Assembly (NCBI GenBank): GCA_023248215.1
Contig: JAHFEW010000003.1
Span: 1 to 64,000, forward strand
DNA length: 64,000 bases
Direction of reading: 5' to 3'
From: Nitrospira sp.
GTDB taxonomy: Bacteria; Nitrospirota; Nitrospiria; Nitrospirales; Nitrospiraceae
Positions 1 through 64,000 of this stretch are shown in pieces (the first letter of the stretch is position 1; each line of letters opens with the position of its first letter). Below the pieces are notes generated by a model, which searched no databases, was not told where the DNA came from, and saw only the letters and a program-made list of their open reading frames with translations. Both the position numbers and the translations under genes were made by a program.

Positions 1-477
1 ATTACTCTAAGGTGTTTGGTCATGGTTTCCAATGTTTTCGTAGCCTCCAAATTTAAGTTTTGCCACTGCACCTCATCTCGTAGGTAATTACGGTATGGCA
101 TGGGAGCCGTGTCGTCGCTTCCTCTTGTTATGGGGAGACGTATTAATTCTGTAAGATTAGGAGGCTTGGGAGGCTGGGAAAGATCCCTAACCCATGCATC
201 AGTGTTCAATAGCAAGCGGTTGTGGGTAGGCTCTAGAACCCAATACCCCAGGGCGTTGGTAAGAAGTCCCAGGAAATACAGAAATCCCACCATAAGTGCG
301 AGACCGAATCCTATGAGTGTTCGTGACTTGCCCCATTGCTGCATGATTACAAAGTCCGTCATTCTTTTGGTGTACGCAGTAAGGCTGTTTCTAAGTGGGT
401 ACACCAGGTATGCCACGGCCATTATCGCAAGCGTACCCTCAACCTTGAGTTCTAACTCCAAGTGCAACACTTCAAGC
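1..477 (-). pseudogene. Membrane protein fragment, cut by the left edge and by an IS30 junction
   Basis: A continuous minus-strand frame runs off the left edge. It begins with a hydrophobic stretch (IMAVAYLVYPL), a charged loop, a second hydrophobic stretch (LIGFGLALMVGFLYFLGLL), then a soluble part (around LLLNTDAWVRDL). This is the layout of a protein with two membrane segments followed by a soluble domain. No family is recognised. The first in-frame ATG is at 422, but the frame stays open into the IS30 transposase at about 480 with no good ribosome site. The natural start was therefore probably lost when the element inserted. Composition is more AT-rich than the neighbours, which fits acquired DNA. 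Confidence 0.5.
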
Positions 478-481
478 CCTG

Positions 482-931
482 ATGGGCTACGGTGTTGCCA
501 TGCCAACGAGATCCTACAGACACATGAGTGCCGAAGAACGTGAGACCTTGAGCCTGGGTCTGGCCCACGGCCATTCGCTGAGGACGATGGCGTCGGTGTT
601 GGGGCGCGCCCCCAGCACCGTGAGCCGTGAGTTGGCCCGCAACGTAGCGCGGGGCCAGCCCTATCGTGCCTGCACCGCACACACGTTGGCGGCCACCCGA
701 GCCTGTCAGCCACGGCGCCCTCGCAAACTCCTGGATCCCTGGCTGTGGCAGTATGTCAGGACACATCTGGTTCAGGGCTGCTCGCCCGAACAGATTACCG
801 GGCGCCTCCGACGCGCGTATCCTGACGACATGCGGAAACACCTCTCGGCCGAGACCATCTATGCGGCGCTGTATGTGTTGCCACGCGGCACCCTGCGGGC
901 TCGAGGCCCCTTCAACTGTCCGGGTTGGTGA
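482..931 (+). pseudogene. IS30-family transposase, N-terminal fragment
   Basis: The product would be up to 149 residues; the likelier start is the second ATG at 500. It shows the IS30 N-terminal helix-turn-helix: RSYRHMSAEERETLSLGL, then GRAPSTVSRELARN, and later CSPEQITGRLR and LSAETIYAALY. Family members are about 320-380 residues with a DDE catalytic core. Here homology stops at about 900 (after LPRGTLRA) and the frame ends without the catalytic domain, so the element is dead. It sits directly against the truncated membrane gene on the left. Confidence 0.85.
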
Positions 932-1045
932 ACGGAGGAACGGGACGACCCGAGCTGACCCACGGTCTTCACTACGACTGACCCGGATCTTTGCGATCTG
1001 TCCCGCTCCCGTGGTGCCATGATGCAAAACCTCCTGTGAAGATAC

Positions 1046-1186
1046 AAGGTCTTGCAATCAAACATTTCCCTGCTCGTGGCGGACAGACTGCTTCGCTCCC
1101 TGTCAAAAGGTGGGGGCAGGTCTTGCATTACTATATTCCATCACCCTTCTCCACCACACACTACAGATGTGTGATTACAAGACCTG
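1046..1186. repeat. Three short copies of an AGGTCTTG motif, two of them inverted
   Basis: The motif lies at 1046-1054 and 1117-1125 in one orientation, and CAAGACCTG lies at 1178-1186 in the other. The arms at 1117-1125 and 1178-1186 are perfect 9-base inverted repeats about 50 bases apart. They lie between a dead IS30 fragment and the DUF429 gene. They may be terminal repeats of a small lost element or a binding site; nothing decides this. Confidence 0.35.
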
Positions 1187-1225
1187 AGCCCATTCTCTCC
1201 TACCATCCTCATCAACGTGAACTCG

Positions 1226-2059
1226 TTACACCCTACTTCTCAGCAATACTGGGTCAACAATCCATCCTTCGAGACGATCACAATCTGGTGGGATGCCATC
1301 AGGCGGGCTCGTCTGTCCGATCGACCAGGCGGCTTGCACGGCGCAGAGGACCGCATCGAGAACATCGCCTGTTTCATTAGCGATAGCTTTCTCGCGCACG
1401 ATTGAGGCGAGTCGAAGTCGGAACCAAAAATCACGGTGCGCGTGGGTCTCCAGACCATTGACAATCCGTTCCCGCGTTCTCGTCAGTACCGCGTTCTGGC
1501 GACGCTTGTCCTCGGCCTTGTATGCCCTCCCCTCTGCATAGCGTGCCGCGACGAGCTTCGGATACGGCTCAACCCCAACGCGGGAGTCATTCCGCGGCAG
1601 GACCGGCAGGATGGAGATGTTGGACCGCAGCAGCCGTGGCGCACCCTCGAAGAACATCTTTGCCACCGGCACGCCGTAGCACATCATGGGGCTGCGCGAT
1701 CCGGCCAGCTCGTCGGTTTGGCGGCGATGCTGCTTGTCCCGCTTTGGGCGAGAGGCTCTGTAGGAGCGCAGCAATTCCTCGAAGGCCTCGCGGCCCCGAG
1801 CGGCCAGCCATGAGACCGACGACGCCCAATCGCCCGTGCGATGGAGTTCTACCAGGAGCCGGCGTGGCTGGCCGAACGGAAAGTCCAACCCTGCACGCCA
1901 GGGACCGGGCCGATCCAAAAACGATTCGAATGCGGCAAACGATGGCAACTCTTCCACCACCTCCACTGCCAACAGGTCACGAGTCAATGACCCCACAGCA
2001 CAGGTGATGGGCTTCCGCTTGTTTGGACTGCTCGTGAAATCTAACCCATAGATCACCAT
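1226..2059 (-). CDS. DUF429 domain protein (predicted RNase H-fold nuclease)
   Basis: 277 residues, begun at ATG with a GGAAGG about 11 bases upstream. It opens with IYGLDFTSSP, an RNase H-like first strand carrying an Asp, then AGLDFPFGQPR. After a basic middle segment it has VEPYPKL and a C-terminal helix with NETGDVLDAVLCAVQAAW, whose acidic residues complete the pattern of DUF429 proteins. The family is predicted, not proven, to be nucleases. The gene is intact and stands alone between an IS30 fragment and the TPR gene, so its substrate cannot be inferred from context. Confidence 0.75.
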   Translation of the reverse strand: MVIYGLDFTSSPNKRKPITCAVGSLTRDLLAVEVVEELPSFAAFESFLDRPGPWRAGLDFPFGQPRRLLVELHRTGDWASSVSWLAARGREAFEELLRSYRASRPKRDKQHRRQTDELAGSRSPMMCYGVPVAKMFFEGAPRLLRSNISILPVLPRNDSRVGVEPYPKLVAARYAEGRAYKAEDKRRQNAVLTRTRERIVNGLETHAHRDFWFRLRLASIVREKAIANETGDVLDAVLCAVQAAWSIGQTSPPDGIPPDCDRLEGWIVDPVLLRSRV

Positions 2060-2250
2060 GTTCGTACGAGCCTTCCGCTGGTCCTCTGGCGATGGGAACG
2101 CGGTTGACGCTGTCGTACCCCGGCTTCTTCACCGATCCGGTAACAGGTAGTCCCCCAAGACGAATCAGATGTGGGCCAGGCAAACGCCGCCCGCTGATCG
2201 GAGATACACAACCGAGATGCTCAACAATGAGTCCGGCCCTCTATTGTGCC

Positions 2251-2278
2251 TTGCAATTGCGGTCCAGGTCAGTACAAT
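2251..2278 (+). promoter_or_regulatory. Sigma-70-type promoter for the TPR gene
   Basis: TTGCAA (2251-2256) and TACAAT (2273-2278) are separated by 16 bases. Transcription would start near 2285, about 28 bases before the ATG at 2313, which has its own GGAAGGA ribosome site. Confidence 0.55.
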
Positions 2279-2312
2279 GAAGGTGGACTGACGTGGACGG
2301 GAAGGACGGAAC

Positions 2313-3782
2313 ATGGTCGCTCCCTTGTTACTCCTGCCCCAATTTCTTTCTCCTGGACCCCGGTGTGAGTCTGACGCGATACTCTGTCTGGATAGCGCCC
2401 CTTCCCCCAATCCTCCGACACGACAACACTTATCCCGGTATCGCCGATGCTCACTCTTGCGTACGGCTCATGTGTGGGTGGCAATCGGAGCGCTGGCGCT
2501 CGCAGGACTGAACCCGCCCTCTGTCCACGCGACGAGCTTTTTCCCCAACCTCTCCCACACCCATCTTGAGGTAGGAAAAGCGCTGTTGAACAGAGGCGAT
2601 CTCGCCGAAGCGATCGCCGAATTCCGCGCGGCGACCAGGCTCCAGCCGGACAACGCCGAAGCCCACTATAATTTGGGCTACGCGCTGGGGCGGCAAGGTG
2701 ATCTCGACGGAGCGATTGCGGCCTACGCCGAAGCAGTCCACCTCAAGCCTGGCGACCCAGCCTACGCCGACGCGTACACGAACCTGGCGCATGCACTTGG
2801 CCAGAAAGGAGACCTTGACGGAGCCATCGCCGCGTGGAAGGAAGTCATCAGGCTCCATCCGGACGATACCGAGGCCAGCGCGAATCTCCAGCATGCTCTG
2901 CGGAAAAGAGGCGATCTGGACAGAGTGGTGATGGCGTGGCGGGAAGCTATTCGTCTGCAGCCGACCGAAGCCTTAGCCTATGCCGGGCTGGCTGCCACCC
3001 TCGAACAGAAGGGCGATCTCGACGGCGAAATCGCCGCCTGGCGCCAAGTCGTGCGGTTGAAGCCGGAAGACCCCCGCGCGCATCTCAATTTAGGAATCGC
3101 GCTAGGACAGAAGAAAAACCTCGCGGCAGAAATTGCTGCCTATAGGGAGGCAATCCGCCTGAACCCCGACGATCCGGAGTTTGCGGACGCCCACTTCAAT
3201 CTCGCCTATGCATTGGCCCAGAAAGGAGAGGTAGAGGAGGCGATTGCCGCATGGCGAAAAGCGATCCGTTTGAACCCGGCCGCGGGGTCGGAGCGGAAAC
3301 GCCTGGGGCTGGCCCGCGCGGAGCAGGGGACCCTGGAGCGGGCAATTGCGGCGTGGCGAGACAGAATTCAGAGGAATCCCACCGATGCCTTCGCCCATTT
3401 CGAGTTGGGCATCGCGCTCGGGCAGAAGGGAGATTTGGCTGGGGAGATCGCGGCCTACCGTGAAACCATCCTGCTCCGCCCGAACGATCCCACCTTGGCA
3501 GAAGCCTATCATCAGCTCGGAGAAGCCCTCGCCCAACAAGGCGCATGGCGTGAAGCCATCGATGTATATCACGCACTGGCGCGCCTCAAGCCTGACGATC
3601 TGCGTGTGAAGCGTTCACTGGGAGACGCGCATCGCGTCCTGGGGTTCACGCTGATTGAGAGGGGCGAGCTGAGCCAGGCGATTGAGCAGTTAGGAATCAC
3701 CCTGCGATTCGATCCCGCCAATGAAGAAGTCAAGCGCGCCCTCGCCAGCGCCCTGATCACCGAGCACAGCCAACGACGGTAA
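2313..3782 (+). CDS. Tetratricopeptide-repeat protein
   Basis: 489 residues, made almost entirely of about ten 34-residue TPR units from residue 80 to the end (recurring pattern GDLDGAIAAWREAIRLxPDD). TPR arrays are protein-binding scaffolds; the partner is unknown. The ATG at 2313 has GGAAGGA six bases upstream and a promoter at 2251-2278. However, a signal-like hydrophobic run (HVWVAIGALALAGL, then SVHA) lies at residues 52-74. Either the protein carries an unusually long leader, or translation starts internally at TTG 2457 and exports it. No other domain is visible. The next genes are on the opposite strand. Confidence 0.85.
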   Translation: MVAPLLLLPQFLSPGPRCESDAILCLDSAPSPNPPTRQHLSRYRRCSLLRTAHVWVAIGALALAGLNPPSVHATSFFPNLSHTHLEVGKALLNRGDLAEAIAEFRAATRLQPDNAEAHYNLGYALGRQGDLDGAIAAYAEAVHLKPGDPAYADAYTNLAHALGQKGDLDGAIAAWKEVIRLHPDDTEASANLQHALRKRGDLDRVVMAWREAIRLQPTEALAYAGLAATLEQKGDLDGEIAAWRQVVRLKPEDPRAHLNLGIALGQKKNLAAEIAAYREAIRLNPDDPEFADAHFNLAYALAQKGEVEEAIAAWRKAIRLNPAAGSERKRLGLARAEQGTLERAIAAWRDRIQRNPTDAFAHFELGIALGQKGDLAGEIAAYRETILLRPNDPTLAEAYHQLGEALAQQGAWREAIDVYHALARLKPDDLRVKRSLGDAHRVLGFTLIERGELSQAIEQLGITLRFDPANEEVKRALASALITEHSQRR

Positions 3783-4075
3783 TGACAAGAAAAGGGGACA
3801 GGCTGTTTTTCTAGCGGCTTCCGTAGGCGGCCCCGCCTCCGCATCGTAGATGCTAATCCCAGCGCGGCCGCAATGTTCGCTTGCCAGTCTTTCCTTCCGA
3901 ATGGCTGTTGCCGGTTGATGCAGGTACGCAGCGTGACAAATCATGATCGAACAGCGGCTGATCGATCTATCTAAAGTTCAGACGCAAGAATACGTAGCCT
4001 GTTTTCTTTTCTTGCTCCGATACGCACAGGTGGGAACCGTAGTGGCGCCCTTCCGAGCCGCAAATCGAAACGACA

Positions 4076-4720
4076 TCAAGCCTGGTTTAACTTGAGGGCG
4101 GCGGCGACGATTGGCTTAGCCCAGTCCGGTGTGCGCGAGAGGTTCGGCGGCCCGAGAATCTTCGCCCGTTCCATCTGCAGCACCAACCTGAGCGAGGGCG
4201 CCTCCTCAGCAGCAGGATCCGCCTCCTCGCTGTTGTCATGGACCCGCAAAGCTGTGAGGTGAGGCAGGAGTGCGATGAGGTTCAGTCGGCTATGCTCGTA
4301 ACGTCGGCGAATATCTTTCTCAGGAATGTCGTGGCCTCCCCGGCGAACCCTCGCTCGCACTCGTTCAAGGTGCAGTTCCGGACTGGACAGGCCCACGTAC
4401 CAGATGTGAATCTCGATCCCTTGCGCGGCAGCCTGGGCGAGCACCTGCGTGATCGTATTGCCGCCGAGAGTGGTCTCGAACGCGAAGTCCAGACGCTCCT
4501 CAATCGCCCGCTTCAGCAACCTCACGCCCTGCCGCCAAGCTACGCTGTTGGCAGCCTTTTGACTCAGGGTAGGATTGACTGCCATCAGTCGTCGTGCGGC
4601 CTCGTCAGGATTAAAGTAGTCGCTTCCGAGCGCACGAAAGGTCGCGCCGGCTATGCTGCTCTTGCCTGAGCCATTCACGCCGGCTATGACATAGAGGCGC
4701 GGCGGTCTCTTAACGCTCAT
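4076..4720 (-). CDS. Zeta-toxin-like AAA kinase (putative toxin)
   Basis: 214 residues. A P-loop lies at residues 13-20 (GVNGSGKS), then DYFNPDEAARRL, a segment typical of zeta/PezT kinases, then FETTLGG and a lid region with RVRRGGHDIPEKDIRRRY. Zeta toxins phosphorylate UDP-N-acetylglucosamine and block wall synthesis; whether this one does is inference. Its start overlaps the stop of the upstream antitoxin by 4 bases (ATGA), so the two are translationally coupled. The partner is a Phd/YefM-like protein, not the classical epsilon antitoxin. The C-terminal tail (after LVLQMERAKILGPP) is family-typical for short chromosomal zeta-like proteins. Confidence 0.8.
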   Translation of the reverse strand: MSVKRPPRLYVIAGVNGSGKSSIAGATFRALGSDYFNPDEAARRLMAVNPTLSQKAANSVAWRQGVRLLKRAIEERLDFAFETTLGGNTITQVLAQAAAQGIEIHIWYVGLSSPELHLERVRARVRRGGHDIPEKDIRRRYEHSRLNLIALLPHLTALRVHDNSEEADPAAEEAPSLRLVLQMERAKILGPPNLSRTPDWAKPIVAAALKLNQA

Positions 4721-5118
4721 TTCACGATACGAGTGCGGGACGGTCGGCGGGGTAGCTTGAAAGACGGTCGGCGGTCTTTGCGTGCGGCCGTGACAGCGGC
4801 GCGTCCGAGTTGGGAGGGAGACGCATTGAACGCATCAGCCATACCCTGTCTGGCCCTCGCCGTCTGCATGCTGGCCAACAACGCATCAAATTCGCTGGTG
4901 AGTTCATCGAGCTGGGGCGCGCGATCTTTCACCAGCGCGACGAACTCCTCATAAGACAAGAGCACGGCCTTCGGCAGATCATGCCGGGTAATGGCGACTG
5001 CGCCACCATGCACCGCCCGCTCAAGGATAGTTCCGAATTCGTTCTTCATTCTCGTGGCTGCCACGATCGACATATCCACGAGTTGGCCCTGGCTGTTCCT
5101 ATAGGTCAGCTTGGACAT
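4717..5118 (-). CDS. Phd/YefM-type antitoxin
   Basis: 133 residues from the ATG at 5118. That start has AGGAGG 4-6 bases upstream and lies just downstream of a promoter. A more distant ATG at 5169 would lie upstream of the -10 box and is excluded. The N-terminal half has the Phd fold sequence: SIVAATRMKNEFGTILERAV, GGAVAITRHDLPKAVLLSYEEF. The C-terminal half is longer than usual and ends in a very basic tail (KDRRPSFKLPRRPSR). In this family the N-terminus binds operator DNA and the C-terminus neutralises the toxin. A palindromic operator candidate lies at 5167-5182. Confidence 0.8.
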   Translation of the reverse strand: MSKLTYRNSQGQLVDMSIVAATRMKNEFGTILERAVHGGAVAITRHDLPKAVLLSYEEFVALVKDRAPQLDELTSEFDALLASMQTARARQGMADAFNASPSQLGRAAVTAARKDRRPSFKLPRRPSRTRIVK

Positions 5119-5140
5119 AGCCCCTCCTCTCGGTTGAGAG

Positions 5141-5168
5141 AGTATACCCAAGATAGCCGCATTGTCCA
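5141..5168 (-). promoter_or_regulatory. Promoter of the Phd/zeta operon
   Basis: On the minus strand, TGGACA (complement of 5163-5168) and TATACT (complement of 5141-5146) have a 16-base spacer. This is 5/6 agreement with the -35 and 5/6 with the -10 consensus. The transcript would start near 5135, 17 bases before the antitoxin ATG. Confidence 0.65.
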
Positions 5169-5182
5169 TAATAGCTATTATG
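5167..5182. promoter_or_regulatory. 16-bp perfect palindrome, probable antitoxin operator
   Basis: CATAATAGCTATTATG reads identically on both strands and overlaps the -35 box of the Phd/zeta promoter. Phd-type antitoxins repress their own operons through such palindromes, so autoregulation is the likely role. That inference is from position and symmetry only. Confidence 0.6.
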
Positions 5183-5625
5183 TATGGCTGAAACTATCGG
5201 TACGCATGAGCACCGGCCTAGACCTCCCATGCTCCATGCCTGTCTACTCGCCGGCGACCAGCTCACACAAGACAGACTTTGCCATTGCATGGGAAACGCC
5301 ATGGTCGCCTGACGCGGCAAGGCTGGTACCCGCTCATGCAGTCGAATGGCGGAACAACTCCTAGTCAGGCTCTGGGGGAAATAGCGGGGTCAATCGAGGC
5401 GCAAGTTGGAGGGCGACCCGTTGATCTCCTGAAAAGACACGGCCGGCTCACCGTCTCGCCGGCGTGCGCAACCTTGACGCTCGTTCTTCCTCGCGACGCG
5501 CGGCCCCGGAAGGCCCTCGCCTGGGCAAAGGACGCGTCTCGGCGCGACCAGGGTTGGGAGGGTAAGAAGGCGGCGCGCAGTGGGAGGCCAACCAAGCCAC
5601 CCTCCCGAGGATAGAACAGGCACGC
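5183..5625. other. Intergenic region without a recognisable gene
   Basis: About 440 bases separate the toxin-antitoxin promoter from the end of the beta-barrel gene. A plus-strand open frame covers 5279-5614, but its product is arginine-rich, has no ribosome site and resembles nothing. I see no RNA gene or IS trace. Confidence 0.4.
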
Positions 5626-6291
5626 TCAGAAGAACGCTCGGACTCCGAACAGAAACCCGAAGGACGACGCATTCCAATCATCCGACCGCACCCCGTCGAT
5701 AGTCACGTGCCCGTCGTTGCGCTTGTAGGCCATTTCGGCATTGAGCGCCAGTGCGGAGTTCAAGAAGTAGTCTGCCCCCCAGGCCAATCGCCACGCAAAA
5801 TTGTTACTCGGACTGATTGTCCTGCCACGGATGGCGTCGCTTTCACCAAACGAGTTCACGTTAACGCCAAACCCCATGGAGGCATAGGGTGCGATGGGCC
5901 CGAGTCGGCCTGGACGGAGTTCGACCGTCGGAAGAAGAGACACCGTGTCCATATGTCCGAGATCGACGGAAGGTCGCTCTTGGTTGACAGAATGTCGCTC
6001 CCACTCAAGGGTAAGGCCAGCTGACAACCACTTATTCACGCCATACAGCCCCTGCACGTTGACAAGGGATCCAACCTCAGTTGAAAACCGCGTCTTCAGC
6101 TCCTGGGTCAGAGGGGCGAATCCTGCCCGGAAGCCGAGCAGCCACTTTCCTTGCTCAGCTCCCCCCGGCGTCCACTTCCACTCCCTTGTCTGAGTAACAT
6201 TTTCTGCGTGAACAACGCCGAGTGGGATCAGGGGGGCCATCACACTGAGCAGAACCAGCATCACAACATACCTTGTCCGGATCATCTGCAT
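5626..6291 (-). CDS. Outer-membrane beta-barrel protein
   Basis: 221 residues with a signal peptide (VVMLVLLSVMAPLIPLGVVHA, cleavage near residue 29). After this come alternating amphipathic strands (GKWLLGFRAGFAP, WLSAGLTLEWER, PYASMGFGVNV, FAWRLAWGADYFLN) and a C-terminal phenylalanine (FLFGVRAFF), the BAM recognition signature. Length and strand count suit an 8-stranded OmpW/OmpA-like barrel. GGAGGAG lies seven bases before the ATG. The cargo or function is not readable. It is a single-gene unit, and its spacer to the next gene holds IS debris. Confidence 0.8.
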   Translation of the reverse strand: MQMIRTRYVVMLVLLSVMAPLIPLGVVHAENVTQTREWKWTPGGAEQGKWLLGFRAGFAPLTQELKTRFSTEVGSLVNVQGLYGVNKWLSAGLTLEWERHSVNQERPSVDLGHMDTVSLLPTVELRPGRLGPIAPYASMGFGVNVNSFGESDAIRGRTISPSNNFAWRLAWGADYFLNSALALNAEMAYKRNDGHVTIDGVRSDDWNASSFGFLFGVRAFF

Positions 6292-6712
6292 AGCACGTCT
6301 CCTCCAATGCTGTTTGTTTGACCAGGCTCGGCTTATCCGCAGAGAGTGGGCGCGGCTCTCACGCCTTGCTCCTGATGCTTGTGTGCCTTCTCGCGCCCAT
6401 ACCTGCCAAGTTGACCGACAGCTTCATCCGCCCGCTCCAGACTATGCTTCCTATTGGTCCGCTTGCCGGACGCAGGGTCATCCTCACGTCCATTGCCGTC
6501 TCGGTTGCGACGCTGAAGCCATACCCCGATAGCGCGAACACCACGGCCCTGAATCCAGCGAGTACGAGTTGCCAGTCTATCCTCCTTACTCTGAAAACCA
6601 TAGCAAACGCTCGGTTTTTGCCTAGGCGAGCTGAAGCCTTTAGATCTTGCGCAGGGCCGACTCAGAGACGGACAAGCGAGGATCATCGCGGATGACCCTC
6701 CCTTGATTTTAC
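6292..6712. other. Intergenic region, no supported gene
   Basis: Frames are open on both strands, including an 80-codon minus-strand frame (6359-6601) with one hydrophobic stretch. None has a convincing ribosome site or family resemblance. The segment ends where the IS3 remnant at 6713 starts. Confidence 0.35.
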
Positions 6713-6815
6713 AGACACCTCCATAAGGGGAAGAATGGTGAAATTGGAGGGCATCATGCCAGCAACAACGCGACGTCAGTTTGCCGACGCATTCAAGTGC
6801 GCGGCGGTCCGGCGC
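6713..6815 (+). mobile_element. IS3-family left-end remnant
   Basis: The segment starts with an end-like sequence containing TTACAGACACCT. The larger IS3 element has ACAGACACCT at 7490-7499, near its own end. An ATG at 6756 then opens an orfA-like start (MPATTRRQFADAFKCAAVR), typical of IS3 OrfA, and homology is lost at about 6815. The rest of this element is gone. Confidence 0.5.
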
Positions 6816-6861
6816 CCTCCTCGCCTTCTCATCCCCCACCGCTCCCCCATCACCTCAGAAG

Positions 6862-6908
6862 TGATGGATACGCCTCCGATTGTGCAGTAGACTCGCCGCG
6901 GCAGATTT
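6862..6908 (+). repeat. Dispersed promoter-like repeat, copy A
   Basis: This 47-base segment matches 16263-16309 with only about five differences. It contains TAGACT (6888-6893), which could be a -10 box with TGGATA 17 bases upstream. It ends about 40 bases before the OsmC-family ATG. A shorter related segment lies at 13510-13530. Confidence 0.6.
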
Positions 6909-6946
6909 CATAATTGGGCGTCACATTTGGACAATCGAGGGGCGTT

Positions 6947-7474
6947 ATGAATATGGAAGAACTCCGATCGCTCCAGGCGCCACTCAAGGAGCGCTATCGC
7001 GAATGTCCGGAAGCCGCACTCATGACCCTGAGGGCTGAGGGGCGAATCGGAGAGGGAATTACTTGCGCGGTTGGAACCGGAAAGGCGCTTGTTGAAGCGG
7101 GTCTGCATCCTGCTACAGGCGGTACCGGACTTATGGCTTGTTCTGGCAACATGCTGCTGGAGGCGCTTGCAGCCTGCGCCGGGGTGACCTTGGGGGCAGT
7201 CGCGACAGCTATAGGCATTGAGATTCGTGACGGAATGGTTCGGGCGGAAGGTGACCTGGATTTTCGAGGCACGCTCGGAGTATCCAAGGAAACACCGGTC
7301 GGGTTTCAATGCATCCGACTCCAATTCGATCTTGCGACAGACGCGACGGAAGACCAACTCGCCACACTACTTCGCCTCACCGAGCGTTACTGCGTCGTCT
7401 ATCAAACGCTTCGTCAGTCTCCGGAGATAAGCGTCTCGCATCGCGTGACAAAATCGGGCTCAGCGTCAGGGTGA
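6947..7474 (+). CDS. OsmC-family protein
   Basis: 175 residues from the ATG at 6947, which has GAGGGGC upstream. The fold signature is clear: a glycine-rich turn (HPATGGTGLMACSGNMLLEALAACAGVTL) with the conserved Cys of CSGN and the second Cys in LAACAGVTL. A C-terminal half follows with LTERYCVVYQTL. OsmC/Ohr proteins are dimeric peroxidases that reduce organic hydroperoxides through two cysteines. This member is of the general OsmC type rather than Ohr. It lies between IS debris on both sides, with repeat copy A as a probable promoter. Confidence 0.85.
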   Translation: MNMEELRSLQAPLKERYRECPEAALMTLRAEGRIGEGITCAVGTGKALVEAGLHPATGGTGLMACSGNMLLEALAACAGVTLGAVATAIGIEIRDGMVRAEGDLDFRGTLGVSKETPVGFQCIRLQFDLATDATEDQLATLLRLTERYCVVYQTLRQSPEISVSHRVTKSGSASG

Positions 7475-7502
7475 GGTGGCCCCGGAATAACAGACACCTG
7501 GA

Positions 7503-8634
7503 TTACGTACCACTCTCCTGCCGCTCGAACTCCTCCGGACTCCGATAGCCGAGCGCCTGATGCTGGCGCTGCCGGTTATAGAAACGGTCGATAGAGTCCT
7601 CGATGGCAACCTGGGCCTCAGCCTGATTCTGAAACTGTCGGTGTCGCACCAGTTCGTTCTTCAGCGAGCTGAAGAAGCTTTCTACCGGCGCATTGTATAG
7701 CAGTTGCCCTTCCGACTCATGCTCAGGACTACCCCACGGCGCGCCAAGAGGGTCTGATAGAGACTCGCGCGATACTGGTTGCCTTGATCGCTATGGTGCA
7801 CGAGCCCTGGGGCAGGACGTCGACGCTGCCAGGCCATCCACCATGCCTCCACGACCACCGACAACGTTTGCCGCGGACTTCATGGCCCACCCCACGACGC
7901 GGTGTGAATAGAGATCAAGCAAGACGACGACGGTCAGCCAGCCAGTGCGCGTGGGCACGAACGTTAGATCCCCGGCCCACACGCGATTCTTGGCCGACAC
8001 CGCAAACTGCTGATTCAGCCGGTTTGGAATGGGGACGACGTCCTGCTGACGAACCTGCACCGTCCGCACGTAACGCCGTCGGCGCAACGCGACGATCCGG
8101 GCCAGGCGTCGGAGGCGGGCCACCAGATGCCGGCCGCAACTCAGTCCGGTTCGCGCGAGCAGCCGCCACATCTTCCGCGCCCCGTAGGCTTTCCGCATCT
8201 GCAGATGCAGCACCCGCATCCGCGCGATCAGGAGCCGATTTCGCTGCGTGCGGAAACTATCGGGCCGCCCTTACCAAGCATAGAACCCGCTGCGACTGAC
8301 CTGCAAGGCCCGACACAAGCGGGCCACCCGAAATTCGTGCGCATGGGCCTGGATGAACCTGTACTTCACTGCGACTCCTTGGCACAGTACACCGCGGCTT
8401 TTTTTTAAATGTCCGCTCCTCGGTGACCCCGGCCAATTCCCGCTTGAGGCGCGCCAGTTCGGCAGCCGGCTCGGCTTGCCGACCCGACCCAGGAAACGCC
8501 CCGCCACGCGCGGCGACTTCTTTCTGCCATTTGTAGAAACGATTGCGGGGAATGCCGGGTTCACGGGCGATCTCGGCTGCCGGGCGAGGCCGCCTTCTTC
8601 CCCTGAACTCTTCTGAATCTTCACGCTGTGGCAT
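7503..8634 (-). pseudogene. IS3-family element with broken orfA and orfB
   Basis: OrfA begins near 8634 (MPQREDSEEFRG) and reaches an A8 tract at about 8399-8406, the place where IS3 elements slip by -1 into orfB. OrfB fragments are found in several frames: KYRFIQAHAHEFRVARLCRALQ, MRKAYGARKMWRLLART, WAGDLTFVPTRTGWL (first catalytic Asp), LVHHSDQGNQY (second), VESFFSSLKNEL (Glu), and NRQRQHQALGYRSPEEFE at the end. Frameshifts are visible near 7860 and 7695; the latter is a one-base loss in the NCYDNAP motif. The element is inactive. A TGAGGTGGC-type end lies just after the OsmC stop. Confidence 0.85.
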
Positions 8635-8949
8635 TGGAGGCGCTCGCCACGATCGACCGCTCCGACTGTGGCATTAGGGGACAGACCCTCCATTTGGTCG
8701 TGACGAATAACACCACAGGCTCTTTGGGAGTGGTCCATGCAGACGGGTGTACCCTCTCGCGTCCATCCATGGTTTCGGCAGAAGTGATTCACCTCCGCAT
8801 CCTTCTGCCATGTGGCATTGTACGTGCACCTTTGGCCTCCTGTCGGAGCGGTGCAGCCGGAGCAAGCCTGGTGCAGGAAGGAAGTACGGGGGCTTGCCTG
8901 CCTTACAGAAGTATCAGAGATCTCACACACGAGCACTGAAGGAGTTGTT
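8635..8949. other. Intergenic region right of the IS3 element
   Basis: The first 60 bases repeat TGTGGCATT twice and probably hold the right end of the IS3 element. The remainder has no supported gene. An AAGGAG ribosome site at its end belongs to the next gene. Confidence 0.35.
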
Positions 8950-9447
8950 ATGTCGACCTCGCATCTTCCCCGAGACAAGAAAGATCGATCGGTTCGAGCC
9001 CGAATGCACGACCCCTACAAGGCGAAGGGCAAACTCCAGGAACCGTCGCTGTGTCGTGAATGCAAGGCGGTCTACCACAAAGGCCGGTGGACATGGGACC
9101 CCGCCCCGCCGAAGAGCCACGATCTCCTGTGCCCTGCCTGTGAACGGATACGTGATGATGCGCCCGGCGGGGTGCTCCTGCTCACGGGTGAGTTTGTCGC
9201 CAAGCATCGGGAGGAGGTTCTCGGCCTCGCCCGCAATGAAGAGGCTCGTGTCAAAGCCGAACATCCTCTGGCTCGCATTATCAAGATCGCGGACCAAGCC
9301 GAAGCCCCCAAAGGGGTGGTCATCACCACGACCGACCCCCATCTCGCGCGGCGCATCGGCGAGGCGTTGCATCACGCACATCACGGCACATTCACCTGTC
9401 GCTATGAGGAAAACGAAGATTTGCTCCGGGCGAACTGGCAGAGCTGA
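8950..9447 (+). CDS. BCAM0308-like zinc-ribbon protein
   Basis: 165 residues from the ATG at 8950, nine bases after AAGGAG. The N-terminal half has two cysteine pairs, CREC (about residue 38) and CPAC (about 62), around HKGRWTWDPAPP, so a zinc ribbon is likely. The C-terminal half (GVVITTTDPHLARRIGEALHHAHHG) looks like a small alpha/beta domain of the kind found in RNA-binding or ribosome-associated proteins. I match it to the BCAM0308 family by the N-terminal HDPYKAKGKL and the ribbon spacing. Its biochemical function is not known to me. Confidence 0.65.
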   Translation: MSTSHLPRDKKDRSVRARMHDPYKAKGKLQEPSLCRECKAVYHKGRWTWDPAPPKSHDLLCPACERIRDDAPGGVLLLTGEFVAKHREEVLGLARNEEARVKAEHPLARIIKIADQAEAPKGVVITTTDPHLARRIGEALHHAHHGTFTCRYEENEDLLRANWQS

Positions 9448-9612
9448 GCACCGGGAGACCAGCCAAGAATCTCTAGAGGTCAAAAGAGGCAGGCGATGGT
9501 GATCGAGTGCGCCTAGGTGAAGCCCTTCCACGCTCTACCATTGAATCGAGAGCGGATCCGATCGGATGTCGTCATGCCTGACGAGGGGCCTCTTTTTCCT
9601 GAGAGGTCTCTC

Positions 9613-10341
9613 ATGGATACGAGTGACCAGAGCGGGCTCTTCCGCTTGCGGGCCGATGATTCGAAAGAATCTACGCCGGCGCAGGAAAGCCATCCGTATT
9701 GGCACCCATCTCGATCTGTTCCCGATCACCGCTTCGGATCATGGTGCGCGCTCCTGTGCCTGGCGGCGAGTATGGTCTTTTCTTCACACCTCTCTGCGGG
9801 GGCATTGGACCAAATCCCCGATTTGACCGACAAAGCGGCTCAAGCAGTGGTCACCCTCAAGGGCCGCGATAACTTCAACAGCGAGTACATATACGATGTG
9901 AGCGTGAAGAACCTGTCGTCCGATCCCTTAGTGGCGGAGTCGCTCATCGTCGTTCTTGACAAGATCACCAATATCGGCGGCGACGAATTGATGACGGGCA
10001 CGAGCGAATCGAACCTGAGTCGCATGGAGATCCTGGGGCAAGATGGCGAAACAGACGAGGGTAAGCCGTACTTCCGCATCCCCCGCGGGTCTGGGCCGGA
10101 TCTGCCACCTTACGACGAAAGCCGTCCTGCCACCGTGCGGATTCGCAACAAGGACTATCTCATCGTGTTCACCCCGTTTTTTAGAGTCTATGGGCTGAAA
10201 CGGACGCCTCCCCCACCGAAACCGAAGGAACGGGTGTCGCCATTGCCTCCGGCCAAGACCCCCGGCGACAAGCTCATTCAGATGCTCATTCAGAAAGGCG
10301 TGTTATCTGAAGAGGAAGGCCGCGCGCTCTATCAACCATGA
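9613..10341 (+). CDS. Uncharacterised membrane-anchored or secreted protein
   Basis: 242 residues if begun at the ATG 9613 (GAGAGG eight bases upstream); an in-frame start at 9517 would add 32 residues. One hydrophobic segment lies near residues 42-60 (WCALLCLAASMVFSSHL), likely an uncleaved anchor or late signal. It is followed by a beta-rich domain (YIYDVSVKNLSSDPL, VAESLIVVLDKITN). After a proline-rich linker (TPPPPKPKER) the C-terminus resembles a SHOCT tail (DKLIQMLIQKGVLSEEEG). No family assignment is possible by eye. Confidence 0.6.
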   Translation: MDTSDQSGLFRLRADDSKESTPAQESHPYWHPSRSVPDHRFGSWCALLCLAASMVFSSHLSAGALDQIPDLTDKAAQAVVTLKGRDNFNSEYIYDVSVKNLSSDPLVAESLIVVLDKITNIGGDELMTGTSESNLSRMEILGQDGETDEGKPYFRIPRGSGPDLPPYDESRPATVRIRNKDYLIVFTPFFRVYGLKRTPPPPKPKERVSPLPPAKTPGDKLIQMLIQKGVLSEEEGRALYQP

Positions 10342-10374
10342 TCCCTCCCAGGGGGCGAAGAAGGAGCGTCAGCG

Positions 10375-10503
10375 ACTGACTTGAACAGCAAGCCGGCTGA
10401 CTAGCCGCCACCCGCCACGGCGTTCCGCTCTTCAGCATGGTGTTGAGAATCGTGAGCGACTACCGCATGCAGGCGATCACCGCCAGGTTCTGCGTGGGAT
10501 CAG
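10375..10503 (-). pseudogene. IS110-family transposase C-terminal remnant
   Basis: A minus-strand reading gives AQNLAVIACMR, an in-frame stop, then SLTILNTMLKSGTPWR. This matches the conserved C-terminal pattern of IS110/IS116/IS902 transposases (A-x-x-R-K-x-L-x-I-L-N). No upstream part is present, so it is a dead fragment. Confidence 0.5.
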
Positions 10504-10569
10504 GGGCATTAAGCTCGACGCTCGACGCCCGTGATCCCGTCACAGGAAACGCAGGTCCTAATAATTCAG

Positions 10570-11331
10570 TTACTTTACGGGGAGCTTCACGCTGATCGCT
10601 CCGCCGAGATCCCCTTCGTTTGCACCCTCTTTCTTATAGCCAGAGACATCCGTCTCGCCCTTCGGTGTTCCATGACAACCCAAGCAGCCTTTTCCATAAT
10701 AGAGGGGCAACAGAACCCGTACGGCTTTCCCACCGTCGACCGTCTCGCTCATCGCCTTGTCGCCCTGTCGGGGATAGGACGCATCGGCGAGTTTCTTAAG
10801 GAGGCCGGCTTCAAACTCGTCTGCCTTATTCTTGGGGTTCCGCAACAGTCCGTCTTGCGTCGTTTGCTTGAGATAGATCCCGGTCTTGCTGCTGAACTCC
10901 GCGGCTGCCTGCGTGCCGAAGTGTGCCGGCGTGAAGCCTTTATACGCGACGCCTTTCTGATTGATATGTGCCTGATTGGCGGCCACGGTTTTCTTTGAGG
11001 CCGCCACGAGCTCCGGCAACAGGCCCTTCGCGGTTTCTGGCACAGCAGCCGCCTTCAAATTACCCAAATCGACACCAGAGCGTCCTTTGAATTTCTCAAT
11101 CAACTCTTTTTCGAACACGTCTGGTGTAAATCCCTTGTCCCCCTTGCCGGCATCATTAATGAGGGGCTGATTGGCAGCAACGGTTCCTCGACCGGCATCC
11201 AGCAAAATCGCCAACAGACGTCCAGTTTCGACCAAATCGGGATTGGCCGACGCGGGAATCGGTGCAAGACCGATTACTATCGCGAACAGGCCCAACGCGA
11301 ACAGGACACTGCTCTTTTGGGGAACATTCAT
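10570..11331 (-). CDS. Tll0287-like (DUF3365) c-type haem protein
   Basis: 253 residues with a signal peptide (LFALGLFAIVIGLAPIPASA). The mature part is a sensor-like Tll0287 domain (DUF3365): helices with VAANQPLIND and VAANQAHINQK, and RNPKNKADEFE. Near the end comes a single haem c motif CLGCH preceded by VLLPLYYGKG, then GDLGGAISVKLPV. Such domains are periplasmic haem sensors or small cytochromes. AAGGAGG lies four bases before the ATG. A paralogue with the same end motif follows at 11665-12261 on the same strand, separated by a 330-base spacer. Confidence 0.8.
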   Translation of the reverse strand: MNVPQKSSVLFALGLFAIVIGLAPIPASANPDLVETGRLLAILLDAGRGTVAANQPLINDAGKGDKGFTPDVFEKELIEKFKGRSGVDLGNLKAAAVPETAKGLLPELVAASKKTVAANQAHINQKGVAYKGFTPAHFGTQAAAEFSSKTGIYLKQTTQDGLLRNPKNKADEFEAGLLKKLADASYPRQGDKAMSETVDGGKAVRVLLPLYYGKGCLGCHGTPKGETDVSGYKKEGANEGDLGGAISVKLPVK

Positions 11332-11664
11332 ACAACCTCCTTGTTATGACAGGCCGATCAAGACTCCTTCCCAGGAACACCTGCTTCCTGGAGAAGCCGC
11401 ACATCACGCGAGTATGGACTCTACTTACCACGCACACCAGTTATTAATTTCCCGTTCCTCTATAGGTCATGAGGAATAATGAGCGTGAGCTCTTGCAATT
11501 ACATATTTCGCGGAGCGTGGCGGTCCGGCTTTCTTCGTCATGCGTTATTCGTCACCCGTCCGAACTATTGAGCATTCAACATTGAAAATTGAACATTGCA
11601 CATTCTTACCACTTTCTCCCTCACCCGAAACCGGAGGGCAAGCTACATCTTCGATCGGCCTTGC
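11332..11664. other. Intergenic region with a short AT-rich repeat tract
   Basis: No gene is supported. At 11568-11604 the motif AACATTGA/ATTGAACA recurs (roughly four imperfect copies of CATTSAA-type units). Such tracts are seen as simple repeats rather than binding sites. An ATG-like direct repeat TCATGAGGAATAATGAG and its look-alike TCATGCGTTATTCGTCA occur upstream of it. Confidence 0.35.
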
Positions 11665-12261
11665 CTATTGGGGGAGCGGAATTGTGAGAAGAATTCCACC
11701 CATCACGTCACGCGGCTTGAAATCCCTCTTTGGGCTGTTGGGGTGTGCATTATGACAACCAACGCAGGTCTGAGACACCGCTTTATCCGGATAGAGTGCT
11801 TGGAAGACGGGAGTTCCATCCTCCGTCGTCACACCAGTATAGGGACGATCGGGATTCACGAGGATCTCCGTAAGGCCGGTTCGCTCGAAGTCGGTGGTGG
11901 GCCTATTCCTTGTGTTTATCGCCCAATTGCTGATCAACCGGAATCGAAGCCCACCTGGTTGGTCAGCCACGAGCCGCCCCGCCTCCAGCAAGAACTGAGC
12001 TGGGAGAGGGAGCCTGGCGGTCTCTCTCCAGTTTTCCGCGGCGAAGACAATGCCTCGCATCTGCATCCGATCCACAATGTCAGTGGTGTAAAACGTTCGA
12101 TCTGCCTGGATCACACTATGCACATAGTCGGCGACGGTTTCGGCTGGTATACACTTGGGCGGATCTGCCTCTTTGCTTGCGGCAGTGAGAACCCACTGAC
12201 CGAGTAGGCAGGTTGAGATTGTTCCAACAGCGAGTCCCATCCAAAAGCCTCTGCAGTTCAT
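11665..12261 (-). CDS. Second Tll0287-like (DUF3365) c-type haem protein
   Basis: 198 residues from the ATG at 12261 (GGAG eight bases upstream). A membrane anchor or signal lies at residues 5-22 (FWMGLAVGTISTCLLGQWVL). The domain continues with DYVHSVIQADRTFYTTDIVDRM, LRFRLISNWAINTRNRPTTDFE, a turn, and the haem c motif CVGCHNAHPNSPKRDFKPRDVMGG. The end is GGILLTIPLPQ, like the paralogue at 10570. The segment ISNWAINTRNRP is typical of DUF3365. It is exported or periplasmic and its partner is unknown. It may be co-regulated with the paralogue. Confidence 0.8.
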   Translation of the reverse strand: MNCRGFWMGLAVGTISTCLLGQWVLTAASKEADPPKCIPAETVADYVHSVIQADRTFYTTDIVDRMQMRGIVFAAENWRETARLPLPAQFLLEAGRLVADQPGGLRFRLISNWAINTRNRPTTDFERTGLTEILVNPDRPYTGVTTEDGTPVFQALYPDKAVSQTCVGCHNAHPNSPKRDFKPRDVMGGILLTIPLPQ

Positions 12262-12452
12262 GATGCGTGCTCCATTTCTTTGGCTAGTTGTCGCTTTAGT
12301 CACTCCTTGGCCCCGATAGCAGATCTCTCAAACCAGAACGCTTTGTCTTTGATCTAGGAAAAAGCATACGCCGAAGGACTTGATAAATCGAGATGAGCCG
12401 TGAGGATTTACGCTATGATTATGAACGCGAGCGAACTGAGAAGGTGACCAGG

Positions 12453-12547
12453 AACCATTTCGTGGCGCGCGGCGGATCGGTTCCTTCCTCACCGCCCCTC
12501 TCCTCACCTACACAACAATGGGCCAAGCTGATTTGAAAACGTAGAAT
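12453..12547 (+). repeat. Dispersed promoter-like repeat, copy C
   Basis: The 5' half (from AACCATTTCG to CCCTCTCCTCAC) matches repeat copy B at 16186-16238. The 3' half (about 39 bases from ACACAACAATG) matches copy D near 15016-15054. It ends in TAGAAT (12542-12547), a good -10 hexamer, 47 bases before the next gene's ATG. Confidence 0.55.
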
Positions 12548-12594
12548 GGCCCTGCTCCTCATCCACCGCGCAGAGGCTCGCACTGGAGCCGACC

Positions 12595-13522
12595 ATGACG
12601 GGGATCTCCCTCACACCCTCACACGTTCGGCTGCGATACATCGCTCTTGCCATCTTGCCTCTGGGAGCAGTTGGATTCACGGGAACCCCGTCCCTCGCTC
12701 AGAACCATTTCTTTCAGCCGTACTTTGGACGTCGCCATCCTCTGCTGGCGGTCAGCTTGATAAGCGTTCTAGGAATTGTCTCCCTACATTTGTTGTATTC
12801 ACGCGATTGGTTTGAAATTTACGCGGACAGAGCGAGCCTGAGCGGGGTCGTTCTTTCGGGGACAATGGCCACGCTGTTTGCCATTCCGGTGATCCTGGTT
12901 GAACTCAGTATCGTCTTCCCCTATTACCATGTTCCGCCGCCTCAGTCTTTGTTGTTTTATCCCGCCATGGCATATGTCGCGGTGATCGTCCTTCTGCACT
13001 GCCTCTTTCCCTTCTACTCGTCTCCCTCGGCTCACTATTCAAGAGCCTCGATTCCAAGCGGCTCGCCTGGTGTTGCATCCTCCTCACTTCGTGTCTGGAG
13101 CCGATCTTTCAGCTGGGCGTGGGATTCGCGAAGAAACCGTTCTCATGGGCTGACGTGTACGTGGGACTACATGTGTTCGCGTTCAATCTGCTTCAACTGT
13201 ATATTGTTCGGCGATACGACTTTGTCTCGATGTATGCGTTTCGGCTTGTGTACTACATCCAAGGGCATATCGTTTGGGGTTCCGTCTCTGTCGAGAAGTC
13301 CTGAGGCACATGCAACATCCATTCTGGGGATTTTGCTTCGTCGTCCTCGGATTCTATCTTTTGTTCTGGGGTGCACAGGTGCTGTTCCCTGGAAGTGCGG
13401 CCAGCACGGTGGTCCTCGTCCTTGTGACCATTGCCGAGGTTGGACTCGCCTGGTCTGCCCTCACGCAACGCTCCCATATCCGCTCCGGAATGAATGAGGG
13501 TAGGCTTCTGACTTTCCAGTAG
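12595..13522 (+). pseudogene. Polytopic membrane protein, CAAX-protease-like, with two frameshifts
   Basis: Three frames join into one protein of about 309 residues. The first runs from 12595 with several membrane segments (VSLISVLGIVSLHLLY, ATLFAIPVILVELSIVF, YVAVIVLLHCLF). It shifts near 13015 into a frame with LLTSCLEPIFQLGVGFAKKPFSW, FNLLQLYIV and FRLVYYIQGHIVWG. It shifts again near 13272 into MQHPFWGFCFVVLGFYLLFWG, ending at 13520-13522. The F-R-L-x-Y-Y and H-I-V-W-G pattern resembles the CPBP (Rce1-like) intramembrane protease family, but the usual E-E-x-x-x-R is not seen intact. It is either decayed or carries two sequencing errors. Confidence 0.55.
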
Positions 13523-13620
13523 ACTCGCCCACATCACATTGCTGAACCTGCCTTGCTATGTTACAAAGGCCTGCCGCAGCAGCCTTAATCGTTGGCCCCC
13601 TCGCTAGGAGCACTCAGAAA

Positions 13621-14343
13621 ATGAGTGACGATTCGCCCACTGAAGCTCACGAGCTCACCGAGTCAGAACGCGCTAAGATTCGTGCAGAGGTTCGATACGC
13701 CTTAATTGCAGCGCGCGAGGCTCATCCAGCCGAGCCACCGAAAAGTCGACTGGCTCAGGCCCTTGGATATCTGAGCAATGGATTCGTATTGCTCCTTGTC
13801 GGCTCACTCATTACATCGGTACTGGTCCCAGACTTTCAGCGGAGATATGAGAATAGGAAGCAACAAATGACGCTGATGCAGGACTGCCTTGCACAGTTCC
13901 TTCTGTACGGCAATTCGCTATGGCAAGAGTACTACGCGGTCTTGCCACTGACCCAGCGAGTAGAAATTGATGAAACCACATATCTCCAATATGTAAACAA
14001 GATCGCTGAGATAAAGCTCAAACGTTACGACGCCTATGCGAAAGTCCTCGCGCTATCCGTCGTCTTCCAAGAGCAAACCGAAACGACCGCCGCGTCATCT
14101 ATCGACACTGCTCTCAAGAGCTACGCCGTTAGCCTAAACATCGCCTCCGCATCAATAGACAAATGGCTCACCGATCTGTACTGCACGCCGACAAACAGAG
14201 ACCACAGCCCTTGTGCGAGTTTCGATCCGACGTTTGATGCGTTCGATGAACACACGAAGATTAAGCACTTCGTCGTGGACCTAGGGAACAGGGGCACTGA
14301 TGATGTCGCTGCAATGATAGTGAGACAAATCAATCAATTGTGA
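13621..14343 (+). CDS. Uncharacterised single-pass membrane protein
   Basis: 240 residues from the ATG at 13621 (GGAG ten bases upstream). The N-terminus is acidic (SDDSPTEAHELTESERAKI), followed by one membrane segment (LGYLSNGFVLLLVGSLITSVLV, about residues 49-70). A helical outer domain follows (YENRKQQMTLMQDCLAQFLLYGNSLWQEYYAVL, written here only in part) with two cysteines near the end (YCTPTNRDHSPCASF). It is followed nine bases later by a secreted small protein, so the two probably form an operon. No family is recognised. Confidence 0.65.
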   Translation: MSDDSPTEAHELTESERAKIRAEVRYALIAAREAHPAEPPKSRLAQALGYLSNGFVLLLVGSLITSVLVPDFQRRYENRKQQMTLMQDCLAQFLLYGNSLWQEYYAVLPLTQRVEIDETTYLQYVNKIAEIKLKRYDAYAKVLALSVVFQEQTETTAASSIDTALKSYAVSLNIASASIDKWLTDLYCTPTNRDHSPCASFDPTFDAFDEHTKIKHFVVDLGNRGTDDVAAMIVRQINQL

Positions 14344-14352
14344 GGTTGCAAT

Positions 14353-14856
14353 ATGTTCACGTTTCGACGCTCATACTTGATTCTGCTCTTCCTATTGGTC
14401 CTACTGACTACAACGGCACACGCCAATGGGATTAACCCTCCTCGGCCAAGTGGATCCGAGACCATTGAGGCTCTTTGTACCGATCGAAAAAGTGGGAACA
14501 CCACGACCGTTCAGAGGGCACGAATGACTGTTGACGAACCTACTGGAGGGCTGGAGGTGCGGCTTGAAAAATCAGATGCACAGACACTTCGGCTCTCACG
14601 GATTACTCGAGTTCAACTTGCTACTGGCAAGCCCAACTCGGACGGCTTTGCCGAGGCCTCACTTGAGCTCCTTGAGCCAAGCTACAGGGGCGAAGGCTTT
14701 GTTAAACTAAGAGTTAACGGAAAGCCAGTGCGCCTGGCGGGATTCTCCGCTGATCTGAGGCGCGTCGACATACCGCTAGAAAGCTGCAGAGAGCTCGTGC
14801 TGAAAACATCCCGGCCTTCAGAGGCTGAGCACCGCGCCCCTAAAATGAAGCGCTAA
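14353..14856 (+). CDS. Uncharacterised secreted protein
   Basis: 167 residues with a clear signal peptide (SYLILLFLLVLLTTTAHA, cleaved near residue 24). The mature part is probably a small beta domain with two cysteines (EALCTDRKSG and LESCRELVL), which may form a disulfide. It starts nine bases after the previous stop and is probably co-expressed with it. The stop codon lies inside a perfect 20-bp palindrome. Function unknown. Confidence 0.65.
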   Translation: MFTFRRSYLILLFLLVLLTTTAHANGINPPRPSGSETIEALCTDRKSGNTTTVQRARMTVDEPTGGLEVRLEKSDAQTLRLSRITRVQLATGKPNSDGFAEASLELLEPSYRGEGFVKLRVNGKPVRLAGFSADLRRVDIPLESCRELVLKTSRPSEAEHRAPKMKR

Positions 14857-14866
14857 TTAGCGCTTC
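14847..14866. repeat. Perfect 20-bp palindrome over the stop codon
   Basis: GAAGCGCTAA joins its own reverse complement with no loop. It overlaps the TAA of the secreted-protein gene. It lacks a downstream T run, so it is not a standard terminator. It could pair as a cruciform or RNA dimer site, or bind a protein. Confidence 0.5.
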
Positions 14867-15015
14867 CTCGTCATGGGGCTAGGAGCAACTTCTCGACGCG
14901 GGGCGGGGATCTGGTTCATCTGGTTTCGGTCTGTCTCGTTTGTGGGGTTCGACGAGCGAGAGACACAAGACAGACCCGCGCACCAAATAGACCGCCTCTG
15001 AATCGCCCCGTCCCT

Positions 15016-15054
15016 TACACAGCAATAGACCAAGCTGTCCTGAAAAAGTAGCAT
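15016..15054 (+). repeat. Dispersed promoter-like repeat, copy D
   Basis: About 39 bases match copy C (12509-12547) at roughly 80%, sharing CAAT-G-CCAAGCTG and TGAAAA. It ends in TAGCAT (15049-15054), a possible -10 box, 40 bases before the next ATG. Confidence 0.5.
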
Positions 15055-15093
15055 GTCCCCGGTTCTTCTCTTCGGTCCAGCACAAGGAGCGCC

Positions 15094-16088
15094 ATGAAAC
15101 ATCGGGGAAAGACGCCGCCGTTTCGCGGGCCCAAGGGCGAGACCCTTCCGGGCAGCATTGTGGAGATCGGCTATCTCCGTCTGGGCGGACTCGATCAGTG
15201 GGTGATGATCCGTGGGGAGAGCGTCGCAAATCCGCCCTTCATCCTCCTGCATGGCGGGCCGGGCTTTCCGGAGATGCGTCTATTCCGCACCTTCAATGCG
15301 CCGCTCGAGAAGAGCTTCACCGTCGTCTACTGGGAACAGCGCGGCACCGACAAATCGTTCGACCGCAAGATCCCCACATCCTCCATGACGGTCGAGCAGT
15401 TCATCACCGATCTCGACGAGTTGGTCGATGGGTGCGTAAGCGCCTCGGCAAGGACAAGGTCGCGATCTACGGGCACTCCTGGGGCTCTGCGCTCGGCGTG
15501 CTCTATGCCGCACGCTGCCCGGAAAAGGTTGCGGCCTATGTCGGCACCGGACAGATCGGCGATTGGCCGGCGAGCGAGTTGTCGTCGTATGCCTTCGTGC
15601 TCGCCGAAGCGGAGCGTCGCCACAACCGCAAGGCCCTGCAGGAGCTTCGTGCCATCGGCGCGCCGCCCCACACCTTCAGGAAAATGATGGTGCAGCGCAA
15701 ATGGCTCGTGCGCTTCGTCGGCATCGCGCGCGGAATATCCTTGTGGAGGTTCTTCCGAATCACTCTCGGCGGGCCGGAATCGTCGATCTTCGCTCTGCCC
15801 AATATCGTGCGTGGCCAGCTATTTTCTGCGAACGCGATGTGGCCTGAAATTTCGGCGCTGAATCTCGTGAAGGCCGTGCCCGCGTTGCAGATGCCGGTGT
15901 TCTTCTTTCTCGGGCGCCATGATCATGTGGTCGCCGCGGAAACCGGCGTCGACTATTTCGACATGCTGACCGCGCCGTCGAAGAGACTCGTCTGGTTCGA
16001 AGAATCCGCACACGAGCCTCCGGTCGAGGAACCGGCCAAGTTCAATGCAGCGATGGCGGAATTGGTGCGGCCAGGAGTGCGGTCCTGA
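15094..16088 (+). pseudogene. Alpha/beta hydrolase (proline iminopeptidase-like), one frameshift
   Basis: The start at 15094 has AAGGAG five bases upstream. Frame one encodes the N-terminus with the oxyanion motif HGGPGFP and YWEQRGTDKS, both typical of proline iminopeptidase-like hydrolases. Near 15429-15432 one base seems missing (GATGGGTGCG where GATCGGGTGCG would restore the frame). The second frame then carries the nucleophile motif GHSWGS, an acid (GRHDHV) and the catalytic His (ESAHEP), to 16088. All three catalytic residues are present across the frames. The mutation is recent or a sequencing error. Confidence 0.75.
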
Positions 16089-16185
16089 TTCTCGTGACCA
16101 TTGCCCGGGGGGCGCTCCTACGGCCTGTTTGGAATATTAGACGATGTCGGCCTGTCGGATATTGAGCGGGAAATCAGGTGCCATA

Positions 16186-16310
16186 AACCATTTCGCGACG
16201 CATGGTGATCCGACTCCTTCTTCCCCCTCTCCTCACACAAGGCTACCACGTCGTCTCCGGACTGATGGATACGCCTCGGACTTTGCAGTAGACTCGCCCC
16301 GGCAGACTTT
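16186..16310 (+). repeat. Dispersed promoter-like repeat, copy B
   Basis: The 5' part matches copy C and the 3' part (16263-16309) matches copy A at about 89%. TAGACT lies at 16289-16294 with TGGATA 17 bases upstream. The copy ends about 40 bases before the ATG at 16351. Confidence 0.6.
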
Positions 16311-16350
16311 TTACTGAGAACTGATGCGGCAACCAAGACTCGGAGTTCGC

Positions 16351-16632
16351 ATGCCACACGTGTTGATCATTCATGAGGTCGAGGCCTATCCGGCATGGAA
16401 AGCCGTGTTCGATCAAGCGGCAGACATCAGAAAACGTGCCGGGGAAATCTGCTACCAGCTCCTTCGATACGACCATGATGCCAACACGATCGTCCACTTC
16501 TCAGAGTGGTCATCCCTGGACAATGCCCGTCGCTTCTTCGAGTCCCCGGAGTTGCTAGAAATCAGAAGAACGGCCGGCGTCAAAGCACCAAGTTTTATCT
16601 ACCTGCATGAAATAGAGCGTGGCGTGCTCTAG
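16351..16632 (+). CDS. Small antibiotic-biosynthesis-monooxygenase-like protein
   Basis: 93 residues from the ATG at 16351 with CGGAG six bases upstream. The pattern HVLIIHEVEAYPAWKAVFDQA, CYQLLRYDHDANTIVHFSEW, LDNARRFFESPEL, GVKAPSFIYLHEIE fits a dimeric alpha/beta-barrel (ABM-like) fold. Such proteins include monooxygenases and small binding proteins; the function of this one is open. It stands alone, with a promoter-like repeat upstream and a hairpin repeat element downstream. Confidence 0.7.
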   Translation: MPHVLIIHEVEAYPAWKAVFDQAADIRKRAGEICYQLLRYDHDANTIVHFSEWSSLDNARRFFESPELLEIRRTAGVKAPSFIYLHEIERGVL

Positions 16633-16708
16633 CAGGCTGCGGAAAAACTCGATTGTTGCGTAATACGCCGCGATCAGCTCACGTGCCGTGTCGGTGTCAG
16701 AATAGCCC

Positions 16709-16834
16709 GCAGGATGCGCAAAAAGGCCGTCCAGCAAGGCCGCAGCGAGCGAAGAGGCGAATCGTACTCTCTGCCGTACGTTGAGCGTCTGAGCGATGCG
16801 AGAACGCCGCTGGCGGACTTTTTCCGCATCCTGC
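16709..16834. repeat. Hairpin repeat element with inverted ends
   Basis: The first 27 bases (GCAGGATGCG...CCAGC) and the last 26 are near-perfect inverted repeats. The middle of about 75 bases is GC-rich. A further half-copy (GCAGGCTGCGGAAAAAC) lies at about 16634-16650. The layout is that of a miniature inverted-repeat or REP/BIME-like element. I believe similar units are common in Nitrospira genomes, but that is from memory. Confidence 0.6.
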
Positions 16835-16875
16835 TAGTGCTCACGCCGCGGCGCGCAATGGGCGTGCGCGCTAGC
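16833..16875. repeat. Hairpin with GCTAG arms next to the repeat element
   Basis: GCTAG-GC-CACGCC pairs with GGGCGTGCGCGCTAGC over a loop of about 12 bases (one or two mismatches). There is no T run, so it is not an obvious terminator. Confidence 0.45.
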
Positions 16876-17029
16876 ACATCGTTCGTCGCTCGTGAAGGAT
16901 CGCTCGTAGTTTTCTGTCCGCATTAGCCTCCCGTCAATCAGCGCATTTTCTGCATTCACATACTTTGGCTTTTGCCCCCTCATGTTGTGCCGAATGAGGG
17001 CTTCAGCTATAGTCGCCCCACCCCCTTCG

Positions 17030-17338
17030 ATGAAAACACTGGACGACATTCGCAGACGACTCGCCGCTGGAGATTTCGAGTTCAGCCGCCATGCGTTTCA
17101 ACGCGCTATTGAGCGAAATATCAGTGAGGCTGAAATCCGACAGGCCGGAGCACAAGCCAGAATCATCGAGGATTATCCCGATGATACATATGCTCTCAGT
17201 AGCCTGCTGCTCGGATTTACAGCAACCGGTCGTCCGTTGCATGTTCAGGCATCCTGCGTCGATTCCGACATGCTGAAGATCATTACGCTCTATGAGCCTG
17301 ACCCGGCAGAGGGGTATGATTACGCCAGACGGAGGTAG
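17030..17338 (+). CDS. DUF4258 protein, putative toxin of a YgiT-linked pair
   Basis: 102 residues from the ATG at 17030; upstream in-frame starts lack a good context. The fold matches DUF4258: FEFSRHAFQRAIERNISEAEIRQA, IIEDYPDDTYALSSLLLG, GRPLHVQASCVDSDMLKIITLYEPD. These proteins are related to the RelE/MqsR/BrnT superfamily and are found next to YgiT-type zinc-finger antitoxins, as here: the next gene starts two bases after this stop. Toxicity is an inference. The gene lies after the hairpin repeat element in a spacer-rich region, as expected of mobile modules. Confidence 0.75.
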   Translation: MKTLDDIRRRLAAGDFEFSRHAFQRAIERNISEAEIRQAGAQARIIEDYPDDTYALSSLLLGFTATGRPLHVQASCVDSDMLKIITLYEPDPAEGYDYARRR

Positions 17339-17340
17339 CC

Positions 17341-17571
17341 ATGTTTCGCTGTCACGTGTGTGGGAAGACCGAGAGCCGCGAAGAACTGGTCACCGAGGTC
17401 TTCGATATCGAGGGGAAACCTGTACGGGTTGAGCAAATCCCCGCCATGGTGTGTCTCCACTGCGGCGAACCAGTGTTCAGCCGGAATACCACCGAACGGG
17501 TTCGGCGCATGGTTCATGGGGAAGCGAAACCGATCAAGTCGATTCAGATGGACGTATTCTCCTACCGGTAA
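17341..17571 (+). CDS. YgiT-type zinc-finger protein (MqsA N-domain-like)
   Basis: 76 residues. CHVCGK (residue 4) and CLHCGEPVF (about residue 38) form a zinc ribbon, and a C-terminal basic stretch follows (TTERVRRMVHGEAKP). It matches the N-terminal domain of MqsA, without the DNA-binding helix-turn-helix domain. GGAGG overlaps the end of the upstream DUF4258 gene. As in MqsA, the ribbon domain would bind the toxin; loss of the DNA-binding half suggests autoregulation, if any, uses another way. Confidence 0.8.
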   Translation: MFRCHVCGKTESREELVTEVFDIEGKPVRVEQIPAMVCLHCGEPVFSRNTTERVRRMVHGEAKPIKSIQMDVFSYR

Positions 17572-17940
17572 TCTGGATCTTAGAATCCTCACACACTTAC
17601 GCAGAAATCGACGTCTGCCGAGACCCCATTTCGGACAGGTGTCGCGCCTGCTCAAAATATTGGCCAGGGTCGTTTCAGCACGGCGCGGAGATCACTAAAC
17701 GCCCGCGCGCGTGAAAACGGCAATCATGTTGACGTTCACTTCGAGCGGCCACAACCCAGGGTCGGGTCTGCTCTTAGCTCGTCGTTCGCGGCTTTTGCCG
17801 TAGACTCTTCTCTGCGTACCCCGCGCGTCTTCTCGTCATCATCTCTCAACCATTCGTGCCCTGATCGTGTTATAGCTATGCCCTCCTGAGTTCCTTACAT
17901 TCCGCGATCCATTGCACGCTCATTTCATACTGAGGGCCTT
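17572..17940. other. Intergenic region upstream of the RNB gene
   Basis: No gene is supported over 370 bases. A fragment related to the promoter-like repeats lies at 17787-17815 (GGCTTTTGCCGTAGACTCTTC, with TAGACT at 17801-17806). It is a weak candidate promoter 135 bases before the next ATG. Confidence 0.4.
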
Positions 17941-19404
17941 ATGACGAGTCATCGCACCGATCTCAGAAGCATCGCCCGGCGCGCCATGATCGAACGTGGT
18001 TTGTTGCCGGACTTTTCACCTGCGGCGATGGCCGAGCTAGCCCGCATCCAGACGTCCGCAACCGACCAGACCTCAGGGCTACGTGACCTGAGGAAGTTGC
18101 TGTGGGCCTCGATCGACAATGACGACTCCCAAGACCTGGACCAACTGACGGTAGCCACGCCACGTCCTGATCGGTCTGTGACCATCCTGGTCGCAATTGC
18201 CGATGTGGACGCGCTGGTCGCTAAGGATTCCGCCCTGGATGCGCACGCCCGGCACAATACGACGTCGGTCTATACGTCCGGCGACATCTTCCCCATGCTG
18301 CCGGAGAAACTCTCGACTGATCTGACGTCACTCGGCGAAGGGCAGGACCGCCTCGCGGTTGTGGTGGAATTCGTGGTCGCGGAGGATGGGGCGGTCCTCG
18401 GCTCCTCTCTCTTTCGGGCGCTGGTCCGCAACCATGCGAAGCTGGCTTACAACAGCATGGCCGCATGGCTCGCGGGAACGGCGCCTGCGCCTGAGCGAGT
18501 CACGGCCGTATCAGGTCTCGATACGCAACTCCGCCTCCAAGACCAGGTCGCGCAGCAGCTCAAGGCACGACGACATCAGCAGGGTGCACTGAGTCTTGAA
18601 ACGATTGAGCCCCGCGCCGTCTTTGATGGTGACATGTTGACGGCACTCAAGGTCGAGCAGAAGAATCGCGCGAAGGAACTGATCGAAGATTTTATGATTG
18701 CAGCCAATCAGGCGACCGCGGCCTATCTCAAGAGCAAAGGCGTGCCTTCATTTCGTCGCATCCTGCGCTCGCCCGATCGCTGGCAACGGATCATCGAGAT
18801 GGCCGCACGCTGGGGTGAGGCCTTACCGGGAGAGCCGAACGCGCAGGCGCTCGAAGCGTTCCTCGTCACACGTCGGGAGGCCGACCCGCTCAGATTTCCG
18901 GATTTGTCCTTGGCGATTGTGAAGCTCATTGGCCGAGGCGAATATGTGCTCGATCAGTCGAGAGACGGCGCTCCTGAACATTTCGGGCTGGCGGTGAAGG
19001 GCTATACCCATTCCACGGCTCCCAACCGGCGCTTTCCCGATCTCATCACCCAACGGCTGCTCAAGGCGGCGCTGGCCGGTGCGCCCACGCCGTATCGTCC
19101 GGACGAACTGGAGTATCTTGCCGGCCACTGCACGGAGAAGGAAGACGATGCGGAACGAGTCGAACGGCAGCTCAGAAAATCCGCCGCGGCTCTGTTGCTG
19201 GAACCACGGATTGGGGAACGATTCGACGCCATTGTGACAGGCGCGTCGGACAAGCGCACCTGGGTGCGGCTCCTTGAGCCGCCGGTCGAAGGGAAACTGG
19301 CAACGGGCGCGAATGGCGTCGATGTCGGAGACACCGTCCGGGTGGAACTCGTGAGCACGAATGTCGAACGCGGGTACATCGACTTCGCGAGAGTCGCCTC
19401 GTGA
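17941..19404 (+). CDS. RNB-domain ribonuclease (RNase II/R family)
   Basis: 487 residues. The catalytic acidic cluster is DNDDSQDLDQ (about residues 59-68), followed by ADVDALV, GDIFPMLPEKLS, YTHSTAPNRRFPDLITQRLL and RKSAAALLLEPRIGE, all hallmarks of the RNB exonuclease core. It lacks the N-terminal cold-shock domains and full S1 domain of RNase II (about 640 residues); the C-terminal 60 residues look like a reduced S1-like barrel. It degrades single-stranded RNA 3' to 5'. It is a lone gene with a long upstream spacer. Confidence 0.9.
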   Translation: MTSHRTDLRSIARRAMIERGLLPDFSPAAMAELARIQTSATDQTSGLRDLRKLLWASIDNDDSQDLDQLTVATPRPDRSVTILVAIADVDALVAKDSALDAHARHNTTSVYTSGDIFPMLPEKLSTDLTSLGEGQDRLAVVVEFVVAEDGAVLGSSLFRALVRNHAKLAYNSMAAWLAGTAPAPERVTAVSGLDTQLRLQDQVAQQLKARRHQQGALSLETIEPRAVFDGDMLTALKVEQKNRAKELIEDFMIAANQATAAYLKSKGVPSFRRILRSPDRWQRIIEMAARWGEALPGEPNAQALEAFLVTRREADPLRFPDLSLAIVKLIGRGEYVLDQSRDGAPEHFGLAVKGYTHSTAPNRRFPDLITQRLLKAALAGAPTPYRPDELEYLAGHCTEKEDDAERVERQLRKSAAALLLEPRIGERFDAIVTGASDKRTWVRLLEPPVEGKLATGANGVDVGDTVRVELVSTNVERGYIDFARVAS

Positions 19405-19548
19405 GGAAGCACAATGAACCGGCCTCATGAACCATATCGCGGCGCGGGACGTCTTGTTCCTAAGACCGCCGGCTAAGGCACTTCTCGCTCAAGATCCACA
19501 TGAGGGGCACCGATACGGTATCTGGCGAACTACACCTAGGGAGCGAAC

Positions 19549-20193
19549 ATGCTGACCGCAATCGGCGATGTCATGCGACGCGTGTACGAGCGCGGCTGGA
19601 TTACGACACGAGACGGGAACATCAGCATGCGGAAGCGCGAGGGGAAGTATCTCTACATCACCCCTTCCGGCTGGCGAAAGACTATTGTGCACCCGGAACA
19701 TATCGTCCGGATCGAGGTGGTGAAAGATCCGGCAACGGGCCAGCTGATTCCGAACGTTCGTGAAGGCCAGCAACCGTCCGGCGAGCTGTGGATGCACTGG
19801 AACTTGCAGCGCGACACGAAAAAAACTCGAACTGTCGTGCATGTGCATGCCACGCACATCGTGGCCGCGAGGTATGCGGGCATTGACTTGCAGGCGATTA
19901 GCGCAGAGTTTCCTGAAATCTCGCGCTATACCCGGGCGGGACCGACGGTCCTCGCAGTGCCGGCCTTGTCACGCGAGTTGACCGACGTGACTGCAGATTG
20001 TTTCGGCCGCGGGCAGGACGGCACGCTGGCCTTCGACATCGTGGGGCAAGCCAACCACGGCGTCTGTGCGGTCGCGACCGACCCCTGGGCTGCCTACGAA
20101 CATGTCGAGCGCCTCGACCATATTTGCGAGATCGTCCTCAAGAGCGGTGTGATCAAGCCTGTGCCTGCGAAGGCCTCTACGCAGCCGAAGTGA
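19549..20193 (+). CDS. Class II aldolase/adducin family protein
   Basis: 214 residues. The N-terminus has GWITTRDGNISMRKREG and ITPSG, the substrate-phosphate loop pattern. The zinc ligands are HVHATH (about residue 101), and a later His lies in VGQANHGVCAVA. The general acid is probably the Glu of PSGELWMH. The family includes fuculose-1-phosphate aldolase, ribulose-phosphate epimerase and methylthioribulose dehydratase; the substrate is not readable. It has no operon partners; the next gene is a small membrane protein. Confidence 0.8.
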   Translation: MLTAIGDVMRRVYERGWITTRDGNISMRKREGKYLYITPSGWRKTIVHPEHIVRIEVVKDPATGQLIPNVREGQQPSGELWMHWNLQRDTKKTRTVVHVHATHIVAARYAGIDLQAISAEFPEISRYTRAGPTVLAVPALSRELTDVTADCFGRGQDGTLAFDIVGQANHGVCAVATDPWAAYEHVERLDHICEIVLKSGVIKPVPAKASTQPK

Positions 20194-20348
20194 GTTCGCG
20201 CTCTTCCGCCATTACCTCACCCGGTGCCCGGCAGGGCATTGCGGATCTCTCCTCGCATCTGAATTTCTTTATCCACACTTCTGCTTCACCATCCGACGGT
20301 GCTGTTTTCCTGGAACGATCCGCCCCGACTTTGTACTATACTGTCGTG

Positions 20349-20588
20349 ATGGCTCTACCTTCTGACCTTTCCTTTACCGACTCCCTCACAAGTGCGCAGC
20401 GCACGGGTTTCTATGAACACCACAAACCCCTCGCGGTGGGGATGATCCTCGCGGTGTTCTTTCTGCCCTTCGTTGGGCTGTTGGCCGGCGGGCTGTTCGG
20501 GGTAGTGGCTGGCGTGATCATCTCCGTATTGGCCTATTACCTCACGCCCTATGCTGTGCTCAAATTTTTTGGAAGGAACCGCGCATGA
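20349..20588 (+). CDS. Small two-pass membrane protein
   Basis: 79 residues. Two hydrophobic segments, PLAVGMILAVFFLPFVGLLA and VVAGVIISVLAYYLTPYAVL, are separated by a short glycine-rich loop, with a basic end (GRNRA). A TATACT box lies only seven bases upstream of the ATG, so transcription may begin at the start codon (leaderless). The stop codon is inside a terminator. It resembles small DUF-type membrane proteins but is not assigned. Confidence 0.6.
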   Translation: MALPSDLSFTDSLTSAQRTGFYEHHKPLAVGMILAVFFLPFVGLLAGGLFGVVAGVIISVLAYYLTPYAVLKFFGRNRA

Positions 20589-20604
20589 CTGTGCCGGTTT
20601 TTTC
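20574..20604 (+). terminator. Rho-independent terminator
   Basis: GGAACCGCGCA pairs with TGTGCCGGTT around the loop TGAC, with one bulged base, and a run of six T follows. It overlaps the stop codon of the small membrane protein and ends just before the GDT1 gene. Confidence 0.6.
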
Positions 20605-20636
20605 CTGAATCCCCTCACACCCAAGGAGCTTCCTCG

Positions 20637-20912
20637 ATGCTGACGCTCTGGCCCATTTTTGTGACCGTCTTCCTGGCTGAGCTGGGAGATAAGACTCAAC
20701 TCGCCACGCTGTTGTTCGCGGCCGATCAACGCGTCAGCAAGCTCGGGGTGTTTGCCGCATCCGCTGGGGCGCTCGTGCTCTCCAGCCTCATCGCCGTCCT
20801 GGTGGGCGCAGAACTTTCTCAGTACGTCTCGCCGCGGATGCTGAAACTCGCGGCGGGAATGGGATTCCTCGCCATCGGCATCTGGGTCCTGTTCGATGCC
20901 CGGTCCAGCTAG
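20637..20912 (+). CDS. GDT1/TMEM165-type cation transporter, single-domain
   Basis: 91 residues. It has the family signature FLAELGDKTQLATLLFA (E-x-G-D-K-T) and three membrane segments. The usual protein (about 200 residues) holds two such halves. This half-size form must pair with another copy or partner, as in the two-gene versions known in the UPF0016 family. It transports Mn2+/Ca2+. An AAGGAG lies 10 bases before the ATG. There is no second half-gene in the window. Confidence 0.8.
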   Translation: MLTLWPIFVTVFLAELGDKTQLATLLFAADQRVSKLGVFAASAGALVLSSLIAVLVGAELSQYVSPRMLKLAAGMGFLAIGIWVLFDARSS

Positions 20913-21062
20913 GACCGGCAAACCACCCAAAAGTCGTCTCTCGTTTGTGATCGTCGGCAGCCGCCATACCCTCCCCTTCCTTGACTGGCTAGGTAGCAGC
21001 TCGTATGCTTGACTCGTTGGGTCCGTCTCTCTGAGCTTCAGCCTTGTGGGAGTGACACTTCG

Positions 21063-22394
21063 ATGAGTTGCCCGAGACGTCGTTCCCTGCTGCCGCTCCT
21101 TCACCTGATCATCGCAACTGTTGCGTTCCTCACCGCCCTGTTCGCATGGCCGCCTGCCGCGCGGGCCGAATCGTTTGTGCTGCTCGCCACGTATGAAGGG
21201 GTCATCACTCCTGTCTCCGCGGAGTACTTCCACGATGCGCTCCTATCAGCCCAGGAGAGCGGCGCTCAGGCCCTGATCATCCGCCTGAATACGCCCGGCG
21301 GACTCGACACGTCGATGCGGCTCATCATCAAAGACATCACCGCCGCCACCATTCCCGTGGTCGTCTATGTGTCGCCGTCCAGCGGAAGGGCCGCCTCTGC
21401 AGGAGTGTTCATCACCATGGCCGCGCATGTGGCGGCGATGGCTCCCGGCACGAATATCGGCGCGGCCCATCCGGTCGCCATGGGCGGCGGCGAAATGGAT
21501 AAGACGCTGAAGGAGAAGGTGGAGAACGATTCCGTGGCCTATCTCAAATCGATCGCCGCGCAACGGGGACGAAACGTCGCGTGGGCGGAGGATGCCGTGC
21601 GCAAAAGTCTGTCCGTGACGGAGCGGGAAGCCCTGAAGCTGAAGATCATCGATCTGATTGCTGACGACGTACCGGCACTGCTGAAGCAACTGGACGGCCG
21701 CGCGATCCCACTTCCAACCGGCCCGATGGTGTTGCACACAGCGGGCGTGGCAGTGCGCGAATTCCCGATGGGGCTTCGCCTGGAATTCCTCAAAACCCTC
21801 AGCGATCCGAACATCGCCTACCTGCTCATGACGCTCGGCACCGTTGGACTCATCGCCGAGCTCTATAACCCTGGCGCGATTCTGCCTGGCGTCGTCGGCG
21901 CCATCAGTCTGATCCTGGCGTTTTATTCCTTGCAGTCGCTGCCGGTAAACTACGCAGGCGTGCTGCTGTTCCTCCTCGGGATCGTGTTCCTTATTTTGGA
22001 AGCCACGGTCACGAGCTTCGGCTTGTTGGCCATCGGCGGGATCATCTCCATGCTTCTCGGATCGGTCATGCTGATCAAGACCGATGTGGAGTTCCTTCGG
22101 ATTTCCTGGTCGGTCATCCTGCCGGTCGTCGCACTGGCCGCCGCCTTCTCCTTCTTTCTGGTCGGGATGGGGGTGAAGGCGATGCGGCGCCCTGCGGTGA
22201 CCGGGCGCGAGGAAATGGTCGGCCTGGTGGGAATCGTCAAAACGGCGCTCACGCCCCAGGGACAACTGGCGGTCCATGGGGAACTCTGGCAGGCCGTCAG
22301 CGAACTGCCGCTCCAACCTGGTGACGAAGCAGAAGTCACCGGCATCGATGGTTTGCGTTTGCACGTGAAACCCGTTTCGAAGAAGGGGGTCTGA
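21063..22394 (+). CDS. NfeD-family membrane-bound serine protease
   Basis: 443 residues from the ATG at 21063; longer starts are possible but a GGGAG is ten bases upstream of this one. A signal anchor ([19 protein letters not shown]) is followed by a ClpP-like protease domain: [11 protein letters not shown], then [15 protein letters not shown] (catalytic Ser in SAG), GTNIGAAHP, and a Lys in the AYLKSIA region. Then come four to five membrane segments (residues about 235-375) and a short C-terminal OB-fold domain ([21 protein letters not shown]). It forms an operon with the SPFH gene, one base after its stop. NfeD proteases cleave stomatin-like partners. Confidence 0.9.
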
Positions 22395-22395
22395 T

Positions 22396-23175
22396 ATGGG
22401 TCCGCTCGTGAGTCCCTTTGCACTCCTGTTTATCGTGGTGGTGCTGATTCTGATGGGGTTCAATGTTCTCCGGGAATACGAACGGGGCGTGATCTTTCGA
22501 TGGGGCCGGCTGGCCAAGGGACTCGTCGGGGGCAATGGTCCCGGCGTCGTGGTCATCATCCCGTTCATCGACAAGCTGGTGCGCGTCAGCTTGCGGACTG
22601 TGACGATGGACGTGCCGCCTCAGGACGTCATCACGAAGGACAACGTCACCGTCAAGGTGAACGCGGTTATTTACTTCCGAGTCGTGGACCAGGAGCGGGC
22701 CATCATTCAAGTCGAAGACTACCTTTACGCCACTTCCATGATGTCGCAGACGACGCTCCGCAGCGTGCTGGGACAGAGTCAGCTCGACGACTTGCTGTCG
22801 AAACGTGAACAGATCAACGCCGATCTCCAACGGATCATCGATCAACAGACGGAACCCTGGGGCATCAAGGTCACCGCCGTGGAAGTGAAGAACGTGGACC
22901 TGCCGCAGGAAATGCAACGAGCCATCGCCCGCCAAGCGGAAGCGGAGCGCGAACGTCGCGCGAAGGTCATCCATGCCCAAGGGGAATTCGAGGCCTCGCA
23001 ACGCCTGGCCGATGCCGCCGATGTGATCAGCCGAAACCCGGCTGCCCTGCAGCTCCGTTACCTGCAAACCCTGGTCGAAATTGCCGCCGAGAAGAACTCG
23101 ACCACCATCTTCCCGATCCCCATCGATACGATTGCCCCCTTCTTGAAGCACTGGGGCAAGCAGTCAGAGCCGTAG
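22396..23175 (+). CDS. SPFH/stomatin-like protein (slipin)
   Basis: 259 residues. An N-terminal membrane hairpin ([18 protein letters not shown]) is followed by [28 protein letters not shown], and [23 protein letters not shown], the SPFH core. A helical end follows with [23 protein letters not shown] and [12 protein letters not shown]. It builds membrane scaffolds (microdomains). It is co-transcribed with the NfeD protease upstream, the classic partner and processor. Confidence 0.92.
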
Positions 23176-23409
23176 ACTGCTGGGAGCAGAAAAAAGTATC
23201 AGCACCTATTTCGGTCATTCCACATTCGTTATGTGATATTCCTCGCGAAGTATTCTCCTCCCCGCTCACTGCTGCACTTCACTAGAGTTTGGTCGGTTTT
23301 CACCTTGACTCATAATTCCTAGGCGCATAGGTTAACCTGCCTTTTTGACAGGACGTGACGGCTGGGTCAGGTGACCCACAACCTTAACAACGACAGAGGG
23401 AGGGTATGC

Positions 23410-23598
23410 ATGATGCGGTTCGTCAAAGTGAAGGATGAAGAACGTTCGGGTGAGGTTGCCATCAATCTCGACCTCGTCAGAGAAGCGCACTTTGGAGGGG
23501 GATTGCTGCACCTCTATTTCGAGCGCAGTTCCTCGGCGCAGGATGACATGACGTTTACCGGAGAGAACGCGCAGAAAATTTGGGCCGCGATGGGATAG
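23410..23598 (+). CDS. Small uncharacterised protein
   Basis: 62 residues starting at ATG 23410, with GAGGGAGGG five bases upstream. The sequence VKVKDEERSGEVAINLDLVREAHFGG, then HLYFERSSS and MTFTGENAQKIWAAMG, suggests a compact alpha/beta fold. I cannot assign a family. A weak promoter (TTGACT/TAGGTT, spacer 17) lies at 23305-23333. Confidence 0.5.
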   Translation: MMRFVKVKDEERSGEVAINLDLVREAHFGGGLLHLYFERSSSAQDDMTFTGENAQKIWAAMG

Positions 23599-23793
23599 GG
23601 CGAATCGCCACAGCACCAGCCCGGAGGGTACACCACCATCCGGGAGAATGAATCCTCGGCAGGACAGACCGCGCACAGGGCGGAACGGATCCCAGCACGG
23701 CTTGCTGAGTTCCTCCGCAACGAGTCGCCGTCCTCCACGAAGCCCGCAGGACGTTGTGCGCCATCCAGTCTCACCGACTCAAACTTTTGGCAA

Positions 23794-24018
23794 TCACAGG
23801 AACCACCACTCTATGGCCTCGAACGCGACCTTCCTCATTCTTTTCTTCACACCCCTCGCGCGAAGAATAAGCACTTCCGCCTCACAAGCGATTTCTTTGA
23901 ACCAACTGTGGGCAGGCGTGAACTGACGCCCAAATCCTTCCTCCCTCCCTTTTTGAATCGTTACGGCTAACTGGCCGGTGCGCTCAACAATACGTGCATT
24001 TTCGTGTACCTCGATCAC
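23794..24018 (-). CDS. Possible small protein (low support)
   Basis: 74 residues from a GTG. In frame, the reading continues open upstream (IPKRDTLHERRRRFAALIP) to a stop near 24120 but without ATG or TTG. The sequence is mixed and not obviously coding: VIEVHENARIVERTGQLAV, FTPAHSWFKEIACEAEVLI. No strong ribosome site is seen. Listed because no other gene occupies 23599-24203. Confidence 0.28.
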   Translation of the reverse strand: MIEVHENARIVERTGQLAVTIQKGREEGFGRQFTPAHSWFKEIACEAEVLILRARGVKKRMRKVAFEAIEWWFL

Positions 24019-24203
24019 GAAGCTCTTGCCTGATTTGTCCGGTTGTGGGATAAGCGCGGCGAACCGCCTTCGTCGCTCGTGAAGCGTATCTCGCTTCGGA
24101 ATCGCTCTGAGTGACGTTTAACGGTTCGAGAGTGGCGAACGGCAAACTACGAGATCCGACAAGACTATTTGATTAGGCGCAACGACAGAACGGGGGGCAC
24201 ATC

Positions 24204-27200
24204 ATGGCGCAGAAAAAGTCAGGCAAGGTCACCTGGTCGACAGCAGAGGGATGGGAGGTTCGTGCTGCGGAGCGCAGCACTAGCGCGGGGCGGCGAGCTG
24301 CGGCCGAGGCGCCGGACCCGTTTCTGACGAATCTCACTGCGACCAAGCGCTGGCAAGTCGAGCAGACACTCGTCGCCACGCCGAAGGCGCGTCGGGGCGA
24401 GGCAGCACCAGTTCCGCTCACCTTGGATGTCGAAGGCGGTCCTGATGAGGTGTACGTCGTCATGACTCGTTATACCTCCGGAGCCATTCGGTTTCATATG
24501 CCGACGGAACCGGCTCGACGCGGTGCACGGCGAGGCGGTCGAAGGATATACCGGTTTTCGATTCCCGTGCCGGCCGCCCCCGTCGAAGAGGCAGGTGGCC
24601 GCCGGGGCTTTATCAGCGCTGCTATCAAAACCGTGGTCTTGAAGATCGCGGGCAAAATTGCCGACTTCGCGCTCTCGAAGCTCGCGTTACTCTGGGAAAC
24701 CGCGACGTGGAAACTGAAAAAGCAACGTGAAGGTTGGCTCTCCGTGACTGCCGAGGGCCTCGGTGGGGAGCAGGGCCTGCCCGCCGCTGACTTACAGACG
24801 CTGAGTTCATCGGAACGCAATCTCCTGTTTCTCCACGGCACCTTTTCCAATACGAAAGCGGCCTTTCACGGACTGGCGCAGACGCAGGGCAGCAGCGGCA
24901 AAACATTTCTTGAGGAACTACAACAGGTCTACGGCAATCGTATCTATGGCTTCGACCACTTTACCCTGAGCCGCACCCCTCAAGAGAACGTGCAGATGTT
25001 GCTCGAGGCCCTGCCCGATCGCCCGACGACCTTCGACGTCATCACGCATTCACGCGGAGGCTTGGTCCTGCGGCATTTGGTGGAACGCCGCGATTTGTTT
25101 CCAGGCCTGGCCGATCGGTTCGTCATCGGCCGTGCCGTGCTCGTCGCCAGCCCGAACGAAGGCACGCCCCTCGCCTCGCCTGACCATGTGACCCAGTACA
25201 CGAACTGGCTGTCCAACGTGTTGGAACTGTTCCCCGACAACCCCTTCACCACCGGCATCGAATTCGTCAGCGAGGCGTTGTCTTGGATCGCCCGCCGTAT
25301 CGTCGGCGGGTTGCCGGGCCTGGCCTCGATGGACAACAAGGGAGACATCATTCGCGCGTTGCAGGCTGCGCCGGGACCACCGAACCAAGCCTACTCGGCT
25401 CTGGTCGCGAATTTCGAGCCGGACGCCGCCGTGCTTCAGCGAATCATCGATGCGGGCGCGGATTTATTTTTCGCGACAGCCAACGATCTCGTCGTCCCGA
25501 CTGAAGGTGGCTGGCGGGTGGATGCGGGAAGCGGAGCGGCAGTCACGATTCCAGGAGACCGCGTCGGTTGCTTCGGGCTAGGTGGGAATATGACCCAGCA
25601 GCATCCCGTGAACCATGTGAACTTCTTCGAGGATCCCGGCACGGTGGATTTTCTCGTTCGCGCCCTGCGCGGGCAAACGCAGCCCGGCACGCCGATCGAG
25701 ATCGAGACCAATCTGCCGTCAGGCCGCCGTCGCGGCGCGGGACGCCCGGAAGTCCAGCGCGAGGGTCGCCCGGCGGTTCGACCCGAGACGGCACCACCAC
25801 TTCGTGAAGAGCGAAGCCCTGCCCTACCAGCCGTGAGCTCCTTCACTCGCCCCCCGGAATCGGAAGACGTGTTTCAGATTGCCCTGCTCGATCCCCATCC
25901 GCAAGACAATGTGGCCGACCTCATTGCCACCTTTCGCAACGCGCGCGTGATGGAGAAATTAAGAAAGCGTCGGGACAGGCCGTCGAGCGCGGACGGGCCA
26001 CGCGCCGAATCGGACAGCGGAACGACTCACTGGCAGCAGATCATCGCCGTGCAGAAACGTATCCAAGGCTACATCGACGGCGACTCAAAGTTTCCGAAAC
26101 TCCCGGGTGAACAGGACCTGCAGCGCCTTGGTGCGGCCCTCTTCAAGACCCTGTTCCCCGGACAGGTCCGGCGACTTTACGACGCGGCCCGATCCGAGCA
26201 GACCAGCCAACGCCTCCATTTGATTTTCACGTCCGATATCGACTGGATCGCCGCACAGGCCTGGGAGTTCATCTACGATCCGGATCGCCGGAATTTCCTG
26301 GCTCTGGAAGAAGTAAATTTCACGCGGAACGTGCTGACGGCCATTCCGGCCGATCGCCTGCCCGAACGAGCGGGCGCGATGCGCATTCTCGTCGTGGTGG
26401 CCCAGCCGCTCGGACTTGGAAAATTGTCGGTGGAGGAAGAGGCGGACGTGATTCGCAGCGGATTTCGGCGCCTCCTTGATGCCAAGTTGGCTGAGGTGGA
26501 ATTGCTGCTCGATGCTACGCCTGAACTTCTGCATCGGACACTCGCGGCAGCCCACTCGCCATTCGACATCTTGCATTTCATCGGCCATGGCGAATATCGA
26601 GCCGAAGAGAATTGCGGGTATCTCGTCTTTGAAAACGCGGAAGGCGGAGTGCATGAACTGGATTCGTCCACCCTCCGCCAAATCGTGTGCCGCCGGGGAA
26701 TCAGACTGGTCTGTCTCAACGCCTGTGAGACCGGGCGCGGCGGACGCGAAGATTTCAGCCGCGGGGTGGCGCAGGCCTTGATCGCCGGCGGCGTGCCGGC
26801 TGTCGTCGCCAACCAGTATCCTGTGTTGGACGTGTCAGCGACTGCGTTTACGCGGCACTTCTATTGGGCACTGGCGCTGGGACAGTCCATCGGCGATGCG
26901 GCGCGCGAGGCCCGAGTCGCGGTGAACTATTCGATTTCCGGCGAAGCGATCGATTGGGCGGTCCCGGTGGTGTTTGCGCGCAATCCGGCCCAGCGGCTCT
27001 GCCTGCCGCGAGAGGCGGCCGACTACGAACGGACACGCACGGCATCGGTTCGCGGGCGCCGGCGAGCCGTGCAGGATCGGATCAAAATCGGCATCTGGAA
27101 TGCGCATCGCATGATTCCTCACCTGCCGGAGATTTGTGACCATCTCACGAAAGCGCAGAACATGTTTTCGTTTGAAACCGTCTCCTTTCCGGCGCCGATC

Positions 27201-27668
27201 GGCACCTGGCGACGCGAAAAAGATGAAGACCAAGCCTTTGTGGTGGCGGAGACGCTCTATGAACGGCTGAAAACCAAGCCCAAGGAATTGGGAGTAGACC
27301 GGCTCGTCTGCATGATCAATTTCCCGCTCAAGAGCAAAGACGCAAAATATTTGTATTACTGGCCGCTCAAGCCACGGCAGGACGAGCCATTCTCGGTTGT
27401 CTCAACATTTGAGGTGCTGGATCAATTGACCGGACCGGAATTCACGGTCGAACGGATGATGGCTCATCTGGCCGCAGGCGTCGCCGCAAACCTCACACCC
27501 CATCGTCATGGGCCGGCTGACTGTCCGTTCTTTTATAACTCGAATCGCAACATTCGTTCGATTGCCGGGCGGCTGACGTTCTGTGCGTCGTGTCGTAAGA
27601 AGTTCACAGGGAAAGCAGGACTCGCCAGACTGCGGGCGGCGGAACAACTGCTGGCGGCCTATCCGTGA
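24204..27668 (+). CDS. Lipase/CHAT caspase-like fusion protein
   Basis: 1154 residues. After about 195 residues of basic N-terminus with a hydrophobic stretch comes an alpha/beta-hydrolase domain (residues about 205-500): LLFLHGTFSN, then the nucleophile DVITHSRGG (Ser283) and NHVNFFEDPG near its end. After a variable, proline/arginine-rich linker comes a CHAT protease domain (about 720-985) with the His in FIGHGEY (His795) and the Cys in LNACETGRGG (Cys841). The last 170 residues are cysteine-containing (CPFFYN, FCASCRKKF) and look somewhat like a zincin-type domain without HExxH. No transmembrane segment is certain. It stands alone, ahead of a minus-strand operon. Confidence 0.85.
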   Translation: MAQKKSGKVTWSTAEGWEVRAAERSTSAGRRAAAEAPDPFLTNLTATKRWQVEQTLVATPKARRGEAAPVPLTLDVEGGPDEVYVVMTRYTSGAIRFHMPTEPARRGARRGGRRIYRFSIPVPAAPVEEAGGRRGFISAAIKTVVLKIAGKIADFALSKLALLWETATWKLKKQREGWLSVTAEGLGGEQGLPAADLQTLSSSERNLLFLHGTFSNTKAAFHGLAQTQGSSGKTFLEELQQVYGNRIYGFDHFTLSRTPQENVQMLLEALPDRPTTFDVITHSRGGLVLRHLVERRDLFPGLADRFVIGRAVLVASPNEGTPLASPDHVTQYTNWLSNVLELFPDNPFTTGIEFVSEALSWIARRIVGGLPGLASMDNKGDIIRALQAAPGPPNQAYSALVANFEPDAAVLQRIIDAGADLFFATANDLVVPTEGGWRVDAGSGAAVTIPGDRVGCFGLGGNMTQQHPVNHVNFFEDPGTVDFLVRALRGQTQPGTPIEIETNLPSGRRRGAGRPEVQREGRPAVRPETAPPLREERSPALPAVSSFTRPPESEDVFQIALLDPHPQDNVADLIATFRNARVMEKLRKRRDRPSSADGPRAESDSGTTHWQQIIAVQKRIQGYIDGDSKFPKLPGEQDLQRLGAALFKTLFPGQVRRLYDAARSEQTSQRLHLIFTSDIDWIAAQAWEFIYDPDRRNFLALEEVNFTRNVLTAIPADRLPERAGAMRILVVVAQPLGLGKLSVEEEADVIRSGFRRLLDAKLAEVELLLDATPELLHRTLAAAHSPFDILHFIGHGEYRAEENCGYLVFENAEGGVHELDSSTLRQIVCRRGIRLVCLNACETGRGGREDFSRGVAQALIAGGVPAVVANQYPVLDVSATAFTRHFYWALALGQSIGDAAREARVAVNYSISGEAIDWAVPVVFARNPAQRLCLPREAADYERTRTASVRGRRRAVQDRIKIGIWNAHRMIPHLPEICDHLTKAQNMFSFETVSFPAPIGTWRREKDEDQAFVVAETLYERLKTKPKELGVDRLVCMINFPLKSKDAKYLYYWPLKPRQDEPFSVVSTFEVLDQLTGPEFTVERMMAHLAAGVAANLTPHRHGPADCPFFYNSNRNIRSIAGRLTFCASCRKKFTGKAGLARLRAAEQLLAAYP

Positions 27669-27678
27669 TGGGCAGGAG

Positions 27679-28524
27679 CTAGTCCGAATTGTAGAGACGC
27701 ACGGCCTTGACGAGGTCTTCCGGCGTGCCGATGTCGATCGGAAGGTCGTGGGGAAATATGACGCTCTGCACCGGCAACCCTTCTTTCAGAGCGGCTTGCA
27801 GCACGACACCCATCGCCAAATCTCCACCTGGATCGTTGGCCGTGCTCGCCAGCTTTCCCAGCTTGCGACGGGTGTCGTCGGCGCGAAGGAAGCGATGCAG
27901 GAAGGCGGAGAAGGTCGGAGTCCAGACCGCGCAACACCAGCCGTAGGTCAAGATCGTCGAAACCGGCTTCATGACGATGCCTCGCACGCGACCATCGGCT
28001 TTGCAATCGACCATGTCCCAGACGCGAGGGTTGGAAACCCGATGCAGCCCCAGCACCACCTCAGCCCCGGTTCGTTCTTGCGCTTCAAGTAACTGCCGAT
28101 AGGCATCGTCGGGACCAAAGAGAATATCGGGAAAACCGAAGGCCACGCGCTGCTGTTCGATAAAGGGGTAGGCACGGTCGATGGTATCGGGCGGCCCCAA
28201 AGAACCTGAAATTACGATATAGGCGAGCGACAGATCCACCAAGCGGCCGTCACGGAAATAATTCGGGATGTCCCATTTGCCGTCACGAATCACCAGATAG
28301 GCCTTCGTGATCCCGGCGGCTCTGAACTTTTCCAGCAGATAGTGCGCCGCCACCTTTGGGCGCGGCATCCCGGTTTTCGCATCGACCGCGAAACCGACCG
28401 GATAGACTTCTTTGCTGCAAGGGAATGGTTGCAGGCGTTTCGCCAGCCCCGCGGCAGGGACCAGGCCCACCACTTCTTGCCCGGTTGGCGCGGAGGATTC
28501 GCGCTGATTGGTCGGAGACATCAT
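27679..28524 (-). CDS. NDP-sugar nucleotidyltransferase (RmlA-like)
   Basis: 281 residues. The N-terminal loop VVGLVPAAGLAKRLQPFPCSKEVYP is the nucleotide-binding motif of sugar-phosphate nucleotidyltransferases, followed by the metal-ligand region FGPDDAYRQLLE. LPIDIGTPEDLVKAVRLY is the end typical of RmlA/GlmU. It activates a sugar phosphate (UTP or dTTP), substrate unknown. Its ATG shares one base with the TGA of the methyltransferase gene upstream, so both are translated from one transcript. It is the last gene of the transporter, ProA-like, methyltransferase and nucleotidyltransferase set. Confidence 0.8.
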   Translation of the reverse strand: MMSPTNQRESSAPTGQEVVGLVPAAGLAKRLQPFPCSKEVYPVGFAVDAKTGMPRPKVAAHYLLEKFRAAGITKAYLVIRDGKWDIPNYFRDGRLVDLSLAYIVISGSLGPPDTIDRAYPFIEQQRVAFGFPDILFGPDDAYRQLLEAQERTGAEVVLGLHRVSNPRVWDMVDCKADGRVRGIVMKPVSTILTYGWCCAVWTPTFSAFLHRFLRADDTRRKLGKLASTANDPGGDLAMGVVLQAALKEGLPVQSVIFPHDLPIDIGTPEDLVKAVRLYNSD

Positions 28525-29750
28525 CAGGAGCGTCCCTTCTCGCTACTCTGAATGTCGCGGGTGATCTCCCGATAGTAGGTTTCGAGCAGGGCGGCGCGGG
28601 CCGGTTCGATGAGCACCAGTTGGCGCTGATCGAAGGTATTGGCGCAATAGAGATAATTGAACCCCTCTGCCCTCCCCCATTCGACATGCAACTGCCGGCC
28701 GTCCGGCTCTTCACTGGTGACCTGCTTCAACACCTGTTTATTGGGAAGATCCATCCAAGCCTGCTGGGCCGAACTCTCATGGTTCTCGTAGAGAGGCTGA
28801 TCGGCCTGCGCCTGAACAGATCGAAGGGCCTCGATATCGAGCGGCGGCGCCTCATCCGGTTCCGGCAATTCATTCCACGTCAGAGACTCTTGCGGGGGCA
28901 CGGCACCGAGCACATACAACGGCCCGTCGTCCGTGACTTCCTCCACCGAACGATAACGCACCGGCTCCGGCGACGCGAGCAACCATAGGCCGCGAGCAGC
29001 GAGTGCCCGCTGAAACGGAACGCGCCTCGCGAGTTGCCTGGTCTTTTCGAACACGAGCATTCGACCCTGCGTCGTGAGCCCGGCGCGGAGGCGATCAAGC
29101 CGAGTTCCTAAACCGGTCCTCTGATCGAATCGCTGCTGCGCCTGCGCATCCACCGAGCGCTCGAACGTTCTCCAGTCACGACTGGGCAGACCCGGGTCCT
29201 GCTCAGCCTGCAGCAAGGTATGCGTCGCGATGACCAGATCAAACTCGCCAGGGAGCGCCTCCTGATCTATATCCAGACATTCGAAGCGCAGATTGGTCAG
29301 GCCTAACTCTTGCGCCCGCTGTCGCGCGAGGTCGATGGAGGCTGGCGAGCGATCAAGGCCGAGCACGGTACAGCCGGGATGTTGTTTCGCATAAAACGTG
29401 GTGAGGATCCCGATGCCGCAGCCTACATCAAGCACGGAGGGCGCACCGTCGAGGTGACGCACCACCCGTGACCCGACCTGAAGATAATATTCGTACCGCT
29501 GACTGTAGAGCGCGGGCACCGTTCGAGGTTGCGCTGTCAGATCGTAAAAAGCGATTTCAGCGGAGGAACCATCGGTCCCCAGTCGCTTGGCCTCGATGTG
29601 TTGGTGAAGCGTCGCGAGTTCTTGCGGGGTAAAGACCTCTCGCTGCCAGGCGAAGTAGGCAACATCCGTCTCGACATGCCGCAGGCCCCACCAGGCGAGA
29701 TGGGCACTGAGCGCCTGCCGCGTCATCTGCTCGCTCATCGTTCGGGTCAT
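28524..29750 (-). CDS. Class I SAM-dependent methyltransferase
   Basis: 408 residues. Motif I is SVLDVGCGIGILTTFYAK (about residue 113), motif II is LRFECLDIDQEALPGEFDLVIATHTLL. A long C-terminal region (about residues 215-408) is unlike standard methyltransferases, with VPFQRALAARGLWLLASPEPVRY and EYRSVEEVTDDGPLYVLGAVPP-type stretches. The substrate is unknown. It starts 27 bases after the ProA-like gene stop and its TGA overlaps the nucleotidyltransferase ATG. The N-terminal 60 residues include WQREVFTPQELATLHQHI. Confidence 0.8.
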   Translation of the reverse strand: MTRTMSEQMTRQALSAHLAWWGLRHVETDVAYFAWQREVFTPQELATLHQHIEAKRLGTDGSSAEIAFYDLTAQPRTVPALYSQRYEYYLQVGSRVVRHLDGAPSVLDVGCGIGILTTFYAKQHPGCTVLGLDRSPASIDLARQRAQELGLTNLRFECLDIDQEALPGEFDLVIATHTLLQAEQDPGLPSRDWRTFERSVDAQAQQRFDQRTGLGTRLDRLRAGLTTQGRMLVFEKTRQLARRVPFQRALAARGLWLLASPEPVRYRSVEEVTDDGPLYVLGAVPPQESLTWNELPEPDEAPPLDIEALRSVQAQADQPLYENHESSAQQAWMDLPNKQVLKQVTSEEPDGRQLHVEWGRAEGFNYLYCANTFDQRQLVLIEPARAALLETYYREITRDIQSSEKGRS

Positions 29751-29777
29751 GACGCGCGCGTCCCCCGTTCCGGAACG

Positions 29778-31142
29778 TCAGGGGCGCTTCAACATAATGG
29801 CGTCTTCATAGGCCAGCGGCACCGGGTGCGGGTGCCGCAGTTGCCCGCTGCCGAAGACGACATACTTTTCGCAGGTGAGCTGTTCGAGCCCGATCGGCCC
29901 TCGCGCATGGTGGCGGGTCGAACTCAATCCGACATCGGCGCCGAAGCCCAGGCTGTCGCCCGCGTTCAAGCGCGACGAGGCGTTGACCAGGACGGTTCCG
30001 GCGTCAACCTCTTTGGTAAAGCGCATCGCCGACTCATACGATTTCGTGACGATGACGCAGGTATGGCTTGGGCCGTGCTGGGCTATATGGGCCAGGGCAT
30101 CGTCAAAACTCGGCACCATCTTAATGGCCATGCTGGGGCCTTGAAACTGTTTGTTCCAATCCTCGGCTTGGGCCGGTTTGACGGCCTTATGGCCGGTCAT
30201 GAGCATCTGCCCCATCAATGCAACGGTCTTCGGACAGCCGTGGACATCGATCTTGAATTCATCCAGTAATCGCAGAATCAGCGCCGACAAGAGCGGTCTG
30301 GCGATACCTTGATGGACCAGCAGGGTATCCAACGCATTGGCCGCGGAGGGCAGCTGCACCTTTGAATTCACCACAATGTTTTGCGCCAGCGGGATCTCGG
30401 CGTCATCATCGATGTACACATGGGTGATGCCGCCGTCGTGGCACAAGATCGGCATCTTGGCCTGTTCTTGAACGACCTTCCGAAGGCCGGCGCCGCCGCG
30501 TGGAATGATCGCGTCCAATGCCTTCCCGGACTTGATCAGCTCCAGCGCCGCCTCTTTCTCCGGACGGTCGATGATGGTGCAGGCGCCGGACGGAATGCCC
30601 GCCTCTGCGGCCGCGCGGTTCAGGCTCGCGGCGATCGTCTGCTGAGTCAGCGTCCAATCCGGTGAGCCGCGAAAGACACAGACATTGGCCGACTTCAGGC
30701 AGAGTGCCAGTGCGTCGATCGTCTCCAACGGCGCCAATTCGGAGACGATGCCGATGACCCCGATCGGGACACGAACCCGACTGACCTGGAGCCCGTTGGG
30801 TTCATCGTGACGGCCAATGACCTCGCCGAGAGGATCCGGCAGATCGGCGATCCGGTGCAGCCGATCCACCATCGCCTTCACGTCATCGGCCGTCATACGG
30901 ACTCGCGCGACCGCGTCCCGCACCCGCTCTCGGTTTTCGTACCCCGTCATCGATTTCCCGACCGCATCCACATCCTTCTCATTGGCGGCCAGGATGGCCT
31001 CTTCCGCCTCCGCGAGACTCGTCGCCATCGCACGCAATGCCTTATCCCGCGCGGGACCCGACGTCAGTGAGAACGGACGCACGGCTTCACGTGCCAATTT
31101 CAACAGCTTATCGAGATAGAGCTTGACTGGAACTTCAACCAT
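29778..31142 (-). CDS. proA: Gamma-glutamyl phosphate reductase homologue, catalytic Cys missing
   Basis: 454 residues from ATG 31142 (AGGA five bases upstream). The fold is that of ProA: IGVIGIVSELAP, RGGAGLRKVVQ, ALAHIAQHGPSHTCVIVT, LNAGDSLGFGADVGLSST, HARGPIGLEQLTCEKYVVFG. In true ProA the nucleophile is the Cys of RPGTCNAAE (T. maritima Cys255); here the aligned stretch is LPSAANALD, with Ala267/Ala268. The aligned GNCHIF has become GITHVY, and the PROSITE-like H-T-[DE] reads H-T-C. The protein is thus diverged and perhaps inactive as a reductase. It forms an operon with a transporter, a methyltransferase and a nucleotidyltransferase, not with proB. Confidence 0.82.
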   Translation of the reverse strand: MVEVPVKLYLDKLLKLAREAVRPFSLTSGPARDKALRAMATSLAEAEEAILAANEKDVDAVGKSMTGYENRERVRDAVARVRMTADDVKAMVDRLHRIADLPDPLGEVIGRHDEPNGLQVSRVRVPIGVIGIVSELAPLETIDALALCLKSANVCVFRGSPDWTLTQQTIAASLNRAAAEAGIPSGACTIIDRPEKEAALELIKSGKALDAIIPRGGAGLRKVVQEQAKMPILCHDGGITHVYIDDDAEIPLAQNIVVNSKVQLPSAANALDTLLVHQGIARPLLSALILRLLDEFKIDVHGCPKTVALMGQMLMTGHKAVKPAQAEDWNKQFQGPSMAIKMVPSFDDALAHIAQHGPSHTCVIVTKSYESAMRFTKEVDAGTVLVNASSRLNAGDSLGFGADVGLSSTRHHARGPIGLEQLTCEKYVVFGSGQLRHPHPVPLAYEDAIMLKRP

Positions 31143-31241
31143 GGTTTTCCTATTTGCTGATCTGGTGAATAGGTAATCTGGTGATGTCCGCGAACCGCTC
31201 GGCAATCACCACAATCACCAACTGCTCAATGCCGCGCCGGA

Positions 31242-32597
31242 CTATACCACGCGATTTTTTTGTGAGTCAAAGACATGCCCCGTCGTCTCCTGCCGGTTTT
31301 CCTGATGTGGCGCATGCGGAAGGAACTCGCAGGAGCGAACCTGATTACGGTGTTGGGCGGCGAGCCAACGGCTTAGCCAGGCCCAGAGCAACATGATCGG
31401 GACGAGGGCCCAGGCGATGTGTGTGGCGGTCACGCCGAGGGCCTTAATTCCCGACACCAGCCATCCGGTGGAGGCATCCCCTCCGCGCGAGACGGCCGTA
31501 TCGATGAAGTTCTTCGCCTTGTATTTTTCCTCGCGACTCACAACCGTGAAGAGAACTTCGCGGGCCGGTTTAGACAATGCGTATTCCCCGACTCGCCGCA
31601 GGACGGAAAAGCTCACATACATCACGAGCCCCGGCCACAGGGCGATGCCCAGAAAGCCGACCAGGCTGATGAACGGAAGAAAGAGCAGCGCCGCCACCAA
31701 ACCAAACCGACCGACCAGACGGTTCGTAATAAGGATCTGGGTCAGCCACGTGAGTACATTGGTCGCAAAATCCAGTGTTGAGAACAGACGCGTCCGGGCT
31801 TCCGGCGTGGCGAAGTGCTCCGCCACCAGCCGCACTTGTTCGAGGTATAAAAATGTGGCGGTCATGGTCAGGAGCGAGAGATATCCGCAGATGCCGAGCA
31901 GATAGGGCGAGGCCCACACCAGACGAATACCGGCGAGCAAACTGCCGCCCAACGGTTCCCCGATGTTCTCCCGATGGGAGAAAGACCGCGCGCGACTCCA
32001 GGTCTCCAGTTTGTAGATGCACCCCGTGCAGGCCAGCAAAAAGACCGCCGAGGCCAGCATGAGCATCGGAACCGGGAACAGATAGGTCAGTCCGGTGGTG
32101 AGCAGGGGTCCGAATAATGCGCCGGTGCTCCCACCCGCCGCAATCACGCCGAAGAGGCGCGCGCCCTGCTCCGGCGTGAAGAGATCGGCCATGAAACTCC
32201 AGAAGATCGACACCACGAAGAGGTTGAACACCGAGAGCCATACGAAAAATCCTCGAGCGACCCACTCGATGTACTGCTGACTGGTCATCAAGAGATACAA
32301 GGCGATCAGATTGGCGATAAAGAAGCTGTACACGGCGAGCAGCAGTCGATAGCGAGAATAGCGAGCCGACAGCCAGCCGAACAAGGGCGTCACCGCCAGC
32401 AGAGTCACAAACGTCCCCGTCATCATCCAAGGCAGATTGTGGACGCCGCCCTGAATAGCCATTTCATCGCGCACGGGACGAAGAATGTAGTAGCCGCAGA
32501 GCAGGCAGAAGAAATAGCCAAACGACCAGGCCAACGGCCACAGTTCCTGTGGCTCGGCCTGAATGAACCGGGCAAGTGAACGGCGCAATCGCTCCAT
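31242..32597 (-). CDS. MFS-type transporter, NTP/NDP-exchange-like
   Basis: 451 residues from the ATG at 32597 (GGAG five bases upstream). Twelve membrane segments are visible (for example SFGYFFCLLCGYYILR, WMMTGTFVTLLAVTPLFGWL, SVFNLFVVSIFWSFMADLF, WLTQILITNRLVGRFGLVAALLFLPF). The FW-SFMADLF and YYILRPVRDEM motifs resemble Npt1/Npt2-family or related MFS proteins of unknown substrate. The last 45 residues are soluble and basic. It precedes the ProA-like gene in the same direction with a 99-base gap. Confidence 0.75.
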   Translation of the reverse strand: MERLRRSLARFIQAEPQELWPLAWSFGYFFCLLCGYYILRPVRDEMAIQGGVHNLPWMMTGTFVTLLAVTPLFGWLSARYSRYRLLLAVYSFFIANLIALYLLMTSQQYIEWVARGFFVWLSVFNLFVVSIFWSFMADLFTPEQGARLFGVIAAGGSTGALFGPLLTTGLTYLFPVPMLMLASAVFLLACTGCIYKLETWSRARSFSHRENIGEPLGGSLLAGIRLVWASPYLLGICGYLSLLTMTATFLYLEQVRLVAEHFATPEARTRLFSTLDFATNVLTWLTQILITNRLVGRFGLVAALLFLPFISLVGFLGIALWPGLVMYVSFSVLRRVGEYALSKPAREVLFTVVSREEKYKAKNFIDTAVSRGGDASTGWLVSGIKALGVTATHIAWALVPIMLLWAWLSRWLAAQHRNQVRSCEFLPHAPHQENRQETTGHVFDSQKNRVV

Positions 32598-32710
32598 GCG
32601 ACTCCAAGTGGGAGCCCAGTGTATCACCTGCAGGAAGAAAATTTGCTACAATGCCGCCCGCACCGAACGACTCTTGCAGCAACGACTCAGTCGCAGGAAC
32701 AGCTCGACCG

Positions 32711-33742
32711 ATGATCGATCTCCGCAGCGATACCGTCACCAAGCCCTCTCCTGCTATGCGCGAAGCCATGGCGCGCGCCGAGGTGGGCGACGATGTGTAC
32801 GGGGAAGACCCCACCGTCAACCGACTCCAGGAACGCGGCGCCGCGCTGGTCGGAAAAAAAGCCGCGCTCTTCGTGCCGTCGGGAACGTTGGGTAATCAAC
32901 TCTGCCTTCGCGCGCTGGCTGAGCCAGGACGTGAAGTGATCGTTGAGCGTCACTCGCACATCGTTCGTTATGAACAGGGCGCCGCTGGGGCGCTGGCCGG
33001 TGTGCAATTGCATTGGGTGAACGGCACGCAGGGACTCATAACGGCCGAGCAGGTCGAGGCCGCGATCCGCCCCAAGGATGCCTACAGCATTCAGAGCGCG
33101 CTCCTCTGCATCGAGAATACGCACAACGCCGGCGGTGGGACCGTCTACCCGCTCTCGACCATCCAGGCCATTCGCACCGTCGCTTCCGCCCATGGAGTCC
33201 TCATGCATATGGACGGGGCCCGCCTATTCAATGCCGTCGTTTCCTCGGGGGTCTCTGCCACGGACTATGCGCGGCACTTTGAGACAGTCACATTCTGTCT
33301 CTCGAAAGGACTTGGCGCGCCGGCCGGCTCGTTGATTGCCACGGACGACCTGGGATTGTTGGAACGCCTGCGAAGGTTCCGCCGAATGTATGGTGGCGCC
33401 ATGCGCCAAGCCGGCATCCTGGCGGCTGCGGGCCTCTATGCGCTGGAGCACAATATTCAACGGCTGGCGGAGGACCATGCGAATGCGCGGCGACTCGCGA
33501 CTCTGCTGCAACAGATTCCTGCCGTCTCGATCAATCCCGGTGCGGTCGCGACGAACATTCTTTTCTTCGATGTGCACAGTTCAAGGCTGTCGATGCCGGA
33601 CTTCGTCGCGGCGCTCAAGCAAGAAGGACTGCTGCTCAGCGCCGTCGGCGGCAAGACCTGTCGCGCCGTGACACATCTCGACGTGTCAGCCGATGCCATC
33701 CAGCGCGCAGGTGACATTGTGGCACGCGTGCTTCGCCGATAG
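32711..33742 (+). CDS. ltaE: Low-specificity L-threonine aldolase
   Basis: 343 residues from ATG 32711, matching the conserved N-terminus MIDLRSDTVTKPSPAMREAM. The PLP lysine is in TFCLSKGLGAPAGS (about residue 201), and the aspartate in MDGARLFNAV. GDDVYGEDPTVNRLQ and FVPSGTLGNQ are the family's other hallmarks. It cleaves L-threonine and L-allo-threonine to glycine and acetaldehyde with pyridoxal phosphate. The upstream frame remains open to 32576 but is not conserved. It diverges from the transporter gene on the left, sharing the 110-base spacer. Confidence 0.92.
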   Translation: MIDLRSDTVTKPSPAMREAMARAEVGDDVYGEDPTVNRLQERGAALVGKKAALFVPSGTLGNQLCLRALAEPGREVIVERHSHIVRYEQGAAGALAGVQLHWVNGTQGLITAEQVEAAIRPKDAYSIQSALLCIENTHNAGGGTVYPLSTIQAIRTVASAHGVLMHMDGARLFNAVVSSGVSATDYARHFETVTFCLSKGLGAPAGSLIATDDLGLLERLRRFRRMYGGAMRQAGILAAAGLYALEHNIQRLAEDHANARRLATLLQQIPAVSINPGAVATNILFFDVHSSRLSMPDFVAALKQEGLLLSAVGGKTCRAVTHLDVSADAIQRAGDIVARVLRR

Positions 33743-33815
33743 AGCGGCCGCTCATTGACAGGCCGATGGCCCCCTCATAAAATGCCATCACACCGGACAG
33801 TACTGAGAGGTATGC

Positions 33816-34043
33816 GTGACGCTTGACGCGGTATCGTTTCAACAGATCAGCCGGATTCTCGATGTGACAGATGCCTTAGGCCTCAATCGCGAGGGGGTGG
33901 AGATTCCTCTCTCACCGGAAAATCCCGGCATAGTCCGCAAACTCCCAAATGGCAAACTGGAAATCGTCGTCGACGCCGAGGAACCCTTCGACCAGTGGCT
34001 TGGCACCCTTGAACAACATATTCGACGTGTGCAGGCGACCTGA
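33816..34043 (+). CDS. Small uncharacterised protein
   Basis: 75 residues from a GTG at 33816 with GAGAGG six bases upstream. The sequence EIPLSPENPGIVRKLPNGKLEIVVDAE, then PFDQWLGTLEQHIRRV, suggests one beta-hairpin and a helix. No family is known to me. The nucleotidyltransferase gene follows 26 bases later, so the two may be co-transcribed. Confidence 0.65.
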   Translation: MTLDAVSFQQISRILDVTDALGLNREGVEIPLSPENPGIVRKLPNGKLEIVVDAEEPFDQWLGTLEQHIRRVQAT

Positions 34044-34069
34044 CACGTTCTAGGACATAGACACTACCC

Positions 34070-34876
34070 ATGGAACCACAACTTGCCGCTTCCTCACCCC
34101 AGCCTTCACCGGCGCTTCCTTCTTCCGAAGAATTGAAGGCTGAGCTGCTCGACATTCCTGAACCTCCCGAAATGCCCCCGGCGGCCGCCCCGCCTGGATA
34201 CGACGATGCCCTCGCCATCGCAGTCAAATACGTCCGCGCGAAGCGCGGCGGCGATTTGGTGGGTGTCATTCTCGTCGGGTCCGGGGCTCGGCGCGCCGTG
34301 ACGGCACATAGTGACATCGATCTCATCGTGTTGGTGAAAGGACCGGCCGATGGACAGGAAATGATTCGCGTCGCCGACCGGCTGGTGGATATTCGGTACG
34401 GCGAGCACAAAACCGTCGCCGAGGATATCGACTATTCGCCCCGCCTGGCTCCCCTGCTCCGGAAGGGACGGATTCTGTATGACCACGAGGAGATCGCGGC
34501 TCAGCTCATTGCGAAAGCCGCACAACGGTTCCGCCAAGGTCCCCCGGCGGCCAGTCTCCATGAACGCATCCGTCTGAAAGCCGACTGTCTCCATTGGCTG
34601 GGTAAGGTCGAGGACCTGCGCGACAAACCCAATACCGCACAATACCTCCTGCAAATCTTTTTCGAGGACTGTCTCTCGGCATTCTTTCGAACCCGAGGCC
34701 TCTGGCTCACGGCGCCCGTCGATACCCTCCGGTTCCTGGCCTCGCGCGATCCGGCACTCGGCGAACTGGCCAGCCAATTTCTGAGCGCGGCCACACTCCA
34801 CGAACGACTCACGTATGGCCGGCGGTTCGCCGACGCCCTCTTTCGCGACATCCCTCTTCCACCTCGCGTGGACTAG
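34070..34876 (+). CDS. Nucleotidyltransferase-domain protein with helical C-terminus
   Basis: 268 residues. A proline-rich N-terminal tail (about 45 residues) is followed by an NTP_transf_2 core: GVILVGSGARRAVTAHSDIDLIVLVKG, with the GS and D-x-D acids. The C-terminal half is helical (SLHERIRLKADCLHWLGKVEDLRDKPN) and may be HEPN-like. Such fusions are often nucleotidyltransferase/HEPN (MNT-HEPN-type) proteins, but as one chain this could also modify a small molecule. It is a gene between a small ORF and gnd. Confidence 0.7.
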   Translation: MEPQLAASSPQPSPALPSSEELKAELLDIPEPPEMPPAAAPPGYDDALAIAVKYVRAKRGGDLVGVILVGSGARRAVTAHSDIDLIVLVKGPADGQEMIRVADRLVDIRYGEHKTVAEDIDYSPRLAPLLRKGRILYDHEEIAAQLIAKAAQRFRQGPPAASLHERIRLKADCLHWLGKVEDLRDKPNTAQYLLQIFFEDCLSAFFRTRGLWLTAPVDTLRFLASRDPALGELASQFLSAATLHERLTYGRRFADALFRDIPLPPRVD

Positions 34877-35033
34877 TCGGGAACGGTCGTCCAGGTTCGA
34901 ATGCGACCATCCACTTGCGTTCGTGTCCGAGCATGGTACCATCGGCGCAGAACCAGGTGAGGCGCCACGGTTAGTGGTTCACACTCTATCAGCACCAGGC
35001 ATCGCACAGCCGCATCATCAGAGAGGGTCAACT

Positions 35034-35927
35034 ATGGAACTCGGATTTGTCGGACTCGGCAAGATGGGGATGAACATGGTGACGCGTTTACAGCAGGGGC
35101 GGCACCGCGTCGTGGTCTATGATCGCACCCCCGATCTCGTGAAGCAGGCGGAGAGCAAGGGCTGTGTCGCGGCCGCTTCCCTGAGCGACCTCGTGGCAAA
35201 ATTGGCGGCTCCTCGTGCCGTCTGGGTCATGGTGCCATCGGGAGCCCCGACCGAAGAAACCGTTCAAGCCATCGCCGCCTTGCTCCAACCGGGCGATACC
35301 GTCATCGACGGGGGCAATACCCGCTTTCACGATGATACACGCCGCGCCGCTGACCTGAAGAAAAAAGGGGTTCACTACGTCGATGTCGGAACCAGCGGCG
35401 GGATATGGGGGCTGACGGTGGGGTACTGCCTCATGATCGGAGGCGAGAACGAACCGGTCCAGCGATTGACCCCGATCTTCCAGACGTTGGCACCCGACCA
35501 GGGTTGGGCCCACATGGGGACGCACGGCGCCGGCCACTACGTCAAAATGGTCCACAACGGCATCGAATACAGCATGATGCAGGGGTACGCCGAGGGCTTC
35601 GAACTCATGGCAAAGAGCGAGTATCGCCTCGACCTGGGCAAAATCGCCGATGTGTGGATGCACGGCAGTGTGGTGCGGTCCTGGCTGTTGGAACTGGCTG
35701 TCGGGGCCTTGAAGCAAGATCCCAAACTCGAGAAGCTGAAAGGTTATGTGCAGGATTCCGGCGAGGGACGCTGGATGATTCAAGATGCGATCGATAAGGA
35801 CGTGCCGGTCCCGACCCTGACCGCGGCGTTGTTCACCAGGTTCCGGTCGAGGCAGGAAGAGTCCTTCGCGGAAAAAATGCTGGCGGCCTTGCGCAACGCC
35901 TTCGGCGGACATAGTGTCCGGCGCTGA
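35034..35927 (+). CDS. gnd: 6-phosphogluconate dehydrogenase, short NAD-type
   Basis: 297 residues from ATG 35034 (GAGAGG nearby). The Rossmann loop is FVGLGKMGMNMVTRLQ; IDGGNTRFHDDTRRAADL, YVDVGTSGGIWG, GAGHYVKMVHNGIEYSMMQ and KEYRLDLGKI-type stretches are the catalytic features. At about 300 residues it is the short, decarboxylating, usually NAD-linked (YqeC-like) type, not the 470-residue NADP form. It converts 6-phosphogluconate to ribulose-5-phosphate and CO2. zwf follows 26 bases later, so the two make the oxidative branch. Confidence 0.93.
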   Translation: MELGFVGLGKMGMNMVTRLQQGRHRVVVYDRTPDLVKQAESKGCVAAASLSDLVAKLAAPRAVWVMVPSGAPTEETVQAIAALLQPGDTVIDGGNTRFHDDTRRAADLKKKGVHYVDVGTSGGIWGLTVGYCLMIGGENEPVQRLTPIFQTLAPDQGWAHMGTHGAGHYVKMVHNGIEYSMMQGYAEGFELMAKSEYRLDLGKIADVWMHGSVVRSWLLELAVGALKQDPKLEKLKGYVQDSGEGRWMIQDAIDKDVPVPTLTAALFTRFRSRQEESFAEKMLAALRNAFGGHSVRR

Positions 35928-35953
35928 GGCCTCAACCACCGGGAATCCAGACT

Positions 35954-37498
35954 ATGCCCTCTCCCACGACTCCCGTCGATATCAAGCCCCTCCCCGAGAC
36001 CGTGACTCCGGTCGAGGCATGTACCCTCGTCATTTTTGGCGGCTCGGGAGACCTCGCCCGGCGGCGCCTCATCCCTGCCGTCTATAACCTACTCCTCGAT
36101 GGGCTATTGCCGGCCAAGTATGCGGTGATCGGACTGGGCCGCAAACCGATGAGCGATGAGGAATTCCGCAATCTCGTGCGCGAAGGGGTGATCAAACATT
36201 CGCGGCAGGCCTTGGTGCAGGAGACCTGGCAAGCGTTCGAACCGCACCTGTTTTATATCCAAGGCGAAAACGACGACCCGCAGACCTACACCGCACTCCG
36301 TGCTAAGGCCGAGCAGGTTGAGCACAGCATGCAGCTTCCCGGCAACCGCATTTTTTATCTGAGTATTCCGCCCAGTTCCTTTGCCTCGGTCTGCGAAGGA
36401 CTGGCTCAGGCAGGCTTGGCAACCCCGCCAGCGACCGGCTCGCCCTACGCGCGCATCATCGTCGAAAAACCGGTCGGGCGTGATCTGGCCTCCGCACAGC
36501 AAATCAATGAAGTCACCGGCAAGGTCTTCGATGAGTCGCAAATTTTCCGGATCGATCATTATCTGGGGAAGGAGACGGTCCAGAACCTCATGGTGGTCCG
36601 TTTCGCCAACAGTATTTTTGAACCGATCTGGAACCATAAATACATCGATCATGTCCAAATTACCGTCAGCGAAGCGGAGGGCGTCGGGACCAGGGCCAGT
36701 TATTATGAGGAGGCCGGCGCCCTGCGGGACATGATCCAAAATCACCTGCTGCAACTGCTCTGTCTCGTTGCGATGGAGCCGCCCTACTCGCTCGATCCCA
36801 ACGTCGTCCGCAATGCCAAGATGGAAGTGCTGCGCTGCCTCCGACCCATTGTGGGCAAGGATGTCGAGCACTACACGGTTCGGGCGCAATATGCGGAAGG
36901 CACCGCCCATGACGGACCGATACCGGGATACCGCCGGGACAAGGGCGTTAATCCAAACTCCACCACGGAAACCTATGTGGCGGTCAAAGCGTTCGTCGAA
37001 AACTGGCGCTGGTCGGGCGTGCCGTTTTACCTTCGCACCGGCAAGGCCCTGCCCAAACGAGCCAGTGAAATCGCCGTGCAGTTTAAGGACATTCCGCAAA
37101 TTCTCTTCAATGCGAACCCCGCCCAGCCCCAACCGGCGAATGTCCTGGCCTTGCGGATCCAGCCGGACGAGGGCCTCTCCCTCCGCATCATCTCGCGAGT
37201 CCCCGGCACGCGCGCGCAAACCCATCCCGTAGAAATGGACTTCCAATACTGCGATGTGTTCGGACGGCCGTCCCCTGAAGCCTATGAACGGTTGTTGCTT
37301 GATGTCATGGCCGGCGACGCCTCACGATTCATGCGTCGCGATGCTGTGGAGGCATCCTGGGCCTGGGTGACGAAGATCCTGGATGGGTGGGCACAGCAGA
37401 AACTACGCTGGTTGCCCGAGTACCCTGCCGGAACCTGGGGTCCGGTGGAAGCCGAACGGATGATTCAGAACGACGGGCGCAGTTGGCGAATGCTCTAG
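35954..37498 (+). CDS. zwf: Glucose-6-phosphate dehydrogenase
   Basis: 514 residues. The cofactor loop LVIFGGSGDLARRRLIPAVYNL opens the protein, followed by the catalytic RIDHYLGKETVQN (about residue 196-208) and substrate site KPVGRDL. The end has DVMAGDASRFMRRDAVEASWAWV, as in the family. It makes 6-phosphoglucono-lactone with NAD(P)+. It lies downstream of gnd in the same operon; no pgl gene is seen nearby. It ends 19 bases before a convergent thioredoxin gene. Confidence 0.95.
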   Translation: MPSPTTPVDIKPLPETVTPVEACTLVIFGGSGDLARRRLIPAVYNLLLDGLLPAKYAVIGLGRKPMSDEEFRNLVREGVIKHSRQALVQETWQAFEPHLFYIQGENDDPQTYTALRAKAEQVEHSMQLPGNRIFYLSIPPSSFASVCEGLAQAGLATPPATGSPYARIIVEKPVGRDLASAQQINEVTGKVFDESQIFRIDHYLGKETVQNLMVVRFANSIFEPIWNHKYIDHVQITVSEAEGVGTRASYYEEAGALRDMIQNHLLQLLCLVAMEPPYSLDPNVVRNAKMEVLRCLRPIVGKDVEHYTVRAQYAEGTAHDGPIPGYRRDKGVNPNSTTETYVAVKAFVENWRWSGVPFYLRTGKALPKRASEIAVQFKDIPQILFNANPAQPQPANVLALRIQPDEGLSLRIISRVPGTRAQTHPVEMDFQYCDVFGRPSPEAYERLLLDVMAGDASRFMRRDAVEASWAWVTKILDGWAQQKLRWLPEYPAGTWGPVEAERMIQNDGRSWRML

Positions 37499-37517
37499 TC
37501 CTCATGGATCATGCGGG

Positions 37518-37832
37518 CTAGGATAGGAGCAGCTGTTTTCGAATCTCGTCCTTCTTGCCGATCCCTCCGATAAACCGCACGAACGCTCCCCGCTCGAACA
37601 GCGCGAGCGCCGGCAGCGAACTGATCTCGAGTTCAGCGGGAATTTGAAAGTTCTCCTGCACGTTCATCTTCACGATCGTCACCGCCTGTCCCACCTCCTG
37701 CTGCAACTGTTCTAACTGCGACAGGAGTGCGAGACAGTGGCCGCAGCCCGGTTGCCAGAATTCCACCAACACGGGCATCACGGCCTGCTCCACTTCGCGC
37801 GCGAAGTCTCGATCAGTGATATCTCGAATCAT
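37518..37832 (-). CDS. Thioredoxin-like protein with CGHC site
   Basis: 104 residues from ATG 37832, which overlaps the TGA of the upstream SGNH gene by four bases (ATGA). The active site is EFWQPGCGHCLALL (CGHC, protein-disulfide-isomerase-like, rather than CGPC of ordinary thioredoxins). It has the cis-Pro stretch SSLPALALFERG. No signal peptide is seen, so it is cytoplasmic. The tight coupling to an esterase gene suggests a common, unknown role. Confidence 0.8.
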   Translation of the reverse strand: MIRDITDRDFAREVEQAVMPVLVEFWQPGCGHCLALLSQLEQLQQEVGQAVTIVKMNVQENFQIPAELEISSLPALALFERGAFVRFIGGIGKKDEIRKQLLLS

Positions 37833-38500
37833 GCACAGGCCGGGCCGGAGGGTGTCGTACAAGGGTCGGCGGGATCGGAGGCAAACAGCTGCTCGTAAAG
37901 CAGCCTGCCGAAGAGACGGTAGCCGCTCGTCGTCAGATGCAGGCCGTCGTTCGAGTAGGGCTCGGCAAGCATGAGAGACTCAGGTTCGGCCGTCGCGGCG
38001 AAGAGATCGAAATAGGACAACCCCTTTCGATGCGCATAGTCCGCGATCAATGCATTCAAGCGCTGCCGCCGTTGAATATGCGCAGCGAGCCAGGAAGCGG
38101 CATCGGGACTGTCCTGGCCCACGTCGATACGAACGGAGGGCACCGTCACGGGGACCGGAACAATCGAGGCGGCCCTCGCCAATTCATACATCTTGACAAG
38201 ATTCCGCATGATCTCCATGGGATTTGCATTCCAGCCCAAATCGTTCGTCCCGCCGAGAATGATCACCGTCTGAGGACGACGATTGAGCACGGCGGCGCGA
38301 AAGCGCAGGACCATTTCGCCGGTCAGCTCACCGCAGACTCCGCTGATCTCCACTCGTCCTTGGCTGCCAAGCCGTTCCTGCAGCACCTGGCCATAGGGCG
38401 TCTCCTCCGCGTGAGGATGCGCCGGACTGGGTGTTTGGTAGCCGGCGGTGAGACTATCACCGAAACAGAGAATAAACGGGGTGCTGTGTAAGGGGTGCAC
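37829..38500 (-). CDS. SGNH/GDSL-family hydrolase
   Basis: 223 residues. The block I nucleophile is FGDSLTAGY (about residue 14-22), block II Gly is in SGVCGELTGEMV, block III is GGTNDLG and block V is SNDGLHLTTSGY. These are the four conserved blocks of SGNH esterases. There is no signal peptide, so it acts in the cytoplasm or after other export. Substrate unknown. It is co-translated with the thioredoxin-like gene. Confidence 0.88.
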   Translation of the reverse strand: MHPLHSTPFILCFGDSLTAGYQTPSPAHPHAEETPYGQVLQERLGSQGRVEISGVCGELTGEMVLRFRAAVLNRRPQTVIILGGTNDLGWNANPMEIMRNLVKMYELARAASIVPVPVTVPSVRIDVGQDSPDAASWLAAHIQRRQRLNALIADYAHRKGLSYFDLFAATAEPESLMLAEPYSNDGLHLTTSGYRLFGRLLYEQLFASDPADPCTTPSGPACA

Positions 38501-38652
38501 TGCAGAATTCTACCGTCTCGGATGACGCGGCGCAATGCCGGTGGTTCGACCGTCAACCTGAGCGTGCCAGCAGGGGATCGTACATCAGCGAGGTCTGCGC
38601 CGAGCGGCTATTTTCTTGACGAAGAAGGAGGCTCGGGGTACGACTGAACCAT

Positions 38653-40506
38653 ATGGAATCTACGAAGTCCTTCGAGGGAGGAACTCCGCTCGCACCCTTC
38701 GTAAGAGAAGGCGTCGATCCGGAGGTGACCGCGGTCAAGCAGTTGCTCAAACTGCTCGACAAGGCAGCCAAGTCCGCACGGACATATGGCACGAGCAATC
38801 CTGTGGCGCAGCGATTTTTTCAGCAGTTTTACGACGACCTCACGAAACATCTGGAACACCACACCCGCCTCGCATTTTTAGTGCAACGCAACCAATTGTT
38901 CTTCAGAGACGAAGTCGTCTACGAACCCGAGCGTGATGCAACCGGGGACAGCTTCGCGTTCAAAATGTACTCGGACGGGATTCGCGAATTGACCTTCCAC
39001 CAAGGACTGACCCAAGCCGACCTCTCATTTTTCCTGGATGCCTTGTGGGGAACGTCTTCTAGCGAAAGAGGATCGGAAGAGGAAAAGAACGATGAGGAAG
39101 ACGACGACATCGTCACCCGCCTGTGGGCTAAAGACCTCAACACCATCACCCTCGTCACTGCAGAAGAACTGGTCCGGTCGTCCGGATTCGGTCCCGACGT
39201 CTTCGAATTGCAGACTCAGGGCTTCATGAGTATGTCGGTGACTTCGCTGCGCGAACTCCTCGACCGCGAGCGCGCGATGATGTCCCCTGAGAAAGGGCAC
39301 AAGACCGGCATGGCCGATCACGAGGGCAGCGGAACAACCGGCACCGGCATCATCAGGAACCAGCGCTTTCAAGCCAGTGTCGTCGGCTATGAAGTGTCCC
39401 AACCCGAGCTCCATGCGTTGGCGCAAGAAATCAAGGTGGAAACCGCTCGTGATGCCACACTCTATATCCTTGATGTCTTGACGGCGGTGCTGGCCTCTGA
39501 GCAATCCGCCACCGTGCTGACCAAACTCTTCGAGGTCTGGGATAGGGTCCTCGACGTACTGGTTCGCAACGGGCAATGGACGGTGCTCGAAACCGTGCTG
39601 ACCTTGCTGCAGGATGCCGAAGCGGCTCGTCCTGACCTTTCGGTTGCCCACAAGCAACAGGTCGTTGGACTGTTCGAAGGATTGACCCGCCCGGAACGAT
39701 TGAAAGCCATCGGGCTCTACCTGAACCGAACGCCCCATGCCAAAGCAGAAGGGCTGCTCACCCTCCTTCTCATGATGAATAAGGACGCGGTCCCTGGACT
39801 CTGCTCGCTGTTGGCCGGTTTGGAGGGGCCTGCGCATCAGGCGGTCGTCATGGAAGCGTTACAGACGATCGCCAGAGACAATGCCGATCCGATCGTGCGC
39901 GGCTTGACCGACAAACGACCGGCGTATGTGAAGAACTTGCTGACGCTCATCACCCGATGGAACGATCCCCGCTTTGCCGATGGCGTGGAGAAAGCGCTCC
40001 GGCATCCGGAAGCGACCGTCCGGCGCGACGCCCTTCGGCTCCTGGCGACGCTGCGCCCGTCCGGTAACGGGACCAAGTTGGTCGGCCTGCTCGGTGACGG
40101 TGACGAAACGGTTCGTCTGACGGCTATGAAGGTACTCGCCAGCGGACAATTCAGCGCTGCCTTTCCTGTGTGGGCTCCCTTCGTGACGGCGGACGAGTTC
40201 CATGACCGGTCGCCGGCGGAAAAACGAGCCATCTACCTGGCCATGAAACACACCGCCGCCGATGAAGCCGTCTCTTATTGGCAAGGGTTGTTGACGGAGT
40301 GGTCCTGGACCAATCGGAAGAAAAAAGAAGAGCTGGCGCTGCTCGCGGCGGACATGCTCGGAAAGCTTGCGACGCCGGCGGCAATCGCAGCCCTCGAACT
40401 CGGTCAGAAAAAGGGCAGCGCGGCCGTCCGACAAGCCTGCGGCGCCGCCCTTTCCGTCGCCAGTCGCCAGCATCGGCAGAGCATCCCATCGGCAGCGAAT
40501 TCCTGA
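38653..40506 (+). CDS. HEAT-repeat protein with an HD-GYP-associated N-module
   Basis: 617 residues. Residues about 20-130 (LDKAAKSARTYGTSNPVAQRFF, LVQRNQLFFRDEVVYEP, QADLSFFLDALWG) form a module that resembles the N-terminus of the next protein. Further on are helix pairs of HEAT type (TDKRPAYVKNLLTLITRWN, ALRHPEATVRRDALRLLATL, LGDGDETVRLTAMKVLAS), about residues 290-610. An acidic insertion lies at 130-155. The gene is followed 17 bases later by an HD-GYP protein and probably forms an operon with it. Function unknown; HEAT arrays bind proteins. Confidence 0.75.
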   Translation: MESTKSFEGGTPLAPFVREGVDPEVTAVKQLLKLLDKAAKSARTYGTSNPVAQRFFQQFYDDLTKHLEHHTRLAFLVQRNQLFFRDEVVYEPERDATGDSFAFKMYSDGIRELTFHQGLTQADLSFFLDALWGTSSSERGSEEEKNDEEDDDIVTRLWAKDLNTITLVTAEELVRSSGFGPDVFELQTQGFMSMSVTSLRELLDRERAMMSPEKGHKTGMADHEGSGTTGTGIIRNQRFQASVVGYEVSQPELHALAQEIKVETARDATLYILDVLTAVLASEQSATVLTKLFEVWDRVLDVLVRNGQWTVLETVLTLLQDAEAARPDLSVAHKQQVVGLFEGLTRPERLKAIGLYLNRTPHAKAEGLLTLLLMMNKDAVPGLCSLLAGLEGPAHQAVVMEALQTIARDNADPIVRGLTDKRPAYVKNLLTLITRWNDPRFADGVEKALRHPEATVRRDALRLLATLRPSGNGTKLVGLLGDGDETVRLTAMKVLASGQFSAAFPVWAPFVTADEFHDRSPAEKRAIYLAMKHTAADEAVSYWQGLLTEWSWTNRKKKEELALLAADMLGKLATPAAIAALELGQKKGSAAVRQACGAALSVASRQHRQSIPSAANS

Positions 40507-40523
40507 TTGCGAGGACACGACCT

Positions 40524-42122
40524 GTGAGCGATTCGCCTTCTCCTGCCCAACCGAGTCCGACCACGGACGGGGGGCACCCGATTCTCACCCACGAGCGGTC
40601 GCTGGCCAACAAGATCGCCAAAGGGTCCGAGGCCGGCGACATCCTCGATCAGCAGCTGGCCATGCTGGGCATTCAACTGGTGACTCAGCTGAACGTCCTG
40701 ATCAAAACGTCACGCATTCACGGACGCACGAATGCGGCGCTCGACAAGCCCGTGGACTCCATGCTGACGTTGGTGAAAACTTTGGCTGCGGATCACCCCA
40801 TAGTCCTGCGGTTGCAGAATGACTTCTTGTTTCTCGGGGACAGCCACTTGAAGATGAGCTCGCAGCAGATGGCGGTGTTTTCGAGCATTATCGAGGCTCT
40901 GAATAAGTGGCACGTCGGCGGCGTGTCGTTTGCTTCGACCGCCGAGTCGAAAGACTTGCGGGAGTTTGCTTACCTATTTGTCAGCCTCGACCCGGAGAAA
41001 CATGCCCTCGCCGATTTGCGGCAGGCACTGAAGACTGCAGGGGTCAAGAGTATCGAGCTGGAAGAACCGCGCGTGCTCAACCTTCGACACCTCGACCAGG
41101 CTCAACCGGCGGAGGGCACCCCAGGGTCAGGCGCAGGGGCCTCGCCCAACGGCTCGGAGGATCCCAAGCAAAAAGGCAAGGCGCTAGCCAAAAGCGGATA
41201 CGCGCGGGCGGCGGCAGCCGTCGGCGATTTGGCCCAAAATACCCGCGCTGGCGGCACCGTGAGCTTCAAACAGGCGAAACGCGCGATTCAGAACATCGTC
41301 GAGCTGATGATGCAGGATGAATCGACCCTATTGGGACTGACCAATCTGCGCTGCCATGACCAATATACGCACAACCATTCCGTCAACGTGTCGCTCCTCG
41401 CGATGGCGCTGGGGAATCGAGCGGGATACCCGAAAGTCGAACTGGCCGATCTCGGCTTATCGGCGCTGTTTCACGACGTGGGAAAGTGCGCGATCGCATT
41501 GGACCTCCTGAACAAGCCCGGAGAATTCACTCAGGAGGAGTGGACCATCATGCGTTCACACCCCACAGAAGGAGTCTTCACGCTCGTCAAATCGCGGGGG
41601 ATCAACAATGTACCGGCTCGGATGGCGGCGGCATCGTTTGAACACCATATGAACTATGACTATTCCGGCTACCCCAAACTTAGCGTACCCTGGACTCAAT
41701 CGGTCGCCAGCCGGATCATCACCATTGCCGATTGTTACGACGCGATGACGTCTTCACGGGTGTATCGCCGGGAACCGATGTCGCCGGCGAACGTGCTCAA
41801 GTTCATGTTCGGCAAAAGCGGGCAGTCCTTCGATCCGGTGTTGCTCAAGCTCTTCGTCAATTGCGTAGGCATTATTCCGATCGGCAGTCTCGTCAGACTC
41901 GAATCCGGACCCCTGGCGGTGGTGGTGAAGCCGGCCAAGGACAAGGAAAATGCCGAACGCCCAACGGTAAAAGTGATTACGGATGAGGATGACGCGCCCC
42001 TCGAGCAAGGCCCTGAATTCGACCTCACCGAGCAGGACGGGGCCGGGAGCTACAGGCACAGCATTCTGCAACTCCTGGACAACACCGAGTACCACTTCGA
42101 CACCGGCCGGTATTTCGTCTAA
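40524..42122 (+). CDS. HD-GYP-domain protein (cyclic-di-GMP phosphodiesterase-like)
   Basis: 532 residues from a GTG at 40524 (GAGGA eight bases upstream). The N-module (residues about 40-160; TSRIHGRTNAAL, LRLQNDFLFLGDS, LREFAYLFVSL) resembles that of the HEAT protein upstream. The HD-GYP domain spans about 270-470: HNHSVNVSLLAMAL, LFHDVGKCAIAL, HPTEGVFTL, HHMNYDYSGYP, IADCYDAMTSSRVYR. The GYP is intact but H-H-E and D-G have become H-H-M and Y-S. It would hydrolyse c-di-GMP to GMP if active. No input (receiver) domain is seen. Confidence 0.85.
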   Translation: MSDSPSPAQPSPTTDGGHPILTHERSLANKIAKGSEAGDILDQQLAMLGIQLVTQLNVLIKTSRIHGRTNAALDKPVDSMLTLVKTLAADHPIVLRLQNDFLFLGDSHLKMSSQQMAVFSSIIEALNKWHVGGVSFASTAESKDLREFAYLFVSLDPEKHALADLRQALKTAGVKSIELEEPRVLNLRHLDQAQPAEGTPGSGAGASPNGSEDPKQKGKALAKSGYARAAAAVGDLAQNTRAGGTVSFKQAKRAIQNIVELMMQDESTLLGLTNLRCHDQYTHNHSVNVSLLAMALGNRAGYPKVELADLGLSALFHDVGKCAIALDLLNKPGEFTQEEWTIMRSHPTEGVFTLVKSRGINNVPARMAAASFEHHMNYDYSGYPKLSVPWTQSVASRIITIADCYDAMTSSRVYRREPMSPANVLKFMFGKSGQSFDPVLLKLFVNCVGIIPIGSLVRLESGPLAVVVKPAKDKENAERPTVKVITDEDDAPLEQGPEFDLTEQDGAGSYRHSILQLLDNTEYHFDTGRYFV

Positions 42123-42162
42123 CAGACCCGAATCACCGCAACACTCTCTCCCCCCTACGCCC

Positions 42163-42564
42163 CTATCGCTTGCTCTCCGGCGGTGGCCACTCCATTTCGG
42201 TTTGCCTGCCACAGTAAAAACACGCCAACCGATACTTGGCTTTTCGGCGCGGGTTCGGCATCGAGATAAACACCACCGGCGTGTCATCGAACGGACAGAC
42301 CGGTTGTTGATGCATGAGGTGTTCGTCGGCCATCAACTCCAGTGAGGCGTTGTCCCATGCTGGAGTGACCTGTTCGGAACCGGTGACTCTGGTATGCCAA
42401 CCGCACCGTTCGCATTGCACATCGAAGGTCTTGACTCGATCGCGCGTTTGGGACTGATCGATTGTTTCGACCGTGCCCGGGCAGCCGGCACGCTCGCAGC
42501 TGATCACTTCATGTTGAAGCGCTTTCACAAATAGGTGATGGGTCTGCTGCTGATCCGAAGACAT
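42163..42564 (-). CDS. Cysteine-rich zinc-ribbon protein
   Basis: 133 residues from ATG 42564 (second of two adjacent ATGs; AAAGGAG is six bases upstream of it and three of the first). It has four cysteine pairs: CERAGCPG, CERCGWHTR, CPFDDTP (single) and CFYCGRQTEM, so one or two zinc ribbons are likely. The end is proline-rich. The role is unknown. It is convergent with the HD-GYP gene (40-base gap), and its upstream spacer holds no other gene. Confidence 0.65.
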   Translation of the reverse strand: MSSDQQQTHHLFVKALQHEVISCERAGCPGTVETIDQSQTRDRVKTFDVQCERCGWHTRVTGSEQVTPAWDNASLELMADEHLMHQQPVCPFDDTPVVFISMPNPRRKAKYRLACFYCGRQTEMEWPPPESKR

Positions 42565-42764
42565 CATAAACTCCTTTCCGAGAGGGTCGAAGGGAAGCCT
42601 GGGCGTCGGGGTGATGCACGACCCTGCGTGGCTTATATCTGCAGACCGCAACCCTGTCAAATCGCTCTGGACTTATGTGGTCCCTTCTTGACACGATATC
42701 CCCAGGCGGCTATCCTCCCAAAGTTTGTGGCAGAGACAATTTTTTCGGCGAAAGGAGTCCTGAG

Positions 42765-43322
42765 ATGGGTGTGAAGTGGCAAGGAACAGGCCGGCTCGCG
42801 GCAATGGTCGGCGTGCTCGTCGCAGCGACCCTTGGCTTGATCTCGACGAGCCCCGCGGCGGAATTCAAGATGGGGGTCATCGATCCCCAAGTGGTCCTGG
42901 AAAAGAGCAAGGCCGGCAAGCGAGCGCTGGATGGGTTGCGCGAGTATGTGGCGACACGTCAGAAGCTGTTGTCTCGGGATGAAGAAGAGTTGCGCAACAG
43001 CGAAAAGCAGCTGAAAGAACAGGCCGCCAAATTGAGCGACACCGAAAAGAAGGAAAAGGAAACCTCCTTCCGCAGCAAGATTCAGGACTACCAGAAGCGT
43101 GCCCAGGAGTTTAACCAAGAACTGCAGGGCAAGCAGAAGGAACTCGTAGACGACTATATGAAGAAAATTGCCGTGGCCACGCAGACGGTCGCCGATAAGG
43201 GCGGCTACCAGCTGGTGCTGGACAAAGGCAGCGAGCAAACCGTGAAAATCGTGATCTTCAACAAAGACACGATCGATCTGACCGAGCAAGTCATCAAGGA
43301 GTTCGACCGGACGAACAAGTAA
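42765..43322 (+). CDS. OmpH/Skp-like periplasmic chaperone
   Basis: 185 residues from ATG 42765 with AAAGGAG nine bases upstream. A signal peptide (GVLVAATLGLISTSPAAEF) is followed by KMGVIDPQVVLEKSKAGKRALDGL and a long coiled coil (LKEQAAKLSDTEKKEKETSF), then a core strand pair (YQLVLDKGSEQTVKIVIF). It is the size and layout of OmpH/Skp (about 160-185). It carries unfolded outer-membrane proteins across the periplasm. No bam or lpx genes are near, unlike in most proteobacteria. Confidence 0.9.
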   Translation: MGVKWQGTGRLAAMVGVLVAATLGLISTSPAAEFKMGVIDPQVVLEKSKAGKRALDGLREYVATRQKLLSRDEEELRNSEKQLKEQAAKLSDTEKKEKETSFRSKIQDYQKRAQEFNQELQGKQKELVDDYMKKIAVATQTVADKGGYQLVLDKGSEQTVKIVIFNKDTIDLTEQVIKEFDRTNK

Positions 43323-43325
43323 GGA

Positions 43326-44396
43326 CTATGCGCTCAGCAGTTCCTGCCGAATGTGCTCCACCAGCCGAATAAAAGCTGGTGGGGCCGGATCCACCGCCTC
43401 ACTCACCACTTCAATATCCCGTCCCGAGCCCACACCGAGCCCCAGTGCGGCCGCCCGCTTGACCTGTCGCTGATCCCCGATCCGCCTGCCCTGGAGCTTC
43501 GGCCAGGTGCCGAATGAACGCAGCAATGCAATCGCAACCAAGTCGATTGCGACACGATCGCCGCTGCAGAGCAAGAGATCCGTCTGCGCCGCGGTGCCTG
43601 AGGTCGGACCGCCTTCGATCATGGTCGTGGTACCGTCAGCCACCGTGAGCGTGGGATGCACGGCGAGATTCAACTCGGCGATGCGTTCGTGCCAGTCTCC
43701 GCTCCAAAACGTGACTGATGGTCGATACCGAGGGTGGACCGCCCCCACAAGATTTTTCAAGCTGCAGGAGAACTCCGCAAAGCGGTGGGTTTTGATGACC
43801 GGTATATTGATCAGAATCTCGGCATCATAGACCGGCTGCGAAAAGTAGAACTGCGTGAGAGCCTTGGCCTCCGGCGGTTCAAGCCGCACCCATGGTTCAT
43901 CTTCCAGCGCCAGGACTCTGGCCCCAGCTGCTTCCGCCGCCGCCCGGATTCCCGTGCTCGTCAAATTGGCGGATGTCGGGAGTCGGATGATGCCCGATCC
44001 ATCAGCCACCACGACCTCGGCAGCCCCGCTCGCCTTGACCATCTCCGCCATCGCTGCGACCACCTGTGGATTGGTTGTCGAGGGGGGCGGCCGGTCGTTC
44101 AGCACATTGGGTTTCAGCAGGACACGTTTCCCGCGTAGGCCCAATCGATCAATCCCTCCCAGCAGCTCGATGGCGCGCTGGAGCATGTGGCGCGGGTCCT
44201 TGCCATACACGATAGCCACGAGAGATTGCCCGTTTCGCGTGAATGGATTGTGGGGGATCGGCTTGGGAGGCACCAGAGGCCCCGTTGGATCGAAGAGCAG
44301 ATGACGAAGGATGGTCCGCGGCGATCGCACCAGTGCCGGAAGCAAGAGGAGACCGAACCCTGCGTTGTTGAATAACTCCCGCCTGGAAAACGGCAT
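43326..44396 (-). CDS. DUF362-family protein with twin-arginine-like leader
   Basis: 356 residues. The N-terminus MPFSRRELFNNAGFGLLLLPAL has an S-R-R-x-L-F run and a hydrophobic stretch, as in Tat signals. Then GKRVLLKPNVLN, VVVADGSGIIRLPTS, NIPVIKTHRFAEFSCSLKNLVGAVHP and GDRVAIDLVAIALL are the DUF362 hallmarks. Family members usually have iron-sulfur cysteines, of which only one to two are visible here. It probably acts outside the cytoplasm. The rhodanese gene ends three bases upstream of its start; both belong to one operon with a radical-SAM gene. Confidence 0.85.
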   Translation of the reverse strand: MPFSRRELFNNAGFGLLLLPALVRSPRTILRHLLFDPTGPLVPPKPIPHNPFTRNGQSLVAIVYGKDPRHMLQRAIELLGGIDRLGLRGKRVLLKPNVLNDRPPPSTTNPQVVAAMAEMVKASGAAEVVVADGSGIIRLPTSANLTSTGIRAAAEAAGARVLALEDEPWVRLEPPEAKALTQFYFSQPVYDAEILINIPVIKTHRFAEFSCSLKNLVGAVHPRYRPSVTFWSGDWHERIAELNLAVHPTLTVADGTTTMIEGGPTSGTAAQTDLLLCSGDRVAIDLVAIALLRSFGTWPKLQGRRIGDQRQVKRAAALGLGVGSGRDIEVVSEAVDPAPPAFIRLVEHIRQELLSA

Positions 44397-44399
44397 GCG

Positions 44400-44776
44400 T
44401 TACGGGCGATGGCCCTTCTCGATGGGATAGCCGGCTGCGCGCCAGGCTTTGATTCCGCCATCCATGGAGATCACGTTGGTATAGCCCATCTGCCGTATGC
44501 TATCCGCCGCCAGCACCGACCGATAGCCGCCCCCGCAATACAAGACGATCGCGTCCTGTTTATTTGGAAGCACCGTTTCAATATCCCGTTCAATGACACC
44601 CTTGCCGAGATGGATGGATCCCGCGGCATGGTCTTGTTCGTATTCGTTGTCCTCACGAATATCGACGAAATGAAACCGTTCGGCTCGGTCCAGTTTGGCC
44701 TTCACGTCGGACACGGTGCATTCACGCACACGTTGCTTTGCTTCTTCTACAACTTTCAAGAAACCCGGGTTATGCT

Positions 44777-44780
<4 letters not shown>
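44400..44780 (-). CDS. Rhodanese-like sulfurtransferase
   Basis: 126 residues. FHFVDIREDNEYEQDHAAGSIHLGKGVIE and the active loop VLYCGGGYRSVLAADSI (Cys then G-G-G-Y-R-S) form a single rhodanese domain. The Cys carries persulfide. The start overlaps the radical-SAM stop by four bases and its stop is three bases before the DUF362 gene. There is no signal peptide. It could supply sulfur to an iron-sulfur or modified protein in the same operon. Confidence 0.9.
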
Positions 44781-47225
<2,445 letters not shown>

Positions 47226-47251
47226 TATTGGGAATCTCTCGGCCCGGTTTG

Positions 47252-47340
47252 GAGGGGTGACGGAGTGGCCGAACGTGCCGGTCTTGAAAACCGGAGACGG
47301 GGTAACCTGTCCGCGAGTTCAAATCTCGCCCCCTCCGCCA
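47252..47340 (+). tRNA. tRNA-Ser (UGA anticodon)
   Basis: 89 bases including an encoded CCA. The acceptor stem GGAGGGG pairs with CCCCTCC. The long variable arm and the anticodon loop CTTGAAA (anticodon TGA) identify a class II serine tRNA. It lies 26 bases after serS. Confidence 0.95.
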
Positions 47341-47907
47341 AATTAAAGCCGGAATCCCCATATTGTGTCACGCTCCGCTTTCCCCCTCATACCATCAACA
47401 ACTCACCTTTTTCCCCTGAACCACTCCTTCTCTCCGACTCTTCTTCACCTTCTCTCCTGTGACGATGAATTTACACTCCGAACAACTACGCACTTGCGAG
47501 ACCGCCTGACCGCGTGGTTGACTGAAAAAAGGTGAAGGTGTCTGCTTTGGTTGTGCCCACCCAAGGCGGCAAGAGGTCTCGGCATCCTCCTGGCGGGATC
47601 TGCCTTCACCCACGAACTTATATATACTTGCTCGGAGATGAATACTGCCAGGTGCAACAATATTGCACCTCTAGAACGAACTATACCTATATAAGTACAT
47701 GATTTAAAGGCAGTATTTTTACAACATGGGGCTATTCCTATAGGTATTCCTCAACCCCCTCTTTGGTTTGTGCGCCCTCCCCTCCTCCACGGTATTCTCA
47801 CTACCCCAGTGGCTCGGTATTGTTGGGCATGCACGAGTCACTACACGCCGTGAACACACCCGCTAGCGGATTCCTACAACTAGCTCCCCCCTTTCACCGG
47901 AGGCACT
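47341..47907. other. Intergenic region with an 8-bp hairpin
   Basis: No gene is supported over 560 bases. AGGTGCAA (47650-47657) and TTGCACCT (47663-47670) form an 8-bp stem with a five-base loop. It is followed by an AT-rich stretch with TATACCTATATAAG, but no T run directly after it. A minus-strand frame (47395-47613) has a CSEC motif but no ribosome site. Confidence 0.4.
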
Positions 47908-48108
47908 ATGCATAAACAGGTCGGCAGAATTGGATCGGTGCGCAGAGAGCTTCATGGTAAAGCCTGCCCCTTCTGCGGAGGACATAAATATCAACTTGTG
48001 CTTCGTTCTCAGACCTCACCCGGCACCGAAGGTCTCTTCGCTCGGTGCAGTCAATGTCAGCGAACCAAAGAACTCGACGAGGAGCTTGGTCGCATTCTTT
48101 GGATGTAG
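47908..48108 (+). CDS. Small zinc-ribbon protein
   Basis: 66 residues from ATG 47908 with GGAGG five bases upstream. CPFCGG (about residue 20) and CSQC (about residue 47) form a zinc ribbon with short basic ends (MHKQVGRIGSVRRELHGKA). It may bind nucleic acid. No family is assigned. It lies alone, between tRNA-Ser and the second tRNA-Ser. Confidence 0.6.
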   Translation: MHKQVGRIGSVRRELHGKACPFCGGHKYQLVLRSQTSPGTEGLFARCSQCQRTKELDEELGRILWM

Positions 48109-48643
48109 TCGTCACGACTCTTTCAGATTCCCTGCTCACACAACACACTGCGCCGCGAGGGTCCATGGCAAGCTCTCAAAAAGTTCTCCGCAAACGAACT
48201 CGTCAGAAATCACACGCTCTGCGCATGCTGCTGACCAGCGGCGTCATTCGATCGGCCGCCGTGGATCCTCCCTGCATCGCCATCTCACAATCCCAGACAG
48301 GCTCACCTCGCATCCTACCCCCGGAAAAGTCAGGGTGCGCACGGCTCATCCACACCACGGACCATGTACATCGCATGGGCGTACTTGCACATTGGCATAC
48401 AACCTTTATCGATATTCTCAAGGAATTCGGGAGGAGATAATTCGCCCACCCCGCGTCTCCTCCTCTCTGCCATCCCGCCCAAGAATCCGTGAGTCGATCC
48501 TGCATTAAAAATCATTCACTGGAATCACTTGAGTGCGCTCCATGCTCTGGGGTATGATCCCCTTCTTCTTGAAGAAGAAGGGGATCCGCGATCAAAGGAT
48601 ATAGCGCGACAGCCCAAAACGCGGTCTGCGGATGACGGCTTGC
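48109..48643. other. Intergenic region upstream of tRNA-Ser(GCU)
   Basis: No supported gene. Open frames across 48045-48508 lack coding character. A near-perfect long hairpin lies at 48556-48586 (see separate entry). Confidence 0.35.
48556..48586. repeat. 31-base hairpin, 15-bp perfect arms
   Basis: GATCCCCTTCTTCTT, one central base, then its exact reverse complement. It lies 58 bases before the tRNA-Ser(GCU) start. No T run follows, so it is not a normal terminator; it could be a processing site or part of a mobile-element end. Confidence 0.6.
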
Positions 48644-48734
48644 GGAGAGGTGGCCGAGTGGCCGAAGGCACCGGTTTGCTAAACCGGCACAGGTCAAAAG
48701 CCTGTCGCGGGTTCAAATCCCGCCCTCTCCGCCA
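48644..48734 (+). tRNA. tRNA-Ser (GCU anticodon)
   Basis: 91 bases including CCA. GGAGAGG pairs with CCTCTCC; the loop TTGCTAA gives anticodon GCT; there is a long variable arm (CACAGGTCAAAAGCCTGTCG). It is a second serine tRNA, for AGY codons. Confidence 0.95.
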
Positions 48735-48808
48735 CACCGAACCTGAAGAGTTGATTTTTCTTCAGTGATCCTGTAGACAGAAACCCCTCTCGCAAGTCCT
48801 GCCTGAAT

Positions 48809-48884
48809 GCCGAGGTAGCTCAGTTGGTAGAGCACAGCCCTGAAAAGGCTGGTGTCGACAGTTCGATTCTGTCCCTCGGCACCA
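48809..48884 (+). tRNA. tRNA-Phe (GAA anticodon)
   Basis: 76 bases including an encoded ACCA. GCCGAGG pairs with CCTCGGC; the anticodon loop CTGAAAA gives GAA; the T arm has the usual GTTCGATTC. It lies 74 bases after tRNA-Ser(GCU), probably in one transcript. Confidence 0.95.
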
Positions 48885-49020
48885 TATTTCGCACACTTAG
48901 AGATTGTCCTACCTAGGATGGTGGCACCTGAGCGGCACCAAGAAATCTCTGAATAATTCTGTCCACGACCGGGGCTTTGTGGCAAGAGATCGCTACCGAT
49001 CCCCACCCAGAGACCACACA

Positions 49021-49978
49021 ATTGACGCAGACGACCTTCACCACCGCGCCAGGATTTGAGCGCTTCCGCAAGACGACCCGCCGTAACGTGTTTCTCGCCG
49101 AAATGAATCGGGTGGTGCCCTGAGAGTCGCTGTGCGCAGTGATCGAGCCGGTGTAACCGAAGCCGGCGGGGGCGGGCCGACGCCCCGCAGGAATCGTACG
49201 GAGGCTACGGATCTATTTCCTGCAGTAGTGGTTCAAAGCTCTCCAATCCATCGGTCGAGGAGGCCCTGTACGACTCGCTGGCCATGCGTACGTTCGTCGG
49301 CATCGACTTGGGAATGGAACCAGTTCCCGATGAAACCACGCTCTACCGGTTCCGCCATCTGTTGGACGCACATCGGCTCGGACCGACCCTCTTCGAGACC
49401 GTCAATCAGCATCTCCAGGCCCTTGGCTCTGGCATCGACACCATTATGGATGCCACTATGATCAACGCCCCAAGTTCGACGAAGAACGCCGACCAGGCTC
49501 GGGATCCCGAGATGCATCAGACTGCGAAAGGCATGCAATGGTACTTCGGGATGAAGGCGCATCTCGGCGTGGATCGTCAGACGAAGTGATCCACTCGGCC
49601 ACCGCCACGGCGGCCAACGTGGCCGACAGTACGGTCCTGCCTCGCCTCTTGCATGGCCACAAGACGCAAGTCTGGGGCGATCGGGCTTAGCAAGGCCAGA
49701 CGGCCCTTCTTCGCCAGGTGGCCCCGCAGGCGCAGGACTTCACCCACCGCCGAGTCCGGTATCGCGGCCGCCTCGATGCGGGGGCGTGGGCGAAGAACCG
49801 CACCAAATCCCACGTACGGGCCAAGGTGGAACACATCATCGGCATCATCAAGCGCATCTTCGGATTCACGAATGTCCGCTACCACGGCCCGGCCAAGAAT
49901 ACCCAGCGGCTGCTGGTCACCTCTGCGCTCACCAATCTGTATGTGGTTCGCCGCCGTCTCCAGCCGACGGGAGGCTAA
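49021..49978 (+). pseudogene. IS5-family transposase, broken
   Basis: Reading across frames recovers an almost complete IS5-type transposase: FERFRKTTRRNVFLAEMNRVVP, an in-frame TGA where Trp is expected, then YDSLAMRTFVGIDLG, DETTLYRFRHLLD, DATMINAPSSTKN (catalytic Asp), HQTAKGMQWYFGMKAHLGVD, a shifted middle, and AWAKNRTKSHVRAKVEHIIGIIKRIFGF with the C-terminal catalytic Glu (VEHIIG). At least two disruptions lie near 49115 and 49585-49690. The element is inactive. Similar segments (CCTAGG, GGCACCTGAG) flank it at 48912-48932 and 50121-50138. Confidence 0.85.
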
Positions 49979-50187
49979 TTGGGCCACGCGTCGGCATTGG
50001 CGGAAATCCTGCTGGCCGTCAGGCACGGTGCCGGGCGAGCAGCACCAGCGACCGTTCTGAGGCCTCGGGGCCGTGGCGCACACACGCGTCGCCTCGCAAA
50101 CCGACATTGTTCAGAGGTTCCCTAGGTGGGCACCTGAGACACTTTTTCGGCGCTCAGGATCGACTGGGCGAACGATTCCAGCCGCGT

Positions 50188-51192
50188 TTAGGGACCGGTC
50201 CGATCGATAATCACAATAACTTGCGCCTTCTCCAGGAATTCAAAGTGATCTTTTACACCATGGATTGTCTGGGCGGCTGCATTGCTAATGACGAGGTCCG
50301 TGTGGCTATTTCCCACAGGGCGAAGCGCTTTGACAAAAAGTGGATTGTCGGTGACCTTGGGATGAGTTCGCGCGGCGGCAGGATCAGACACATAGGCAGC
50401 GATTCCTTGGCTCTGCCGATACTTTGCCAATACATAGCTCTGGGAATAGGCTTCCTGACCATCCTCGGTCAGAATTCTAGGAATCAACGCCGGACGAACC
50501 CCCATGCCGCGCGCGTCGACCACGAGTCCCGTATAGGGGCCACCGGCTTTGGGACGCAGAGCCGGGGGTGTTTCTGGGACAATCCTCTTTACAGGCAGTG
50601 CATCCTTCGGCGCAAACGTTTCCGATACGCGTCCGGTCAATTTCATTTGAAGCGTGATCTCATAGCCGCTCTTCTCCAATTGCCGCTCGTTAATAATTTT
50701 TGCATCCTCTACCATCCCCTGGACCTTCAGTTGAATCTCATCACTGGTTGTGATGTGGTTCTTCACCGTCGTAGTGGAATCGACACGGATCGCCGTGAAT
50801 GCCTCCAAGAGATTTCGATACGCGACGGACTGGGCCGCACGCTTTGCCAATAATCGAGCCTGCGTGCTGTTGACTGCATCCGGCGGCGGGAAGCCGATCC
50901 CTGAGGCGGTCACAATTCCCGCCGTCCAATCCACTACGCCCTCCTGCCCCACCACTTCCGTATACGCGGTCGAACTCGTGACAGTTCCCTGACTATTGTG
51001 TGCTGTGGACCTTGCAGCAGTGGCGGACGAGCTCTGGACCGAGGTCGAGGCGAGAGGTGAAGAGCCTGCCGGATTGGCTGAGCTAGCTGCATGCGTATCT
51101 GAAGCTCCCTTGTCCCGCACCTCCATGTCGCCCTGACATCCCATGACCAACGCTGCGATGACCGTGATCAGACAGTTGGGCATTCGATTCAT
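50188..51192 (-). CDS. LPP20-type lipoprotein
   Basis: 334 residues from ATG 51192 (GGGAGG seven bases upstream). A lipobox is visible: LITVIAALVMGCQGD, with Cys19 as the lipidation site. A low-complexity Ser/Ala/Thr linker follows (about residues 30-90). The folded part has AKRAAQSVAYRNLLEAFTAI, INERQLEKSGYEITLQMKLTG, and VDARGMGVRPALIPRI. The A-K-R-A-A-...-Y-R-N-L-L-E pattern matches LPP20-like lipoproteins. It is likely on the outer membrane. It lies upstream of and divergent from the first kinase. Confidence 0.75.
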   Translation of the reverse strand: MNRMPNCLITVIAALVMGCQGDMEVRDKGASDTHAASSANPAGSSPLASTSVQSSSATAARSTAHNSQGTVTSSTAYTEVVGQEGVVDWTAGIVTASGIGFPPPDAVNSTQARLLAKRAAQSVAYRNLLEAFTAIRVDSTTTVKNHITTSDEIQLKVQGMVEDAKIINERQLEKSGYEITLQMKLTGRVSETFAPKDALPVKRIVPETPPALRPKAGGPYTGLVVDARGMGVRPALIPRILTEDGQEAYSQSYVLAKYRQSQGIAAYVSDPAAARTHPKVTDNPLFVKALRPVGNSHTDLVISNAAAQTIHGVKDHFEFLEKAQVIVIIDRTGP

Positions 51193-51477
51193 CGTCCGCC
51201 TCCCTTCGATTCTCATTGAGGATCGTTCGTGGCTCTCCAGCAGTGGAAACAATCAATAATCATGCCTTGCGCATCGCTCTCCGGGGCGGAATCAATATTC
51301 TCTTCTTCAGTCGCCGCTCCTTCGAAGCAGTTCCGCGTATTCAGCACCCATCTATTTCGTCACGATAGCCATTCCTTTTGATGACGACCTGTGCCGCAAC
51401 CAGCTATCCCAGAGGGACGCCTGAAATTCCATTCAAAATACAGGAATTTGCCATCTTCCCTGTCCCGCCACGCAGTC

Positions 51478-51505
51478 TTGTTCTCTCGCAAGGCTTTCGT
51501 ATACC
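51478..51505 (+). promoter_or_regulatory. Promoter of the first Ser/Thr kinase
   Basis: TTGTTC (51478-51483) and TATACC (51500-51505) have a 16-base spacer. Transcription would start near 51512, 43 bases before the ATG at 51555. A related TTGTTC/TAGGCT pair lies at 56808-56837 ahead of the second kinase. Confidence 0.5.
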
Positions 51506-51554
51506 CTAATAGGCCACTGCGAACCCCGCTGCAACGCCCTGCGAAAGGCGTCTG

Positions 51555-54323
51555 ATGTCCGACCTCATCTTCTCCGGGAAATACCTCGTCCAGGAAGAAA
51601 TCGCCAAGGGGGGCATGGGGGTCATCTACAAGGCGTTAGACCGGACGCTCAATCGCTTCGTCGCAATCAAGGTCATCCACGAACATTTCTCCGGCGATCC
51701 CTCCTTCACCGAGCGGTTCCTCCGTGAAGCCCGCGCGATGGCTCGCCTCCATCATGAGAACATCGTCACAATCTTTTCCGTCGAAGAAGAGCGGGGAGCC
51801 CACTTTATTGTTATGGAATATTTCCCCGGCATGGACCTCCGCGCCAGGATTAAGGCCCGCAAAGCGCTTCCCCTTTACGAAAGTGTAGACATTGCGCTGC
51901 AAATCGCCCATGCGCTGACCTTCGCGCACTCCCAAGGTATCGTTCATCGGGACATCAAACCAGCCAATATTCTGGTTGATACCAGGGGACGTGTCAAATT
52001 GACCGACTTCGGCATTGCGGCTGCGTTGGATGAAGCGTCCATTACCAGCGCAGGGCAAATCATAGGGACGCCGGAGTATATGTCTCCGGAACAGGCTGGA
52101 GGCCTGGAGATAGATGGCCGCACCGACCTCTATTCTTTGGGCATCGTGCTTCACGAAATGATCGTCGGGCAGACTCCGTTCCACAACATTCCGAAGACTA
52201 CTATCCTGAGCAAGCTTCTTGATCCGCAATTTGAGATCCCACTGATATTCTCGGCCGAGACACCATCGACTGTGAAAGCCATTGTCGAAGACCTTGTCCG
52301 CCGGGACCCCGAATATCGAACGCCGAGGGCCGCGATTCTTGCAAACCAGTTAAAGGAATGTCTGGCATCCTTGCCCAGGCAGGAGGCTGAAGAGGCTCCC
52401 ACGATCATCGCAACGCCGCCGACTCATATAACGCGTCCGACAAGGGTCGGGCCCACTCCTCCGCCCCATGAATCGTGGACCATCCCATCCCCACAGACTG
52501 CGCGGCCACAGATAGAATCAGGTGCCCAGCCACCAGCCAGCCAACCCCAGACTAACCTGTCTCGACCCCACCCAGAGGATGAAGCGACCGATATCCTCCC
52601 GCGGCCCAAAACAACGTCGCAGTCTCCGCCGCCACCACAGGGCAAATCCATGTGGCGAGCGTATTTTTTTGCGCCGGTCGCGGTCGGAGTATTGGCCCTG
52701 GTTCTTATGCTCGGCGGCCTCGCATTCTTGCTATCAAAGGGAGATTGGGCATCAACTTCATCAATCAATAAGACCGGATCGGCCTTCCCTTCCAGACCCG
52801 ATTCTAGCAATACCGAAACAAACACCTCCTCCGCTTCAAGTCGCGCTCAGCAGCCAACGCACAGCGCTCTACGAGACTCCACTACCGAGCAGTCTGGAAG
52901 CGGTACCAGTGCTCAACTGCAGGCTCAAATAGAAAAGGAACAGCAGCAGCTAGTCGTAGATGAGGCCAGGGTGGCAGCCAAACGTCGCGAAGCCGAAGCG
53001 ATCCAGAAAAAGGAAAAGGACCAAGCGGCCAAACTAGCGAAGGCCGCCGAAGAGCAACGGCACACAGCGGAAGAAGCGGCTCGTGTAGCCCGCGAACGGC
53101 AGGAAACCGAACAGCGGAAGTTTACTGAAGAGCAGAAGCGTCTGGACAAGCAGAAGGAACTTGCCACCAAGCAAGCTCAGGCAGCTGAAGAACAGCGTCG
53201 CAAGGCACAGGAAGACGCGCGTACGGCCCGCGAGCGAGAGGAACTCGATACCAGACGGAGCAAGGAAGAGGCAGAGATGAAGCATCTGCAGGCCGAACGG
53301 CAGCGGCTGGAGAAAGAACGGGAAGTGGCCGAAGAGCAAGCCCGCCTGGCAGAAGCACAGCGAAAGAAGACCGAAGAGGAAGCGCGGTTGGCCAGAGAGC
53401 GTCACGAATCAGAGCAACGGCGATTCCAGGCTGAACAACAACGCATTGAAAAGGAGAACGTACTCGCAGCCCAAAGAGCAAAAACGCAAGAGGAGGACCG
53501 TCGCAAAACGGAGGAAGAGGCCCGTCTTGCGCGTGAACGCCTAGACGCGGAACAGAAACGGGTGCAGGCCGAACGCGATCGCCTGGAAAAAGAGAAAGAG
53601 TTAGCCGCACAGAGAGCTCGCGTTGAGGCAGAGGAACGCCGGAAAGCGGAAGAAGAAACCCGGGCTGCTCGCGAACGCAATGAGGCGGAACAGAAGCGAC
53701 TCCGGGCCGAACGGGAACGGGCTGAAAAAGAGACGGAGATGGCGGCGCAGCGGGCAAAAATTGAAGCCGAGGAACGGCGAAAGTCGGAAGAAGAAACCCG
53801 CGTGGCCCGAGAGCGGTACGACGCAGAGCAGCGACGTCTTCAAACTGAACGGGAACGAATGGAAAAAGAAAAGCGAGAGGTGGCTGCACAGCAGGCGAAG
53901 ACAGAAGAGGAAGCACAAAAGAAGCAGGCCGCCCAAGAGGACGAACAGCGGAAGAAAGACCAATTGGTCGCCAAACTCACTCCTGGTGGCCAGATGAGCG
54001 CCACCGCATCGCAGCGGCAGCTAGAAGGCATCCTCAAGGAATTCATGCGCGCCTACGAGGATCAGGACTTTGCGGCCTTGAAGCGCTTGTCTGATATGGA
54101 CAGTGACCGGCTCATGTACCTTGACACTATGTTTCACAAGTATCGATCAATGAAAGTTAAACTCGGCACTCTCACGGTGAAGGACCAGGAGGCCTCAGCG
54201 ACAATTACCCACGAAATCCTGATAGACAACAATGGCGATACGGTAGTTCCAAGTCCGATTCACAAAGCCTTTAGAATCAAGATCCGCAAAACGGGGGATC
54301 AATGGACAAAGATCGTATGGTAG
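51555..54323 (+). CDS. Transmembrane Ser/Thr kinase with long coiled coil
   Basis: 922 residues. The kinase domain (about residues 9-275) has IAKGGMGVIYKA, VAIKVI (Lys39), IVHRDIKPANIL (about 130-141), LTDFGIAAAL (about 148) and TPEYMSPEQA. A proline-rich linker leads to one membrane segment (about 369-392, FAPVAVGVLALVLMLGGLAF). Residues 455-802 form a highly charged Glu/Arg/Lys coiled coil with repeats of about 30 residues (AEEQRRKxEEEARxARERxE). The C-terminus (815-922) is a globular domain also found in the kinase at 56881: RAYEDQDFAALKRLSDMDSD. Confidence 0.92.
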   Translation: MSDLIFSGKYLVQEEIAKGGMGVIYKALDRTLNRFVAIKVIHEHFSGDPSFTERFLREARAMARLHHENIVTIFSVEEERGAHFIVMEYFPGMDLRARIKARKALPLYESVDIALQIAHALTFAHSQGIVHRDIKPANILVDTRGRVKLTDFGIAAALDEASITSAGQIIGTPEYMSPEQAGGLEIDGRTDLYSLGIVLHEMIVGQTPFHNIPKTTILSKLLDPQFEIPLIFSAETPSTVKAIVEDLVRRDPEYRTPRAAILANQLKECLASLPRQEAEEAPTIIATPPTHITRPTRVGPTPPPHESWTIPSPQTARPQIESGAQPPASQPQTNLSRPHPEDEATDILPRPKTTSQSPPPPQGKSMWRAYFFAPVAVGVLALVLMLGGLAFLLSKGDWASTSSINKTGSAFPSRPDSSNTETNTSSASSRAQQPTHSALRDSTTEQSGSGTSAQLQAQIEKEQQQLVVDEARVAAKRREAEAIQKKEKDQAAKLAKAAEEQRHTAEEAARVARERQETEQRKFTEEQKRLDKQKELATKQAQAAEEQRRKAQEDARTAREREELDTRRSKEEAEMKHLQAERQRLEKEREVAEEQARLAEAQRKKTEEEARLARERHESEQRRFQAEQQRIEKENVLAAQRAKTQEEDRRKTEEEARLARERLDAEQKRVQAERDRLEKEKELAAQRARVEAEERRKAEEETRAARERNEAEQKRLRAERERAEKETEMAAQRAKIEAEERRKSEEETRVARERYDAEQRRLQTERERMEKEKREVAAQQAKTEEEAQKKQAAQEDEQRKKDQLVAKLTPGGQMSATASQRQLEGILKEFMRAYEDQDFAALKRLSDMDSDRLMYLDTMFHKYRSMKVKLGTLTVKDQEASATITHEILIDNNGDTVVPSPIHKAFRIKIRKTGDQWTKIVW

Positions 54324-54327
54324 CAAC

Positions 54328-55809
54328 TCACTTACTAGCCCGACCTTGCTCAGCGAAGGGGTTCTGAAAGTCGAATCCAAAAAGCTGCGGGTTCTCAGCA
54401 ATTACAGCGGCAGAAAAAATGTAAAACACATAGTCATACGTTTCTTGAGGAATCTTGTACTGCTTCAACAACTGCCAAAAGTTTCGCTCCCTCGGATTGT
54501 TCGGCATCTTTCGAATAATGTTGATGACATTCCCTTCTCCCCAATTATAAGAGGCAATGACGAGCAAGCCCGATGCCTGAGCATCGGTATTGTAGATTCG
54601 CCTGATATATTTCGCTGCAGCCTTCGTGGCTTTTTGAAAATGAAAGCGCTCATCTTGCGGATCGTATTTTGCCACGTTTTTCAGCGGTCCGGGTTTCAAT
54701 CCATACTGTTCAGCGGTTTGCGGAATAAATTGCCAAATGCCTTTGGCATATCCCATTCGAGTAAGAGGTCCCACTGCCTTCGAGTCAAACCCACTCTCCT
54801 GGACCGCCAAATAAAAAAATTGCGGAGGCAGGTTCTTTGTCCACATCTCATTGGCAACCGTCGGAATGAGCCCGTTATCCCGAGCACGCTGGATGGCGTT
54901 CTGCAGCCGTTCCGTAGATTTCCAACGACGGATATATTTCTTCACCTCGGAGAGAAAATCCCGCGGCATGGCCACTTCGCACTCGCCGAATAGCCGCGCC
55001 ATCCGAAACACGAGTCGATCCTGTTCGCTCATGCCCTCATAAATATCCAGCTCGGTGAGAAAGCGATCGTATTGCGCCTCCAACTCCCGGAGCTTCTGGC
55101 GTTTCGTCAGAATTCTCTCCATAAGGTCTTTGCGCTTGGTATCGGCCACTACCTCTTCCAGTTCGGAGACTTGAATTTCCACCTGCTTCATTATGTAGAA
55201 CATCTCTCCGGCGGTTCTTGTCATCTGATCGATTCTGTCCCTTTGGTACCATGCGTAACCAATAGCGCAGACCAACAGAATGACGACAGCTCCAACAACC
55301 GCACGATATCGGCGCCTCTGTTGTCCCTCGCGGCGCTGTGCCGCTTGGCGGTAGCGACGCGCTTCCTCGCTCTCTTCCGCAGTATCCCCCCGTCTCCAGC
55401 GGTCAACAATCTCGGTCACCGACTCCGCTTTTGGGTCGGCCTGAGCCACCCCAGTCGGCTGATCCGAGAAGGCGATCTCATCGCCGACCGCAAGCCATAC
55501 GGCCGGTCCACCTAATCCCAGTTCCACGGTCACGGCTTCTCGCAGCGGCACTCGAGTGATCTGACGGCCGTTGACATACAATCCATGAGTACTCTGCTGG
55601 TCTATAAGCCACCACTGGTTAGCCTCGAATCGAACCTCCGCGTGGATGCGGCTGACGACTCGTTCCGGCACAATCACCTGGCAGTCAGCCGATCGCCCAA
55701 TCCGGAACACATGAGTAAAGCGCTGCTCGCCACTCCACGTTGTGCCCATGCGGACTCGTACACGAATCGGCTGTGGCGTTTTGAGATCGGCTGTTAAATT
55801 GTCAGACAT
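54328..55809 (-). CDS. FHA-transmembrane-lytic transglycosylase fusion
   Basis: 493 residues. Residues 15-110 form an FHA domain with GRSADC (38-43), VVSRIHAEV (51-59) and YVNGRQI (78-84), which binds phosphothreonine. One membrane segment spans about 168-188 (YRAVVGAVVILLVCAIGYAWY). A periplasmic helical linker follows, and residues 325-470 form an SLT domain with FFYLAVQESGF (catalytic Glu338), GIWQFIPQTA and ASYNWGEG. A lytic transglycosylase cuts peptidoglycan, and the FHA part would face the cytoplasmic kinases. The gene is convergent with kinase 1 and lies between it and kinase 2. Confidence 0.88.
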   Translation of the reverse strand: MSDNLTADLKTPQPIRVRVRMGTTWSGEQRFTHVFRIGRSADCQVIVPERVVSRIHAEVRFEANQWWLIDQQSTHGLYVNGRQITRVPLREAVTVELGLGGPAVWLAVGDEIAFSDQPTGVAQADPKAESVTEIVDRWRRGDTAEESEEARRYRQAAQRREGQQRRRYRAVVGAVVILLVCAIGYAWYQRDRIDQMTRTAGEMFYIMKQVEIQVSELEEVVADTKRKDLMERILTKRQKLRELEAQYDRFLTELDIYEGMSEQDRLVFRMARLFGECEVAMPRDFLSEVKKYIRRWKSTERLQNAIQRARDNGLIPTVANEMWTKNLPPQFFYLAVQESGFDSKAVGPLTRMGYAKGIWQFIPQTAEQYGLKPGPLKNVAKYDPQDERFHFQKATKAAAKYIRRIYNTDAQASGLLVIASYNWGEGNVINIIRKMPNNPRERNFWQLLKQYKIPQETYDYVFYIFSAAVIAENPQLFGFDFQNPFAEQGRASK

Positions 55810-55893
55810 GTCGGGTGAGCAGGAGGCATGTGATCCGCGGGCATCCTACTGATCGACTGAGTAGGCGGCAAGAGCTTGAGAGGACAGAAAGAC

Positions 55894-56658
55894 CTAGGCA
55901 AGCGCTTGCTGAAGTTGAACGCGCATGGGATCTTCGAAGTTCTCGATCGACTCGGGCGAAATCAGCTCCACGAAAGCAGGGACACCAGAAAAGCGTGTCG
56001 CCATGAGCAGCACATCATCTGCGGGACGGAACGATGTGAGGGGAGCATGAATGGTCACGAAGGACAAGGTCCCTAAACCAGGCAATGGTTTCATTTCGAC
56101 TTGGCAGCGCAGTGCTGCCAAAAGCTGGACCAAGTTTGGCTGGCCTTTCATGAGGAGCTGCATCACCAGCGCGTTGACGACGAATTGCCGCAAGGCCTCA
56201 GTACTCCGCTCCATCCTGCTCTCCAGCATCGAATGCACGTGGGAGAGCGTCAGCGCTGACTCGTAGCTCAGAACCCATTGGACGGGTGACGTAACCGTCA
56301 CGCTTCTGGAGTCTCGTTCCGATTTGGCCGTATAGGTATATTCCCACCGGTAGATGGCCGGCTGGCTATCGAGTTGTGCCAGGGCGGTATCAGGAAATTC
56401 GAGTGGCAACCCGAACGGAGTGTGGCTACCTTCGCGATAGAGCTCTTTGAGACGCGTCAGGGCAAGGTCGGAGCCGTTCACATCGTCACGTGATCCGACA
56501 TGTCTGCCCAACACGCGGCGCGGCGCCAGCAAAGGTTTGAGGGTATCGATATAGGTGCGGAGATGGCTGCCTAAGATCTGAGAGACCGCCTCGGTCTTTT
56601 CACGAAGCGATGCCACCTGTTCAGTGGTGAGCGCCTCTCCCATCCTCGAACTGTCCAT
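55894..56658 (-). CDS. Uncharacterised protein at the kinase/T6SS-like locus
   Basis: 254 residues. It has no signal peptide or membrane segment. N-terminal helices (LREKTEAVSQILGSHLRTYIDTL) are followed by GRHVGSRDDVNGSDLALTRLKELYREGS and a beta-rich part (YRWEYTYTAKSERDSRSVTVTS, PVQWVLSYESALTLSHV). I see no known domain. It is transcribed in the same direction as the FHA-SLT gene (85 bases upstream of it) and opposite to both kinases. Its spacing suggests an operon with FHA-SLT. Confidence 0.65.
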   Translation of the reverse strand: MDSSRMGEALTTEQVASLREKTEAVSQILGSHLRTYIDTLKPLLAPRRVLGRHVGSRDDVNGSDLALTRLKELYREGSHTPFGLPLEFPDTALAQLDSQPAIYRWEYTYTAKSERDSRSVTVTSPVQWVLSYESALTLSHVHSMLESRMERSTEALRQFVVNALVMQLLMKGQPNLVQLLAALRCQVEMKPLPGLGTLSFVTIHAPLTSFRPADDVLLMATRFSGVPAFVELISPESIENFEDPMRVQLQQALA

Positions 56659-56880
56659 CAGTCCACCTCACGCGTGCGGCGCCATTATCGAGTGCTACCC
56701 GGAAAAAATCAAGGGAAGGCTCGTGAACACTGATGAAAGAACTCCCTTTCGTACCGGAATTCCTAGCGTCACGATGCCTTGCTTTCACGACACCAACAGG
56801 GCGCTTCTTGTTCTTCTTAAAGCGTTTCAGATAGGCTAGTGCAACACCGCTCCATGCACCGCTCTCATAGGAGATGGTAG

Positions 56881-58665
56881 ATGTCCGACCAGGTCTTCTC
56901 CGGCAAATACATCGTCCAAGAAGTACTGGCGAAGGGCGGGATGGGGGTGATCTACAAAGCGTTAGACCAGACTCTCAATCGAGTCGTCGTCATTAAGGCC
57001 GTCCATGAACATTTGTCCGGAGATCCCTCCTTCACCGCGCGGTTCCTGCGTGAGGCGCGTGCCATGGCACGGTTGGACCACGACAATATCGTCACCATCC
57101 ATGCGGTCGAGGAGGAACACGGCACCCCGTACATCGTCATGGAATATTTTCCGGGCGGCAATCTCCGTTCTTTCATGCAGGCCCGCAATCCGCTTCATCT
57201 CCGAACGAGTGTCGAAATCGCGCTGCAGGTGGCTGAGGCGCTTGCGTACGCCCATGACCAAGGGATCATACACCGGGACATCAAGCCGGCCAATATTCTC
57301 GTCGACGGCCGAGGCCGAGTGAAGCTCACGGACTTCGGAATTGCGGCGGCTCTCGACGAAGTATCGATTACGACGGTCGGACAAATACTCGGCACGCCCG
57401 AATATATGTCGCCCGAACAAGCCGCGGGGAGAAAGGTTGACGGCCGCGCCGATCTCTATTCGCTCGGCATCGTCCTGTACGAGATGATCGTCGGACATCA
57501 TCCGTTCCGGAACATCCCGAAGAGCGCCATCCAAAGTAAGCTCCTCGATACACAGGAAGAGATCCCGCTGGACTTTCCCGACAATATTCCTTCGCTCTTC
57601 AAGGCCATTATCGAGGATCTGGTCCGACGCGATCCAGAATATCGTATGCCGACAGCCCGGTTCCTCGTGACTCAACTGAAGGAATGCCTCCAAACGCTTC
57701 CCCCTCTCCCTGAATCACCCGCAGAGGAACGCACGATTCTCGTGACTCCCCATACGGAGAGACATACCGAGCCGCGCATAACGCCACTTGTCTCTTCAGA
57801 ACCACTCTATCAAGCATCTCCGCCACCCCGTCCATCACCACCCAAGCCAGATGTTTGGCCTCGGAAGGGCGTTGACCGATCAGACCATGTTCCAGCCGTC
57901 CCAGAAGACAAAACGGACGTGGTCGCCAGGTCGAGAGCACAAGGTAAGTCTGAAGCTCATCATTTGCCACAGCCCTGGTGGCAACAATATAGCGTTCTTC
58001 CGCTGGTGACAGTGACATTGGCGACCGCAGTGGTATTAGGGGGAGTCGTTCTCTACCTTAATCTCAGCGATTGGCACAAGGCGCCGGAACCAAGAACAAA
58101 CCCGCCTCAAGAGAATCGACCGACTGATACACGACCCGGATCGGATCGTGACGACAGAATACAAGGCCCGGACAAGTCGTCTGAAGGCCGGAACACTCAA
58201 GGATCAGGCAAGAAGGACTCCGTATCTCCTCGACCGGCGACGCAACCGCAGAAACCGCCGATAGGCCCAAAGGTCATGACCACGCCGCCGGCACTGCCAG
58301 AAGCACAGCAGCCGGTTCCGCCGCCGGGCATTCCGAACGACATGAGCCCTTCACGGCAGCAGCTGGACAAGTTGCTTGAAGACTTTCAAGCAGCCTATGA
58401 GGCGCAAGATTTTGCATCTTTGCAGCGGTTGTCCGAAATCGGCGCGGATCGCCAGGTGTTTTTGGACATGATGTCGAACAATTATTCGGTCATTAAAGTC
58501 ACTATCCAGAACCTTTCCGTCAAGAATGACGAAGCGACAGCTACTCTCATCCACGAAGATTTGGTGAACAAGAACGGCGAACGGGTCGCTCCTGGTAAAC
58601 TCCTGCGCGCAGTTCGCATCGCAGTTCGCAAAGAGGGCGATCGATGGAGCAAGGTGTCCTGGTAG
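56881..58665 (+). CDS. Second transmembrane Ser/Thr kinase
   Basis: 594 residues. The kinase domain (about 9-275) has VLAKGGMGVIYKAL, VVIKAV (Lys39), IIHRDIKPANILVD, LTDFGIAAALDE, and TPEYMSPEQAAGRKVDGRAD. After a proline-rich linker, one membrane segment lies at about 369-393 (LVTVTLATAVVLGGVVLYL), the same position as in the kinase at 51555. A low-complexity Pro/Arg/Gly linker replaces that kinase's coiled coil. The C-terminal domain (DFQAAYEAQDFASLQRLSEIGAD to GDRWSKVSW) is homologous to kinase 1's. The two are clear paralogues, about 60% alike in the kinase domain by eye. Confidence 0.92.
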   Translation: MSDQVFSGKYIVQEVLAKGGMGVIYKALDQTLNRVVVIKAVHEHLSGDPSFTARFLREARAMARLDHDNIVTIHAVEEEHGTPYIVMEYFPGGNLRSFMQARNPLHLRTSVEIALQVAEALAYAHDQGIIHRDIKPANILVDGRGRVKLTDFGIAAALDEVSITTVGQILGTPEYMSPEQAAGRKVDGRADLYSLGIVLYEMIVGHHPFRNIPKSAIQSKLLDTQEEIPLDFPDNIPSLFKAIIEDLVRRDPEYRMPTARFLVTQLKECLQTLPPLPESPAEERTILVTPHTERHTEPRITPLVSSEPLYQASPPPRPSPPKPDVWPRKGVDRSDHVPAVPEDKTDVVARSRAQGKSEAHHLPQPWWQQYSVLPLVTVTLATAVVLGGVVLYLNLSDWHKAPEPRTNPPQENRPTDTRPGSDRDDRIQGPDKSSEGRNTQGSGKKDSVSPRPATQPQKPPIGPKVMTTPPALPEAQQPVPPPGIPNDMSPSRQQLDKLLEDFQAAYEAQDFASLQRLSEIGADRQVFLDMMSNNYSVIKVTIQNLSVKNDEATATLIHEDLVNKNGERVAPGKLLRAVRIAVRKEGDRWSKVSW

Positions 58666-58887
58666 AGAAGATTCATATGCGGAACGAAAAACAAAAGGAT
58701 TCCAGCATCCACAAAGAGAAGATTGCTATCCGAATCGAGAGGGATGTCGGAGAGGCTGCAAGATCACGCCATGCGGTAGCCGTCCCGGAAAAAAGATGAT
58801 CTCGTCAAGGACGACTACTTGGATCTCAACAGCTCTGGTGATATGTGAGGTGACGGTGTGATAGTGGCGAAGGCAGCAGCAGCGAGG

Positions 58888-60204
58888 TTATGGCTGCACG
58901 ATCGGCAATTGAATGTGAAATGTTGTCCCCTTCCCCAGGACGCTTTCCACGGAGATCCGGCCATGGTGCACATCGATAACATCCTTCACAATCTTCGTCC
59001 CAAGGCCGGTTCCGCCCGGTTTTCGGCTCACGACCCGAACCGAAAATAGACTTTCCTTGACCTCATTCGGCATACCGCCCCCGGTATCGGCCACATCGAG
59101 AAGGATCCATCCCGCTGGGGGATCCGCTTTTCCACGAACGGTGACCGTCCCGCCGGCGGGCATTTCCGGAATGGCATTGTTCACGAGGTTATACACAGCA
59201 CTAAACAATCGGCGTTCGTCCGCGATGATGGTCGGAAGACCCTCGAGCCTTTCACTGCACAGCGTGACTCCTTGTTCCTGAGCCTGCCATCGCAAGGTGT
59301 CGTAGACCGATCGCACGATATCGGCCATCCGACAGGGGGCGAAGTCCGGCTGAGAGCTCAGACCCTTCACGCAATCCGCAATCTCCGCCACATGATCCTG
59401 AATCCGTCTGGACGAAGCTCTCACCATATGAATCACTTCGGCGCATAACTGAAACGTGTCTTTGGCGGTCGCGCTGGATGGATCTGCCGAATTGGCCACG
59501 AGATCTTTAATTTCTCCCTCCAACAACCCAGCCCCGCACACGAGCGGCATCAGCAGGTTCTTGATGTCGTGCCCGATATCCCCGACGATTCTCGCCACCT
59601 CAGCCAGCTTGGCATCTTGAAACAGACGAGCCTGCTCGATCGAGGCGGCCGTAATCGCCGACACGATCGTCAGAATGGCCAGGTCATCATCGTCCAGTCG
59701 TCCCCCACGCTTGTTGAGGACTTCAAACACCCCGATCGGGTCTCCTTCCCACCGTTTGAGCGGCAACGCAATCATGTCGCGCGTGACATGACCCAGCATT
59801 TCATCGATAGAGGCATAGTGCCGTGGATCTGCATGGGCATCACGAATTACAATCGGAACGCCGGTATGAAACACTTCGCCGGCGATACCCCTATCCCACG
59901 GGATGGCGGTTCCCACTTTGACTCGACTATCCCCAATGGAGTGTCGAAAAATGAGTCGCTCTGTAAGGGGATCGGCAAGGAGAATTGAACCGCTTTCGGC
60001 ATCGACCGCCTCTAACGCAATTTCGACGGCACGGATCGCAACGTCATCAGGCGTCAAATGCTGAAAGAGGGCCTCGCTGACACGCCGGGCTGCATCGAGT
60101 TCTCGATCTCGATGGACCAAACGCAGATCTTCTTGCCGTCGTGGCTTTCCCCGCGGCGTAAAGTTCTTTTCGAAACCTTCGGCTTGCTGTGGTTCTGGCA
60201 ACAT
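58888..60204 (-). CDS. GAF-domain sensor histidine kinase
   Basis: 438 residues from ATG 60204 (GAGAGG eight bases upstream; GTG at 60213 is possible). A GAF domain spans about 40-195 (VEIALEAVDAESGSILLADPL, PWDRGIAGEVF, FEVLNKRGGRL). The phosphoacceptor is in IVGDIGHDIKNLLMPL (His212). The ATPase part has an N box NLVNNAI, G1 DTGGGM, and G2 PGGTGLGTKIVKDVID. It lacks a membrane segment, so it is cytoplasmic. The sigma-54 regulator at 60567 diverges from it and is its likely partner. Confidence 0.9.
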   Translation of the reverse strand: MLPEPQQAEGFEKNFTPRGKPRRQEDLRLVHRDRELDAARRVSEALFQHLTPDDVAIRAVEIALEAVDAESGSILLADPLTERLIFRHSIGDSRVKVGTAIPWDRGIAGEVFHTGVPIVIRDAHADPRHYASIDEMLGHVTRDMIALPLKRWEGDPIGVFEVLNKRGGRLDDDDLAILTIVSAITAASIEQARLFQDAKLAEVARIVGDIGHDIKNLLMPLVCGAGLLEGEIKDLVANSADPSSATAKDTFQLCAEVIHMVRASSRRIQDHVAEIADCVKGLSSQPDFAPCRMADIVRSVYDTLRWQAQEQGVTLCSERLEGLPTIIADERRLFSAVYNLVNNAIPEMPAGGTVTVRGKADPPAGWILLDVADTGGGMPNEVKESLFSVRVVSRKPGGTGLGTKIVKDVIDVHHGRISVESVLGKGTTFHIQLPIVQP

Positions 60205-60566
60205 GGAACACACCTCTCATTCAACCGGGAGTGTAGGCCTCCGCAATGGAGTACGCAACTCCCGTACCCTGAGAACACCCGTCTCGATGAAGCAAAACGA
60301 ATGCATGTACCAACAATTTCCCGGGGAAAAATGCCAGTAATACCTAAGCCTCTCCCGAGATGCAGCAGGAACAGTATCCTCGCAGATACACCGGTTCAGC
60401 GGCCAGGATACAGATACGCGGCACCAGCTTGACCCATTCTTTTAGTCAACCTACCCATTATCATCCTCCAAGTGGTGATTTGGCTGGCTAACTTTTATAC
60501 AATAGCGCCCGATGCTTGTCCGATGCGGGCCCGTTGTTGGGGGGCCTTAATGAAGGAAGAAACAAC
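60205..60566. other. Divergent control region between kinase and regulator
   Basis: No gene is supported over 360 bases. A possible -10 box TACAAT (60498-60503) precedes the regulator, with no clear -35. The kinase leader must start near 60230 on the other strand. The region presumably holds the promoters of both genes. Confidence 0.4.
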
Positions 60567-61913
60567 ATGAAACCGATTGTGTTGGTTGCTGACGATGACC
60601 CGTCGATTCTCAATATTCTGAAGCTCGGCCTCCACGTAAAGGGATATGAGGTCATCACAGCTTCCGATGGTAAATCCGCCCTTCAAGGCCTCGAGCAGAA
60701 CCGCCCGGACCTCGTCGTTTTGGACATTGAAATGCCGCACATGACGGGGATTGAAGTGCTGCGGCGGCTCCGTAAGGACTGGCCGGCCTTGCCGGTCGTG
60801 ATTATGACTGCACACGGGACGATTAGCCTGGCCGTGGAAGCCATGAAGGAGGGTGCAACGGAGTTCATCACGAAGCCATTTGAGATGGACCAGCTCCTAC
60901 TCGTCATTCAGAAAGCACTGGAGCGCGAAGGGCTGCGGCGCGAAATCGAGGTCCTACGGAGCGAAGTCGAGAGTCGCTACGAGACCATCTCGAGCGTCAA
61001 TGCGGAGATGCTGGGAATTCTCACCACGGCCAAGAAGGCAGCCCAAAGCGATGCCACAATTCTCCTGCTAGGGGAAAGCGGCGTCGGCAAGGACCTACTC
61101 GCACGTTGCATCCATGCCTGGAGCCCCCGCCGGAACAAAATTTTTGCGCCCGTGAATTGTGTGGCGTTGACCGAGGAATTGCTGGAATCAGAACTGTTCG
61201 GCCATGAAAAAGGGGCCTTTACCGGCGCGCATGCACAGAAATTAGGCAAGCTCGAGGTGGCGACCGGGGGAACGGTATTCCTGGACGAAATCGGCGATAT
61301 GAAGCCGGCCCTGCAGGCCAAGCTTTTAAGATTTCTGCAGAACCGGGAATTCGACCGGGTGGGAGGAACCAGATCCATCAAGGTCGATGTCCGCATCATC
61401 GCGGCGACGAATCGGGACCTCCAACAGGCCGTCAAAGGCGGGGCATTTCGCGCTGATCTCTTTTTTCGGCTCAACGTTGTGAGTCTGACCATTCCGCCGT
61501 TGAGAAATCGTCGGGAAGATATCCCTCAATTGATCGAACGGTCCCTAGCCAAACATTGCCGGGACATGAAGAGACCGCCCTTGCGCATCTCCCCCTCGGC
61601 CATGAAGACATTGGTAAGTTATGCCTGGCCGGGCAACGTGCGGGAGCTTGAAAATGCGATTGAACGGGCGGTGGTGCTAAAAACCGGCGACCAGTTGGAA
61701 CCGGAGGACTTTGTATTACAGAGCCTCGATTTACAACAACAGGAGAGCCTGGTCAACCACCTCCCCTTCCATGACTCAGTCGAACACCACAAGGTGTTCA
61801 TCATCCGCGACGCCCTTGCCAAAGCAGGCGGGAGCAGGGCCCAGGCGGCGGAGCTGCTCGGCCTCCGGCCGACCTATCTTTCGCGGCTGATTAAGCAAAT
61901 GAATATTTCATAA
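60567..61913 (+). CDS. Sigma-54-dependent response regulator (NtrC type)
   Basis: 448 residues from ATG 60567 (AAGGAAG upstream). Receiver domain (1-120): ADDDPSI, phospho-Asp53 in LVVLDIEMP, and a Lys in TKPFEMD. The AAA+ domain (about 145-375) has GESGVGKDLLAR, SELFGHEKGAFTGA (the sigma-54 contact loop), and FRLNVVSLTIPPLRNRREDIP. The end is a Fis-type helix-turn-helix (GGSRAQAAELLGLRPTYLSRLI). It activates sigma-54 promoters when phosphorylated. Its neighbour is the contractile sheath gene 240 bases downstream, so that may be a target. Confidence 0.93.
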   Translation: MKPIVLVADDDPSILNILKLGLHVKGYEVITASDGKSALQGLEQNRPDLVVLDIEMPHMTGIEVLRRLRKDWPALPVVIMTAHGTISLAVEAMKEGATEFITKPFEMDQLLLVIQKALEREGLRREIEVLRSEVESRYETISSVNAEMLGILTTAKKAAQSDATILLLGESGVGKDLLARCIHAWSPRRNKIFAPVNCVALTEELLESELFGHEKGAFTGAHAQKLGKLEVATGGTVFLDEIGDMKPALQAKLLRFLQNREFDRVGGTRSIKVDVRIIAATNRDLQQAVKGGAFRADLFFRLNVVSLTIPPLRNRREDIPQLIERSLAKHCRDMKRPPLRISPSAMKTLVSYAWPGNVRELENAIERAVVLKTGDQLEPEDFVLQSLDLQQQESLVNHLPFHDSVEHHKVFIIRDALAKAGGSRAQAAELLGLRPTYLSRLIKQMNIS

Positions 61914-62151
61914 ACCTGTGCGCTTGACCTTCCCCTGACGTGTGACCGCCCGTCTGTTCTACCTCATCTATTGTTGCAGCCTATCGATTGAAGCTCGTGC
62001 GGCACGCGGCACCCATGCAAACCACCCTGGTCTATCCGCTCGACGAGTCTATGTTCCTTCGGTATACTTCTGGCCATTCAGGGACCCTGTCGATGCAGGT
62101 CCGCTCGTCGCACCTCGTCATCTCCTTCGCCCGAAGTAAGGAGACAGCGCT

Positions 62152-63714
62152 ATGACAACTCATCGCCCTACCAGCAGCGTCGATGTCGTTCTCACAGCCG
62201 GAGAGCCCCGCCCGCTTGGGCGGCCGGATCCGGACATTCCGTTTCGCATACTCATCATGGGAGATTTCAGCGGAAGGGAAAGCCGGCACGATCGCACCGA
62301 ACATCGAGCGCTGGTCCATCGACGCCCGATTCGAGTGGATCGCGACAACATCCATGAACTCTTGGGCACACTCGATGTCGCGCTTCAGAGTCCTCTACTC
62401 GGAGACAGCACGCCTCCCATCACGCTCAGGTTCGCCGAGCTCAATGACTTGCATCCCGATCGCCTGGTCCGCCAAATCGAGCCCCTGCAGAAACTCTCTG
62501 ACCTGCGCCGACGCCTGACTAGCCCCGCAACGTTCCCCCAGGCTGCCAACGAGGTCCGCGCCTGGACGCAACCCCGCCAGCCTACCGAAGCACGATCAGT
62601 GACCACCGAGTCCACGCCCCACCAGGCAGGCGTGAGTGGCGCACCAACGACCGGTCTGCTCGACCAAGTGCTCGAACAGGCTCCCATCTCGGTGGCTGAT
62701 CTTCGACCCACGGAATGGCAATCGTACCTTCAGTCACTCATCCAGCCGCTGCTGGTCCCGAAAGAGCATCCCATGGAAAAAGAGCTTGTCGCACAAGTCG
62801 ATGCAGCCATGAATCAGATCCTGAGAACCGTGCTGCACCATCCGACCTTTCAAGGGCTCGAAGCGGCCTGGCGAGGGCTCTCGTTTGTCGTGGAACGAAT
62901 TGAAACGGACGGGGAGCTTCAGCTCTACCTGCTGGATCTCCCAAAGAGTGCACTGTCAGCCGATCTACTACGCGGCGACGATCTGCAGGCCACCCAGCTC
63001 TACCGTCTTTTGGTCGAAGAGACCGTTCGCATTCCTGGGGCTCACCCATGGGCAGTGGTCGGGGGAGTCTATACGTTCGATCGAACGAGTGAGGATGTGG
63101 AGATGCTGGAACGGATTGCCAAGGTGTCCCAGGAAGCGGGTGCCCCGTTTCTGGCCGCCGCATCCCCGAGCATAGTGGGCTGTTCTTCATTTGGAGCAGT
63201 GCCGGATCCGGATGCCTGGCAAGATCCGGCGAAACAACAGGAGGACCACCAACGGTGGCAACGTCTGCGACAGATGAACGAAGCGTCCTATCTGGGTTTG
63301 TCCCTTCCGAGAATGTTGCTGCGCATGCCGTTTGGGCGGGAGACGGAACCGATCAGTGCCTGTACCTTTGAGGAAGTGGCGGGCGGCCCTGACCATGAAG
63401 ATTATTGCTGGGGCAACCCGATATTCGCCTGTCTCGTGCTCTTGGGGCAGGCCTTTTCCGAAAACGGCTGGCACCTTCGTCCTGGCTCAGTTCAAGACGT
63501 GGATGGGCTTCCTTTGCATGTCTACCGAGATGATTCAGGGGAAGCCGTGACCAAGCCCTGTGCAGAAGCCTGGCTCACGGGAAAAGCAGCTGAGATTCTT
63601 CTCGACCAGGGGCTGATGCCGCTCGTCTCCTACAAAAACCAGGATCGCATCCGCCTGGTACGGTTTCAGTCGGTCGCGTCTCCCCTGAAACCGTTGCAAG
63701 GCCGGTGGAGTTAG
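62152..63714 (+). CDS. tssC: Type VI-like contractile sheath protein, TssB-TssC fused
   Basis: 520 residues with AAGGAG nine bases upstream. Residues 30-125 are TssB-like: FRILIMGDFSGRE, IRVDRDNIHELLGTLDVAL, ITLRFAELNDLHPDRLVRQI. After a linker, residues 165-520 are TssC-like: LLVPKEHPMEKELVAQVDAAM, HPTFQGLEAAWRGLSFVVER, SPSIVGCSSFGAVPDPDAWQDPA, ASYLGLSLPRMLLRMPFGRETEP, and AFSENGWHLR. In ordinary T6SS these are two proteins (about 170 and 490 residues). Here the TssB part is trimmed and joined to TssC. No other T6SS gene is seen before the window ends. Confidence 0.88.
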   Translation: MTTHRPTSSVDVVLTAGEPRPLGRPDPDIPFRILIMGDFSGRESRHDRTEHRALVHRRPIRVDRDNIHELLGTLDVALQSPLLGDSTPPITLRFAELNDLHPDRLVRQIEPLQKLSDLRRRLTSPATFPQAANEVRAWTQPRQPTEARSVTTESTPHQAGVSGAPTTGLLDQVLEQAPISVADLRPTEWQSYLQSLIQPLLVPKEHPMEKELVAQVDAAMNQILRTVLHHPTFQGLEAAWRGLSFVVERIETDGELQLYLLDLPKSALSADLLRGDDLQATQLYRLLVEETVRIPGAHPWAVVGGVYTFDRTSEDVEMLERIAKVSQEAGAPFLAAASPSIVGCSSFGAVPDPDAWQDPAKQQEDHQRWQRLRQMNEASYLGLSLPRMLLRMPFGRETEPISACTFEEVAGGPDHEDYCWGNPIFACLVLLGQAFSENGWHLRPGSVQDVDGLPLHVYRDDSGEAVTKPCAEAWLTGKAAEILLDQGLMPLVSYKNQDRIRLVRFQSVASPLKPLQGRWS

Positions 63715-63783
63715 GCCAGACGTCGCACAGAGCAGGTCATCGACAATACCGTAGGCCCCAAGGCGGAGACCCTTCAGAATCCT

Positions 63784-64000
63784 TCAGCTCGGCGGAGTCC
63801 CGAGGCTCGTCCCTTGTTGCATACCGGTCCGGATGCGAGATTCCCACTCGGCCTGAACTTTGGCATTCCGGCTGTTATTGGTCTCGTCGTCATACTGCTT
63901 GGAAAGGGATTTCGCCCAGGCATCGTAGGCCTCGTAGAGCCGTGACACTTCCCGCTGCAACTCATCGGTAGTCCCCACCCGTAAGGCGCCAAGCGCTTTC
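63784..64000 (-). CDS. Partial uncharacterised protein at the right edge
   Basis: The minus-strand frame is open to the right edge. Its last 70 residues are helical and charged (ALGALRVGTTDELQREVSRLYEAYDAWAKSL, here in part) and end with RIRTGMQQGTSLGTPPS. A helical C-terminus of a larger protein is likely. It converges with the sheath gene (69-base gap). The full product cannot be named. Confidence 0.5.
   Translation of the reverse strand, partial: KALGALRVGTTDELQREVSRLYEAYDAWAKSLSKQYDDETNNSRNAKVQAEWESRIRTGMQQGTSLGTPPS

Follow-up and report, generated by a model that had tools for sequence, protein, structure and literature searches.

The pairing of a caspase-superfamily protease with an alpha/beta-hydrolase has already been described in bacterial conflict systems and is therefore not new in itself. 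In the VMAP (MoxR–vWA) ternary systems, predicted to be switched effector modules, an alpha/beta-hydrolase is encoded next door wherever a caspase domain occurs (Kaur et al. 2020, PMC7159879); we liken this partner to our hydrolase by its description as an alpha/beta-hydrolase, not as DUF7379. Csx29, the TPR-CHAT protease of Craspase, has another protein as its substrate: it cleaves Csx30 at residues 427–429 within a flexible loop, and the available portion of that report mentions no requirement for Arg-Arg (PMC10028731). Bacterial orthocaspases cleave after basic residues (PMC6426788).

We analyzed a 64,000-nucleotide stretch of a Nitrospira sp. contig (JAHFEW010000003.1, positions 1–64,000; hereafter, the window). 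Unlike the VMAP systems, it encodes both modules in a single chain, together with a third domain, in a core gene of the genus. No MoxR, vWA, or VMAP genes were recognised by eye among the neighbouring ORFs at 20–32 kb. A literature search by name for DUF7379 or TCAD returned nothing, and neither the single chain nor the pseudo-archaemetzincin, the core status in Nitrospira, or the Arg-site code was found in the open-licence literature searched.

The complete gene occupies positions 24204–27668 of the forward strand, exactly matching the borders of the ORF, is present in a single copy in its genome, and encodes 1154 amino acids with the order hydrolase–CHAT–pseudo-archaemetzincin. Pfam assigned residues 207–386 to DUF7379 (E = 2.7e-45, 155.1 bits against a curated cut-off of 33), a region that palmitoyl-protein thioesterase also matches weakly, and residues 640–920 to CHAT (PF12770, clan CD; E = 3.1e-32, 112.6 bits against a cut-off of 24). 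The C-terminal 200 residues had no Pfam match, and no TPR domain was detected by Pfam anywhere in the protein. A phmmer search of the PDB with the whole protein gave no meaningful match, and the full-length AF2 model was moderate (pLDDT 70.7, pTM 0.43). Three-part homologues with 36–54% identity were found in Acidobacteria, Verrucomicrobia, Proteobacteria, Planctomycetota, and one Flavobacteriales (Bacteroidetes) MAG; the preservation of the architecture at this distance puts the three-domain fusion far beyond chance.

The alpha/beta-hydrolase module (DUF7379; residues 173–498, positions 24720–25697) has a lipase fold. Its best VIA match was the Legionella phospholipase PlaB (Z = 15.6 over 238 residues), from which it differs in sequence (16% identity), followed by Candida lipase B (CALB, Z = 15.1). 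PlaB is not known to carry a fused protease. The nucleophile Ser283 (25050–25052, within THSRGG), Asp428 (25485–25487, within NDLVVP), and His471 (25614–25616) were invariant in 19 diverse aligned homologues. From family knowledge and the fold, we take Asp428 and His471 to be the acid and the base of the triad, respectively; pLDDT was low around Asp428 in the full-length model. The predicted Ser–Asp–His triad is complete, and the hydrolase is predicted to be lipase-type with a lipid substrate.

The caspase-like module (residues 554–934, positions 25863–27005) aligned lengthwise with Csx29 and separase. For residues 551–934, Csx29 was the closest VIA fold match (Z = 22.5, 297 residues); separase (Z = 19.6) and gingipain R (Z = 15.4), both of clan CD, also share the fold. 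The dyad residues His795 (26586–26588) and Cys841 (26724–26726) were invariant in the same 19 sequences; the module is a predicted protease of the separase/Craspase type with an intact dyad. Csx29 shares this dyad; however, the window protein has neither TPR nor Cas7-11, carries a fused lipase, and its proposed substrate lies in cis. Separase, which cuts after Arg, acts on cohesin in eukaryotes, and gingipain R, Arg-specific according to its PDB title, is a secreted protease; unlike the window protein, neither is joined to a lipase. Gingipain R and the orthocaspases are clan-CD precedents for basic specificity. The invariant Asp876 was considered as a candidate equivalent of the Asp in the S1 pocket of separase, but we kept it out of the argument. 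The closest solved CHAT by sequence was SAVED-CHAT (8tl0, E = 8e-14), which differs in its cyclic-nucleotide-binding SAVED domain, none being detected in the window protein.

The C-terminal domain (residues 958–1154, positions 27075–27665), missed by Pfam, was identified by structure. Residues 945–1154 modelled alone reached pLDDT 88.5 and pTM 0.85; the best Foldseek matches were archaemetzincins (E = 6e-6) and snapalysin, and in VIA four archaemetzincins ranked top (Z = 12.4–13.1, the best at 3.5 Å over 172 residues), with adamalysins at 10.5. Although the fold is that of archaemetzincin (peptidase M54), HExxH was absent from this domain in the window protein and all 23 homologues compared, and the M54 zinc-binding active site HExxHxxGxxH was likewise not present in these 24 sequences. 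His1100 remains, while Cys1107, Cys1127, and Cys1130 are kept in most, not all, of them and, with His1100, possibly form a putative structural metal site that includes a CxxC. Judged from sequence and model, the domain appears to be a catalytically empty relative of the archaemetzincin fold, not a working M54 member, which accords with the frequent inactivity of peptidase domains in the effector position of conflict systems (PMC7159879).

A preliminary description of this DNA had proposed a lipase–CHAT fusion of 1154 residues, with nucleophile Ser283, an intact His795/Cys841 dyad, and a third, Cys-bearing domain of zincin layout without HExxH. The ORF, both Pfam domains, and both active sites confirmed the fusion; the lipase fold matches and the invariance of triad and dyad across phyla agree with the first two domains, and the archaemetzincin match with the third. 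That the gene stands without a partner was borne out, and we share the view, drawn from the lack of a partner gene, that any switch must be internal.

The most distinctive feature of the protein is a recurrent Arg-Arg motif followed by Gly, Ala, or Ser (RR-[GAS]), which starts at residues 30, 63, 105/109, 133, 509, and 953. The N-terminal region (residues 1–172, positions 24204–24719), beta-rich with disordered loops in the AF2 model and proposed here as a pro-region, is homologous in other phyla at 27–39% identity. It holds site 1 (RRA, residues 30–32, 24291–24299, in the low-pLDDT segment 24–34), site 2 (RRG, 63–65, 24390–24398, in a loop), site 3 (RRGARRG, 105–111, 24516–24536, pLDDT low at 108–111), and, just before the lipase module, site 4 (RRG, 133–135, 24600–24608, in the low-pLDDT segment 126–138). 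The last is the most widely kept, occurring as RRG/S, TRG, or TTRG in relatives. Site 5 (RRRG, 508–511, 25725–25736) lies in the lipase/CHAT linker within the low-pLDDT segment 505–531, and site 6 (RRRA, 952–955, 27057–27068) in the linker between CHAT and the C-terminal domain (low pLDDT at 939–955 in the full-length model). Five of the seven sites in the window protein fall in segments with pLDDT below 50, for which poor alignment is an alternative cause, and the other two in or beside loops; sites 1–4 lie in loops that may belong to a single beta fold. The stretch that follows site 4 is predominantly cationic and shows moderate amphipathicity (hydrophobic moment 0.26–0.47). A free amphipathic helix was considered there and dropped, the moment being only moderate and part of the segment being read as a strand by AF2.

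Across 19 sequences, RR-[GAS] was counted against shuffles, which ignore relatedness among the sequences. The N-terminal region had 71 occurrences against 9.5 expected and CHAT 17 against 8.1, and of the linkers, the one between lipase and CHAT (linker A) had 12 against 2.5 and the one after CHAT (linker B) 11 against 4.6; no excess was seen in the lipase (5 against 5.2) or the C-terminal domain (0 against 2.9). The excess is specific to RR and is not shared by RK and KK. In the N-terminal region, G/A/S follows RR in 86% of cases (background, 31%), and in linker A in 9 of 16 (background, 37%), the linker signals being modest when taken alone. Linker A is otherwise only 15–38% identical outside Nitrospira, while its RR-[GAS] islands stay. 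These conserved RR-[Gly/Ala/Ser] islands in the N-terminal region and the linkers are what we regard as new.

The motif also changes with the type of protease. Among 16 non-Nitrospira relatives with the NAC-type CHAT of the window protein (in two of which, L070 and L077, the piece read ends before CHAT and the subclass is assumed), the N-terminal part contained 59 RR[GAS] against 8.6 expected, with no excess of [ST]RG (4 against 3.4). In relatives with NCC-type CHAT, only four sequences, some placed by similarity and one (L080) with its CHAT beyond the contig end, the proportions were reversed: 10 [ST]RG against 0.9 expected and 3 RR[GAS] against 1.9. The sites of the two groups align; Arg-Gly is kept, and the preceding residue is altered at several sites together. 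Loss of Cys in NCC-type CHAT was rejected as a cause of the missing RR, because NCC forms keep both His and Cys. In L102, L106, and L092, a caspase-type N-terminus is fused before DUF7379, which is an independent caspase–lipase fusion, and one TTRG is kept at site 4; C14 identity was confirmed for L102 (by Pfam) and L106 (by Pfam or similarity). RR[GAS] enrichment was found neither in the Brocadia C14 fusions nor in the Bacteroidota forms, confining the RR code to NAC-type relatives and the operon of Herpetosiphon. In the latter (Herpetosiphon aurantiacus, L082:5999–9284), a CHAT-like protein and a DUF7379 hydrolase are encoded unfused, by two overlapping genes, and three RRG sites persist in the separate hydrolase. 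Next to the hydrolase–CHAT gene, either immediately upstream or in divergent orientation, a small C14-like caspase gene was observed at L065:7114–7908, L077:6918–7850, and L074:4729–5703, lying just upstream in the first two.

These observations lead us to propose, with about an even chance of being right, that the window protein is a self-processing caspase–lipase zymogen, in which cleavage after Arg by the clan-CD protease would free the lipase or switch it on. The proposal rests on the invariance of both active sites across phyla, on the fold matches of the three domains, on the occurrence of RR-[GAS] in the N-terminal region and both linkers, on the basic specificity of orthocaspases (PMC6426788), and on the caspase/alpha-beta-hydrolase pairing in VMAP systems (PMC7159879). 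The main argument comes from the joint change of motif and protease, together with the RRG sites retained by the separate Herpetosiphon hydrolase: a surface feature need not track the protease, but a cut site must. A recurrent motif at domain borders that changes with the protease, in small NCC and C14 samples, is what would be expected of an Arg-specific self-cleaving polyprotein. The earlier idea of self-cleavage thereby gains support from the conserved sites.

From the active sites, folds, and motifs described above, we infer activation, cutting, and lipid attack as follows. The C-terminal domain, which has kept the shape of a metalloprotease but lacks the catalytic motif, would probably sense a trigger signal, whereupon the CHAT domain would become active and cut its own chain after Arg-Arg. 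Cutting at site 4, directly before the lipase module, would remove the N-terminal region, and cuts in the linkers would sever the domains, leaving the lipase freed or switched on. The lipase would then act on lipids, with cell death or regulated membrane turnover as the outcome. More specifically, and only tentatively, the gene may be a one-gene bacterial caspase–lipase switch for death or membrane attack, in which the protease would release the lipase by cleaving several matched Arg sites of its own chain, and in which protease subclass and cut-site code changed together in three ways—apparently RR-G with NAC-type CHAT, [ST]R-G with NCC-type CHAT, and TTR-G with the C14 caspase. If true, the protein would unite in one polypeptide a lipid-hydrolysing analogue of caspase–gasdermin, encoded by a core gene of nitrite oxidisers, and should it kill, bacteria on which nitrification and wastewater treatment depend would carry an autonomous protease–lipase suicide protein as a core gene. 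A vague association of caspase and lipase becomes directly testable, as specific cut sites are proposed and can be altered by mutation, and the function of DUF7379 and its travel with three kinds of caspase-fold protease may be explained.

Two biological roles, both compatible with a self-processing zymogen, were weighed against the distribution of the gene. Some form of it was present in all 28 Nitrospira genomes searched: in one piece in 25 (75–82% identity; one of these, L010, with an in-frame TAG), in two pieces in two, and as a C-terminal fragment only in one. The same three downstream genes (by eye nucleotidyltransferase-, methyltransferase-, and glutamyl-phosphate-reductase-like) followed it at 15 of 15 Nitrospira loci tested. 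Among 32 other genomes of the family, the full-length gene occurred only in G042, whose short locus keeps the first two of these neighbours. We conclude that the window gene belongs to the core genes of Nitrospira, occupies a fixed locus, and is inherited vertically. Outside the genus its occurrence is sporadic, and no relative was found in viral contigs.

An anti-phage or abortive-infection effector, in which a sensor triggers CHAT and the lipase destroys the membrane, is possible though rather doubtful. Such use is suggested by the predicted conflict systems to which caspase/alpha-beta-hydrolase pairs belong (PMC7159879), by the TPR-S or TCAD7 domains of relatives, and by the neighbourhood of the homologue on the Ruegeria pomeroyi megaplasmid (L038:10953–14820). 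This copy, which has no C-terminal domain, is followed by a SIR2-like/AAA_21 ATPase gene and an HNH-like gene, possibly forming with them a three-gene defence operon. However, PADLOC matched only the CHAT part of the window protein, no defence neighbours were recognised in the window, and a gene conserved at one locus in practically all Nitrospira genomes does not show the patchy distribution of a defence gene. We consider equally uncertain a house-keeping envelope enzyme, whose built-in protease sets the activity or turnover of the lipase with no role in death; its single-copy, vertically inherited core status within Nitrospira is consistent with this, but visual inspection showed no signal peptide, occurrence outside Nitrospira is sporadic, and the architectures of relatives are those of conflict systems. 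The presence of the gene in nearly all Nitrospira genomes and its conserved neighbourhood there speak for a fixed physiological role, for example in regulated death or in membrane turnover.

The reading that competes directly with self-processing, and which we think unlikely, is that the conserved RR-G loops form a surface binding anionic membrane lipid, nucleic acid, or a partner, while CHAT acts on other proteins, the lipase being controlled through its conformation or through contact with the membrane. It would suit the position of sites 1–4 in loops of the beta-rich region, the cationic character of the stretch following site 4, and the action of Csx29, the closest fold, on a separate protein (PMC10028731). 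It leaves unexplained, however, why the motif recurs in two more linkers and why NCC-type CHAT goes with a joint shift to [ST]RG, in which a positive charge is lost at several sites together.

A decayed or chance fusion, to which the third domain without HExxH, the TAG in L010, and a Rhodospirillaceae MAG copy (L058:2433–5903, a split gene or pseudogene in which an in-frame stop parts the archaemetzincin-like portion from the rest) might point, has a negligible probability and is refuted by the present data, namely the one-piece gene in 25 of 28 Nitrospira genomes and the active sites invariant in other phyla. The preliminary description had tied decay to the lack of a hydrolase core around Ser283 or of either dyad in homologues; structure prediction yielded the core, and the fused homologues keep both active sites.

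Elsewhere in the window, positions 51555–54323 of the forward strand encode a 922-aa protein, by eye a Ser/Thr protein kinase, with a long coiled coil of Lys, Glu, Arg, and Gln. This gene causes the AT skew of 0.385 at positions 52001–54000.
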